From: Aromatoleum toluvorans
Lineage (GTDB): Bacteria > Pseudomonadota > Gammaproteobacteria > Burkholderiales > Rhodocyclaceae
Reading direction: 5' to 3'
DNA length: 36,370 bases
NCBI RefSeq assembly: GCF_012910905.1
Contig: NZ_WTVN01000038.1
Coordinates: 1-36,370 of the forward strand
Shown: in pieces, positions 1-36,370 of the stretch
Layout of the letters: every line of letters begins with the position of its first letter
How positions within the stretch are numbered: the first letter of the stretch is position 1
Notes under the pieces: generated by a model
What the model was told of the DNA's origin: nothing
Databases searched by the model: none
The model's input: only the letters and a program-made list of their open reading frames with translations
Position numbers and translations under genes: made by a program

Positions 1-3
1 TAC

Positions 4-119
4 AGTCTGACGACCATAGCGTCCCGGAACCACTCCTTCCCATCCCGAACAGGACAGTGAAACAGGACCGCGCCGATGATAGTGCTCTCCTTGAGTGCGA
101 AAGTAGGTCATCGTCAGAC
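4..119 (+). rRNA. rrf: 5S ribosomal RNA
   Basis: The segment has the conserved bacterial 5S core (CCATCCCGAACAGGAC followed by GTGAAAC) and complementary ends: GTCTGACGA at the 5' end pairs with TCGTCAGAC at the 3' end to form helix I. Length is about 116 nt, as expected. It is the last gene of an rRNA operon; the 23S gene would lie upstream, outside the window. A strong terminator follows within about 15 nt. The exact ends are uncertain by a few bases. Confidence 0.95.
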
Positions 120-129
120 TACCCTACAC

Positions 130-170
130 AAAAAAGCCGCTCTCCTCACCACAGGATGAGCGGCTTTTTT
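130..170 (+). terminator. Intrinsic terminator of the rRNA operon
   Basis: A GCCGCTC/GAGCGGC stem (136-142 with 158-164) is extended inside by TCCT/AGGA with one bulged T, and is followed by six T (165-170). Six A precede the stem, so it could also stop transcription arriving from the other strand. Confidence 0.9.
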
Positions 171-298
171 ACGTCCACGTGGTTTGCTCCGGGCTTCCCT
201 CTGCTCGGCAGGGAACCCCCACTGCTTGCTTAGCCCCTCTGTTACGATGCTGACGTCGGCGTGCTGCCGAAACAACTCTGCGGTCGGATACAAGTTCA

Positions 299-1258
299 AT
301 GGCACTTACGGCTCAAGCACAGGCATTGCTGGAAATGGTTTATCGCGTCGGGGCTCCGCGCTTTCATGAGCTTAGCGTGGCTCAGGCGAGGCACTCTTTC
401 GACAAGCTTCAATTCGTATTTGGGGGAGACGCGGAGTCAGTCGCGTCCACGATGGAGGTGCCGATGACGCGAGCCGACGGGAGCGCACTTCTGGCGCGCT
501 TGTATCGGCCGCTGGAGGCTGGTTCGGCTCAGGCGCTACCTCTGGTGATTTACTTCCACGGCGGCGGTTGGTGTGTGGGGAGTGTGCAGAGTCATGATGT
601 GCTGTGCCGACAGCTCGCCAATCGCTCGGGCTGCGCCGTGCTGTCGGTGGATTACAGATTGGCGCCGGAACATCCGTTTCCTGCGGCTGTCGAGGATGCG
701 TTGTTTGCGGTCGAGTGGGCGTGGGAAAATGCGTCGCTGCTGACGGTGGATCCGCTCCGCATGGCATTGGCCGGTGATAGTGCCGGGGGAACTCTGTCGA
801 TTGTTGCCGCACTGATGTGTCGCGATCGTGGACCGGTGCGGCTGCGCTTCCTGTGCCTGATCTACCCCTGCACCGAAATCGTGAGTAATCGCCCGTCGCG
901 CGAGACATACGGGTCGGGGTATTTCCTCGACCGCGAGAGTCTGGCATGGTTTTTCGAGCGTTACCTGCCTGGCGGAAATACGGACGATTGGCGAGCTTCC
1001 CCGTTGAAGGCGGGATCGTTCGCGAATCTCCCCCCGCTGCTGGTGGTTACCGCGGAGTGCGACCCGCTCGGAGATGATGGCATTGCGCTGGGGGAACGTG
1101 TTCGCTCCGACGGGGGCACCGTGGAACATTTAGGGGTCGATGGGATGGTGCATGGCTTCATCACCTTGGGAAAGTGGTTTCCCGAAGCACATGACGTCGT
1201 AGATCGCATCTCGGAGCGTCTGCGCCAGAGGCTCGGGGGCGCGGCGGACGCGGTATAG
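299..1258 (+). CDS. Alpha/beta hydrolase, hormone-sensitive-lipase-like carboxylesterase
   Basis: 319 aa, predicted soluble esterase or lipase acting on short acyl esters. It shows the HSL-family (alpha/beta hydrolase fold-3) signature: oxyanion-hole HGGGW at 87-91, nucleophile elbow GDSAGG with Ser161, acid Asp255 in the DPLGDD segment and His285 in HGF. The YRLAPEHPFPAA block (119-130) is also typical. Length fits the family. The ATG at 299 has no clear Shine-Dalgarno sequence, so the true start could differ slightly. It stands alone between the rRNA terminator and the nucleotide-sugar dehydrogenase, with 205 bp following, so it is probably monocistronic. The physiological substrate cannot be read from the sequence. 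Confidence 0.88.
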   Translation: MALTAQAQALLEMVYRVGAPRFHELSVAQARHSFDKLQFVFGGDAESVASTMEVPMTRADGSALLARLYRPLEAGSAQALPLVIYFHGGGWCVGSVQSHDVLCRQLANRSGCAVLSVDYRLAPEHPFPAAVEDALFAVEWAWENASLLTVDPLRMALAGDSAGGTLSIVAALMCRDRGPVRLRFLCLIYPCTEIVSNRPSRETYGSGYFLDRESLAWFFERYLPGGNTDDWRASPLKAGSFANLPPLLVVTAECDPLGDDGIALGERVRSDGGTVEHLGVDGMVHGFITLGKWFPEAHDVVDRISERLRQRLGGAADAV

Positions 1259-1463
1259 GGTGCTTTCGCCCTGCGCTTTAACCCGCGAAGGGTTTACCTC
1301 AAGCTTGGCCGGAAGGATGATGCGACGAAGGAGACGGCGCGCTGCTGAAGGCGCTGCCACGGAACAGCCCCCCCGCGGGCCGAGGTGACTGCGTTGAGAG
1401 AGAAGCTGTGATCTCCCAAATTTCCTGGTTCATGCAAGTGATTCATTTTGAAGGGTGGTATTC

Positions 1464-2744
1464 ATGACGACCGTCGCCGTTATTGGCCTGGGCTATGTCG
1501 GCCTGCCGCTTGCCGTGGAGTTCGGCAAGAAATTCAATACCTTGGGCTTTGATCTTTCGGCCCCGAAGGTTGCAGCTTATCGTGAGCACAACGATCCGAC
1601 CGGAGAGGTATCCCGCGAGGATTTGCGTGCCGCAATCATGCTCTCGTGTCATACGGATCCAAGCGTGATCGCACAGGCGGATTTTGTTGTCGTCGCCGTC
1701 CCCACGCCGGTAGATCAGGCGCATCAGCCCGATTTTTCGCCGCTGGTCGGTGCCTCGCGGACGGTCGGGCAGAATCTGAAGCGAGGGGCAATCGTCGTGT
1801 TCGAGTCGACGGTGTATCCCGGTGCAACCGAGGAAGTCTGCATCCCGATCATCGAGCGCGAATCCGGCCTGAAATGGAAGGAGGATTTTTTCGTCGGATA
1901 CTCGCCGGAGCGGATCAATCCGGGCGACAAGGAGCGCACCGTCACGAAGATCACGAAGGTGGTTTCGGGGGATACGCCTGCCACGCTGGCAAAGGTCAGC
2001 GAAATCTACGGGGCGGTCATCACCGCAGGGGTCTATCCCGCAAGTTCGATCAAGGTCGCGGAGGCGGCGAAGGTCATCGAGAACACGCAGCGAGATCTCA
2101 ATATCGCATTGATGAACGAGTTGGCGGTGATCTTTCACAAGATGGACATCGACACACTCGAGGTCCTCCAAGCCGCCGGGACGAAATGGAACTTCCTGCC
2201 GTTCCGCCCAGGTCTCGTCGGCGGGCATTGCATCGGCGTCGACCCGTACTACCTGACGCACAAGGCGGAAATGTTGGGTTACCACCCGGACGTGATTCTG
2301 GCGGGGCGGCGCATCAATGACGGGATGGGGAAGTATGTCGCCGAGCAGACGGTCAAGCAGTTGATTCAGGCAGGGCACTCGGTGCGCGGCTGCGACGTCA
2401 TTGTCATGGGATTGACGTTCAAGGAGAACTGCCCGGATCTTCGCAACAGCAAGGTCATCGACGTCATTCGCGAACTCCGTAGCTTCGGCTGCCGGGTGCA
2501 CGTCCACGATGCGGTCGCGGTGTCGGCAGAGGCCGAGCACGAGTATGGCGAGTCGCTCGTGGCTTGGGAGGAACTGCCGCGCGCGACGGCAATCGTCGCG
2601 GCGGTCTCGCACAAGGCGTATCTGGAAATGCCGCTTTCGAAGATGTCCGAGAAGTTGCTGCCGAATGGCGTCTTCGTCGATGTGAAGTCGGCGTACGACC
2701 GGGATGCAATGACGACCGCCGGCATGACTGTCTGGCGGCTCTAG
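1464..2744 (+). CDS. tviB: UDP-N-acetyl-D-hexosamine (GlcNAc/GalNAc) 6-dehydrogenase
   Basis: 426 aa cytosolic enzyme that oxidises a UDP-N-acetylhexosamine to the corresponding uronic acid with NAD+, feeding surface polysaccharide or O-antigen synthesis. The N-terminal Rossmann fold begins VAVIGLGYVGLPLA (4-17). The active site block GLVGGHCIGVDPYYL has the catalytic Cys256. A C-terminal UDP-binding domain containing GLTFKENCPDLRNSK follows. These are the hallmarks of the WbpO/TviB/WecC-type nucleotide-sugar dehydrogenases; the TviB/WbpO subgroup is inferred. The ATG at 1464 is preferred over GTG at 1455 because AAGGGTGG (1451-1458) is a good ribosome site for it. No glycosyltransferases lie nearby, which is unusual for this gene. 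The symbol is tentative. Confidence 0.85.
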   Translation: MTTVAVIGLGYVGLPLAVEFGKKFNTLGFDLSAPKVAAYREHNDPTGEVSREDLRAAIMLSCHTDPSVIAQADFVVVAVPTPVDQAHQPDFSPLVGASRTVGQNLKRGAIVVFESTVYPGATEEVCIPIIERESGLKWKEDFFVGYSPERINPGDKERTVTKITKVVSGDTPATLAKVSEIYGAVITAGVYPASSIKVAEAAKVIENTQRDLNIALMNELAVIFHKMDIDTLEVLQAAGTKWNFLPFRPGLVGGHCIGVDPYYLTHKAEMLGYHPDVILAGRRINDGMGKYVAEQTVKQLIQAGHSVRGCDVIVMGLTFKENCPDLRNSKVIDVIRELRSFGCRVHVHDAVAVSAEAEHEYGESLVAWEELPRATAIVAAVSHKAYLEMPLSKMSEKLLPNGVFVDVKSAYDRDAMTTAGMTVWRL

Positions 2745-2798
2745 CGGCGCTAGCGGGATTGGCCGCGTTGCGCCGTCGGTGCCATGCAGGAGGCCGCG

Positions 2799-3758
2799 AT
2801 GGGGCGTGGATTGCATGCAAGCCGGAGCTTCCATTTGTTGGGCGGCGCATTGCTCGCGGCCGGATCCTGCGCGTCGCTTGCCGCGGCGGATGTTCATTCC
2901 GCCGAGAAGGGTGCCGCGGCTGAGGCCGTATTCGCTGAACACGCGCGTTACCTGGCAGACCTTGCGGTGGCCTACGAGCATGGCGAGGGTGTGGCGCGCG
3001 AACCTGCCCGGGCTGCCGCGCTTTACTGCGAGTCGGCGCGCCTGGGCAATGTCGAAGCCATGTATTCGCTCGGCTGGATGTACGCGAACGGGCGCGGGCT
3101 GGGGCGCAGTGACGCCTATGCCGGGACCTTGTTTGCCATGGCGGCGTTTCTCGGGCACGCGCAGGCCGATCGGATGCGCCGATATACAGGCGAGTATGTG
3201 GGGGCAGTACCAGCCTGTCTCCAGCCACCGCCCGACACGGCACCCGACCCCGGATGGAGTGCCGAGGCGCACATCGCCGCCATGTCGGCGCAGCGCAAGC
3301 AGGTGGCGCGCCTCGTGGTCGATCTTTCCTCCGAGTACGCGATCAGCCCGAAGCTCGCGCTCGCGATTGCATTGACCGAATCGAATCTGGACGCCGCGGC
3401 TGTGTCGCCGAAGAGTGCGATGGGGGTGATGCAGCTGATCCCGGAAACCGCAGCGCGCTTCAACGTGCGAAAGCCCTTCGATGCCGAGGAGAACATCCGC
3501 GGCGGCCTTGCGTATCTGCGCTGGCTTCTGGCCTATTTTCGCGGTGACATTGCCTTGGCCGCTGCCGGATATAATGCAGGCGAGCGCGCGGTCGAGCGCT
3601 ATCGAGGGGTGCCGCCTTATGCCGAAACGCAGGCGTACGTTGCGCGTGTCCTGGCCTTCATGCAGCGACGACGGCACGCATACGACAGTCGTATAACGGA
3701 ACCCAGCCCGATAATTCCGGGCGTGCAGCACGTCAGTGAACGCGAGGGCGGCCTGTGA
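2799..3758 (+). CDS. Lytic transglycosylase with Sel1-like repeats and C-terminal SLT domain
   Basis: 319 aa exported murein-cleaving enzyme. The N-terminus (1-30) is a plausible signal peptide ending near SLAAA. Residues about 50-120 form Sel1/TPR-like repeats (DLAVAYEHGEGVARE and YSLGWMYANGRGLGR). Residues about 165-290 are a family-1 SLT domain with catalytic Glu194 in ALTES, GVMQLIPETA at 209-218 and AGYNAGE at 256-262. The start at 2799 is chosen because CAGGAGG (2787-2793) sits 5 nt before it; the upstream ATG at 2784 lies before that site. It follows the sugar dehydrogenase by 54 bp and may be co-transcribed. Similar proteins serve envelope remodelling, for example for surface machines, but a specific role is not evident. 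Confidence 0.85.
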   Translation: MGRGLHASRSFHLLGGALLAAGSCASLAAADVHSAEKGAAAEAVFAEHARYLADLAVAYEHGEGVAREPARAAALYCESARLGNVEAMYSLGWMYANGRGLGRSDAYAGTLFAMAAFLGHAQADRMRRYTGEYVGAVPACLQPPPDTAPDPGWSAEAHIAAMSAQRKQVARLVVDLSSEYAISPKLALAIALTESNLDAAAVSPKSAMGVMQLIPETAARFNVRKPFDAEENIRGGLAYLRWLLAYFRGDIALAAAGYNAGERAVERYRGVPPYAETQAYVARVLAFMQRRRHAYDSRITEPSPIIPGVQHVSEREGGL

Positions 3759-4105
3759 CACGAAGCTAGCGTCCGACGCAGTATCGCGTCTGGATGTTGC
3801 TCGCGGTGCTGTGCGCTGTCACCACGATTCCACGCTGCCCCGGTGCTGAAGCCATTAATGGTTGCCGTCGGGATTCTTCAGCGCAGCCGTTCGCCGTGTT
3901 CGATCCGGACGGCGGTGAGGTCCTGGGCATCGTCACAACATGGTCTTCGTCAAAAGCACGCAGGAAAACGTGTTGAGCGTCCCGTCGGGAATCACCTATG
4001 CGATTTCCCGTAAAGACGCCTGTCAGGTAAGTCCGCACATGCTCCGAGTGCCCTCTCATCACAGAGGCGCTCGCTATCGTAGTTAGCAATGCGTATGACA
4101 TTTAT
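3759..4105 (+). other. Gene-poor interval with a possible decayed small ORF
   Basis: No confident gene is present. An open frame from about 3770 (ATG at 3794, stop about 3976) encodes a hydrophobic, signal-like start (MLLAVLCAVTT) and then FAVFDPDGGEVLGIV. A different frame continues with protein-like sequence (MVFVKSTQENVLSVPSG) from about 3939 to 4085. This would fit a small secreted protein gene broken by a frameshift near 3930, but no family is recognised and chance is a real possibility. The interval may also hold the promoter of the following pseudopilin gene. Confidence 0.2.
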
Positions 4106-4159
4106 TTGAGAATGACGTTAGAATTTCTTCCCCGATTGCTCAGAAGTGAGGCAATAGTC

Positions 4160-4738
4160 GTGAAGAATTCTCGTGGTTGGTCGAACCTTATTCCGTGCCA
4201 GGTTCATCGGGTCGCTTGTATAGCAGAGCGTGGATATTCGCTCGTCGAGTTGATGATCGTGCTTGCAATCGTTGGAGTCATCTCCGCGATTGCTGCTCCG
4301 TCATTTGCCCGACTGTTGGCGGAAACGCGGGTCGGGGACGCGTCCAGTGACCTGTTCGCAGCGGTTCTCCAGACGCGCTCGGAAGCGATGAAGCGGCATC
4401 AACGGGTCGTTCTGTGCGTGAGTCCCGACGGGGCGGACTGCGGGAGCGAGGGAGGCTGGGAGCAGGGCTGGATCGTTTTCGAGGATGGAAACGAGAACGG
4501 CCGGCGGGAGGCCGAAGAACCGTTGATGCGTGCAGGTGAGGTACGCGCCGGCCGGGTAGGGATTTCCGGTGATGGCAGCGTTGGTCGCTATGTGTCCTAC
4601 GTGGCCTCCGGGCGGACGCAACAGCTCACTACCGGAGCATGGCAGGCGGGCACGCTGACGATCTGCAGCGAAGGCATCGCACGAAAGATCATCATCAACC
4701 GAGTTGGGCGGCCGCGCATCGCCAAGGGAAACTGCTGA
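4160..4738 (+). CDS. fimT: FimT/GspH-family type IV pilus pseudopilin
   Basis: About 192 aa minor-pilin-like protein. A prepilin peptidase site is followed by the N-methylated hydrophobic helix: ERG|YSLVELMIVLAIVGVISAI, with cleavage after Gly25 and the required Glu at position +5. The C-terminal half is GspH/FimT-like (VLQTRSEAMKRHQRVVLC; a VGRPRI motif near the end). The GTG at 4160 is chosen because GTGAGG lies 8 nt upstream; in-frame starts at 4106 (TTG) and 4112 (ATG) give a longer leader. It is transcribed alone, convergent with pilY1, and duplicates the fold of fimU in the neighbouring operon. It may help pilus priming; FimT homologues have been linked to DNA uptake, but that is not shown here. 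Confidence 0.85.
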   Translation: MKNSRGWSNLIPCQVHRVACIAERGYSLVELMIVLAIVGVISAIAAPSFARLLAETRVGDASSDLFAAVLQTRSEAMKRHQRVVLCVSPDGADCGSEGGWEQGWIVFEDGNENGRREAEEPLMRAGEVRAGRVGISGDGSVGRYVSYVASGRTQQLTTGAWQAGTLTICSEGIARKIIINRVGRPRIAKGNC

Positions 4739-4787
4739 TCAGCCCGGGTGTGGGAAGCAACAAGCCCTGAGGTCGTGGTTGTAGCCG

Positions 4788-4817
4788 AAAAAAAAGCGGA
4801 CCCGCATAGGGTCCGCC
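4788..4817 (-). terminator. Intrinsic terminator of the minor pilin/pilY1 operon
   Basis: On the minus strand GCGGACCC (4809-4816) pairs with GGGTCCGC (4796-4803) across a 5-nt loop and is followed by eight T (4795-4788). It lies about 20 nt past the pilY1 stop. Confidence 0.9.
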
Positions 4818-4837
4818 TCTTCGGAACAGGATTGAGA

Positions 4838-7800
4838 TCAGTCGATCTTCTTGTAGCGATATACCTTCACGCGATTCTTCTTGATCGGGATGGACGGCAA
4901 TTTTGCTTCCAGAGGCGACCCGCCGGGCGCGTCGGGCTTTCCACCAATGATGAAGGGCACGATCTTGCCGTCCACTTCGACCACCCCGGCGACGGGTGAC
5001 GGCGCCAAGCCGCCGCCCACGAAGGCTTCAGACCGGTTGGTCCCCTCGGGTGCCGGAGCGCCGCAGCTTGCGCCACCGTGGAGGAAGCAGGCGGCATAGC
5101 CGCGTGCAGTCCCCAGCGCCGAGCACTTGTCCGGATTGACGGCCTGGAAAGTGCTGAAGTTGACAAGGCCGCCCACGGTTGCAGGTGTCGTCACGACCTG
5201 TTCGGTGATGCCTAGCGTCGTCGTATGCTCGAGATCGATAACCCAACCGCGAGGACGGGTTGCCACTGAAGAAAACACCGGCAGGTAGTCCTTTGTCACG
5301 TCCGTCGTGTTCATCAACTGGCAACTACTCGACGTGAGTACCGTGTCACCTGCCGCGTCACAATCCGAGCTGTCATCGATTGTCACGAATCCGGAAACGA
5401 GGGCGTATTCGTCCCAGAACCCGTAGAAACGGTTCTTCACTTTTGCGGCGGTCGAAGTATCGAGCGGTTTTTCGCGGTTGCCCGAGCCGATGAGGACGAT
5501 GTTGAAGTTCCCGATCGTCACGACGTCGGGTGCGAAGAGGAACTTGCGGCTTCGCTGCGAAACGCTCCAATCGGCGATTTTCGCAACATGCGTCACTTTC
5601 CAGTTGCTCTGATCCTGAGTCGATGGGTCTGCAGGATCCGTTAGATTCACTCGCCAGACGTTCCCCTGGGTGTCGGCCGCGTAAATCACGTCGGAAAAAC
5701 CGTCCGAGTTCGTATCGATCGGTACGACGTCGGCAGCGACGTGACCGGCGCCTGTTCCCAGGTCGATGAAGCGCAGCAGGGCGCCGCTCTTGGCGTCGAG
5801 GACGAAAATCCCTTTCCCGGTGGTGGCTGAGCCGCAATTGCGTGGTTCGGTATCCTCGCAGGCGTCGTAGCCCGCTCCGAAGACGGCGTAGAGACTAGAT
5901 TGGCCTTTGACCCGCACGATCTTCGGCGCCGACCACGTCTGTCCGATCTTCGTTACCCCCGCGTCGCCGTGACAGTCGGTGTTCGCGCTCGTCGGGCATC
6001 CGAAGCGCCATATCGGCGTGGGCGCCCCCCCCGTCGCTCCGGGATGCTTGGTAGCGTCGAATGCATAGATCATCCGCCCGCCACGCCGCATCGAAGCGTA
6101 TAGCAACTTTACCTGCGAGCCCGTTCCGTCCGCTTTCGCCGGGCCGACGTACGCACCGAGTGACCCGTCGAAGAAGTAATCCTTCGGCGATTCACCCAAC
6201 GGCGGCGTCGGGTTATCAAAGAAACTCACCAGGGGATAGTCGGCACGGTTCCGTTTGAGACGGCCGACGAACTCCGGCGGAAGGAAGGACCAAAGCTCCT
6301 GGCCGCTGCGCGCCTTGGTTTCGTCCTTGTTTCCATCGATCGCACGCAACAGTCCGTCGTCTCCGCCGTAATAGACCACGACATCGTCGGTCCCTGCGGC
6401 TCCGTAATTGATGGCCAGCGGGCGCGAATGGATGATGCCGCCGTGTACGGTCGGACGGACGGCCTTCGGCGTCAGCGTGCCGAGCCAATCGTATTTCTCG
6501 TTGTTGTCGGTAATGGTTGCAGTGTTATAACCGTCGCCAACGTTGTCCCCGCGGATCCACTGCTTGTCCACATCCGTCGAAACGTCGAAAGACGTCAGCG
6601 AATCGCAATTTGCCGGCGCTGCGGCGCAGGTGCGGATGAGGCGGTCGGATGGCGTCATGTTCCGCAGTTTCTGCGCTGCGCCCCCGCGCTCGACGATGCT
6701 GCCGTCGGGGCTGTCATTGAGCTCGAAGCCGGTGCAACTGCCCTTGGGAATGCGGTGGTCCGGGGTGGTGGGTTCGGTCACCGATTGCCAGTAAGTCCCC
6801 GAGTCGGTCGTCCAGAAGCTGCGCGCGCAGGTTTGCAGGAAGCCCGTGTTGGCATTGTCGATGGCCGGATTCTTGCCGGCGTCCGCCAGGAACAGGCTGC
6901 GTCTGATGACGTCGCCCACCTTGGTCTCGCGCAACTGGAACTGGTACTGCTTGAGGTTGCCCGCCCAGCGCGGACGCTTGTTCGCGTCGGGGCGGAACAT
7001 CCCGATGAACACCTGGTTCAGGTAGGTGCCCTGGGTATTGACGCTGATCGGCAGCGAGGCAGATGCGAATGCGCTGTTTACCGCGGCGATCTGCGTGAAG
7101 ATGTTGCGGAACGCGCTCACGAGCGCGCCCAGGTCGCCGTCCACCTTGAACGCACCGCCGACGCCCGAGCCGCCGTAATACGCCATGCTGTTGAGCAGTG
7201 CGGTCTGCTTCGTGTCTTCGCTCTTGTTATAGACGTTGATCGTGAAGGTCTTGACCGGCTGCTGGTCTGAAACTGCGCTGACATCGGTGCGTGCGAGGAA
7301 TTGCGTCCATTCGTCGGCAAAGCGGATGTCCGACTTGTTGGCGACCGCATACAACTGCTTGGGCGCGAGCCCCAAGTACCGCATGACCGAATTGGTCGGC
7401 GGCGTTGCGTTCTGGTCCGTTCCGAACTCCTGGTTCGGAAACTGGTTGCCGATCAATACGATATAGTTCTTTCCGCAAGAATCTGCGCCAATCGGACTCG
7501 CGTATTGCTCCCGCGCGACGGGATCGGTGAAAGCCAGGGGGTCTTCGAGATCGTTCTTCTTCGAATACCGCGTTGGGCCGAAGCCCCGGGCTCCTGCGGG
7601 GCTGCCCATCACGGTGGCGGCGACGTTGTTCGTGTTCGCGTAGCCGCCGAAGTACTTGAACGCCTCGAACAACGACGAGCCATAATTGGTCGACGACGGA
7701 GCCTTGAAATTCGGATCGGTAACTTCGGCGTCGATCGCATTCAGATCACGGATCAAGTCTGTGCAACCGGCCGACGCGGGGGCGAGCGGAACGATGCGGC

Positions 7801-8215
7801 GGCGGATGTAGCCTGATACGTCTGACGGGCTGTCTACCGTATTGGCGGTGTTGTACAGCATGAGGCCGACGTTGATCCTGAACGGCGAGGAGGTGCCGCA
7901 CGCGAGTTCCTGCAGAACTACCTTCAGTGCCCGTATTTCGACCTGCCCTTGTACGAGATCGCTCGCCGTACCGAATACCTTGGTGACATAGTCGAGGCAA
8001 GTCGCATCCCCCTTGCACTTGGTCGTCACGCTGGCCTTGTTCCATGCCTGGTTCGCTGCGGACCAGTTCGAGGAGTTGTCGACAAAGAGAAGGACGTTTG
8101 GGGCAGAGCCGGTCGTGGTCTGGGTATAGATGTCGATGTCTTCAGCCCAGGTGCTCGTGCCGGTCCCGATGCCCAGGCATGCGAGCGCCACTGCAAGTCT
8201 GGATAGCCTGTTCAT
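4838..8215 (-). CDS. pilY1: PilY1-type type IV pilus tip adhesin/assembly protein
   Basis: 1125 aa exported protein acting at the pilus tip in adhesion, surface sensing and pilus extension. Signal peptide 1-24 (cleavage near TWA|ED). The N-terminal half is vWA-like, with a degenerate metal site in NVLLFVDNSSNW (Asp46). The C-terminal half is the PilY1 beta-propeller, with YGGDDGLLRAIDG and a calcium loop DTNSDGFSD beginning about residue 834, followed by DTQGNVWRVNL. Length matches PilY1 (about 1,000-1,200 aa). The ATG at 8215 has GGAGC upstream; an open frame extends further but lacks the signal peptide. Last gene of the operon, 38 bp after pilX and just before a terminator. Confidence 0.93.
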   Translation of the reverse strand: MNRLSRLAVALACLGIGTGTSTWAEDIDIYTQTTTGSAPNVLLFVDNSSNWSAANQAWNKASVTTKCKGDATCLDYVTKVFGTASDLVQGQVEIRALKVVLQELACGTSSPFRINVGLMLYNTANTVDSPSDVSGYIRRRIVPLAPASAGCTDLIRDLNAIDAEVTDPNFKAPSSTNYGSSLFEAFKYFGGYANTNNVAATVMGSPAGARGFGPTRYSKKNDLEDPLAFTDPVAREQYASPIGADSCGKNYIVLIGNQFPNQEFGTDQNATPPTNSVMRYLGLAPKQLYAVANKSDIRFADEWTQFLARTDVSAVSDQQPVKTFTINVYNKSEDTKQTALLNSMAYYGGSGVGGAFKVDGDLGALVSAFRNIFTQIAAVNSAFASASLPISVNTQGTYLNQVFIGMFRPDANKRPRWAGNLKQYQFQLRETKVGDVIRRSLFLADAGKNPAIDNANTGFLQTCARSFWTTDSGTYWQSVTEPTTPDHRIPKGSCTGFELNDSPDGSIVERGGAAQKLRNMTPSDRLIRTCAAAPANCDSLTSFDVSTDVDKQWIRGDNVGDGYNTATITDNNEKYDWLGTLTPKAVRPTVHGGIIHSRPLAINYGAAGTDDVVVYYGGDDGLLRAIDGNKDETKARSGQELWSFLPPEFVGRLKRNRADYPLVSFFDNPTPPLGESPKDYFFDGSLGAYVGPAKADGTGSQVKLLYASMRRGGRMIYAFDATKHPGATGGAPTPIWRFGCPTSANTDCHGDAGVTKIGQTWSAPKIVRVKGQSSLYAVFGAGYDACEDTEPRNCGSATTGKGIFVLDAKSGALLRFIDLGTGAGHVAADVVPIDTNSDGFSDVIYAADTQGNVWRVNLTDPADPSTQDQSNWKVTHVAKIADWSVSQRSRKFLFAPDVVTIGNFNIVLIGSGNREKPLDTSTAAKVKNRFYGFWDEYALVSGFVTIDDSSDCDAAGDTVLTSSSCQLMNTTDVTKDYLPVFSSVATRPRGWVIDLEHTTTLGITEQVVTTPATVGGLVNFSTFQAVNPDKCSALGTARGYAACFLHGGASCGAPAPEGTNRSEAFVGGGLAPSPVAGVVEVDGKIVPFIIGGKPDAPGGSPLEAKLPSIPIKKNRVKVYRYKKID

Positions 8216-8253
8216 ATGTTGCTCCGGATGTGATCTTTGGTCGGCCCTGCGCG

Positions 8254-8832
8254 TTACTTGCAGGCGTCCTTTGCTTCTGCGTAGTCGATGCGCATTTCGA
8301 CGCCCTGAATGACCTGTGTTTTCGCGCCAGTTCCGGGAAGCTCGACCTCGGCGGTCATTTCCCACAGCGAAGTGGCGCAGAGTGAGTTGTCGTTGAGTGC
8401 TCCCGCATCGACGATATTTATGCCGCCCTTCAGTGCATTGCTGGGGATGCAGGGGAGATCGTCGAGCGGGACGCTGTTATCGGCGTTCACCATTTCGCCC
8501 ACCTTGAGATAGCGGTAGCGCTTGCATACTGGTGGGGGAATCTTCACGTGATAACTGGTCTCCGTCGTGGCAGTCGCTCCGGAAAATGCGGGAAGCGTTG
8601 CGCTCCGGTCTACATTGCGGGCGGTGAATTCATTCGAGTTCAGGGCCAGATCGAGATGGTAGTCAGCGGCGTCCTCCGCCTCTTTCTGGAACTGCTCGTT
8701 GCCCACGACGAGCAGGTTCGTGTTGGCAAGCCGGATCGCCGACACCGCCAGCAAGGTGATCAGGATCAGCATGATCAGGCCGACGAACAGGACCGCGCCC
8801 CGCTGTCGCGTGAACGATCGAGAAAGGTTCAT
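8254..8832 (-). CDS. pilX: Type IV pilus minor pilin PilX
   Basis: 192 aa. Short basic leader, then RG|AVLFVGLIMLILITLLAVSAI, with cleavage after Gly12 and no Glu at +5, as is usual for PilX. A PilX-type segment follows (NLLVVGNEQFQKEAEDAADYHL). PilX joins PilV, PilW and FimU in the tip complex that primes pilus assembly and anchors PilY1. Its start codon overlaps the pilW stop in an ATGA arrangement, implying translational coupling. The C-terminal half is variable, as is common for this family. Confidence 0.9.
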   Translation of the reverse strand: MNLSRSFTRQRGAVLFVGLIMLILITLLAVSAIRLANTNLLVVGNEQFQKEAEDAADYHLDLALNSNEFTARNVDRSATLPAFSGATATTETSYHVKIPPPVCKRYRYLKVGEMVNADNSVPLDDLPCIPSNALKGGINIVDAGALNDNSLCATSLWEMTAEVELPGTGAKTQVIQGVEMRIDYAEAKDACK

Positions 8833-9842
8833 TTGGTTCTCCGCGCCACGGGGTGGATCAACTCTATGTAGGTGTTGAAGACGTGCCGCTTGTAAGAGTC
8901 GTTGAACGTGACAGCGGCTTTGGGTCCGAGCTTGATGGTCTTCGAGGCTGCGGCGTAGCCGGGCGAGGGGTCGGTTGCGCGAGCGATCAGCCAGACGCGG
9001 ACGCCGACGATGTTCACCAACTGGGCCGCGGCCGGGGCGTCAGTAAACACGTCTGGTGAGCCGTCGCCGGTAGTGTCCACTGCGTATTCGAAATGCAGGT
9101 CTTCGATGCCCTCGACCAAAGCCTGCACATCCGGATTGGTCGCGTCGAGAGCCTCGGGGCGAAAATCGGCACGCTTCAGCGTTGGAATGCCGTCGCCGGC
9201 AACGTTGTTCTGGTCGATGAAAAGGATCCTGCGGATGTACTGACGGATCGGCGCCCGATTTGCCGCGGTGCAGTCGATCTTCTGGAGATCGAAGGCGTTG
9301 GTGCCTGTCTTTACCCTGAAGGGCTTGTCGGGGACGGCGCTGACATATTCATCACCACACAGGGAAACCTGCAGGTAGGCGAGATTGTTTTTAAGCGAAG
9401 CGGGCGCCGTGACCGCGGTCGAAGCCCTCTGGAGAAAGATCATCCCGGTTCCGGCCCTGGATGTTGTGATACAGCCAAAGCTGCCGGCGTTGATGCCCTC
9501 GACGGCGATGTCCATCGATGCCTTCCAGACGTCGATGTCCGTCGAGCACGGGCTGGCTGTGGTCGAGGGCACACTGGCTATGTTCGACAACGCGTCATAA
9601 TAGGCGGCCATCGAAATTTCATCGCGGAGGATCTGGATCGCATAGCGGCCGTTTTCAAGCTGCTGCGCCGCCTTGTCCAGCTCACGCCGCGCCTGGCTGT
9701 TGTTGATGAATATCGTGGTCATTGCCCCGATGACCAGAAGGCCCAGCGTCATCGCGATCATCAGTTCGATGAGGGATACCCCTTCTTCGCGCGATCGGCG
9801 CAACGACGTGCGTGACAATGCGAGTATTCTACGTTTTTCCAT
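8829..9842 (-). CDS. pilW: Type IV pilus minor pilin PilW
   Basis: 337 aa. Prepilin site EEG|VSLIELMIAMTLGLLVIGAM, with cleavage after Gly21 and Glu26 at +5. Val replaces the usual Phe at +1, and the charged leader is rather long. The following ARRELDKAAQQLENGRYAIQILRDEI block is typical of PilW. It is an inner-membrane prepilin of the tip-priming complex. It starts 6 nt after the pilV stop and overlaps pilX at its own stop, so it is clearly within the operon. Confidence 0.92.
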   Translation of the reverse strand: MEKRRILALSRTSLRRSREEGVSLIELMIAMTLGLLVIGAMTTIFINNSQARRELDKAAQQLENGRYAIQILRDEISMAAYYDALSNIASVPSTTASPCSTDIDVWKASMDIAVEGINAGSFGCITTSRAGTGMIFLQRASTAVTAPASLKNNLAYLQVSLCGDEYVSAVPDKPFRVKTGTNAFDLQKIDCTAANRAPIRQYIRRILFIDQNNVAGDGIPTLKRADFRPEALDATNPDVQALVEGIEDLHFEYAVDTTGDGSPDVFTDAPAAAQLVNIVGVRVWLIARATDPSPGYAAASKTIKLGPKAAVTFNDSYKRHVFNTYIELIHPVARRTK

Positions 9843-9848
9843 GTCGGC

Positions 9849-10445
9849 TTACCCGGCAGTTTGTTTGGGGACAAGAACGCGTGTCACGACGGCGCGGCGC
9901 AGGCCCGTTCCGAAGTCGACATCCGCCGCGCATTGGGCGCCGGGCGTGTTGGCGGGGGGCGACGCCGTGGGCATGACGCCCTGCCAGACGCCGACAACGA
10001 AGAATTCACCCAGCGCGTCCTCGGTCGTCGGGGAGACAGAAATCAGGCAACCGCGCATGCCGATCGGCGCACCGATTCCTGTCGATCCCATTTTTTCCGC
10101 GGCGCCTTTCATCGCGTTGCTCCAGGCGCACAGTTGCGCTGCGGCGTCACCGGTTAGCGCGCAGGTCGCCGCCTGCGTGTCGCCTACGCCGTATGCCGCG
10201 AGACTTACGCCCTTGAAGTCGTCGACGTATTTGCGACCGGCAGTAACACGGTCCGCCATGTCCTGCACCAGCATCAGGGCGACAGAGCGTTGGTACGCCT
10301 CCATCTCGACCTCGTTCGCCTTTGTCTGAAGGCCTGCGAGGCCAAGCAGCCCGATCGCCAGGATCACGATCGAGACGAGCACTTCGAGCAGGCTGAACCC
10401 GCCTTGCCGGGGCGTTGCTTCCATTGAGAATGTGGCGGTATTCAT
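9849..10445 (-). CDS. pilV: Type IV pilus minor pilin PilV
   Basis: 198 aa. Prepilin motif QGG|FSLLEVLVSIVILAIGLLGLAGLQ, with cleavage after Gly16 and Glu21 at +5; the GLLGLAGLQ segment and the ALMLVQDMADRV block are PilV hallmarks. The start at 10445 overlaps the fimU stop (TGATG), indicating coupling. The frame stays open upstream, but that stretch is the other-frame reading of fimU and should be ignored. Part of the minor pilin set presumed to form the pilus tip. Confidence 0.92.
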   Translation of the reverse strand: MNTATFSMEATPRQGGFSLLEVLVSIVILAIGLLGLAGLQTKANEVEMEAYQRSVALMLVQDMADRVTAGRKYVDDFKGVSLAAYGVGDTQAATCALTGDAAAQLCAWSNAMKGAAEKMGSTGIGAPIGMRGCLISVSPTTEDALGEFFVVGVWQGVMPTASPPANTPGAQCAADVDFGTGLRRAVVTRVLVPKQTAG

Positions 10446-10927
10446 CAACACGCTCCTTCGCTCAGCCGCGGCCTGCCTGTCGTGTCGAGCCGAATGCATC
10501 GTTGCGTAGATGTGCCCGAGGCCGAAACGGTGATCGCGGTGTTGGCACCGGTTATGAGCCGACCGGTGGGGCCATATGCGATCGCCGGTGCGGAAGGGTT
10601 GAAACTCAAGCCGGGGAGCGCCGATTGCGCATGCACGTCGTTGCCGCCGACCTGCACACTCCATCCGGTGGCGAGGTCGGCGATGACGAAAGTCGCATTC
10701 GCGTTGCGCTGGAGGGCTTCGCTGCGGGCGACAAGCATCGAGTCGTACAGCGCAGACGACGCGGCACGGACCCGCTGCGACGCCAACAGATCCTGGAACG
10801 ACGGATAGCCGATGGCGGCGAGGATGGCCAGTACCGCCACCGCGATCATCAACTCGACGAGGGAGAAACCCGCGGAACTGACCTGCGCACTCGGACGTTC
10901 GCGCACATTCGTCGTGTCCATGATCAT
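10445..10927 (-). CDS. fimU: FimU/GspH-family minor pilin
   Basis: About 160 aa. Prepilin motif [27 protein letters not shown] (cleavage after Gly20 with the 10927 start, Glu at +5), then the GspH-type body ([30 protein letters not shown]). FimU links the pilus tip complex to the major pilin. The ATG at 10927 overlaps the upstream pilE stop as ATGA; other in-frame starts exist at 10942 and 10921. It is the closest relative in the window of the fimT gene at 4160-4738. Confidence 0.9.
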
Positions 10928-11364
10928 CGTCCGCCCCAGCATTCAGCAACGCTGCCGGAACCGGTAATCGACTTCGCTCCGGCCTGGTTGATCCTCAGCG
11001 TACCGCACTTGGTGTCCTGCGACAGCTGCGAACCGGTGGGGGCTGCCTGAACAGTGAATTCAGTTGCGGACGGTGTTCCCACAACGCTGACCGCATAGTG
11101 TTTGCTGACCTCGGATGGCGGTGTGCCCATGCCGATATCGGCAAGTGCCCCAAACGTCCGCGCGTCCAGCCGATACTGCTGCTGCCGGGTCGCGATATCG
11201 AGAAGGTGCGCCGTGGCGACACTGCGATTCGCCCGCACGAGGTAGGATTGATACGAAGGGTAGGCCACGGCGGAGAGGATCCCGATGATCGCGACGACGA
11301 TCATGACCTCGATCAGGGTGAAGCCTTTGCTCGATGGCTGCGGTGTCGGACGTTTTGTGTTCAC
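10924..11364 (-). CDS. pilE: PilE-family type IV minor pilin
   Basis: 146 aa. Prepilin motif [31 protein letters not shown] with Glu19 at +5. It then carries the [22 protein letters not shown] block and a C-terminal cysteine pair (TKCG and AECWGGR), typical of the minor pilin PilE rather than the major pilin PilA. It starts with GTG and has no strong Shine-Dalgarno sequence. First gene of the operon here, whereas in P. aeruginosa pilE is last. Divergent from the AlgZ-like kinase across a 244-bp intergenic region, which must hold the operon promoter. Confidence 0.9.
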
Positions 11365-11402
11365 GATCGAATCCGTATCAGGAATGGGTACGTGGATGGT
11401 AT

Positions 11403-11414
11403 GGTCGGAACGGT
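11403..11414 (-). promoter_or_regulatory. Possible AlgR-like site upstream of the minor pilin operon
   Basis: The minus strand reads ACCGTTCCGACC about 40 bp upstream of the pilE start. The first seven bases match the AlgR recognition core known from P. aeruginosa (ACCGTTCGTC); the rest does not. Support comes mainly from context, as AlgR controls the equivalent operon in Pseudomonas and an AlgZ-like kinase lies next door. Confidence 0.25.
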
Positions 11415-11608
11415 ATTCTGGCTAGAGCGTAGTGAAGTTCCGGCAAGACCTGAAGGGATGTCCGATGAGCGTCTGATTTCCGCGCACGAGTGGCGGGGTT
11501 GGGGCTGGCTCAGGCAGGTCGGCGGTCACGGCGGAGGTTTGATGCCAGCGTCTGCGATTGCTGTTGCCGCGTTTCCGATTCGATTCACAAGCTTGAGGTT
11601 TTGCGCCC

Positions 11609-12637
11609 TTGGAAGTTACGCCGTCGCACAGGATCGTTACGCTTCCCGATTTTCGCAATCTCGGGGTGCTGTTGCGTACGCTGGTGATCGCCGAATCCGC
11701 CAACTTTCTGTCGCTGGCGGCCCACGCCCCGGATCTGCTGGATGCGGTGACGCGCGTCGGTGCCGGTGCGCTGCCGTATGAAGTCTCCCTGCTGGCGGTG
11801 GTGCTGCTTCTGTTCATCGTCGCGCCGTGGGTGGGGCGACTGCCGTACCGACAGGGAGTGTGGGCCACCGTGGTGGTGGTTGCGCTGGCTGCCGGCGGTC
11901 TTGAACTCGCATTCAATTCATGGATGGGCATCATGCCCGGTGTCGGACCGCTCAAGTCCGCGACGATTGGCGCCCTGCTTGCCGCCCTGATATTGGGTTA
12001 TTTCAACTGGCGCCAGCGCGTGCTCTCGCCGGCGTTGGCGACGGCGCGCCTGATGGCCTTGCAGTCGCGCATACGACCTCATTTCCTGTTCAACAGCCTG
12101 AACACGGCGGTGTCCCTTGTGCGGCAGGATCCTCGCCTTGCGGAGCAAGTCCTGCTCGACATGGCCGACCTGTTTCGGGCGTTGCTGGCCGACAGCCGGT
12201 CGTTGGTGCCGCTCGCCGACGAGGTCCGGCTCGCCGAGGCGTATCTGCAGATCGAGCAGTTGCGGTTGGGGGAGCGCCTGCGCATGCATTGGAACCTCGA
12301 AGGGGCGCCCATGTCTGCAGATGTGCCGATCCTCGTGCTGCAGCCGCTGCTCGAGAATGCGGTGCGCTACGGCGTCGAGCCTTTCGCAGAGGGCGGAGAC
12401 GTGCACGCGTCGATTCGGGTGAGTTCGGGCATGCTCGAAATCGAAGTGATCAATTCGGTGCGCGGTGGCACGTGCGCGGTCCCCTCCGGCAATCGCATTG
12501 CGCTGGCAAACATCGAGGAGCGTCTCGGCCTGCATTTCGATGCGGAGGGGGTTTTGCGCATCGCGACGAAGGACAACATGTTCGTGGTTCGGGTGTCCGT
12601 TCCGCTTCGGGCGTCGAGGCCACACGATCGTTCGTGA
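11609..12637 (+). CDS. algZ: AlgZ/FimS-like (LytS-type) sensor histidine kinase
   Basis: 342 aa inner-membrane kinase. Residues about 55-135 contain several hydrophobic segments. The His_kinase domain then begins LQSRIRPHFLFNSLNTAVSL, with predicted phospho-acceptor His158. The N-box is LVLQPLLENAVRYG (Asn250). The G-box is degenerate (GGTCAVPSGNRIALANIEERL). The N-terminal LPDFRNLGVLLR is characteristic of AlgZ. The frame starts with TTG, with GAGG 10 nt upstream; no earlier ATG is in frame. The partner response regulator (AlgR, LytTR type) is not adjacent: an aspartic protease gene follows. Divergent from the minor pilin operon, which suggests, by analogy with P. aeruginosa, a role in pilus control. 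Confidence 0.82.
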   Translation: MEVTPSHRIVTLPDFRNLGVLLRTLVIAESANFLSLAAHAPDLLDAVTRVGAGALPYEVSLLAVVLLLFIVAPWVGRLPYRQGVWATVVVVALAAGGLELAFNSWMGIMPGVGPLKSATIGALLAALILGYFNWRQRVLSPALATARLMALQSRIRPHFLFNSLNTAVSLVRQDPRLAEQVLLDMADLFRALLADSRSLVPLADEVRLAEAYLQIEQLRLGERLRMHWNLEGAPMSADVPILVLQPLLENAVRYGVEPFAEGGDVHASIRVSSGMLEIEVINSVRGGTCAVPSGNRIALANIEERLGLHFDAEGVLRIATKDNMFVVRVSVPLRASRPHDRS

Positions 12638-12728
12638 TGGCCATGTCGTGATTTGCGTAGCGGGGAGACGACGCGGTACGCTGATTAGCTGTACGTGGTG
12701 GTCGCCGCGACATCTTGCGATGTGCTTC

Positions 12729-12745
12729 GATTCAAGGGGTGAATC
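12729..12745 (+). promoter_or_regulatory. Hairpin presenting the ribosome-binding site of the protease gene
   Basis: GATTCA (12729-12734) and TGAATC (12740-12745) form a 6-bp stem. The loop AGGGG is the Shine-Dalgarno sequence, and the ATG follows immediately at 12746. It may modulate translation initiation. Confidence 0.4.
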
Positions 12746-13405
12746 ATGGTTGGGGGCGCAAGGTTTTTCAGGTTTATGCTGATCGCGCTCGCAGGCGCTG
12801 CGGCGAGTGCGGTCCAGGGGGCGGAAGTCGAACTGGTCGGAGTGTTCGGTAGCAAGGCTGTGCTGGTAGTCGATGGTGGCGCGCCGCGTACGCTTTCGGT
12901 CGGCCAGCAGACCCGCGACGGACTGCGTCTCGTCGAAGTGTCCGACGGGGCCGCGACCGTGGAACTCAACGGCAAGCGGCAGAAGGTGATTCTCGGCGCC
13001 GGGCCGGTCCGCAGCGCCGCGGGCGACGGAGGCGGTGCGGCGGCAGTAAGTCTCGTTGCGGATGCTCGCGGGCATCATTTTTCCAGTGGCAGCATCAACG
13101 GCGCATCGGTCCGCTTTCTCGTCGATACCGGCGCCAGCATGGTGTCGATGGGCGCATCGGACGCTCGCCGCGCGGGGATTGATTTTCACAAGGGTGTGGG
13201 CGGAATCAGTCAGACTGCCAGCGGCCCGGCGCAGGTATGGAAGGTGCGGCTGGATGCGGTACGCGTCGGGGACGTCACCTTGAACGGCGTCGATGGACTG
13301 GTGCATGAGAACGATCTCCCCTTCGTGCTGCTCGGGATGAGCTTTCTCGGCCGCATGGACATGCAGCGGGAAGGGGATCGCCTGACGCTGCGCAAACGAT
13401 TCTGA
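12746..13405 (+). CDS. Exported retropepsin-like clan AA aspartic protease
   Basis: 219 aa. N-terminal signal peptide or membrane anchor (residues 1-26, ending SAVQGA), a linker domain (about 27-100) and a single retroviral-type aspartic protease domain. The active site is FLVDTGASMVSMG with catalytic Asp127, and the flap/hydrophobic region ends in LLGMSFLGRMD. One DTGAS per chain means it should act as a dimer. This is the bacterial TIGR02281-type family, probably periplasmic, with unknown substrates. It follows the kinase by 108 bp and precedes the Nudix gene by under 10 bp, so the latter two are likely co-transcribed. Confidence 0.85.
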   Translation: MVGGARFFRFMLIALAGAAASAVQGAEVELVGVFGSKAVLVVDGGAPRTLSVGQQTRDGLRLVEVSDGAATVELNGKRQKVILGAGPVRSAAGDGGGAAAVSLVADARGHHFSSGSINGASVRFLVDTGASMVSMGASDARRAGIDFHKGVGGISQTASGPAQVWKVRLDAVRVGDVTLNGVDGLVHENDLPFVLLGMSFLGRMDMQREGDRLTLRKRF

Positions 13406-13414
13406 GAGGTGGGC

Positions 13415-14035
13415 GTGACGGAGAAGGGAGGTTCCCGGTCCGGAGGACCGCTGGATTCCGAGTGGTTGCGACGGCGGTTTACGGGCGCGCACCCGATCGA
13501 AGCCGTGCACGACGACGGGAGCCCGTCGGGGAGCGGTCTGCGGCCGGCTGCGGTACTGGTGCCCGTTGTGGCGCGCGAGCAGGCGCTGACCGTGCTGCTC
13601 ACGCGACGCACCGACCATCTGCATCATCACCCCGGGCAGATCAGTTTTCCGGGCGGGCGGGTGGAGGCGACGGATGTGTCGCCGGTGATGACGGCGCTGC
13701 GTGAAACGGAAGAAGAGATCGGTCTCGAGCCGGACCATATCGAGTTGCTGGGCGAGCTTCCGGAATACCGGACCGGCACGGGGTTCCGCATCACGCCGGT
13801 CGTCGGGCTGGTCCATCCTCCGTTCGACCTGACGCTGGACAGCTTCGAGGTCGCCGAGGCCTTTGAAGTGCCGCTGTCGCATTTCCTCGATCCGGGCAGG
13901 CACCAGAAGCACCGCATGGAATACCAGGGAAGGATGCGCGAGTACTATGCGATGCCCTACGGGGACTACTTCATCTGGGGTGCGACGGCCGGAATCCTTG
14001 TTTCGCTGTACAGATTTCTCGATGGCGCGAGGTAA
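13415..14035 (+). CDS. Nudix hydrolase, CoA pyrophosphatase (NudL/YeaB-like)
   Basis: 206 aa cytosolic enzyme predicted to cleave coenzyme A or acyl-CoA to phosphopantetheine and 3',5'-ADP. The CoA-pyrophosphatase signature precedes the Nudix box: HHHPGQISFPGGRVE (about 70-84), then ALRETEEEIGL (94-104) with the metal-binding glutamates. The LLGELPEYRTGTGFRITPVVG stretch is also typical. The GTG at 13415 is preferred because GAGAGG (13404-13409) lies 5 nt upstream and overlaps the protease stop; GTG at 13409 is the alternative. Possibly co-transcribed with the protease gene. Confidence 0.87.
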   Translation: MTEKGGSRSGGPLDSEWLRRRFTGAHPIEAVHDDGSPSGSGLRPAAVLVPVVAREQALTVLLTRRTDHLHHHPGQISFPGGRVEATDVSPVMTALRETEEEIGLEPDHIELLGELPEYRTGTGFRITPVVGLVHPPFDLTLDSFEVAEAFEVPLSHFLDPGRHQKHRMEYQGRMREYYAMPYGDYFIWGATAGILVSLYRFLDGAR

Positions 14036-14052
14036 CGCGATCGCCTTCGATG

Positions 14053-14082
14053 GTTGACGTTGACGTCAACTGCAATTATTTT
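14053..14082 (+). promoter_or_regulatory. Promoter with 18-bp palindromic operator upstream of the SDR gene
   Basis: GTTGACGT-TG-ACGTCAAC (14053-14070) is a perfect 8-2-8 inverted repeat. It contains a -35-like TTGACG (14054-14059) that is 17 bp from a -10-like TATTTT (14077-14082). The spacing of its half-sites excludes a standard FNR box. It resembles sites I recall for MerR-family acyl-CoA catabolism regulators (LiuR type); that assignment is inference. Confidence 0.6.
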
Positions 14083-14129
14083 GCGTCTCCGTGTCGCCGC
14101 GTGTGGACGGCGAGGGAAAGGAGTTCGGC

Positions 14130-14897
14130 ATGAAGATCGAGAACAGCGTATTCGTGGTGACCGGCGGCGGGTCCGGTCTTGGGGCAGCGACGGCCCGCAT
14201 GCTCGTGGCGGCTGGGGGCAAGGTGGTGCTGGCCGATGTGAACCGCGAGGCGGGTGAAGCGCTTGCGCAGGAGCTCGGCGCGAACGCGGCGTTCGTCCAG
14301 ACCGATGTGACCAGCGAGGACAGCGCCAAGGCGGCGATCGACCGCGCGGTGTCCGGTTTCGGCGGTCTGCAGGGGCTCGTGAACTGCGCCGGCATCGCTC
14401 CCGCGGAGAAGGTGGTGGGTCGCGAAGCGCCGCACCGCCTGGAGTCGTTTGCACGAACGATCAACGTGAACCTCATCGGCAGCTTCAACATGATGCGCCT
14501 GGCCGCCGACGTGATGAGCAAGGCCGCGCCGAACGCAGAGGGTGAGCGCGGCGTGATCGTCAGTACCGCCTCGGTCGCCGCCTACGATGGGCAGATCGGC
14601 CAGGCTGCCTATGCGGCCTCCAAGGCCGGCGTGGTCGGGCTCACCCTGCCGGTCGCCCGCGAGCTTGCGCGTTTCGGCATTCGCGTGATGACGATCGCGC
14701 CGGGGATCATGGAGACGCCGATGCTGATGGGCATGCCGCAGGAAGTGCAGGATTCGCTCGGGAAGACGGTGCCGTTCCCCTCGCGCATGGGGCGCCCGGC
14801 CGAATATGCCGCGCTGGTTCGTCACATCGTCGAAAACGCCTACCTGAACGGCGAGACGATCCGCCTGGATGGCGCAATCCGCATGACCGCGAAATAG
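14130..14897 (+). CDS. SDR-family 3-hydroxyacyl-CoA dehydrogenase (HSD10/type II-like)
   Basis: 255 aa NAD-dependent oxidoreductase. Cofactor motif TGGGSGLG (11-18), NCAG (85-88), catalytic Ser148, Tyr161 and Lys165 ([11 protein letters not shown] then YAASK), and the ITIAPG-like [13 protein letters not shown]. Overall sequence and length match short-chain 3-hydroxyacyl-CoA dehydrogenases (HSD17B10-like, including 2-methyl-3-hydroxybutyryl-CoA dehydrogenases). It therefore likely oxidises a 3-hydroxyacyl-CoA in fatty acid, isoleucine or aromatic side-chain degradation. GGAAAGGAG precedes the ATG. It is monocistronic: own palindromic promoter upstream and a strong terminator downstream. Confidence 0.85.
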
Positions 14898-14925
14898 GTC
14901 GCCGCGATCGGGTGGTCCGACTTGT

Positions 14926-14970
14926 GCCGAAGGGGGCAGTGCCGATCGCGGCCTGCCCCCTTCGGCTTTC
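14926..14970 (+). terminator. Strong intrinsic terminator after the SDR gene
   Basis: GCCGAAGGGGGCAG (14926-14939) pairs perfectly with CTGCCCCCTTCGGC (14953-14966). Inside it GCCG-ATCG-CGGC forms a second stem, so 18 bp are paired with a single bulged T. A short T-rich tail (TTTC) follows. Confidence 0.8.
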
Positions 14971-15107
14971 TCGGCGCGCGCGGCGTCGGCATTGGAGGGC
15001 GTCGGCCAAGTGTGCTAAAAGAGGGTTTCGCGTGATTCATGTTGCGCCGCAGCGGCCGCCCGAAACGACTTTTTTCACGGCCCCACGGCTTCCTTCCGCC
15101 CCTCCCG

Positions 15108-17588
15108 ATGACTTCGTCCGAAAACGCCGCATCCGCTTCAGTTCCCGCCGAGGAGTGTTACCACTGTGGGCTGCCGGTGCCGCCCCTGTCCAGTCATTAC
15201 GTCCCCGTGGACGGCGTTGAGCGGAGGATGTGCTGCGTCGGCTGCGAGGCCGTCGCACGTTCCATCGTCGATAACGGCCTGACCGATTACTACCGCCATC
15301 GCGATGCGATGCCGGAGCCGCAGAAGGAAGCACTGCCGGCCGAGTTGCAGGAGCTCGGGCTGTTCGACCATCCCGATTTCCAGAAGAGCTTCGTCGAGCC
15401 GGTCGGCGAACACGAGCGCGAGGCTTCGCTGATCCTCGAAGGCATCACCTGTGCCGCCTGCGTCTGGCTGAACGAGCAACACGTCTCGCGCCAGCCGGGC
15501 GTGTCCCTGGTCGAGATCAATTACGCGACGCGACGCGCGCGGGTGCGTTGGGACGAGCGCCGCACCAGACTGTCGGACATCCTCGCCGCCATCCAGGCAA
15601 TCGGCTACCGCGCCTATCCCTACGATGCCGAGCGCTCGGAGCAGATTGCACAGCGCGAACGCCGCTCGATGCTGTGGCGGCTCTTCGTCGCCGGGTTCGG
15701 CATGATGCAGGTGATGATGTACGCCTTTCCCGCCTATATCGCTGGGGAGGGCGACCTGACGCCCGACATCGCACTGCTGATGCGCTGGGCCAGTCTGACG
15801 CTGACCTTGCCGGTCGTCCTGTATTCCGCCGCGCCGTTCTTTCGCCGCGCTCTGCGGGACGTCAAGCTGCGCCGCCTCGGCATGGACGTGCCGGTAGCGC
15901 TGGGTGTCGGCAGCGCATTCGTCGCGAGTGTGTGGGCGACGCTGACCGCGGCCGGCGAGGTGTATTTCGACTCGGTGACGATGTTCGTCTTCTTCCTGCT
16001 GTGCGGGCGTTACCTCGAGATGATCGCGCGGCAGAAGGCGGTGCGCGGCGTGGAGGAGCTGGGCAAGGTCCTGCCCGCCTTTGCCGAGCGCCTCCTCGCC
16101 TGGCCGTCTCCCGTCGGCGAGCGCGTTCCGGTGTCGCAGCTCGTGTCGGGGGACGTCCTGCGCGTACGCCCTGGCGAGGTCATCCCGGCAGATGGCGTGG
16201 TGGTCGACGGGCAAAGTGATGCGAACGAGTCCTTGCTGACCGGGGAAAGCATGCCGGTGCCAAAGTCCGTCGGCAGCGAGGTGACCGGCGGGAGCATCAA
16301 CATATCGAGTCCGCTCGCGATTCGTGTGCAGCAGACGGGCGATTTGACGCGGCTCGCCGCGATCCGGCGGCTGATGGAGCGTGCGGCGAGCGAGAAGCCG
16401 GCCATCGCAAGGCAATCCGACAAGGTTGCGGTCGTGTTCATCGTTGCCCTGCTGGCTCTCGCGTGTGTCACCGGTGTCGTGTGGTACTTCGTCGACCCGT
16501 CACGGGCACTGTGGGTATTCGTGTCGGTGCTGGTAGTGGCGTGTCCGTGTGCACTTTCGCTTGCGACGCCGGTCGCGCTGACGGTCGCCACCGATGCGCT
16601 CGCTCGCATGGGGGTGTTGGTGACGCGTGGTCACGCGATCGAGACCCTCGCGAACGCCAACCATTTCGTCTTCGACAAGACGGGTACGCTCACCTACGGG
16701 CGCCTGACGCTGGAGGAAATCCTGCCGCTGGCCGATCTCGATGAGCGGCAACTGCGCGGTATCTCCAGTGCGCTGGAGCAGGCATCCGAGCACCCCATTG
16801 CCCACGGACTGCGTCGTTCGATCGATCAGGCGGATCTGCCGGTCGTCGAGAATCTCGCGTCGGAAACAGGGCAAGGCGTGACTGGCACACTGGATGGCGT
16901 GCCCTGCTGGCTGGGGCGCCCGGACTTCGTCGCGGCGCGGCTGAAGTGCGATCTGCCGCCCCAGCTGCAGGAATTGGCTGCGCGAGGCGGGTCGGTCGTC
17001 GCACTTGGCGGCCAGGGGCGCTGGCTGGGACTCTTCCGCCTCGCCGACGTGCCACGGCCCGAGGCCAGTCAGTTGACAGCGAAGCTTGCGCGGGAGGGCA
17101 TCCGGACGACCGTGCTGAGCGGCGACGCACAGGCCGTTGCGAGTTCGATCGCGGGGCAACTGGGCATCAATGACGCGTGCGGCGCGATGACGCCACAGGG
17201 AAAGCAGGCGTTCATCGAGGATCTGCAGCGTAACCCGGACGCGGTCGTCGCCATGGTCGGTGACGGCGTGAACGATGCGCCGGTGCTTGCCCAGGCGCAC
17301 GTTTCCGTCGCCATGGGCAGCGGGACCGAGCTCGCGCGCAATCAAGGCGATATCGTGCTGCTCAGCGAGAATCTCGCCGGGCTCGGTCGCGGCGTGGATC
17401 TGGCCCGCCGGACCTTGAAGATCATCCGGCAGAACCTGTGGTGGTCGTTCGCGTACAACTTCACATCGGTCCCGCTCGCAATGGCGGGGCTTGTCACGCC
17501 CTGGATGGCAGGAATAGGCATGGCGGGAAGTTCGTTGCTGGTCGTGCTGAATGCCCTGCGCCTGCAGGGCGGTCGTCGGATAGATTGA
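15108..17588 (+). CDS. ccoI: CcoI/FixI copper-transporting P1B-type ATPase for cbb3 oxidase assembly
   Basis: 826 aa inner-membrane pump that delivers copper for CuB of the cbb3 oxidase. The N-terminus is the Cys-rich CcoI/FixI region (CYHCGLPVP about 17-25; CCVGCEAVA 42-50), followed by an HMA domain with GITCAAC (Cys115, Cys118). The transport motif is CPC (479-481), the phosphorylation motif DKTGT (Asp523); the TGES, EHPIAHG and GDGVNDAP motifs are all present. The start at 15108 is favoured by the family N-terminus but lacks a clear ribosome site; an in-frame ATG at 15039 would add 23 basic residues. ccoS follows 6 bp later. Placement before ccoN is unusual. Confidence 0.92.
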   Translation: MTSSENAASASVPAEECYHCGLPVPPLSSHYVPVDGVERRMCCVGCEAVARSIVDNGLTDYYRHRDAMPEPQKEALPAELQELGLFDHPDFQKSFVEPVGEHEREASLILEGITCAACVWLNEQHVSRQPGVSLVEINYATRRARVRWDERRTRLSDILAAIQAIGYRAYPYDAERSEQIAQRERRSMLWRLFVAGFGMMQVMMYAFPAYIAGEGDLTPDIALLMRWASLTLTLPVVLYSAAPFFRRALRDVKLRRLGMDVPVALGVGSAFVASVWATLTAAGEVYFDSVTMFVFFLLCGRYLEMIARQKAVRGVEELGKVLPAFAERLLAWPSPVGERVPVSQLVSGDVLRVRPGEVIPADGVVVDGQSDANESLLTGESMPVPKSVGSEVTGGSINISSPLAIRVQQTGDLTRLAAIRRLMERAASEKPAIARQSDKVAVVFIVALLALACVTGVVWYFVDPSRALWVFVSVLVVACPCALSLATPVALTVATDALARMGVLVTRGHAIETLANANHFVFDKTGTLTYGRLTLEEILPLADLDERQLRGISSALEQASEHPIAHGLRRSIDQADLPVVENLASETGQGVTGTLDGVPCWLGRPDFVAARLKCDLPPQLQELAARGGSVVALGGQGRWLGLFRLADVPRPEASQLTAKLAREGIRTTVLSGDAQAVASSIAGQLGINDACGAMTPQGKQAFIEDLQRNPDAVVAMVGDGVNDAPVLAQAHVSVAMGSGTELARNQGDIVLLSENLAGLGRGVDLARRTLKIIRQNLWWSFAYNFTSVPLAMAGLVTPWMAGIGMAGSSLLVVLNALRLQGGRRID

Positions 17589-17594
17589 ACGCTT

Positions 17595-17798
17595 ATGGAA
17601 AGCCTTTACATCCTCGTGCCGCTATCGGTGGTGCTGGTGTTCGTGATCGGTGCGATTTTCTGGTGGTCGGTGCGCTCCGGCCAATACGATGACATGGAGG
17701 GGCCGGCGTACCGGATGCTCATGGACGACCGTGACGCGCCCGCGCCCCGCAGTCCCGAAAAACCGGAAGATCCGGCTTCACAGGTCAGGAACGAGTGA
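17595..17798 (+). CDS. ccoS: CcoS, cbb3 oxidase maturation protein
   Basis: 67 aa single-pass membrane protein. Transmembrane segment 4-26 (LYILVPLSVVLVFVIGAIFWW), then the conserved SGQYDDMEGPAYRMLMDD motif of CcoS, and a Pro-rich charged tail. CcoS is needed for cofactor insertion into cbb3 oxidase in Rhodobacter. It starts 6 bp after ccoI and is certainly in the same transcript. Confidence 0.92.
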   Translation: MESLYILVPLSVVLVFVIGAIFWWSVRSGQYDDMEGPAYRMLMDDRDAPAPRSPEKPEDPASQVRNE

Positions 17799-17844
17799 TC
17801 CCGACTTCACCGAACAGGTCTCCGTGCGAGGGGCGCGGAGTTTG

Positions 17845-17886
17845 TTGACTTACGTCAAAGCCCCGAACAGTGAGTATTGGCATACT
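17845..17886 (+). promoter_or_regulatory. FNR-type class II promoter upstream of ccoN
   Basis: TTGAC-TTAC-GTCAA (17845-17858) is a perfect FNR/CRP-family dyad with N4 spacing. A -10-like CATACT lies at 17881-17886. A start near 17893 puts the dyad centre at about -41.5, the standard class II activator position. Confidence 0.7.
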
Positions 17887-17892
17887 TTGCCC

Positions 17893-17999
17893 ATGGTTTT
17901 CGAGGTTGGTGCGAGGAAGCTCGAGCGCGCCAATCTGGTAAGGGTAATTTGTCTCTCTGTTGGGGTTGGGGGTGCGCTTGATGCGCACCCTTTTTTTTT
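17893..17999 (+). ncRNA. Candidate FNR-dependent small RNA (about 107 nt)
   Basis: The transcript predicted from the FNR promoter has typical small-RNA architecture. It has a 5' stem AGGTTGGTGCG (17903-17913) with CGCGCCAATCT (17926-17936), 11 bp including two G-U pairs. A mostly unpaired linker containing TCTCTCT (about 17952-17958) follows. A perfect 8-bp terminator hairpin with nine T ends at 17999. No start codon with a ribosome site falls inside. Analogous oxygen-regulated RNAs (FnrS, AniS, PhrS) are known elsewhere; sequence identity to them is not claimed. It could instead be an attenuated ccoN leader. Confidence 0.55.
17970..17999 (+). terminator. Intrinsic terminator between the FNR promoter and ccoN
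   Basis: GGGTGCGC (17970-17977) pairs perfectly with GCGCACCC (17983-17990) across the loop TTGAT, and is followed by nine T (17991-17999). A textbook terminator located 189 bp before the ccoN start. Confidence 0.9.
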
Positions 18000-18030
18000 G
18001 TTTAGCACTTTGGGCTATGATGGATTAATT

Positions 18031-18083
18031 AAAACCACTCTGGCAACAGGTTTTTTTTGTAACTGGGTACTTTCACCCATTAC
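18031..18083 (+). other. Further hairpins and T-tract in the ccoN leader
   Basis: AAAACC (18031-18036) can pair with GGTTTT (18049-18054), with a T8 tract at 18051-18058, giving a weak second terminator-like element. Just after it GTAA-c-TGGGT (18059-18068) pairs with ACCCA-TTAC (18075-18083) around a 6-nt loop. A TATGAT that could be a -10 lies at 18016-18021, but no convincing -35 or second FNR dyad was found before ccoN. Confidence 0.4.
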
Positions 18084-18188
18084 TGCAGTGCAATAGAATG
18101 TCGGCCGTTGTCACAAGTCTGTGGCGAGGTGTTGCACGCGCTCTCCCGGACTGGTGCGGAAGTTTTCTTCATCTCAAGGGGAAGTTTC

Positions 18189-19613
18189 ATGCAATCGCAG
18201 GCGACTTATAACTACAACGTCGTCCGCCAGTTCTCCATCATGACGGTGGTATGGGGAGTGGTGGGCATGCTGGTGGGGGTGATCGTCGCGGCACAGCTGG
18301 TCTGGCCCCAGCTGAACCTGAACGAGTGGCTGCACTTCGGCAGGCTGCGTCCGTTGCACACGAACGGCGTGATTTTTGCGTTCGGCGGCTGTGCGTTGTT
18401 CGCGACATCGTATTTTTGCGTGCAGCGCACCTGTCATACGCCACTGTTCGCACCGTGGCTCGCAAGCTTCACCTTCTGGGGGTGGCAGGCAGTGATCGTG
18501 CTGGCGGTCATCACCTTGCCACTGGGCCTCACCACCGGCAAGGAGTACGCCGAGCTGGAGTGGCCGATCGACATCCTGATCGCCGCCGTGTGGGTGTCCT
18601 ACGCCGTCGTGTTCTTCGGCACGATCGCGAAACGCAAGACCAGCCACATCTACGTCGCGAACTGGTTCTTCGGTGGCTTCATCCTCACCGTCGCGCTGCT
18701 CCACATCGTCAATAGCGCCGCGCTTCCGGTGACCCTGACCAAGTCCTACTCCGCCTACGCCGGTGTCCAGGATGCGATGGTCCAGTGGTGGTACGGCCAC
18801 AACGCGGTGGGCTTCTTCCTCACGGCCGGCTTCCTCGGGATGATGTACTACTTCGTGCCGAAGCAGGCCGAGCGCCCGGTGTATTCGTATCGCCTGTCGG
18901 TGGTGCACTTCTGGGCGCTGATCTTCACCTACATGTGGGCGGGTCCGCACCACCTTCACTACACGGCGCTGCCGGACTGGACGCAGTCGGTAGGGATGAT
19001 CTTCTCGCTGATCCTGCTGGCACCGTCCTGGGGCGGCATGATCAACGGCGTGATGACGCTGTCGGGCGCCTGGCACAAGCTCCGCACCGACCCGATCCTG
19101 AAGTTCCTGATCACCGCGCTGTCCTTCTACGGCATGTCGACCTTCGAAGGTCCGATGATGTCGATCAAGACCGTCAATGCGCTGTCGCACTACACGGACT
19201 GGACCATCGGCCACGTGCATTCGGGCGCACTCGGCTGGGTGGCGATGATCTCGATCGGCTCGATGTACTACCTGATCCCGCGCATGTACGGCAAGACCCA
19301 GATGTACTCGGTCGGCCTGATCAACGCCCACTTCTGGATCGCGACGATCGGCATCGTGCTGTACATCGCCTCCATGTGGATTGCAGGGGTGATGCAGGGC
19401 CTGATGTGGCGCGCCACCAACCCGGACGGCACGCTGACGTACTCCTTCGTCGAGAGCGTGAAGGCGAGCTATCCGTTCTGGACGATCCGCCTGCTGGGCG
19501 GGGTGATGTTCCTGACCGGCATGCTCATCATGTTCTACAACATGGTCCGTACGATGGCCGGCGAGAAGGCGTATGAGGCGCCCGTGGTCGCCCCCGCCGC
19601 CGCCCACGCTTAA
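18189..19613 (+). CDS. ccoN: Cytochrome cbb3 oxidase subunit I
   Basis: 474 aa, 12-helix catalytic subunit reducing O2 at high affinity with proton pumping. It contains low-spin haem ligand His57 in LRPLHTNG; the CuB region [16 protein letters not shown] and [15 protein letters not shown]; and the haem ligands in [12 protein letters not shown]. Length fits CcoN. The ATG at 18189 has AAGGGGA (18177-18183) upstream; the open frame extends further 5' but is not needed. First gene of the ccoNOQP operon. Expression is expected to respond to oxygen through the FNR site about 340 bp upstream. Confidence 0.97.
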
Positions 19614-19628
19614 TCGGAGAGACTGGAA

Positions 19629-20261
19629 ATGGCTCAATCGAAACACGAATTCATCGAGCGCAGCGTCGGCTGGCTGATCGTGCTGTCCCTTCTGACGGTC
19701 AGCGTCGGCGGTCTCGTCGAGATCGTCCCGCTGTTCTTCCAGAAGACCACGACCACCGCGATCGACCGGACGGGCAAGCCGCTCAACGTCAAGCCCTATG
19801 AACCGCTGCGACTCGCCGGTCGCGACATCTACGTGCGCGAAGGCTGCTACAACTGCCACTCGCAGATGATCCGCCCCTTCCGTGCCGAAACCGAGCGCTA
19901 CGGCCATTACTCGGTCGCGGGCGAGTACATCTACGACCGCCCGTTCCAGTGGGGCTCGAAGCGTACCGGCCCGGACCTGGCGCGCGTCGGCGGCCGTTAC
20001 TCGGACGAGTGGCAGCGCGTGCACCTGATGAATCCGCGCGACGTGGTGCCGGAATCGAACATGCCGGCCTTCCCGTGGCTGCAGCGCCCGCTGAAGTCTG
20101 ACGACATCGAGGCCAAGATGCGCGCGCTGCGCACGCTGGGCCATCCCTACACCGACGAGGAGATCGCCGGTGCGCGGGCGGCGCTGGAAGGCAAGTCGGA
20201 ATTGGACGCAGTCGTCGCCTACCTCCAGGGGCTGGGCACGGCGCTGTCGAACTTCAAATAA
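19629..20261 (+). CDS. ccoO: Cytochrome cbb3 oxidase subunit II (mono-haem c)
   Basis: 210 aa. One N-terminal membrane anchor (about 13-37) and a periplasmic mono-haem domain with [13 protein letters not shown] (CYNCH 73-77). A likely axial Met lies in ESNMPAFPW. CcoO passes electrons from CcoP toward the CcoN haems. It begins 15 bp after ccoN with GGAGA upstream. Confidence 0.96.
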
Positions 20262-20279
20262 AGAAAAAGGAGAAGCGCC

Positions 20280-20459
20280 GTGGATATCAATGATCTCCGC
20301 TCCCTGATCACCGTGCTCTGCCTCGCCTGTTTCGTCGGCATCTGCGTGTGGGCATACAGCAGGAGTGCGCGCGCAGGGTTCGACGAGGCGGCGCGGCTCC
20401 CCTTCACCGATGACGATGCGCCGGCGCTCGCGGGCGGCCGGCACAGCAAGGAAGGATAA
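20280..20459 (+). CDS. ccoQ: Cytochrome cbb3 oxidase subunit CcoQ/FixQ
   Basis: 59 aa: MDINDLRSLITVLCLACFVG starts the protein, with one transmembrane helix (about 8-26) followed by AYSRSARAGFDEAARLPFTDDD, the conserved FixQ tail. It begins with GTG at 20280, with AAGGAG (20267-20272) 7 nt upstream, and ends 2 nt before ccoP. CcoQ stabilises the oxidase complex. Confidence 0.93.
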   Translation: MDINDLRSLITVLCLACFVGICVWAYSRSARAGFDEAARLPFTDDDAPALAGGRHSKEG

Positions 20460-20461
20460 AA

Positions 20462-21367
20462 ATGGCTGACTTTATTAACGGCTTCTGGAACGCGTACGTG
20501 ATGGGCCTGGTGGGCCTGAGCCTGCTGTTCTGCCTGTTCGTTCTGGTGTCGAACAACAAGCGTGAAAAGGGCCCGGTCGAACTGCATGGCCACGTTTGGG
20601 ATGAAACCCTCGCCGAGTACAACAACCCGTTGCCGCGCTGGTGGTTGTTCCTGTTCCTGGGTACGGTGATCTTTGCGGTGGTGTACCTGGTTATGTACCC
20701 CGGCTTCGGCAATACCAAGGGGGCGCTCGGATGGAGTTCCGTCGGGCAGTACGAAACCGAGATGCGCGCCGCGAATGAACGCTACGCGCCCATCTTCGCG
20801 AAGTACCAGGGCATGGACGTGGCGGCCGTTGCCGCCGACGAGGAGGCACGGGGGGCCGGCAAGCGCCTGTTCGTGACCTACTGTGCGCAGTGCCACGGCG
20901 CGGATGCCCGCGGGGCCAAGGGCTTCCCGAACCTCACGGATACCGCGTGGAACTGGGGCGGCGAAGCGGACACGATCAAGACGACGATCACCGGTGGCCG
21001 CATGGGCATGATGCCGCCGTTCGGGCCTTCGCTCGGTGCGGAAGGGGTCAAGGACGTGGCGAATTACGTGCGCTCCCTGTCCGGACTCGCCCATGATTCG
21101 CTGCGTGCGCAGCGTGGCGCGGAAGTCTTCCAGCAGAACTGTGTCGCCTGCCACGGGCCCGAGGCCAAGGGCACCCAGGCAATGGGGGCGCCGAACCTGA
21201 CGGACGGTGACTGGCTGTACGGTTCCTCGGAAGCCACGATCATGGAAACGGTGGACAAGGGACGTACCAACCGCATGCCCGGCTTTGGCGAGTTCCTCGG
21301 CGAGGCGAAGATCCATCTGCTGGCGTCGTACGTCTACGGGCTGTCGAACAAACCGGCCGCCAAGTAA
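20462..21367 (+). CDS. ccoP: Cytochrome cbb3 oxidase subunit III (di-haem c)
   Basis: 301 aa. N-terminal FixP_N region with two membrane helices (about 10-30 and 60-80) and the WDETLAEYNNPLPRWW motif. Two cytochrome c domains follow, with CAQCH (141-145) and CVACH (227-231). CcoP accepts electrons from soluble cytochrome c or the bc1 complex and hands them to CcoO. It overlaps no neighbour but follows ccoQ by 2 nt, within the ccoNOQP operon. Confidence 0.97.
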   Translation: MADFINGFWNAYVMGLVGLSLLFCLFVLVSNNKREKGPVELHGHVWDETLAEYNNPLPRWWLFLFLGTVIFAVVYLVMYPGFGNTKGALGWSSVGQYETEMRAANERYAPIFAKYQGMDVAAVAADEEARGAGKRLFVTYCAQCHGADARGAKGFPNLTDTAWNWGGEADTIKTTITGGRMGMMPPFGPSLGAEGVKDVANYVRSLSGLAHDSLRAQRGAEVFQQNCVACHGPEAKGTQAMGAPNLTDGDWLYGSSEATIMETVDKGRTNRMPGFGEFLGEAKIHLLASYVYGLSNKPAAK

Positions 21368-21460
21368 CTCCAACAGCTGAGTTGTTTTGCTGCATTGTCC
21401 CCGGGGGCTTCCCCGGGGAAATTTGCAACAAGTAAATCAGAAAATACGGATATAGCGATA

Positions 21461-22888
21461 ATGAGCGATCCGGCTCGGATACGGGTGGTCCCGAAATCGC
21501 AGCTACAGGAAGAGTCGAATGACCTGTATGTCGCGAGGCAAAAGCTTCACGTCCGGTCAATCAAGGGTGTTTTCGCAAACTGGCGCTGGGCCCTTGTCTG
21601 GCTGACGCAGATTCTCTATTACGGCCTGCCGTGGCTGACGTGGAACGATCGCCAGGCCTTCCTGTTTCACCTCACCGAACGCAAGTTCTACATTTTCGGC
21701 TGGGTGTTCTGGCCGCAGGATGTGTTCTATCTCGCCATCCTGCTGATCATTTCGGCGTATGCGCTGTTCTTCTTCACCGCGATCGCCGGTCGCTTGTGGT
21801 GCGGATACGCCTGTCCCCAGACGGTCTACACGGAAATCTTCATGTGGATCGAGGAGAAGATCGAGGGCGACCACACCAAGCGGCGCAAGCTCGAAGCGGC
21901 TCCGATGGACGCCCGGAAATTCGGCCTGCGGGCGGCCAAGTATTCCGTGTGGACGCTGTTCTCGCTGTGGACCGGCTTCACGCTCGTTGCGTACTTCACG
22001 CCGGTCGACGAGCTCCTCCAGTCCGCCCGTACTTTCGGCTTCGGGCCATGGGAGATCTTCTGGATCCTGTTCTACGCCGGGTTCACCTATCTGTTCGCGG
22101 GGGTGCTGCGCGAACAGGTGTGCAAGTACATGTGCCCGTATGCACGCTTCCAGAGCGTCATGTTCGATCCGGACACGCTCGTCGTCACGTACGACGAGGA
22201 GCGGGGTGAGCCGCGGGGATCGCGCCGCAAGGGGGTCGAACCCCGCAGCATCGGGCTGGGGAGCTGTATCGATTGCAACATCTGCGTACAGGTCTGCCCG
22301 ACGGGCATCGATATCCGTCAGGGGCTGCAGTACGAGTGCATCGGCTGTGGCGCCTGCATCGACGGTTGCGATGAGGTGATGGACAAGATGGGGTACCCAC
22401 GCGGCCTGATCCGTTACTCGACCGACAATGCGGTACGCCAGCGCTGGGGCCGGAAGGAAATCGTGATGCACGTGCTGCGCCCGCGCACGCTGATCTACGG
22501 AGGCATCCTCGTCCTGATCATGATGGGGACGATCTGGAGCCTGGCGACGCGATCCGATCTGCGCGTGGACGTGATTCGCGATCGCGCCACGCTGGCGCGG
22601 GAGGTTTCAGGTGGTCTGATCGAGAACGTTTACCAGCTCCGCATCATGAACATGCAGGAGGTCTCTCGTCCGGTTGTCGTGCGTGTATCGGGGCTGGACG
22701 GGATCCGGCTCGACGGGCCGCAGCAGTTCGAGATCAAGCCGGCGACGACGGAGTCGCTGACGGTACAGGTCCAGGTCCCGCCCGAGGCTGCGACCCCGGG
22801 GAGCCATGAGATCTATTTCGACGTCGGCGTGCCCGGTGATCCCGGCGTCACCGTGCGTGAGCACACGACTTTCCTACTTCCGCGCTAA
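21461..22888 (+). CDS. ccoG: CcoG, polyferredoxin-like cbb3 assembly protein
   Basis: 475 aa membrane iron-sulfur protein. Several transmembrane helices occur in the first ~220 residues, including GRLWCGYACPQTVYTEIF. Two ferredoxin-type clusters follow (CIDCNICVQVCP starting at Cys269, and CIGCGACIDGC), and a C-terminal periplasmic Ig-like domain. CcoG is reported to reduce Cu(II) to Cu(I) for CuB assembly. The ATG at 21461 is chosen by homology; upstream codons in the same frame overlap a low-GC spacer. It lies 93 bp after ccoP. Confidence 0.94.
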   Translation: MSDPARIRVVPKSQLQEESNDLYVARQKLHVRSIKGVFANWRWALVWLTQILYYGLPWLTWNDRQAFLFHLTERKFYIFGWVFWPQDVFYLAILLIISAYALFFFTAIAGRLWCGYACPQTVYTEIFMWIEEKIEGDHTKRRKLEAAPMDARKFGLRAAKYSVWTLFSLWTGFTLVAYFTPVDELLQSARTFGFGPWEIFWILFYAGFTYLFAGVLREQVCKYMCPYARFQSVMFDPDTLVVTYDEERGEPRGSRRKGVEPRSIGLGSCIDCNICVQVCPTGIDIRQGLQYECIGCGACIDGCDEVMDKMGYPRGLIRYSTDNAVRQRWGRKEIVMHVLRPRTLIYGGILVLIMMGTIWSLATRSDLRVDVIRDRATLAREVSGGLIENVYQLRIMNMQEVSRPVVVRVSGLDGIRLDGPQQFEIKPATTESLTVQVQVPPEAATPGSHEIYFDVGVPGDPGVTVREHTTFLLPR

Positions 22889-22902
22889 TCAGGAGCAGAG
22901 GC

Positions 22903-23415
22903 ATGCGCAGTGCAACCATGCAGAAATCCATCGAACCCTGGTATCGGCAGGGGTGGCCCTGGTTTCTGATCTCGATCCCGGCAGTTGCCGTGATCACCGG
23001 GATAACGACCCTCTGGCTTGCCGTGAGTACGTGGGACGGACTCGTGGTGGACGATTACTATCAGGAGGGCAAGACGATCGAGAAGACGATCGCACGCTCG
23101 CAGAAGGCTGCCGAGATGGGCCTTGTCGCGGACGTCCGCCTGCGCGCGGAAGAGGTCACCCTGGATCTGGCTGCCGGGTCCGCCGTCACCCTTCCGCCCA
23201 CGGTGGTGCTCACGATTTCCCATCCGACGCGCTCGGGCATGGATCAGGTGGTGATCCTGAAGCGTCGTGACGGGGTCTTCGTGGCGCCGCTCGCACCCCT
23301 GACGGCAGGGCGATGGCTGCTGCAGCTCGAGGACGAATCGCATACCTGGCGCATGAACGGGACGGCCAACATTCCCGCCGAAGCCGTGATCCGTATCGTG
23401 CCCGTCGCCTCCTGA
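22903..23415 (+). CDS. ccoH: CcoH/FixH cbb3 assembly protein
   Basis: 170 aa. One N-terminal transmembrane helix (about 20-42), the FixH motif DGLVVDDYYQEGKTIEKTIARSQKAAEMG, and a periplasmic beta domain. CcoH is a stabilising assembly factor that may stay with the oxidase. AGGAG (22891-22895) precedes the ATG. It follows ccoG by 14 bp. Confidence 0.93.
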   Translation: MRSATMQKSIEPWYRQGWPWFLISIPAVAVITGITTLWLAVSTWDGLVVDDYYQEGKTIEKTIARSQKAAEMGLVADVRLRAEEVTLDLAAGSAVTLPPTVVLTISHPTRSGMDQVVILKRRDGVFVAPLAPLTAGRWLLQLEDESHTWRMNGTANIPAEAVIRIVPVAS

Positions 23416-23437
23416 TCACCGCGTCATGGGAGATGCA

Positions 23438-23674
23438 ATGCTGAAATGGATACAGGTGTTGTGGCCGTCCTTCATCGTGGCCGGTCTCGCGGAGGCAGTA
23501 TTCTTCACGGTGATCGACCCGCAGGAGCTCTACCTCTTCGGTGAGCCGGTGCATTACTCGCTCACCGCCACCTATTCGATCGGATTCTTCGGATTCTGGC
23601 TGGTCGGCGCGGCGTCCAGCCTGTTGACGCTGTTCTTCAGGCGCAGCGCCGCGGAAGTCAATCGGCAGGCGTGA
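23438..23674 (+). CDS. Small two-helix membrane protein at the end of the cbb3 operon, unknown function
   Basis: 78 aa. Two hydrophobic segments (about 5-27 and 46-66) are separated by the short loop DPQELYLFGEPVHYS, with a short basic C-terminus. The ATG at 23438 has GGGAGA 4 nt upstream; an in-frame ATG at 23426 is less likely. It follows ccoH by 22 bp and is probably co-transcribed, with a hairpin right after its stop. I do not recognise a named family. Position suggests a cbb3-associated accessory protein, which is inference. Confidence 0.75.
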   Translation: MLKWIQVLWPSFIVAGLAEAVFFTVIDPQELYLFGEPVHYSLTATYSIGFFGFWLVGAASSLLTLFFRRSAAEVNRQA

Positions 23675-23680
23675 ATTGCC

Positions 23681-23714
23681 GCATCGGGGAGGCAGTCATC
23701 TGCTTCCCCGATGC
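23681..23714. terminator. Long hairpin between the convergent cbb3 and usp genes
   Basis: GCATCGGGGAGGCAG (23681-23695) pairs with CTGCTTCCCCGATGC (23700-23714) across a TCAT loop: 15 bp with one G-U pair. No long T-tract follows on either strand, but placement 6 nt after the cbb3 operon and 26 nt from the usp stop argues for transcript end formation. Confidence 0.6.
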
Positions 23715-23740
23715 GCTGGTTGCGAAGCTTCTCCCGTAAT

Positions 23741-24184
23741 TCAGCGGTATACGAGAACCGGGATCTTGCTGTGGGTGAGGACCTTTTGCGTCTCGCTGCC
23801 CAGGAGCAGGCCGGCAATGCCGCGGCGACCGTGGGATGCCATGAAGATCAGGTCGCATCCGTGGCGCTGCGCGGCGTCGATGACCGCCTCGTAGGGCACT
23901 TCATTGACGACCGTGTCGCCGTCGGAGGCGACCCCGGCTTCGTCGGCCGCGACCCTTGCCGCATCCAGGATCCGCTTGGCTTCGTCGGCTGCGGCCTTGC
24001 CGAACTGTTCCGGTGTCGTCGGGTCGATCAGGGCGCCTTCGCCGTAGATCGGCATCGGAAAATCCGGCTGGGCATAGAAGAACGTGATGCGGGCGCCGGC
24101 GTCCTTGGCAAAGGACACTGCACGGGCCACGGTGCTTTCGGACAGCGGGGAGCCGTCGGTCGGTACGAGTATGTGCTTGAACAT
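23741..24184 (-). CDS. Universal stress protein UspA family
   Basis: 147 aa single-domain Usp. It starts MFKHILVPTDGS with the conserved Asp10, and ends in the nucleotide-binding loop ASHGRRGIAGLLLGSETQKVL and PVLVYR. The loop has Gly119-x9-Gly129-Ser130, with Ala116 in place of the first Gly of the usual ATP motif, so ATP binding is likely but not certain. Divergent from the metallo-hydrolase/phaC pair across an FNR box; anaerobically induced Usp proteins under ANR/FNR control are known in Pseudomonas. Confidence 0.9.
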   Translation of the reverse strand: MFKHILVPTDGSPLSESTVARAVSFAKDAGARITFFYAQPDFPMPIYGEGALIDPTTPEQFGKAAADEAKRILDAARVAADEAGVASDGDTVVNEVPYEAVIDAAQRHGCDLIFMASHGRRGIAGLLLGSETQKVLTHSKIPVLVYR

Positions 24185-24218
24185 CGTGCATCTCCGATGG
24201 GTTCACGAGGACAGATCG

Positions 24219-24224
24219 ATTATA
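24219..24224 (-). promoter_or_regulatory. -10 element of the usp promoter
   Basis: The minus strand has a perfect TATAAT here. With a start near 24212, the FNR dyad centre at 24274.5 falls at about -62, the class I activator position. No good -35 is present, as expected for an activator-dependent promoter. Confidence 0.6.
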
Positions 24225-24267
24225 GCGATCGAACTTGTGCGAAAGCGATGGTAACCCGCGCCGGGTA

Positions 24268-24281
24268 TTGATCCTCGTCAA
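24268..24281. promoter_or_regulatory. FNR-type box between usp and the metallo-hydrolase gene
   Basis: TTGAT-CCTC-GTCAA matches the FNR/ANR dyad with N4 spacing. It can serve usp (about -62) and, in the other direction, the metallo-hydrolase (class II start near 24316, 14 nt before its ATG). The -10 for the latter is poor. Confidence 0.7.
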
Positions 24282-24329
24282 TCCGTGCGGTTGCGGGCGG
24301 GAGCAATCTGCGGCCATGACGGAGGCGAC

Positions 24330-25739
24330 ATGGAACTGACATTTTTCGGCGCGGCCGGAGAGGTCACCGGCTCATGCGCGCGGGTGCGTTACGACGGCGG
24401 AACCTTCCTCGTGGACTGCGGCCTTTTCCAGGGTGGGAAGGATGCAGACCGGAAGAACCTGCAGGCACTCGACTTTGACCTGCGCGGTATCGACTTCGTG
24501 CTTCTGACGCACGCCCACCTTGATCACTCGGGCCTCGTGCCGCGCCTGGTGTCCCTGGGCTACAGGGGAAAGATCTACGCAACGGCCGCAACCGTGGATC
24601 TGCTGGGCGTGCTGTTGCTCGACTCCGCGCATATCATGGAGAAGGAGGCCGAGTGGATCAATCGTGGCAAGCGGCAGCGGAACCTGCGCCGCGGCTACGA
24701 AGCCGGCCCCCTTTACACGGTCAACCAGGCCCGGACGAGCCTGGCCAGCCTGCGCAAGATGTCGTATGGCGAGGAATTCAGTCCGCACCCCGGAGTCCGG
24801 TGCCGTTTCCATGACGCCGGGCACATCCTTGGCTCTGCCGTGATCGAGATCGATGTGGAGTCCGGTGACGCCGCGCGCAAGCTCGTCTTCAGCGGCGATC
24901 TGGGGCAGCCGGCCCGTCCGGTGCTCCGCGATCCCACCCCCTTGCCCGAGGCGGATTTTCTCGTCGTCGAGTCGACCTATGGCAACCGTGCCCACCGTGC
25001 CCTGGCCGAAACGGAGAAGGAGCTGGTGTCCGTGCTGCGGGACACGCTGGAGCGCAGGAAGGGGAACGTCATCATCCCGGCGTTTGCGGTCGGCCGGACG
25101 CAGGAAATGCTGTTCGTCCTTGCGGACATCGTGCGCCAGGGCAAGCTTGCTTCGCTGCACATCGTCGTCGATTCGCCGATGGCAGCGGCAGTCACCGAGC
25201 TGACCCTTCGCTACGACGAGCTGTGGGATGAGGAGACGCGTGAACTGCTGGCCTGGATACGCGCACATCCGGAGCGCCTGCGGCTGAGGTTCGTGCAGGA
25301 TGTCGAGGAATCGAAAGCCCTGAACAACGAGCGCGCGGGGCTAGTCATCATTTCGGCGAGCGGGATGTGTGAAGCCGGCCGCATCAAGCATCACCTGCAG
25401 TACAACATCGGCCGCAGCGAGTGCAGCGTGGTGATCTGCGGTTTCCAGGCGGCCGGCACGCTTGGCCGGCGGCTGGTGGATGGGGCCCGCACGATTACCT
25501 TGTTCGGCGAGAAATTCCCGGTGCGCGCGGCCGTTCACACGATAGGCGGCTTGTCCGCCCATGCCGACCAGCCGGCGCTGCTGGCGTGGCTGTCGCATTT
25601 CACGCGGCCGCCCCGGCACGCGTTTGTCGTCCACGGCGAGCGGGAAGCTTCCTCCGCGCTGGTGGACGCGGTCGGTGAGCGGCTCGCGTGGCCGAATGTC
25701 ACAATGCCCCTGGCGGGACACGGATACACTCTGACCTGA
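24330..25739 (+). CDS. Beta-CASP metallo-beta-lactamase-fold protein (putative RNA-processing exonuclease)
   Basis: 469 aa. The metallo-beta-lactamase core has the zinc motif LTHAHLDHSG (His61, His63, Asp65, His66), a further metal region FHDAGHILGSA and FSGDLG, a beta-CASP insert (SPMAAAVTELTLRY) and the RNA-metabolising C-terminal domain (GGLSAHADQPALLAWL). The family (YSH1/CPSF73-like) includes RNA endo/exonucleases. GGAGG (24321-24325) sits 4 nt before the ATG. phaC begins 25 bp downstream on the same strand, so a two-gene operon under the FNR box is likely. The RNA substrate is unknown. Confidence 0.88.
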   Translation: MELTFFGAAGEVTGSCARVRYDGGTFLVDCGLFQGGKDADRKNLQALDFDLRGIDFVLLTHAHLDHSGLVPRLVSLGYRGKIYATAATVDLLGVLLLDSAHIMEKEAEWINRGKRQRNLRRGYEAGPLYTVNQARTSLASLRKMSYGEEFSPHPGVRCRFHDAGHILGSAVIEIDVESGDAARKLVFSGDLGQPARPVLRDPTPLPEADFLVVESTYGNRAHRALAETEKELVSVLRDTLERRKGNVIIPAFAVGRTQEMLFVLADIVRQGKLASLHIVVDSPMAAAVTELTLRYDELWDEETRELLAWIRAHPERLRLRFVQDVEESKALNNERAGLVIISASGMCEAGRIKHHLQYNIGRSECSVVICGFQAAGTLGRRLVDGARTITLFGEKFPVRAAVHTIGGLSAHADQPALLAWLSHFTRPPRHAFVVHGEREASSALVDAVGERLAWPNVTMPLAGHGYTLT

Positions 25740-25764
25740 GAGCGTTGTCACGGAGTGGCGAGCA

Positions 25765-27516
25765 ATGAATCAAGGAAGGTCGGCAAGGAAGGCCGGCGGG
25801 GGTGACCCTGCCCGGACGGTCCGGCGAGCGCTGCGCGAGATCCATGACCGGGTCGAGGGCAACATCGATCCCTTGGGCATGGCGGCACCCATCGTGCATG
25901 CGCAGCTGGCGTGGCTCTCCCATCCGCAGGAGCTGGCCGAGCGGATGACGGAATTGTCGAGCGAGCTGCTGCGTCTGCAGTGGCATTCGGCCTGTCGGGC
26001 GATGGGAGTGGCCAGCGAGGATCCGGTTGTTCCCCATGCGGACGATGCGCGGTTTTCCGATGCCGTCTGGACCGACTCGCCGACGTGGGACCTGACGAAG
26101 GAGTGGTACCTCGCCTGCACGCACCATGTGCAGGACATGCTCTTCGACACGCCCGGCCTGTCGAGCAAGGAACGTCGCCGGGCCGCGTTCTGGTGGCGGA
26201 AGTGGCTCAATGCCGTGGCGCCGACGAATTTCTTCTGGACGAACCCCGTCGCGATGCGCAGGGCCATCGAGTCGAAGGGGGAGAGCATCAGGTGCGGAAT
26301 CCGGAACGTGCTCGCCGACCTCGAAGCCGGCGAGATCCGCATGAGCAGCCCGGGGGATTTCAAGGTCGGCGTGACGCTGGGGACGACCGAAGGCGCCGTG
26401 GTCTTCCGCAATCGCCTGCTCGAAGTGATTCACTATGCGCCGACGCAGCCTCGGGTGCATGCGGAGCCGGTGGTGATCGTCACGCCGTGGATCAACAAGT
26501 TCTACATCCTCGACCTGACGCCGAAGAAGAGCATGGTGCGCCATCTGCTCGACCAGGGGCTCGACGTGTTCATCACGAGCTGGAAGAACCCCGATGCAGC
26601 GATGCGCGATGTGACGTTCGACAGCTATCTGGAGGACGGCGTACACGCCATCGTCGAAACGGCGCGTGCGTTCACCGGCACGGCCAAGGTGCATGCCGTC
26701 GGATACTGCATCGGCGGCACGGCGCTGGCGATGTACATGGCCTGGGCGAACCGCCGCTTCGGGCCGGAGGAGGTGCCGGTCGCGGACTGGACACTCTTCG
26801 CGACGCTGGTGGATTTTCGCAAGCCCGGCGATATTGAAGTGTTCATCGACGACGCGAGCGTGCGCTACCTTTCGGACAACATGGCGCGCAAGGGCTTCCT
26901 CGAGGGCAAGGAAATGGCGTCTGCCTTCCGCCTGCTGCGGTCCAACAGCCTGATCTGGCGTTACGTCGTGCACGGCTGGCTCTACGGCGAGGCGCCGGCG
27001 CCGTTCGACGTGCTGTTCTGGAACATGGACGCCACGCGCATGCCGTATGCGATGCACTCGTGGTACCTGCGCGAGTTGTACCTTGAGAATCGCCTGATCG
27101 AGGTGGATGCGCTGAAGGTCTCGGGGCAGCCGATCGATCTTTCCCGGATCGTGCAGCCGCTGTATGCCGTTGGCGCCGAGGACGATCACATCGCCCCGTG
27201 GGAGCAGGCTTACCGGATCAACAATCTCGTCACCGGGGCTCGGCGTTTCGTTCTGTCGAGTTCGGGTCACATTCTCGGGATCGTCAATCCTCCGGTGAAT
27301 CCGCCCAAGCGCAAGTACTGGGTTGCGCCTGCCCGTCGCACCGACAAGGCGGCCGATTGGCGCAAGCATGCCGCCGAGCACGACGGCAGCTGGTGGGATG
27401 ACTGGATGGCCTGGCTCAAGCCGCGTTGCGGTGAGCTCGTCGACGCGCGTCCTGCGGCATCGCAGGCATTTCCGGCGCTCGAGCGGGCTCCGGGTCGATA
27501 CGTGCTGGAGCGCTGA
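25765..27516 (+). CDS. phaC: Class I poly(3-hydroxyalkanoate) synthase family protein
   Basis: 583 aa, near the usual class I length (about 590). It has the PhaC N-terminal domain (TKEWYLACTHHVQDML, KWLNAVAPTNFFWTNPVAM) and an alpha/beta hydrolase core. The lipase-like box is GYCIGG with Cys315, acid Asp473 in EDDHIAP and His502 in SSGHILGIVNPP: the full Cys-Asp-His triad. It polymerises 3-hydroxyacyl-CoA into storage granules. No phaA, phaB or phasin genes are nearby. Its partner is a beta-CASP gene next to usp, as in low-oxygen-induced loci of other betaproteobacteria, so it may be a second, anaerobic PhaC. Confidence 0.9.
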   Translation: MNQGRSARKAGGGDPARTVRRALREIHDRVEGNIDPLGMAAPIVHAQLAWLSHPQELAERMTELSSELLRLQWHSACRAMGVASEDPVVPHADDARFSDAVWTDSPTWDLTKEWYLACTHHVQDMLFDTPGLSSKERRRAAFWWRKWLNAVAPTNFFWTNPVAMRRAIESKGESIRCGIRNVLADLEAGEIRMSSPGDFKVGVTLGTTEGAVVFRNRLLEVIHYAPTQPRVHAEPVVIVTPWINKFYILDLTPKKSMVRHLLDQGLDVFITSWKNPDAAMRDVTFDSYLEDGVHAIVETARAFTGTAKVHAVGYCIGGTALAMYMAWANRRFGPEEVPVADWTLFATLVDFRKPGDIEVFIDDASVRYLSDNMARKGFLEGKEMASAFRLLRSNSLIWRYVVHGWLYGEAPAPFDVLFWNMDATRMPYAMHSWYLRELYLENRLIEVDALKVSGQPIDLSRIVQPLYAVGAEDDHIAPWEQAYRINNLVTGARRFVLSSSGHILGIVNPPVNPPKRKYWVAPARRTDKAADWRKHAAEHDGSWWDDWMAWLKPRCGELVDARPAASQAFPALERAPGRYVLER

Positions 27517-27520
27517 TCGG

Positions 27521-27539
27521 CGATCCGGCTGCCGGATCG
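27521..27539. terminator. Hairpin just after phaC
   Basis: CGATCCGGC-T-GCCGGATCG is a perfect inverted repeat starting 4 nt after the phaC stop (8 usable base pairs, CTG loop). There is no T-tract, so terminator function is uncertain; it may stabilise the 3' end. Confidence 0.45.
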
Positions 27540-27562
27540 GGGTAGCGCGGGCCTTGCCTCGA

Positions 27563-27576
27563 TTGATGCGAGTCAA
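27563..27576. promoter_or_regulatory. FNR-type box in a convergent intergenic region
   Basis: TTGAT-GCGA-GTCAA is a good FNR/Dnr dyad, yet it lies between the 3' ends of phaC and the Dnr-like gene, where no promoter is expected. A CAGAAT (27599-27604) is correctly spaced to act as a -10 for a plus-strand transcript starting near 27611, which would run antisense to the regulator gene. Confidence 0.5.
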
Positions 27577-27630
27577 GGTCGCAAGCGGCTTCCAAACCCA
27601 GAATCTCTCCCGTAATCCCGCTCTCCGGGG

Positions 27631-28317
27631 TCAGCCCTGGTGGCGGGCCAGTCGGGCGGGGTCGAGCAGGGAGATGTGCTTGCCGTGTACCGTGATGAGC
27701 CCCGCCTCGGTCAGGTCGTGAAAGATGCGCGAAAGGGTTTCAGGCGTGAGATTGAGCCGCGAGGCGATGACCTGCTTGCTGGTCGGCAGTGCGATGTCGC
27801 GTGTGCCCTCGCTTTCGCTGTCGACCTGCTGCAGGAGGTAGCCGATCACGCGCTGCATGCTCGAGCGCAGCGAGTAGGTCTCGACGTCCTGGATCATGCC
27901 GTGCAGGCGGATCGCCATGCCGGCGAGGAGTTTGCGGGCGAATCCCGGATCCTGGTCGATGAGGTCGGAGACGACCGCCTGGCCGATGTGCAGCAACTGC
28001 GTCGACGTAAGGGCCTCGGCGAAAACCGGGTAGGGGCGGTTGAGGAACATCACCGCCTCGCCGAAGCTGTGCATCGGGCTGATGATCTCGACCACCTTCT
28101 CGTTGCCCTGCGCGGACGAGACGGCGAGCTTCATCTGGCCCGAGACCACATAATAGAAACCATGCACGGGATCACCGCGCTGGAACAGGATCTCGCCCTT
28201 CTCGAGGTGACGTTCGCGGGTGAAGCGGGCAACGCGGTCGATCTCCTCTGCGGACAGTTCGCTGAAGAAGGAAACTTGTCGCAGTGTGGCGGGAATATCG
28301 ACTGGACGATTGGACAT
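27631..28317 (-). CDS. Crp/Fnr-family regulator, Dnr-like (cysteine-free)
   Basis: 228 aa. An N-terminal cyclic-nucleotide-binding-like beta barrel (about 15-125), a dimer helix and a C-terminal HTH (TSKQVIASRLNLTPETLSRIFHDL, 179-202). The recognition helix carries Glu193-x2-Ser196-Arg197, the FNR pattern for TTGAT half-sites. There is no cysteine anywhere, so it cannot carry an FNR iron-sulfur cluster; this fits Dnr/NnrR-type nitric oxide regulators. Divergent from nnrS with only 22 bp between start codons, which supports an NO-sensing role. It would recognise the same boxes as FNR. Confidence 0.85.
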   Translation of the reverse strand: MSNRPVDIPATLRQVSFFSELSAEEIDRVARFTRERHLEKGEILFQRGDPVHGFYYVVSGQMKLAVSSAQGNEKVVEIISPMHSFGEAVMFLNRPYPVFAEALTSTQLLHIGQAVVSDLIDQDPGFARKLLAGMAIRLHGMIQDVETYSLRSSMQRVIGYLLQQVDSESEGTRDIALPTSKQVIASRLNLTPETLSRIFHDLTEAGLITVHGKHISLLDPARLARHQG

Positions 28318-28339
28318 CTCGGACTCCGTAGGGAAACTC

Positions 28340-29656
28340 ATGCATTCTAACCCGCAACCAAACGCGGGCCGTGATCCGGCGCCCCGCCGCCTGTCGCCGT
28401 TGGGCGCCTCAGGAGACAAGGCGCAAGCGCGCACGCAACCGCGCGCGCAACCGGCCCAGGCCTCACCCATGCTCTTTGTCGCGCCGCACCGGGCAATGTT
28501 CCTGTCGGGCGCGGTGATGCTGCTCGTGAGCTTTGCGATGTGGGCATTGGAGCTAGGGGCACGCGTCGGACTGATGCCGGCAATCGGCTGGGTTCTTCCG
28601 CCGGCATGGATGCACGCGCTGCTGGTCACGTCCGGCGTGTTCCCGTTCTTCATGTTCGGCTTCCTTCTTACCGCCATGCCGCGCTGGCAGGGTTACGACG
28701 AGATCGCCTCTGGGCGCTGGCTGTGGGCCTGGCGCCTTTTGGCGGCGGGGTGGGGATTGACCGTTGCGGGCATGCTCGTGCCCGGCATCGCGATCCCGGG
28801 GCTGCTGTTGGTACTCGTAGGCTGGGGCGGGCTGCAGCGCATCCTGTGGCAGGTCGCGCATCACGGGGAGCTCGAGGCCCTGCATGCCCGCCTCGTGTGC
28901 TATGCGATGATTGCCGGGATGGCCGCCGTCCTCGCCTGGCTTGGTTTTGCGGCGAGTGGCAACCCGATCTGGGCGCGCGTCGCGATCGAGATCGCAGTGT
29001 TCTGCTCGCTGCTGCCGGTGTTCTTCAGCGTGTGTCATCGCATGGTGCCGTTCTTTTCGAGCGGCGTGATCCCCGCCTACGTGATGGTGCGCCCCCTGTG
29101 GGTCATGGTCCTGGTCGTCGGCGGAAGCGCCCTGCATGCCGTGCTGGACATCGCCGGATTGCAGTCGCTGCGCTGGGTGGTCGACGTGCCCGCCGCCTTT
29201 GCCGCGTTGTGGCTGTCGCGGCAGTGGAGGTTGGTGCCGGCGCTGAAGGTGCCGTTGCTGGGGATGCTGCACATCGGCTTTCTCTGGCTCGGAATCGCGC
29301 TGACGCTGTTCTCCATCCAGGATGTAGCATCGCTGCTGGGCTACGCGGTCCTGGGGCTCGCGCCCCTGCATGCGATCGGCGTCGGTTTCTTCGGATCCGT
29401 CCTGTTGGCGATGGTCTCGCGTGTCACCCTGGGCCACTCCGGACGCAAGCTCGCCGCCGACCGGCTGACCTGGGGACTGTTCCTCGGGCTGGAACTGGTA
29501 GTCGTGATCCGGGTCCTTGCTGAAGTGGTTCCCGCGGGCTGGTCCGGCTCGGTCATGCTGCTCGCCGTCCTGGGCTGGCTGGGCGTGTTCGGCGCCTGGG
29601 CCACGCGCTACCTGCCGATCTACTGGCGGCCGCGCAGCGACGGTCGCCCTGGGTGA
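28340..29656 (+). CDS. nnrS: NnrS family membrane protein
   Basis: 438 aa haem/copper polytopic membrane protein (about 12 hydrophobic segments) that relieves nitric oxide stress in denitrifiers. Family features include APHRAMFLSGAVMLL near the N-terminus, FFMFGFLLTAMPRW, VFFSVCHRMVPFFSS and HAIGVGFFGSVLLAMVSRVTLGHSGR. The first ~45 residues are a Pro/Arg-rich hydrophilic tail. The ATG at 28340 has a GTAGGG upstream; the 5' extension of the frame is antisense to the Dnr gene and was excluded. It heads an operon with sirB2 (3 bp later) and the hemerythrin gene. Confidence 0.92.
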   Translation: MHSNPQPNAGRDPAPRRLSPLGASGDKAQARTQPRAQPAQASPMLFVAPHRAMFLSGAVMLLVSFAMWALELGARVGLMPAIGWVLPPAWMHALLVTSGVFPFFMFGFLLTAMPRWQGYDEIASGRWLWAWRLLAAGWGLTVAGMLVPGIAIPGLLLVLVGWGGLQRILWQVAHHGELEALHARLVCYAMIAGMAAVLAWLGFAASGNPIWARVAIEIAVFCSLLPVFFSVCHRMVPFFSSGVIPAYVMVRPLWVMVLVVGGSALHAVLDIAGLQSLRWVVDVPAAFAALWLSRQWRLVPALKVPLLGMLHIGFLWLGIALTLFSIQDVASLLGYAVLGLAPLHAIGVGFFGSVLLAMVSRVTLGHSGRKLAADRLTWGLFLGLELVVVIRVLAEVVPAGWSGSVMLLAVLGWLGVFGAWATRYLPIYWRPRSDGRPG

Positions 29657-29659
29657 TTC

Positions 29660-30055
29660 ATGTACCTGACGATCAAGCACCTGCACATCACGTGTGCCGT
29701 CCTGAGCGGCAGCGGATTCCTGCTGCAGGGCATATGGATGATGCTCCGGAGTCCCCTGGTCGATCACCGCGTGACGCGTATCCTGCCTCACGTCATCGAT
29801 ACGGTATTCCTGGGTAGCGCGATCACGCTTGCCGTAATGAGCGGGCAGTATCCCTTCGTCGTGCCCTGGGTCACGGCGAAGGTCATCGGCCTCGTCGCGT
29901 ACATCCTTCTCGGCGCGACGGCGCTGCGCTGGGGGCGCACGATGCGGACCCGCGTGCTGGCGCTGGCCGCAGCCGTAGTCACTTTCTCGTGGATCGTCTC
30001 GGTGGCGTTGAGCAAGAACCCCGCCGGATTCCTGACCCTTACCGGAGTGTTTTGA
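29660..30055 (+). CDS. SirB2 family small membrane protein
   Basis: 131 aa with four hydrophobic helices. It begins MYLTIKHLHITCAVLSGSGFLLQG, has the conserved HVIDTVFLGSAITLAV and KVIGLVAYILLG segments, and ends near SKNPAGFL, all typical of SirB2. Function is unknown; it often accompanies NO and respiration genes. It starts 3 bp after nnrS, and its stop overlaps the next start (TGATG), so all three are translationally linked. Confidence 0.88.
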   Translation: MYLTIKHLHITCAVLSGSGFLLQGIWMMLRSPLVDHRVTRILPHVIDTVFLGSAITLAVMSGQYPFVVPWVTAKVIGLVAYILLGATALRWGRTMRTRVLALAAAVVTFSWIVSVALSKNPAGFLTLTGVF

Positions 30056-30585
30056 TGGCTGATTCCCTGATCCCGACGTCGCCGGGTTTCGAAACTCCGC
30101 TCGAAATGCTCGAAGCCTGCCATGAGCGCCTGCAGGCACAACTGGCCACGCTGGCCCGGCTTGCAGCCTGGCTCCCCGGGCATGGTCCGGACAAGCAGGC
30201 GCAACAGGCCGCGGCCAACGTGATGCGCTACTTCGATGTTGCCGCGGTGAAGCACCATCAGGACGAGGAGGACGATCTGTTCCCCGTCCTGCGCGAGCGT
30301 GTCGACGAGGTCCGGCGTGCCGAACTCGGTACGCTCATCGACTGGATCCTCGCGGACCACCAGCGGCTGTTCGCCGGCTGGGCGCAGATGCGTGCGCGGC
30401 TCGAGTGCATCGCGCGCGGCGAAGATGCCGAGCTGACGCCGGCCGCGGTGGAGGAGTTCGCGGAGGCTTACCGGCGCCACATCGCGCGGGAGGAAGGCGA
30501 GCTACTCCCCGTCGCCCGCAGCGTGCTCGGCGCGCAGGACATCGAGGCACTGTCGGGAACGATGACGGCGAGGCGGCGCCAGTAG
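30055..30585 (+). CDS. Hemerythrin HHE-domain protein
   Basis: 176 aa four-helix bundle. Likely di-iron ligands are His23 (CHERL), His67/His68 and Glu72 (KHHQDEEDDLFP), His102 (DHQRLF) and His142 with Glu146 or Glu147 (HIAREEGELLP). It is expected to bind O2 or NO, or to protect iron-sulfur proteins under nitrosative stress. Its ATG overlaps the sirB2 stop by one base. The company of nnrS and a Dnr-like regulator favours an NO-related role. Confidence 0.9.
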   Translation: MADSLIPTSPGFETPLEMLEACHERLQAQLATLARLAAWLPGHGPDKQAQQAAANVMRYFDVAAVKHHQDEEDDLFPVLRERVDEVRRAELGTLIDWILADHQRLFAGWAQMRARLECIARGEDAELTPAAVEEFAEAYRRHIAREEGELLPVARSVLGAQDIEALSGTMTARRRQ

Positions 30586-30613
30586 CACGCCGCCGCAACG
30601 GCGACAGAGGGGT

Positions 30614-30632
30614 ACGCCCCCGTCAGGGGCGT
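30614..30632. terminator. Hairpin at the convergent ends of the hemerythrin and fnr genes
   Basis: ACGCCCC-CGTCA-GGGGCGT, a 7-bp perfect stem, overlaps the fnr stop (30623-30625). There is no T-tract, so it is a possible bidirectional 3' end structure only. Confidence 0.4.
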
Positions 30633-31369
30633 GGCGATGGCGACGGGTGCTGGATCAGCCGCTTCAGGCCGGTGATGTCGAGAATGCGGATGTGCTTCTG
30701 CTGGACCGCGATCAGCCCCTCGTCCTGGAATTTCGAGAAGGCGCGGGACACCGTTTCGAGCTTGAGGCCGAGATAGGAACCGATTTCCTCGCGGGTCATG
30801 CGCAGGTGAAATTCCGCGGGGGAGAAGCCGCGTGCAGTGAAGCGCTGCGACATGTTGAGCAGGAAGGCCGCCAGGCGCTCTTCGGCGCGCATCGAGCCGA
30901 GGAGGGTCATCACGCCGTGGTCGCGCACGATCTCGCGGCTCATGACCTTGTGGAACTGGAGCTGCAGGCCTTCGACCACGCGCGACAGTTCCTCGAGCTT
31001 GCTGTAGGCGATCACGCAGACTTCGCTGTCTTCGAGCGCGATCGCATTACAGGAATGGGCCTCGGTGCTGATGCCGTCGAGACCGAGCATTTCGCCGGTC
31101 ATCTGGAAGCCGGTGACCTGTTCGCGTCCGTCTTCGAGCAGCACGTCGGTCTTGAATGAGCCCGCACGGATCGCGTAAATCGCCTCGAAGGGATCGCCTG
31201 CACGGTACAGGTGCTGCTGCCGCTTGATCTTGCGGCGCGCGCCGACAAGCTCGTCGAGACGATCGATCTCCGATTCCGACATGCCGAAGGGCAGGCACAG
31301 TTCGACCAGATTGCACTGGGAGCATGCAACCTTGAGACTCGCAACTGTAATCGGCACCGTCGCCTTCAT
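30623..31369 (-). CDS. fnr: FNR/ANR oxygen-sensing transcription factor
   Basis: 248 aa global regulator of the anaerobic switch. The N-terminal CSQCNLVELC supplies Cys16, Cys19 and Cys25, and Cys107 in AHSCNAIALE completes the set for an oxygen-labile [4Fe-4S] cluster. The recognition helix LETVSRAFSKF has Glu205-x2-Ser208-Arg209 for TTGAT half-sites. The ATG at 31369 is chosen by family N-terminus. It is the obvious candidate to act on the FNR boxes at 17845, 24268, 27563 and 31436. Divergent from hemN. Confidence 0.95.
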   Translation of the reverse strand: MKATVPITVASLKVACSQCNLVELCLPFGMSESEIDRLDELVGARRKIKRQQHLYRAGDPFEAIYAIRAGSFKTDVLLEDGREQVTGFQMTGEMLGLDGISTEAHSCNAIALEDSEVCVIAYSKLEELSRVVEGLQLQFHKVMSREIVRDHGVMTLLGSMRAEERLAAFLLNMSQRFTARGFSPAEFHLRMTREEIGSYLGLKLETVSRAFSKFQDEGLIAVQQKHIRILDITGLKRLIQHPSPSPRP

Positions 31370-31435
31370 TTGCACGATAATATCGTTCCTTCTTACATCG
31401 ACCGAGAAGTGGTCAGGCGCCCGGTGGATGGACCG

Positions 31436-31449
31436 TTGATCCACGTCAA
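31436..31449. promoter_or_regulatory. FNR box between fnr and hemN
   Basis: TTGAT-CCAC-GTCAA with N4 spacing. For hemN, a class II start would fall near 31484, 20 nt before its ATG. For fnr the site would lie about 67 bp upstream of the coding start, allowing autoregulation, though no good -10 is seen there. Confidence 0.7.
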
Positions 31450-31503
31450 CCACAAAACTGCGGCTTTTTGAGATCGTACGGAATGCACTCAAGCGATACA
31501 ACC

Positions 31504-32895
31504 ATGACCAGTCAGAATGATCTTGTGTTCGACCAGCAGCTGATTCGCCGGTTCGACATCAACGGGCCGCGCTACACGTCCTACCCGACGGCCGACCGCT
31601 TCGTCGAAGCGTTCGATGCCCGTGCATTGCGGGACTGGCTGGCGCAACGCGGTGTTGGGGGTGTGAGCAAACCGCTCTCATTATACTTCCACATCCCGTT
31701 CTGTAACACGATCTGCTACTACTGCGCGTGCAACAAGATCATCACGAAAGATCATGCACGCTCGGCGAAGTACCTGAAGTATCTCGACAAGGAAATCGGG
31801 ATGCAGGCCGCCGCACTGGGCGGTAGCCACCAGGTCACGCAGCTTCACCTCGGCGGCGGCACGCCGACCTTCCTGTCGCATGACGAGCTGCGCCAGCTCA
31901 TGGAGTCGGTGCACAAGCGCTTCACGCTCGTGCCGAACGGCGAATACTCGATCGAGGTCGATCCGCGCAAGGTCGATTTCGATACCGTGAAGCTGCTCGC
32001 CGACCTCGGCTTCAACCGCATGAGCGTGGGCGTGCAGGACTTCAACGAAGACGTGCAGGAAGCCGTCAATCGCATCCAGAGCTTCGATGAAACCAAGCTC
32101 GTGATCGACTCGGCGCGTGCCACCGGCTTCAAGTCCATCAGCATGGACCTGATCTACGGCCTGCCGCGCCAGAACATCATCAGCTTCAACCGCACGCTCG
32201 AGCAGGTGCTGGAGCTGTCGCCGGATCGCATCTCGCTGTACAGCTACGCGCACCTGCCGGGCCTGTTCAAGCCGCAGCGCCGCATCTCGATCAACGACAT
32301 GCCGACCTCGGACACCAAGCTGCAGATCCTGCAGCTGGCGATCCGCCGGCTGACGGAGGCGGGCTACGTCTATATCGGCATGGACCACTTTGCCAAGCCG
32401 GACGACGAACTCACGATCGCCCAGCGCCAGGGGCGCCTGCACCGCAATTTCCAGGGCTATTCGACGCAGGCCGAATGCGATCTGCTGGCCTTCGGCGTGT
32501 CGGCGATCGGCAAGATCGGCCCGGTGTACTCGCAGAACGTGAAGACGCTCGACGAGTACTACGATGCCCTCGATCGCGACGAGCTGCCGGTCCTGCGCGG
32601 CGTCGAGCTGACGGCCGACGACCTGCTGCGCCGTTCGATCATCCAGGCGCTGATGTGCCATTTCGAGCTGTCGATCGATTCGATCGAAATCGCGCACCTG
32701 ATCAAGTTCAACGAATACTTCGCCTCCGAACTCGAGGATCTCAAGGCGATGGAGGAGGCCGGCCTGCTGAAGGTCAGCGACAAGTGGATCAGCGTGCTGC
32801 CCCCGGGCCGCCTGCTGGTGCGCGGCATCGCGATGGTCTTCGACCGTTACCTGCGTGCCGACCGCGAGCGCGCGCGCTATTCGAAGGTCATCTGA
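31504..32895 (+). CDS. hemN: Oxygen-independent coproporphyrinogen III dehydrogenase
   Basis: 463 aa radical SAM enzyme converting coproporphyrinogen III to protoporphyrinogen IX without oxygen, needed for haem synthesis during anaerobic growth. The cluster motif is CNTICYYC (Cys67, Cys71, Cys74) within YFHIPFCNTICYY; LGGGTPTFL, the YGLPRQ segment and YIGMDHFAKPDDELTIA also match HemN. Length is correct. The ATG at 31504 is chosen because the protein starts there with the typical FDQQLIRRFDINGPRYTSYPTADRF. An FNR box and downstream terminator bracket it as a single-gene unit. Confidence 0.96.
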   Translation: MTSQNDLVFDQQLIRRFDINGPRYTSYPTADRFVEAFDARALRDWLAQRGVGGVSKPLSLYFHIPFCNTICYYCACNKIITKDHARSAKYLKYLDKEIGMQAAALGGSHQVTQLHLGGGTPTFLSHDELRQLMESVHKRFTLVPNGEYSIEVDPRKVDFDTVKLLADLGFNRMSVGVQDFNEDVQEAVNRIQSFDETKLVIDSARATGFKSISMDLIYGLPRQNIISFNRTLEQVLELSPDRISLYSYAHLPGLFKPQRRISINDMPTSDTKLQILQLAIRRLTEAGYVYIGMDHFAKPDDELTIAQRQGRLHRNFQGYSTQAECDLLAFGVSAIGKIGPVYSQNVKTLDEYYDALDRDELPVLRGVELTADDLLRRSIIQALMCHFELSIDSIEIAHLIKFNEYFASELEDLKAMEEAGLLKVSDKWISVLPPGRLLVRGIAMVFDRYLRADRERARYSKVI

Positions 32896-32952
32896 GTCCG
32901 GCCGGTGGCCCGTTGTCGCGGGCTGCCTGGGGCGGGAGAAGGTGGTACAGTG

Positions 32953-32983
32953 CGGGCGTCCTCGGGCGCCCGTTCTTCTTTTT
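32953..32983 (+). terminator. Intrinsic terminator after hemN
   Basis: CGGGCG (32953-32958) pairs with CGCCCG (32967-32972), followed by the T-rich tail TTCTTCTTTTT (32973-32983). Confidence 0.7.
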
Positions 32984-33023
32984 GTGCCCGTCCGCGTGAA
33001 TTTCCCGCCCTTTTGCCCTTGCC

Positions 33024-33731
33024 ATGCCTGAAACCGGTTACATCGCAGCCTTCCTGATCGGCCTTCTGGGAGGCACGCACTGCGTCAGCATGTGCGGCGG
33101 GATCGTCGGCGCGCTCACCGTGAACATGCCGGGCCGCGCCGGGCGGCAGTGGCCGGTGCATCTTGCCTACAATCTCGGGCGGGTGGCGACCTATACGATC
33201 CTGGGCGGATTGCTGGGCGCCCTCGGGACCGTCGGCATGCTGTTCTCGAACGTCCTTCCGGTCCAGATGGCCTTGTATGTGCTGGCGAACCTCATGCTCG
33301 TCGCGCTGGGCTTGTACCTGACCGGATTCACGGGCCTGCTCGCGCCGGTCGAGCGGGCCGGACTGGTGCTGTGGAAACGCGTCCAGCCTTTCACCGCGCG
33401 TTTCATTCCGGCGCGTTCGGTCGGGCACGCCTTGCCGCTCGGGCTGCTGTGGGGCTTCCTGCCCTGCGGCCTCGTCTATAGCGTGCTGACCACCGCGCTG
33501 GTCACCGGGTCGGCCGGGCGCGGCGCGGGGCTGATGCTCGCCTTCGGCCTGGGGACGCTGCCGAACCTGATGCTGGCGGGCATGCTGTTCAAGCGTTTTC
33601 GCGACATTACCCGCAACCGGCGCGTGCGACTCGTGGCGGGGATGCTCGTGCTGGGCTTCGGCGTGTTCGGGCTGTTCCATGCGCCCACGCTCGGCGGAGC
33701 CTTGTGGCAGGGTGTCGTCTGCGAGGTGTGA
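33024..33731 (+). CDS. TauE/SafE-family (DsbD_2-like) membrane protein of cbb3 loci
   Basis: 235 aa with about six transmembrane helices. It contains IGLLGGTHCVSMCGGIVGAL near the N-terminus (a Cys-x3-Cys pair) and GLLWGFLPCGLVYSVL, features of the UreH/TauE-SafE, DsbD_2-like group. These are commonly annotated as sulfite exporter family proteins and often sit beside cco and hemN genes, suggesting a thiol or copper role in oxidase assembly rather than sulfite export; that is inference. It is convergent with the MerR gene, with stops only 6 bp apart. Confidence 0.8.
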   Translation: MPETGYIAAFLIGLLGGTHCVSMCGGIVGALTVNMPGRAGRQWPVHLAYNLGRVATYTILGGLLGALGTVGMLFSNVLPVQMALYVLANLMLVALGLYLTGFTGLLAPVERAGLVLWKRVQPFTARFIPARSVGHALPLGLLWGFLPCGLVYSVLTTALVTGSAGRGAGLMLAFGLGTLPNLMLAGMLFKRFRDITRNRRVRLVAGMLVLGFGVFGLFHAPTLGGALWQGVVCEV

Positions 33732-33737
33732 GTCGCC

Positions 33738-34202
33738 TCAGGAGGATGTTCGCGCTCGTGTGCCCCGCGCATGCGCCTTGGGCGGCGAAGTGAGCGGCGC
33801 CTCCTCGGGCGCAGCCGCGAGCGCGTGCAGGATCGGGCAGGGCGCCGGTGCTTCGGTGTGTTCGCAGCAGGTCACGAGGCCTTGCAGCGCGCTGCGCATC
33901 TCTTCGAGTTGCCGGATGCGGGATTCGACGTCGGCGATCTTCGCCTGCGCGAACGCGCGTGCACGCTCGCGGTCTGTCTCTTCGTCCAGGGCGAGCAGTT
34001 CCGCGATCTCTTCGAGGTTGAAGCCGAGCGTCTGCGCGCGGCGGATGAAACGCAGGCGCGCGAGCTCGTCGGTGCCGTAGACGCGGAAGGCGCCCTTGTG
34101 CGTACCGCCTTGCGGGAGCAGGCCGCGACGCTGGTAATAGCGCACGGTTTCGACGCCGACGCCGGCCGACTTCGCCAGGGTTCCGATCGTGAGATCGCTC
34201 AT
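33738..34202 (-). CDS. MerR-family metalloregulator of the adjacent copper ATPase
   Basis: 154 aa. N-terminal MerR HTH (MSDLTIGTLAKSAGVGVETVRYYQRRGLL), dimer coiled coil (about 75-110), and a metal loop with Cys112, Cys113 and Cys122 followed by PIL, close to the CueR/MerR type. There is no cysteine near position 77-82, unlike mercury or lead sensors, which favours a monovalent ion (Cu+). The spacing Cys113-x8-Cys122 is one residue longer than in CueR. The C-terminal tail is Pro/Arg-rich. It is divergent from the Cu+-ATPase and probably activates it. Confidence 0.85.
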   Translation of the reverse strand: MSDLTIGTLAKSAGVGVETVRYYQRRGLLPQGGTHKGAFRVYGTDELARLRFIRRAQTLGFNLEEIAELLALDEETDRERARAFAQAKIADVESRIRQLEEMRSALQGLVTCCEHTEAPAPCPILHALAAAPEEAPLTSPPKAHARGTRARTSS

Positions 34203-34208
34203 GGGGGG

Positions 34209-34240
34209 TTGACTCCGTACTTTGGTACAGGGTCTAGACT
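34209..34240 (+). promoter_or_regulatory. MerR-type promoter of the copper ATPase gene
   Basis: -35 TTGACT (34209-34214) and -10 TAGACT (34235-34240) are separated by 20 bp, the overlong spacer of MerR-activated promoters. The spacer contains an imperfect dyad CCGTAC-TTTG-GTACAGG. Confidence 0.75.
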
Positions 34241-34320
34241 GCCACCAGTCATCCCGTTCTGCAAATGGCGCCGGGATGTAGCGCCCCTCGGGATCGTGAA
34301 GATACGGATTGGAGTTGTGC

Positions 34321-36370
34321 ATGAGTGCCCCTGAATCGATGGTGAAGCATTCCTCGCTCGAATTGCCGGTTGCCGGCATGACCTGCGCCGCGTGCGCAGC
34401 GCGGATCGAGAAGGTGCTGAACCGCTTGCCCGGTGTTACCGCTTCGGTCAATCTGGCCGCGGAAAAGGCGCGCGTGACATTTGCGGACGCCAGCAGCAAT
34501 CCGGATCAGGTGGTCGCCGCGATCCGCAAGGCAGGCTTCGACGTTCCGCAGGCCTCGCTGGAGCTGGCGATTTCCGGTATGACCTGCGCGGCGTGCGCGA
34601 CACGGCTGGAAAAGGTCCTCAATCGGCTCCCCGGTGTCGATGCGACGGTGAATTTCGCGACGGAGCGGGCAAGCCTGCGCTATCAGCCCGGATTGGTGGC
34701 GCCGGAGACGGTGCGCGAGGCTGTCCGTCGCGCCGGTTTCGAAGGTGTCGAGACGGGCATCGCGGCACGCGAGCAACAGCGCTTGCGGCAGGCGCAAGCC
34801 TGGCAGGCGGAGATGCGCCGCTTCTGGATCGCGGTGCTGCTCACTTTGCCCCTGCTCGCGCAGATGCCCCTGATGTTCGGCGCAGACGCGGCTGCCGGGC
34901 ACGACCTCGTTCCGCGCTGGTTGCAGCTGGTGCTCGCAACGCCCGTGCAGTTCTGGATCGGCGCGCGGTTCTACCGCGGCGCATGGTCCTCGCTGCGCGG
35001 CGGCGGTGCCAACATGGACGTGCTCGTCGTGCTCGGCACGTCGATGGCGTGGATCTACAGTACCGTCGTGACGCTGCTCGGCCGCCACGACCTGCACGTG
35101 TATTTCGAGGCGTCGGCGACGATCATCACCCTGATCCTGCTCGGCAAGCTTCTGGAAGCGCGTGCCAAGGCGCGCACGACCGCTGCGCTGGATGCCCTGC
35201 TGCAGCTGCAACCCAAGCTCGCCTACGTCGAACGCGACGGCGAGTTCGTGGCGGTGCCGGTGGAAAACCTGCAGCCGGGCGACCGCTTCGTCGTGCGTCC
35301 CGGCGACGCCGTGCCGGTGGACGGCGAGGTCGAGTCGGGCGAATCCGCGATCAACGAGGCGATGCTCACCGGGGAGAGCATGCCGGTCGACAAGCGTTCC
35401 GGGGACACGGTGTTTGCCGCGACGCTCAACGGCCAGGGGGCGTTGCGTTGCCGCGCGACCGGGGTCGGCGCGCATACGCTTCTCGCCGGGATCATCCGCA
35501 TGGTCGAGCAGGCGCAGGGGTCGAAGGCGCCGGTGCAAAGGCTGGCCGATCGCATCGCGGCCGTTTTTGTGCCGGTCGTCGTGGCGATCGCGGCGCTCAC
35601 CTTCGTCGGATGGTGGTGGCTGGCGGGCGATTTCGCGCAGGCGCTGATCAGCGCCGTCGCGGTGTTGGTGATCGCCTGCCCCTGTGCGCTCGGCCTCGCG
35701 ACGCCGACGGCGATCATGGTCGGAACGGGGCAGGGCGCGCGCGCCGGCATGCTCGTGAAGAACGCGGAAGCGCTGGAACTGGCCGAGAAGATCTCCGTAC
35801 TCGCGGTCGACAAGACCGGTACCCTGACCGAAGGTGCGCCGGCCGTGCGCGAGGTGCTGCCGGCACCGGGCTGGCATCGCGAGAAGCTGTTGCCCATCGC
35901 GGGGGCGCTGGAGGCCACGAGCGCACACCCGATTGCCGCGGCGATCGTCGGCGCCGCGCGTGCCGCCGGGCAGGTCATGCCTGCGGCCGAGAATGTCGTC
36001 GCCGTGCCCGGCAAGGGACTGACGGGGCGGGTGGATGGCCATGACGTGGTGCTGGGTACGCCCGCCTTCCTTCAGGAGCGGCAGATTGCAGTGGATGCCG
36101 CATCGTGCGGGCAGCTGGCGGAGGGTGGTCAGACGCTGGTCGCCGTCGCCGTCGACGGCGTGTTTGTCGGAGTCATCGGTGTCGCCGACCGTGTGCGCGA
36201 GGATTCGGCGGCAGCGGTGGCGCGTCTTCAGGCGCGCGGCCTGCGGGTGGTCATGCTCACGGGCGACCATCCGGCGACGGCCGCGGCGATTGCGGCGCAG
36301 ACCGGGATCACGGACTGGCGGGCGGGGGTGATGCCGGGCGACAAGGCCGCGGCAGTCCAGTCCCTGGCGG
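34321..36370 (+). CDS. copA: Cu+-exporting P1B-type ATPase CopA (3' end beyond window)
   Basis: 683 codons visible; the gene runs off the right edge, so the C-terminus is missing. Two N-terminal HMA domains, each with GMTCAAC (19-25 and 86-92), membrane helices, the TGES actuator motif, the CPC transport motif (453-455), the DKTGT phosphorylation motif (Asp497), the SAHP motif and TGDHPAT of the nucleotide domain. It exports Cu+ to the periplasm. The start at 34321 fits the HMA arrangement. Regulated by the divergent MerR gene through the 20-bp-spacer promoter. It is distinct from ccoI, whose N-terminus has a different Cys-rich region and one HMA domain. Confidence 0.93.
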   Translation, partial: MSAPESMVKHSSLELPVAGMTCAACAARIEKVLNRLPGVTASVNLAAEKARVTFADASSNPDQVVAAIRKAGFDVPQASLELAISGMTCAACATRLEKVLNRLPGVDATVNFATERASLRYQPGLVAPETVREAVRRAGFEGVETGIAAREQQRLRQAQAWQAEMRRFWIAVLLTLPLLAQMPLMFGADAAAGHDLVPRWLQLVLATPVQFWIGARFYRGAWSSLRGGGANMDVLVVLGTSMAWIYSTVVTLLGRHDLHVYFEASATIITLILLGKLLEARAKARTTAALDALLQLQPKLAYVERDGEFVAVPVENLQPGDRFVVRPGDAVPVDGEVESGESAINEAMLTGESMPVDKRSGDTVFAATLNGQGALRCRATGVGAHTLLAGIIRMVEQAQGSKAPVQRLADRIAAVFVPVVVAIAALTFVGWWWLAGDFAQALISAVAVLVIACPCALGLATPTAIMVGTGQGARAGMLVKNAEALELAEKISVLAVDKTGTLTEGAPAVREVLPAPGWHREKLLPIAGALEATSAHPIAAAIVGAARAAGQVMPAAENVVAVPGKGLTGRVDGHDVVLGTPAFLQERQIAVDAASCGQLAEGGQTLVAVAVDGVFVGVIGVADRVREDSAAAVARLQARGLRVVMLTGDHPATAAAIAAQTGITDWRAGVMPGDKAAAVQSLA

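Follow-up and report, generated by a model that had tools for sequence, protein, structure and literature searches.

The short interval between ccoS and ccoN of Aromatoleum toluvorans contains an FNR-type dyad, a hairpin and an intrinsic terminator in close succession. Does this array belong to the oxidase genes that follow, or does it encode an RNA of its own? An earlier note had proposed an FNR-activated small RNA in front of ccoN, a prediction to which conserved promoter geometry, structure and synteny lend support. The stretch ahead of ccoN very probably encodes a small regulatory RNA that is conserved in many relatives. FNR probably switches this RNA on when oxygen runs out, and the genes that it probably silences are those of iron-sulphur proteins and of oxygen defence. 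The relevant features are given below, with positions counted along the window, the whole 36,370-nt stretch of DNA that was analysed.

17595 to 17798, forward strand: ccoS, the upstream neighbour (TIGR00847, above cut-off).
17845 to 17858, forward strand: FNR-type dyad TTGACTTACGTCAA, centred on 17851.5.
17881 to 17886, forward strand: -10 hexamer CATACT.
17893 to 17999, forward strand: predicted small RNA of 107 nt (promoter and terminator geometry, fold z-score, conservation).
17903 to 17936, forward strand: 5' hairpin with a main stem of 10 bp (fold prediction, homologue folds, compensatory changes).
17952 to 17972, forward strand: invariant pairing core TCTCTCTGTTGGGGTTGGGGG (alignment, complementary sites ahead of start codons).
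17968 to 17999, forward strand: intrinsic terminator (terminator scan).
18072 to 18099, forward strand: possible separate ccoN promoter TTCACC-16-TAGAAT (consensus scan alone, 9 of 12 letters).
18189 to 19613, forward strand: ccoN, the downstream neighbour (TIGR00780, above cut-off).
30650 to 31363, reverse strand: fnr, located in the window itself and presumed to be the regulator (NF008365, scoring 250.7 bits where the cut-off is 228).

Homologues were collected in two ways. A BLAST search of 61 genomes with positions 17821-18200 gave matches at E <= 1 in 48 genomes and strong matches (E < 2e-6) in 29, comprising all 17 genomes of the genus (source genome included) and 12 of 20 other genomes of the family. 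In every one of the 29 strong loci the core CTCTGTTGGGGTT is accompanied by a T-run, and an FNR box lies no more than 130 nt upstream. A scan of titled genomes with the pattern TCTCTGTTGGGGTTNGGGNG, which misses the five-G form of Aromatoleum toluvorans, yielded at least 118 stretches. Most of the 80 titles listed refer to Azonexus, Dechloromonas, Accumulibacter, Azospira, Sulfuritalea, Zoogloeaceae, Rhodocyclaceae or unclassified betaproteobacteria. Three of the listed titles are plainly foreign (Poribacteria, Nocardioides, Asaia), and their stretches show neither T-run nor FNR box. With all loci pooled there are 192 places with the core, many of them repeats; a T-run is present at 185 and a strict FNR box at 172. 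Core and T-run occur together in 144 distinct sequences. Removal of L235, which is a target site, brought this number to 143, and L213 was removed because it lies too near a contig end. As the text pattern used for finding the 143 homologues in part dictates their core, the 29 loci selected by BLAST are the less biased set. Conservation of stem and terminator in related genomes had been set beforehand as a test of the proposal, and these genomes do keep the FNR box with its class II spacing as well as the 5' hairpin, the linker and the terminator. On account of this conservation, the array of dyad, hairpin and terminator is beyond chance.

The promoter has the geometry of a class II FNR site. 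CATACT begins 29.5 bp past the dyad centre, which places the predicted start at 17893 and the dyad at -41.5. The earlier note had called the dyad perfect; its palindrome is indeed perfect and its position right, but the arms read TTGAC/GTCAA and not the consensus TTGAT/ATCAA. A strict FNR box is present in 134 of the 143 distinct homologues and absent from nine, as against 246 of 9880 random 90-nt windows from the same loci. In 115 of the 134 box-bearing homologues a -10-like hexamer lies 28.5-30.5 bp from the dyad centre, which is class II spacing, compared with 0-3 of 134 at offsets well off this spacing. FNR-activated trans-acting sRNAs are recognized by a class II FNR site ahead of the sRNA promoter, and the predicted promoter has such a site. 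The Aromatoleum toluvorans genome also contains hfq. Within the window, TTGAYN4RTCAA occurs four times against an expectation of 0.05 (motif count over 36,370 nt). One FNR-type box, TTGATCCACGTCAA at 31436-31449, lies between the divergent genes fnr (reverse strand) and hemN (31507-32895, forward strand). Another at 24268-24281 is about 50 nt ahead of a gene for a beta-CASP/MBL-fold nuclease-like protein (24330-25739), and a further box at 27563-27576 has the end of a PHA synthase gene on one side and that of a Crp/Fnr-family gene on the other.

The predicted transcript folds into two structured ends joined by a linker. Its overall folding energy is -41.1 kcal/mol (z-score of -2.8), which was equalled by three of 200 shuffles. 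At the 3' end, a 10-pair stem-loop (17968-17992) runs into nine T residues (17991-17999), just as the earlier note had described for a transcript ending 107 nt on. Its 11-bp 5' stem is present in slightly different form, as 10 contiguous pairs (17903-17912 with 17927-17936) within a longer imperfect hairpin. The open linker that it described does exist but is not fully open, since its UCUC part is predicted to pair with GGGG in a weak 4-bp hairpin and its final G run falls within the terminator stem. The UCUCUCU stretch, put forward as the pairing element, is one part of a wider, near-invariant putative pairing element, UCUCUGUUGGGGUU.GGG, and candidate target sites match most or all of this longer sequence. 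Predicted lengths among homologues range from 66 to 121 nt with a median of 84 nt. The 5' part varies in sequence, yet its fold is better than that of dinucleotide shuffles (median z-score of -2.8, with 72% below -2; n = 134, 60 shuffles each). Covariation was assessed in 38 homologues of one related clade, in which six of seven stem pairs have two-sided changes and 92.5% of cells pair. The 5' stem has 43 cells with two-sided changes, compared with a shuffled mean of 10.9. The terminator stem is nearly invariant among the same 38 homologues and therefore gives no covariation signal there.

Candidate targets were sought by complementarity to the core. In the Aromatoleum toluvorans genome, the pattern CCCCAACCCCAACAGAGA with up to three mismatches gives seven matches, including the RNA gene, against one for a control. 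The only strong sites belong to two ferredoxins. The leader of a 2Fe-2S ferredoxin gene (contig 20) contains a perfect 16-nt site 44 nt ahead of the ATG, and the leader of a 4Fe-4S ferredoxin gene (contig 23) has a site with one mismatch over 16 nt, 51 nt before the start. Weak sites with three mismatches each lie ahead of ispH and gcvP; of the other matches, one lies just inside the reading frame of a dehydrogenase-like gene, in its first codons, and the other downstream of a gene. By sequence, the 4Fe-4S ferredoxin site recurs in 10 of the 17 genus genomes among the matches listed, and six of these were inspected. Across the same 17 genomes, the complementary 16-mer has 33 matches beyond the 17 RNA genes, against two for the reversed pattern (among matches listed). 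Across genus and family, the candidate genes that follow such sites include fumarase, IspH, ferredoxins, cytochrome bd subunit I, Fe-SOD, CuZn-SOD, DsrC/TusE and rubredoxin. They also include isocitrate lyase, a pyruvate-ferredoxin oxidoreductase subunit, phasin, pyruvate kinase, acyl-CoA dehydrogenase, SelO and a class V aminotransferase that we read as a cysteine desulphurase. The candidate sites lie 22-74 nt before start codons.

The positions of these sites are not random. After exclusion of the sRNA genes L354, L357 and L373, a strict test placed 24 of 73 sites before a gene start in the sense orientation and 0 of 73 in antisense (among matches listed); the figure of 24 is a low one, since the test misses evident cases (both sodC sites and several ferredoxins), and some of the 73 sites represent one gene in related species, so that a binomial value overstates their independence. 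Null sets gave about 3%, whether drawn from random positions (457 of 14600), CCCC positions (254 of 9676) or permuted 16-mers (23 of 661). A pool of 8-kb loci, itself chosen by the core pattern, gave two of six non-sRNA sites before a start with up to two mismatches (0 of 37 for permuted patterns) and two of nine with up to three mismatches (23 of 661 for permuted patterns). At up to three mismatches the complementary pattern is no commoner in this locus pool than permuted ones (9 against a mean of 16.5). Since the target sites were found by complementarity, their duplex energies are not independent proof. Where the complementary sites fall may point to base pairing with mRNAs.

These observations bear on how the array is to be read. 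The FNR promoter could drive the oxidase operon ccoNOQP, with the hairpin of a leader or attenuator tuning read-through and the short RNA being a by-product. The genomic setting would suit this, as ccoN lies downstream on the same strand in 128 of the 143 homologues (median distance from the core of 224 nt), with nine of the remaining cases cut by a contig end and six without a ccoN match; the upstream gene is ccoS in 130 of the 143. The subclade to which the Aromatoleum toluvorans window belongs also has no second strict FNR box ahead of ccoN. In 112 of the 128 loci, however, such a box is found between terminator and ccoN. With ccoN having an FNR box of its own downstream of the terminator, the RNA looks like a stand-alone transcript rather than a leader, a putative transcription unit closed by its own intrinsic terminator. 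The core is moreover conserved far beyond what a terminator needs, and its complement recurs ahead of other genes, so we consider a leader or attenuator quite unlikely. Between terminator and ccoN, where most relatives have the second box, the window's own subclade has the promoter-like site TTCACC-16-TAGAAT and retains a long conserved block (CTATGAT..GTAATTAAAACCA and TGCAGTGCAATAGAATGTCGGCCGTTGTCAC; 18000-18110 and loci L006-L015).

Conservation of the core beyond the needs of short seeds would also fit a real RNA that serves mainly as a sponge, for another sRNA or for a protein (Hfq or CsrA-like), rather than pairing with the mRNAs listed above. This we judge very unlikely, because long complementary sites stand ahead of start codons in sense and none do so in antisense. 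A leaderless small protein, read from the ATG at 17893 in a frame that is open to 18096 in the window, is less credible again and hardly to be expected. The start place has ACG in eight near relatives (L006-L013) and ATG in others (such as L014 and L016-L021), homologue lengths differ by single bases, and the pattern of conservation is that of a hairpin plus terminator.

We therefore favour, with considerable confidence, a stand-alone gene for a trans-acting sRNA that would be activated by FNR from a class II site, pair with mRNAs through its core and play an FnrS-like role. What the sequence itself shows is the promoter geometry, the structure, the conservation, the synteny and the fact that complementary sites are not placed at random. 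From these we infer that the RNA is transcribed, depends on FNR, uses Hfq and represses rather than activates, the last because of site positions only. At low oxygen, active FNR would bind the dyad at -41.5 and switch on a transcript of about 107 nt. This RNA would consist of a 5' hairpin of variable sequence, the near-invariant core and a terminator with an Hfq-type U-run. The core would pair with a C-rich complement at or just upstream of the target Shine-Dalgarno sequence and most likely block translation. As the UCUC and GGGG parts pair weakly with one another and the last G run is held in the terminator stem, pairing would probably start at CUGUU. The candidate targets have to do with life in oxygen (iron-sulphur proteins, superoxide dismutases and fumarase among them), so that the RNA would do the work of E. 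coli FnrS while being unrelated to it in sequence.

How does this RNA compare with those already described? FnrS of E. coli and its relatives is an FNR-activated small RNA with an intrinsic terminator, and its targets include superoxide dismutase and other oxygen-life functions. The ccoN-adjacent RNA resembles it in its predicted FNR-type promoter, its intrinsic terminator and its candidate targets, which likewise include superoxide dismutase and oxygen-life functions. It differs in having another core and other neighbours and in not being seen outside its own lineage. An Rfam search of the stretch returned no family above its cut-off, and FnrS itself gave no match at E <= 5. We read the RNA as a lineage-specific functional counterpart of FnrS and not as a member of that family. 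AniS of Neisseria and PhrS of Pseudomonas are oxygen-regulated sRNAs under FNR-type control, a feature that the ccoN-adjacent RNA would share; neither is among the Rfam matches of the stretch. The RNA has in common with SorX and SorY of Rhodobacter a short stretch, CUCnCUGUUGG, before the terminator. Both were rejected, SorX (RF02784) scoring 28.6 bits against a gathering cut-off of 46.6 and SorY 21.3 bits against 111.

The nearest published RNA that we found, S17/RF02278, is encoded by another gene of these genomes. The available text of the S17 preprint describes a 27-nt sRNA core, which it compares to RF02278, as common to Bordetella, Ralstonia, A. aromaticum and Ca. Desulfobacillus denitrificans (PMC11722255). 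From what the available texts say, S17/RF02278 (bdhR1, 'toxic' or double-hairpin) has a long conserved CU-containing core before the terminator and targets at ribosome sites (PMC11722255, PMC5688073). On that description the ccoN-adjacent RNA is alike: it too would be an sRNA of betaproteobacteria in which a long and highly conserved core containing CU precedes the terminator, and its candidate sites lie near ribosome sites. It scores only 20.6 bits against the RF02278 gathering cut-off of 50, and true RF02278 loci, with the core GTCTCCTCCACCCTCCTCCTTTGGTGTGGATTTA, are found elsewhere in the same genomes. Membership in S17/RF02278, at first suspected because of the preprint, was rejected in view of these true loci. 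Since those loci have another core at other places, the S17 preprint is not about the ccoN-adjacent RNA; the equation of the S17 core with that of RF02278 draws on portions of the text of PMC11722255 and one primer printed there. In the Aromatoleum toluvorans genome five RF02278 (S17-type) sRNA genes score above cut-off, four clustered on contig 95 near 63076-66476 and one on contig 26 near 126-191 (L281, L287, L294). The earlier note knew of no description of the RNA, and within the open PMC literature none was found by title or abstract start. The core sequence appears in that literature only in three unrelated papers, and the available text of a systems paper on A. aromaticum mentions small RNAs merely as a possibility (PMC9765128).

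The RNA has a restricted range. At order level, an RNA model matches 37 of 399 genomes at E <= 0.001. The 15 strong matches (E < 1e-15) fall in 13 home-family genomes and two genomes of other families (G380, G399), whose loci L250 and L251 have the core and FNR box. Of the weaker matches, the 15 inspected as loci (L263-L277) have terminators but neither strict FNR box nor core and were taken as chance or unrelated, with L266 bearing a partial likeness to the RNA. At phylum level, the core is matched in 10 of 398 genomes, exactly in two of the home family and with one mismatch in eight others, compared with 14 for a control pattern. Together the order- and phylum-level distributions point to a lineage-specific RNA. 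Within the home family, the complementary 16-mer (up to one mismatch) is found in 152 of 199 genomes, presumably for the most part in the RNA gene itself, with some 228 matches in all where the reversed pattern has 19 (hand tally among matches listed). Of 40 home-family genomes lacking the 16-mer, 11 match the RNA model at E <= 0.01 and 29 have no match at this threshold. Among the former, L383, L384, L385 and L387 count as variants, their FNR box being suitably spaced. The box of L386 is too near, L390 and L394 are doubtful, and the other model matches have no box. In the home-family genera g6, g7, g52, g76 and g83 the RNA seems to be missing from the sampled genomes, which give no clear model match.

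An address tag of 16-22 nt (CCCCAACCCCAACAGA plus flanks), acquired repeatedly before different genes across the lineage, may be what the near-invariant core reads. This would give each species its own set of oxygen-repressed genes and would mean independent convergence on the functions of FnrS (SOD, fumarase and iron-sulphur proteins), a suggestion that we offer tentatively and with slightly more doubt than conviction. The open PMC literature yielded no FNR-dependent sRNA for Azonexus, Dechloromonas, Accumulibacter, Azospira or Aromatoleum. The candidate targets have long and specific pairing sites and are thus testable at once. If the prediction is true, these organisms of denitrification and wastewater treatment would possess an oxygen-responsive post-transcriptional regulator that has converged with FnrS.
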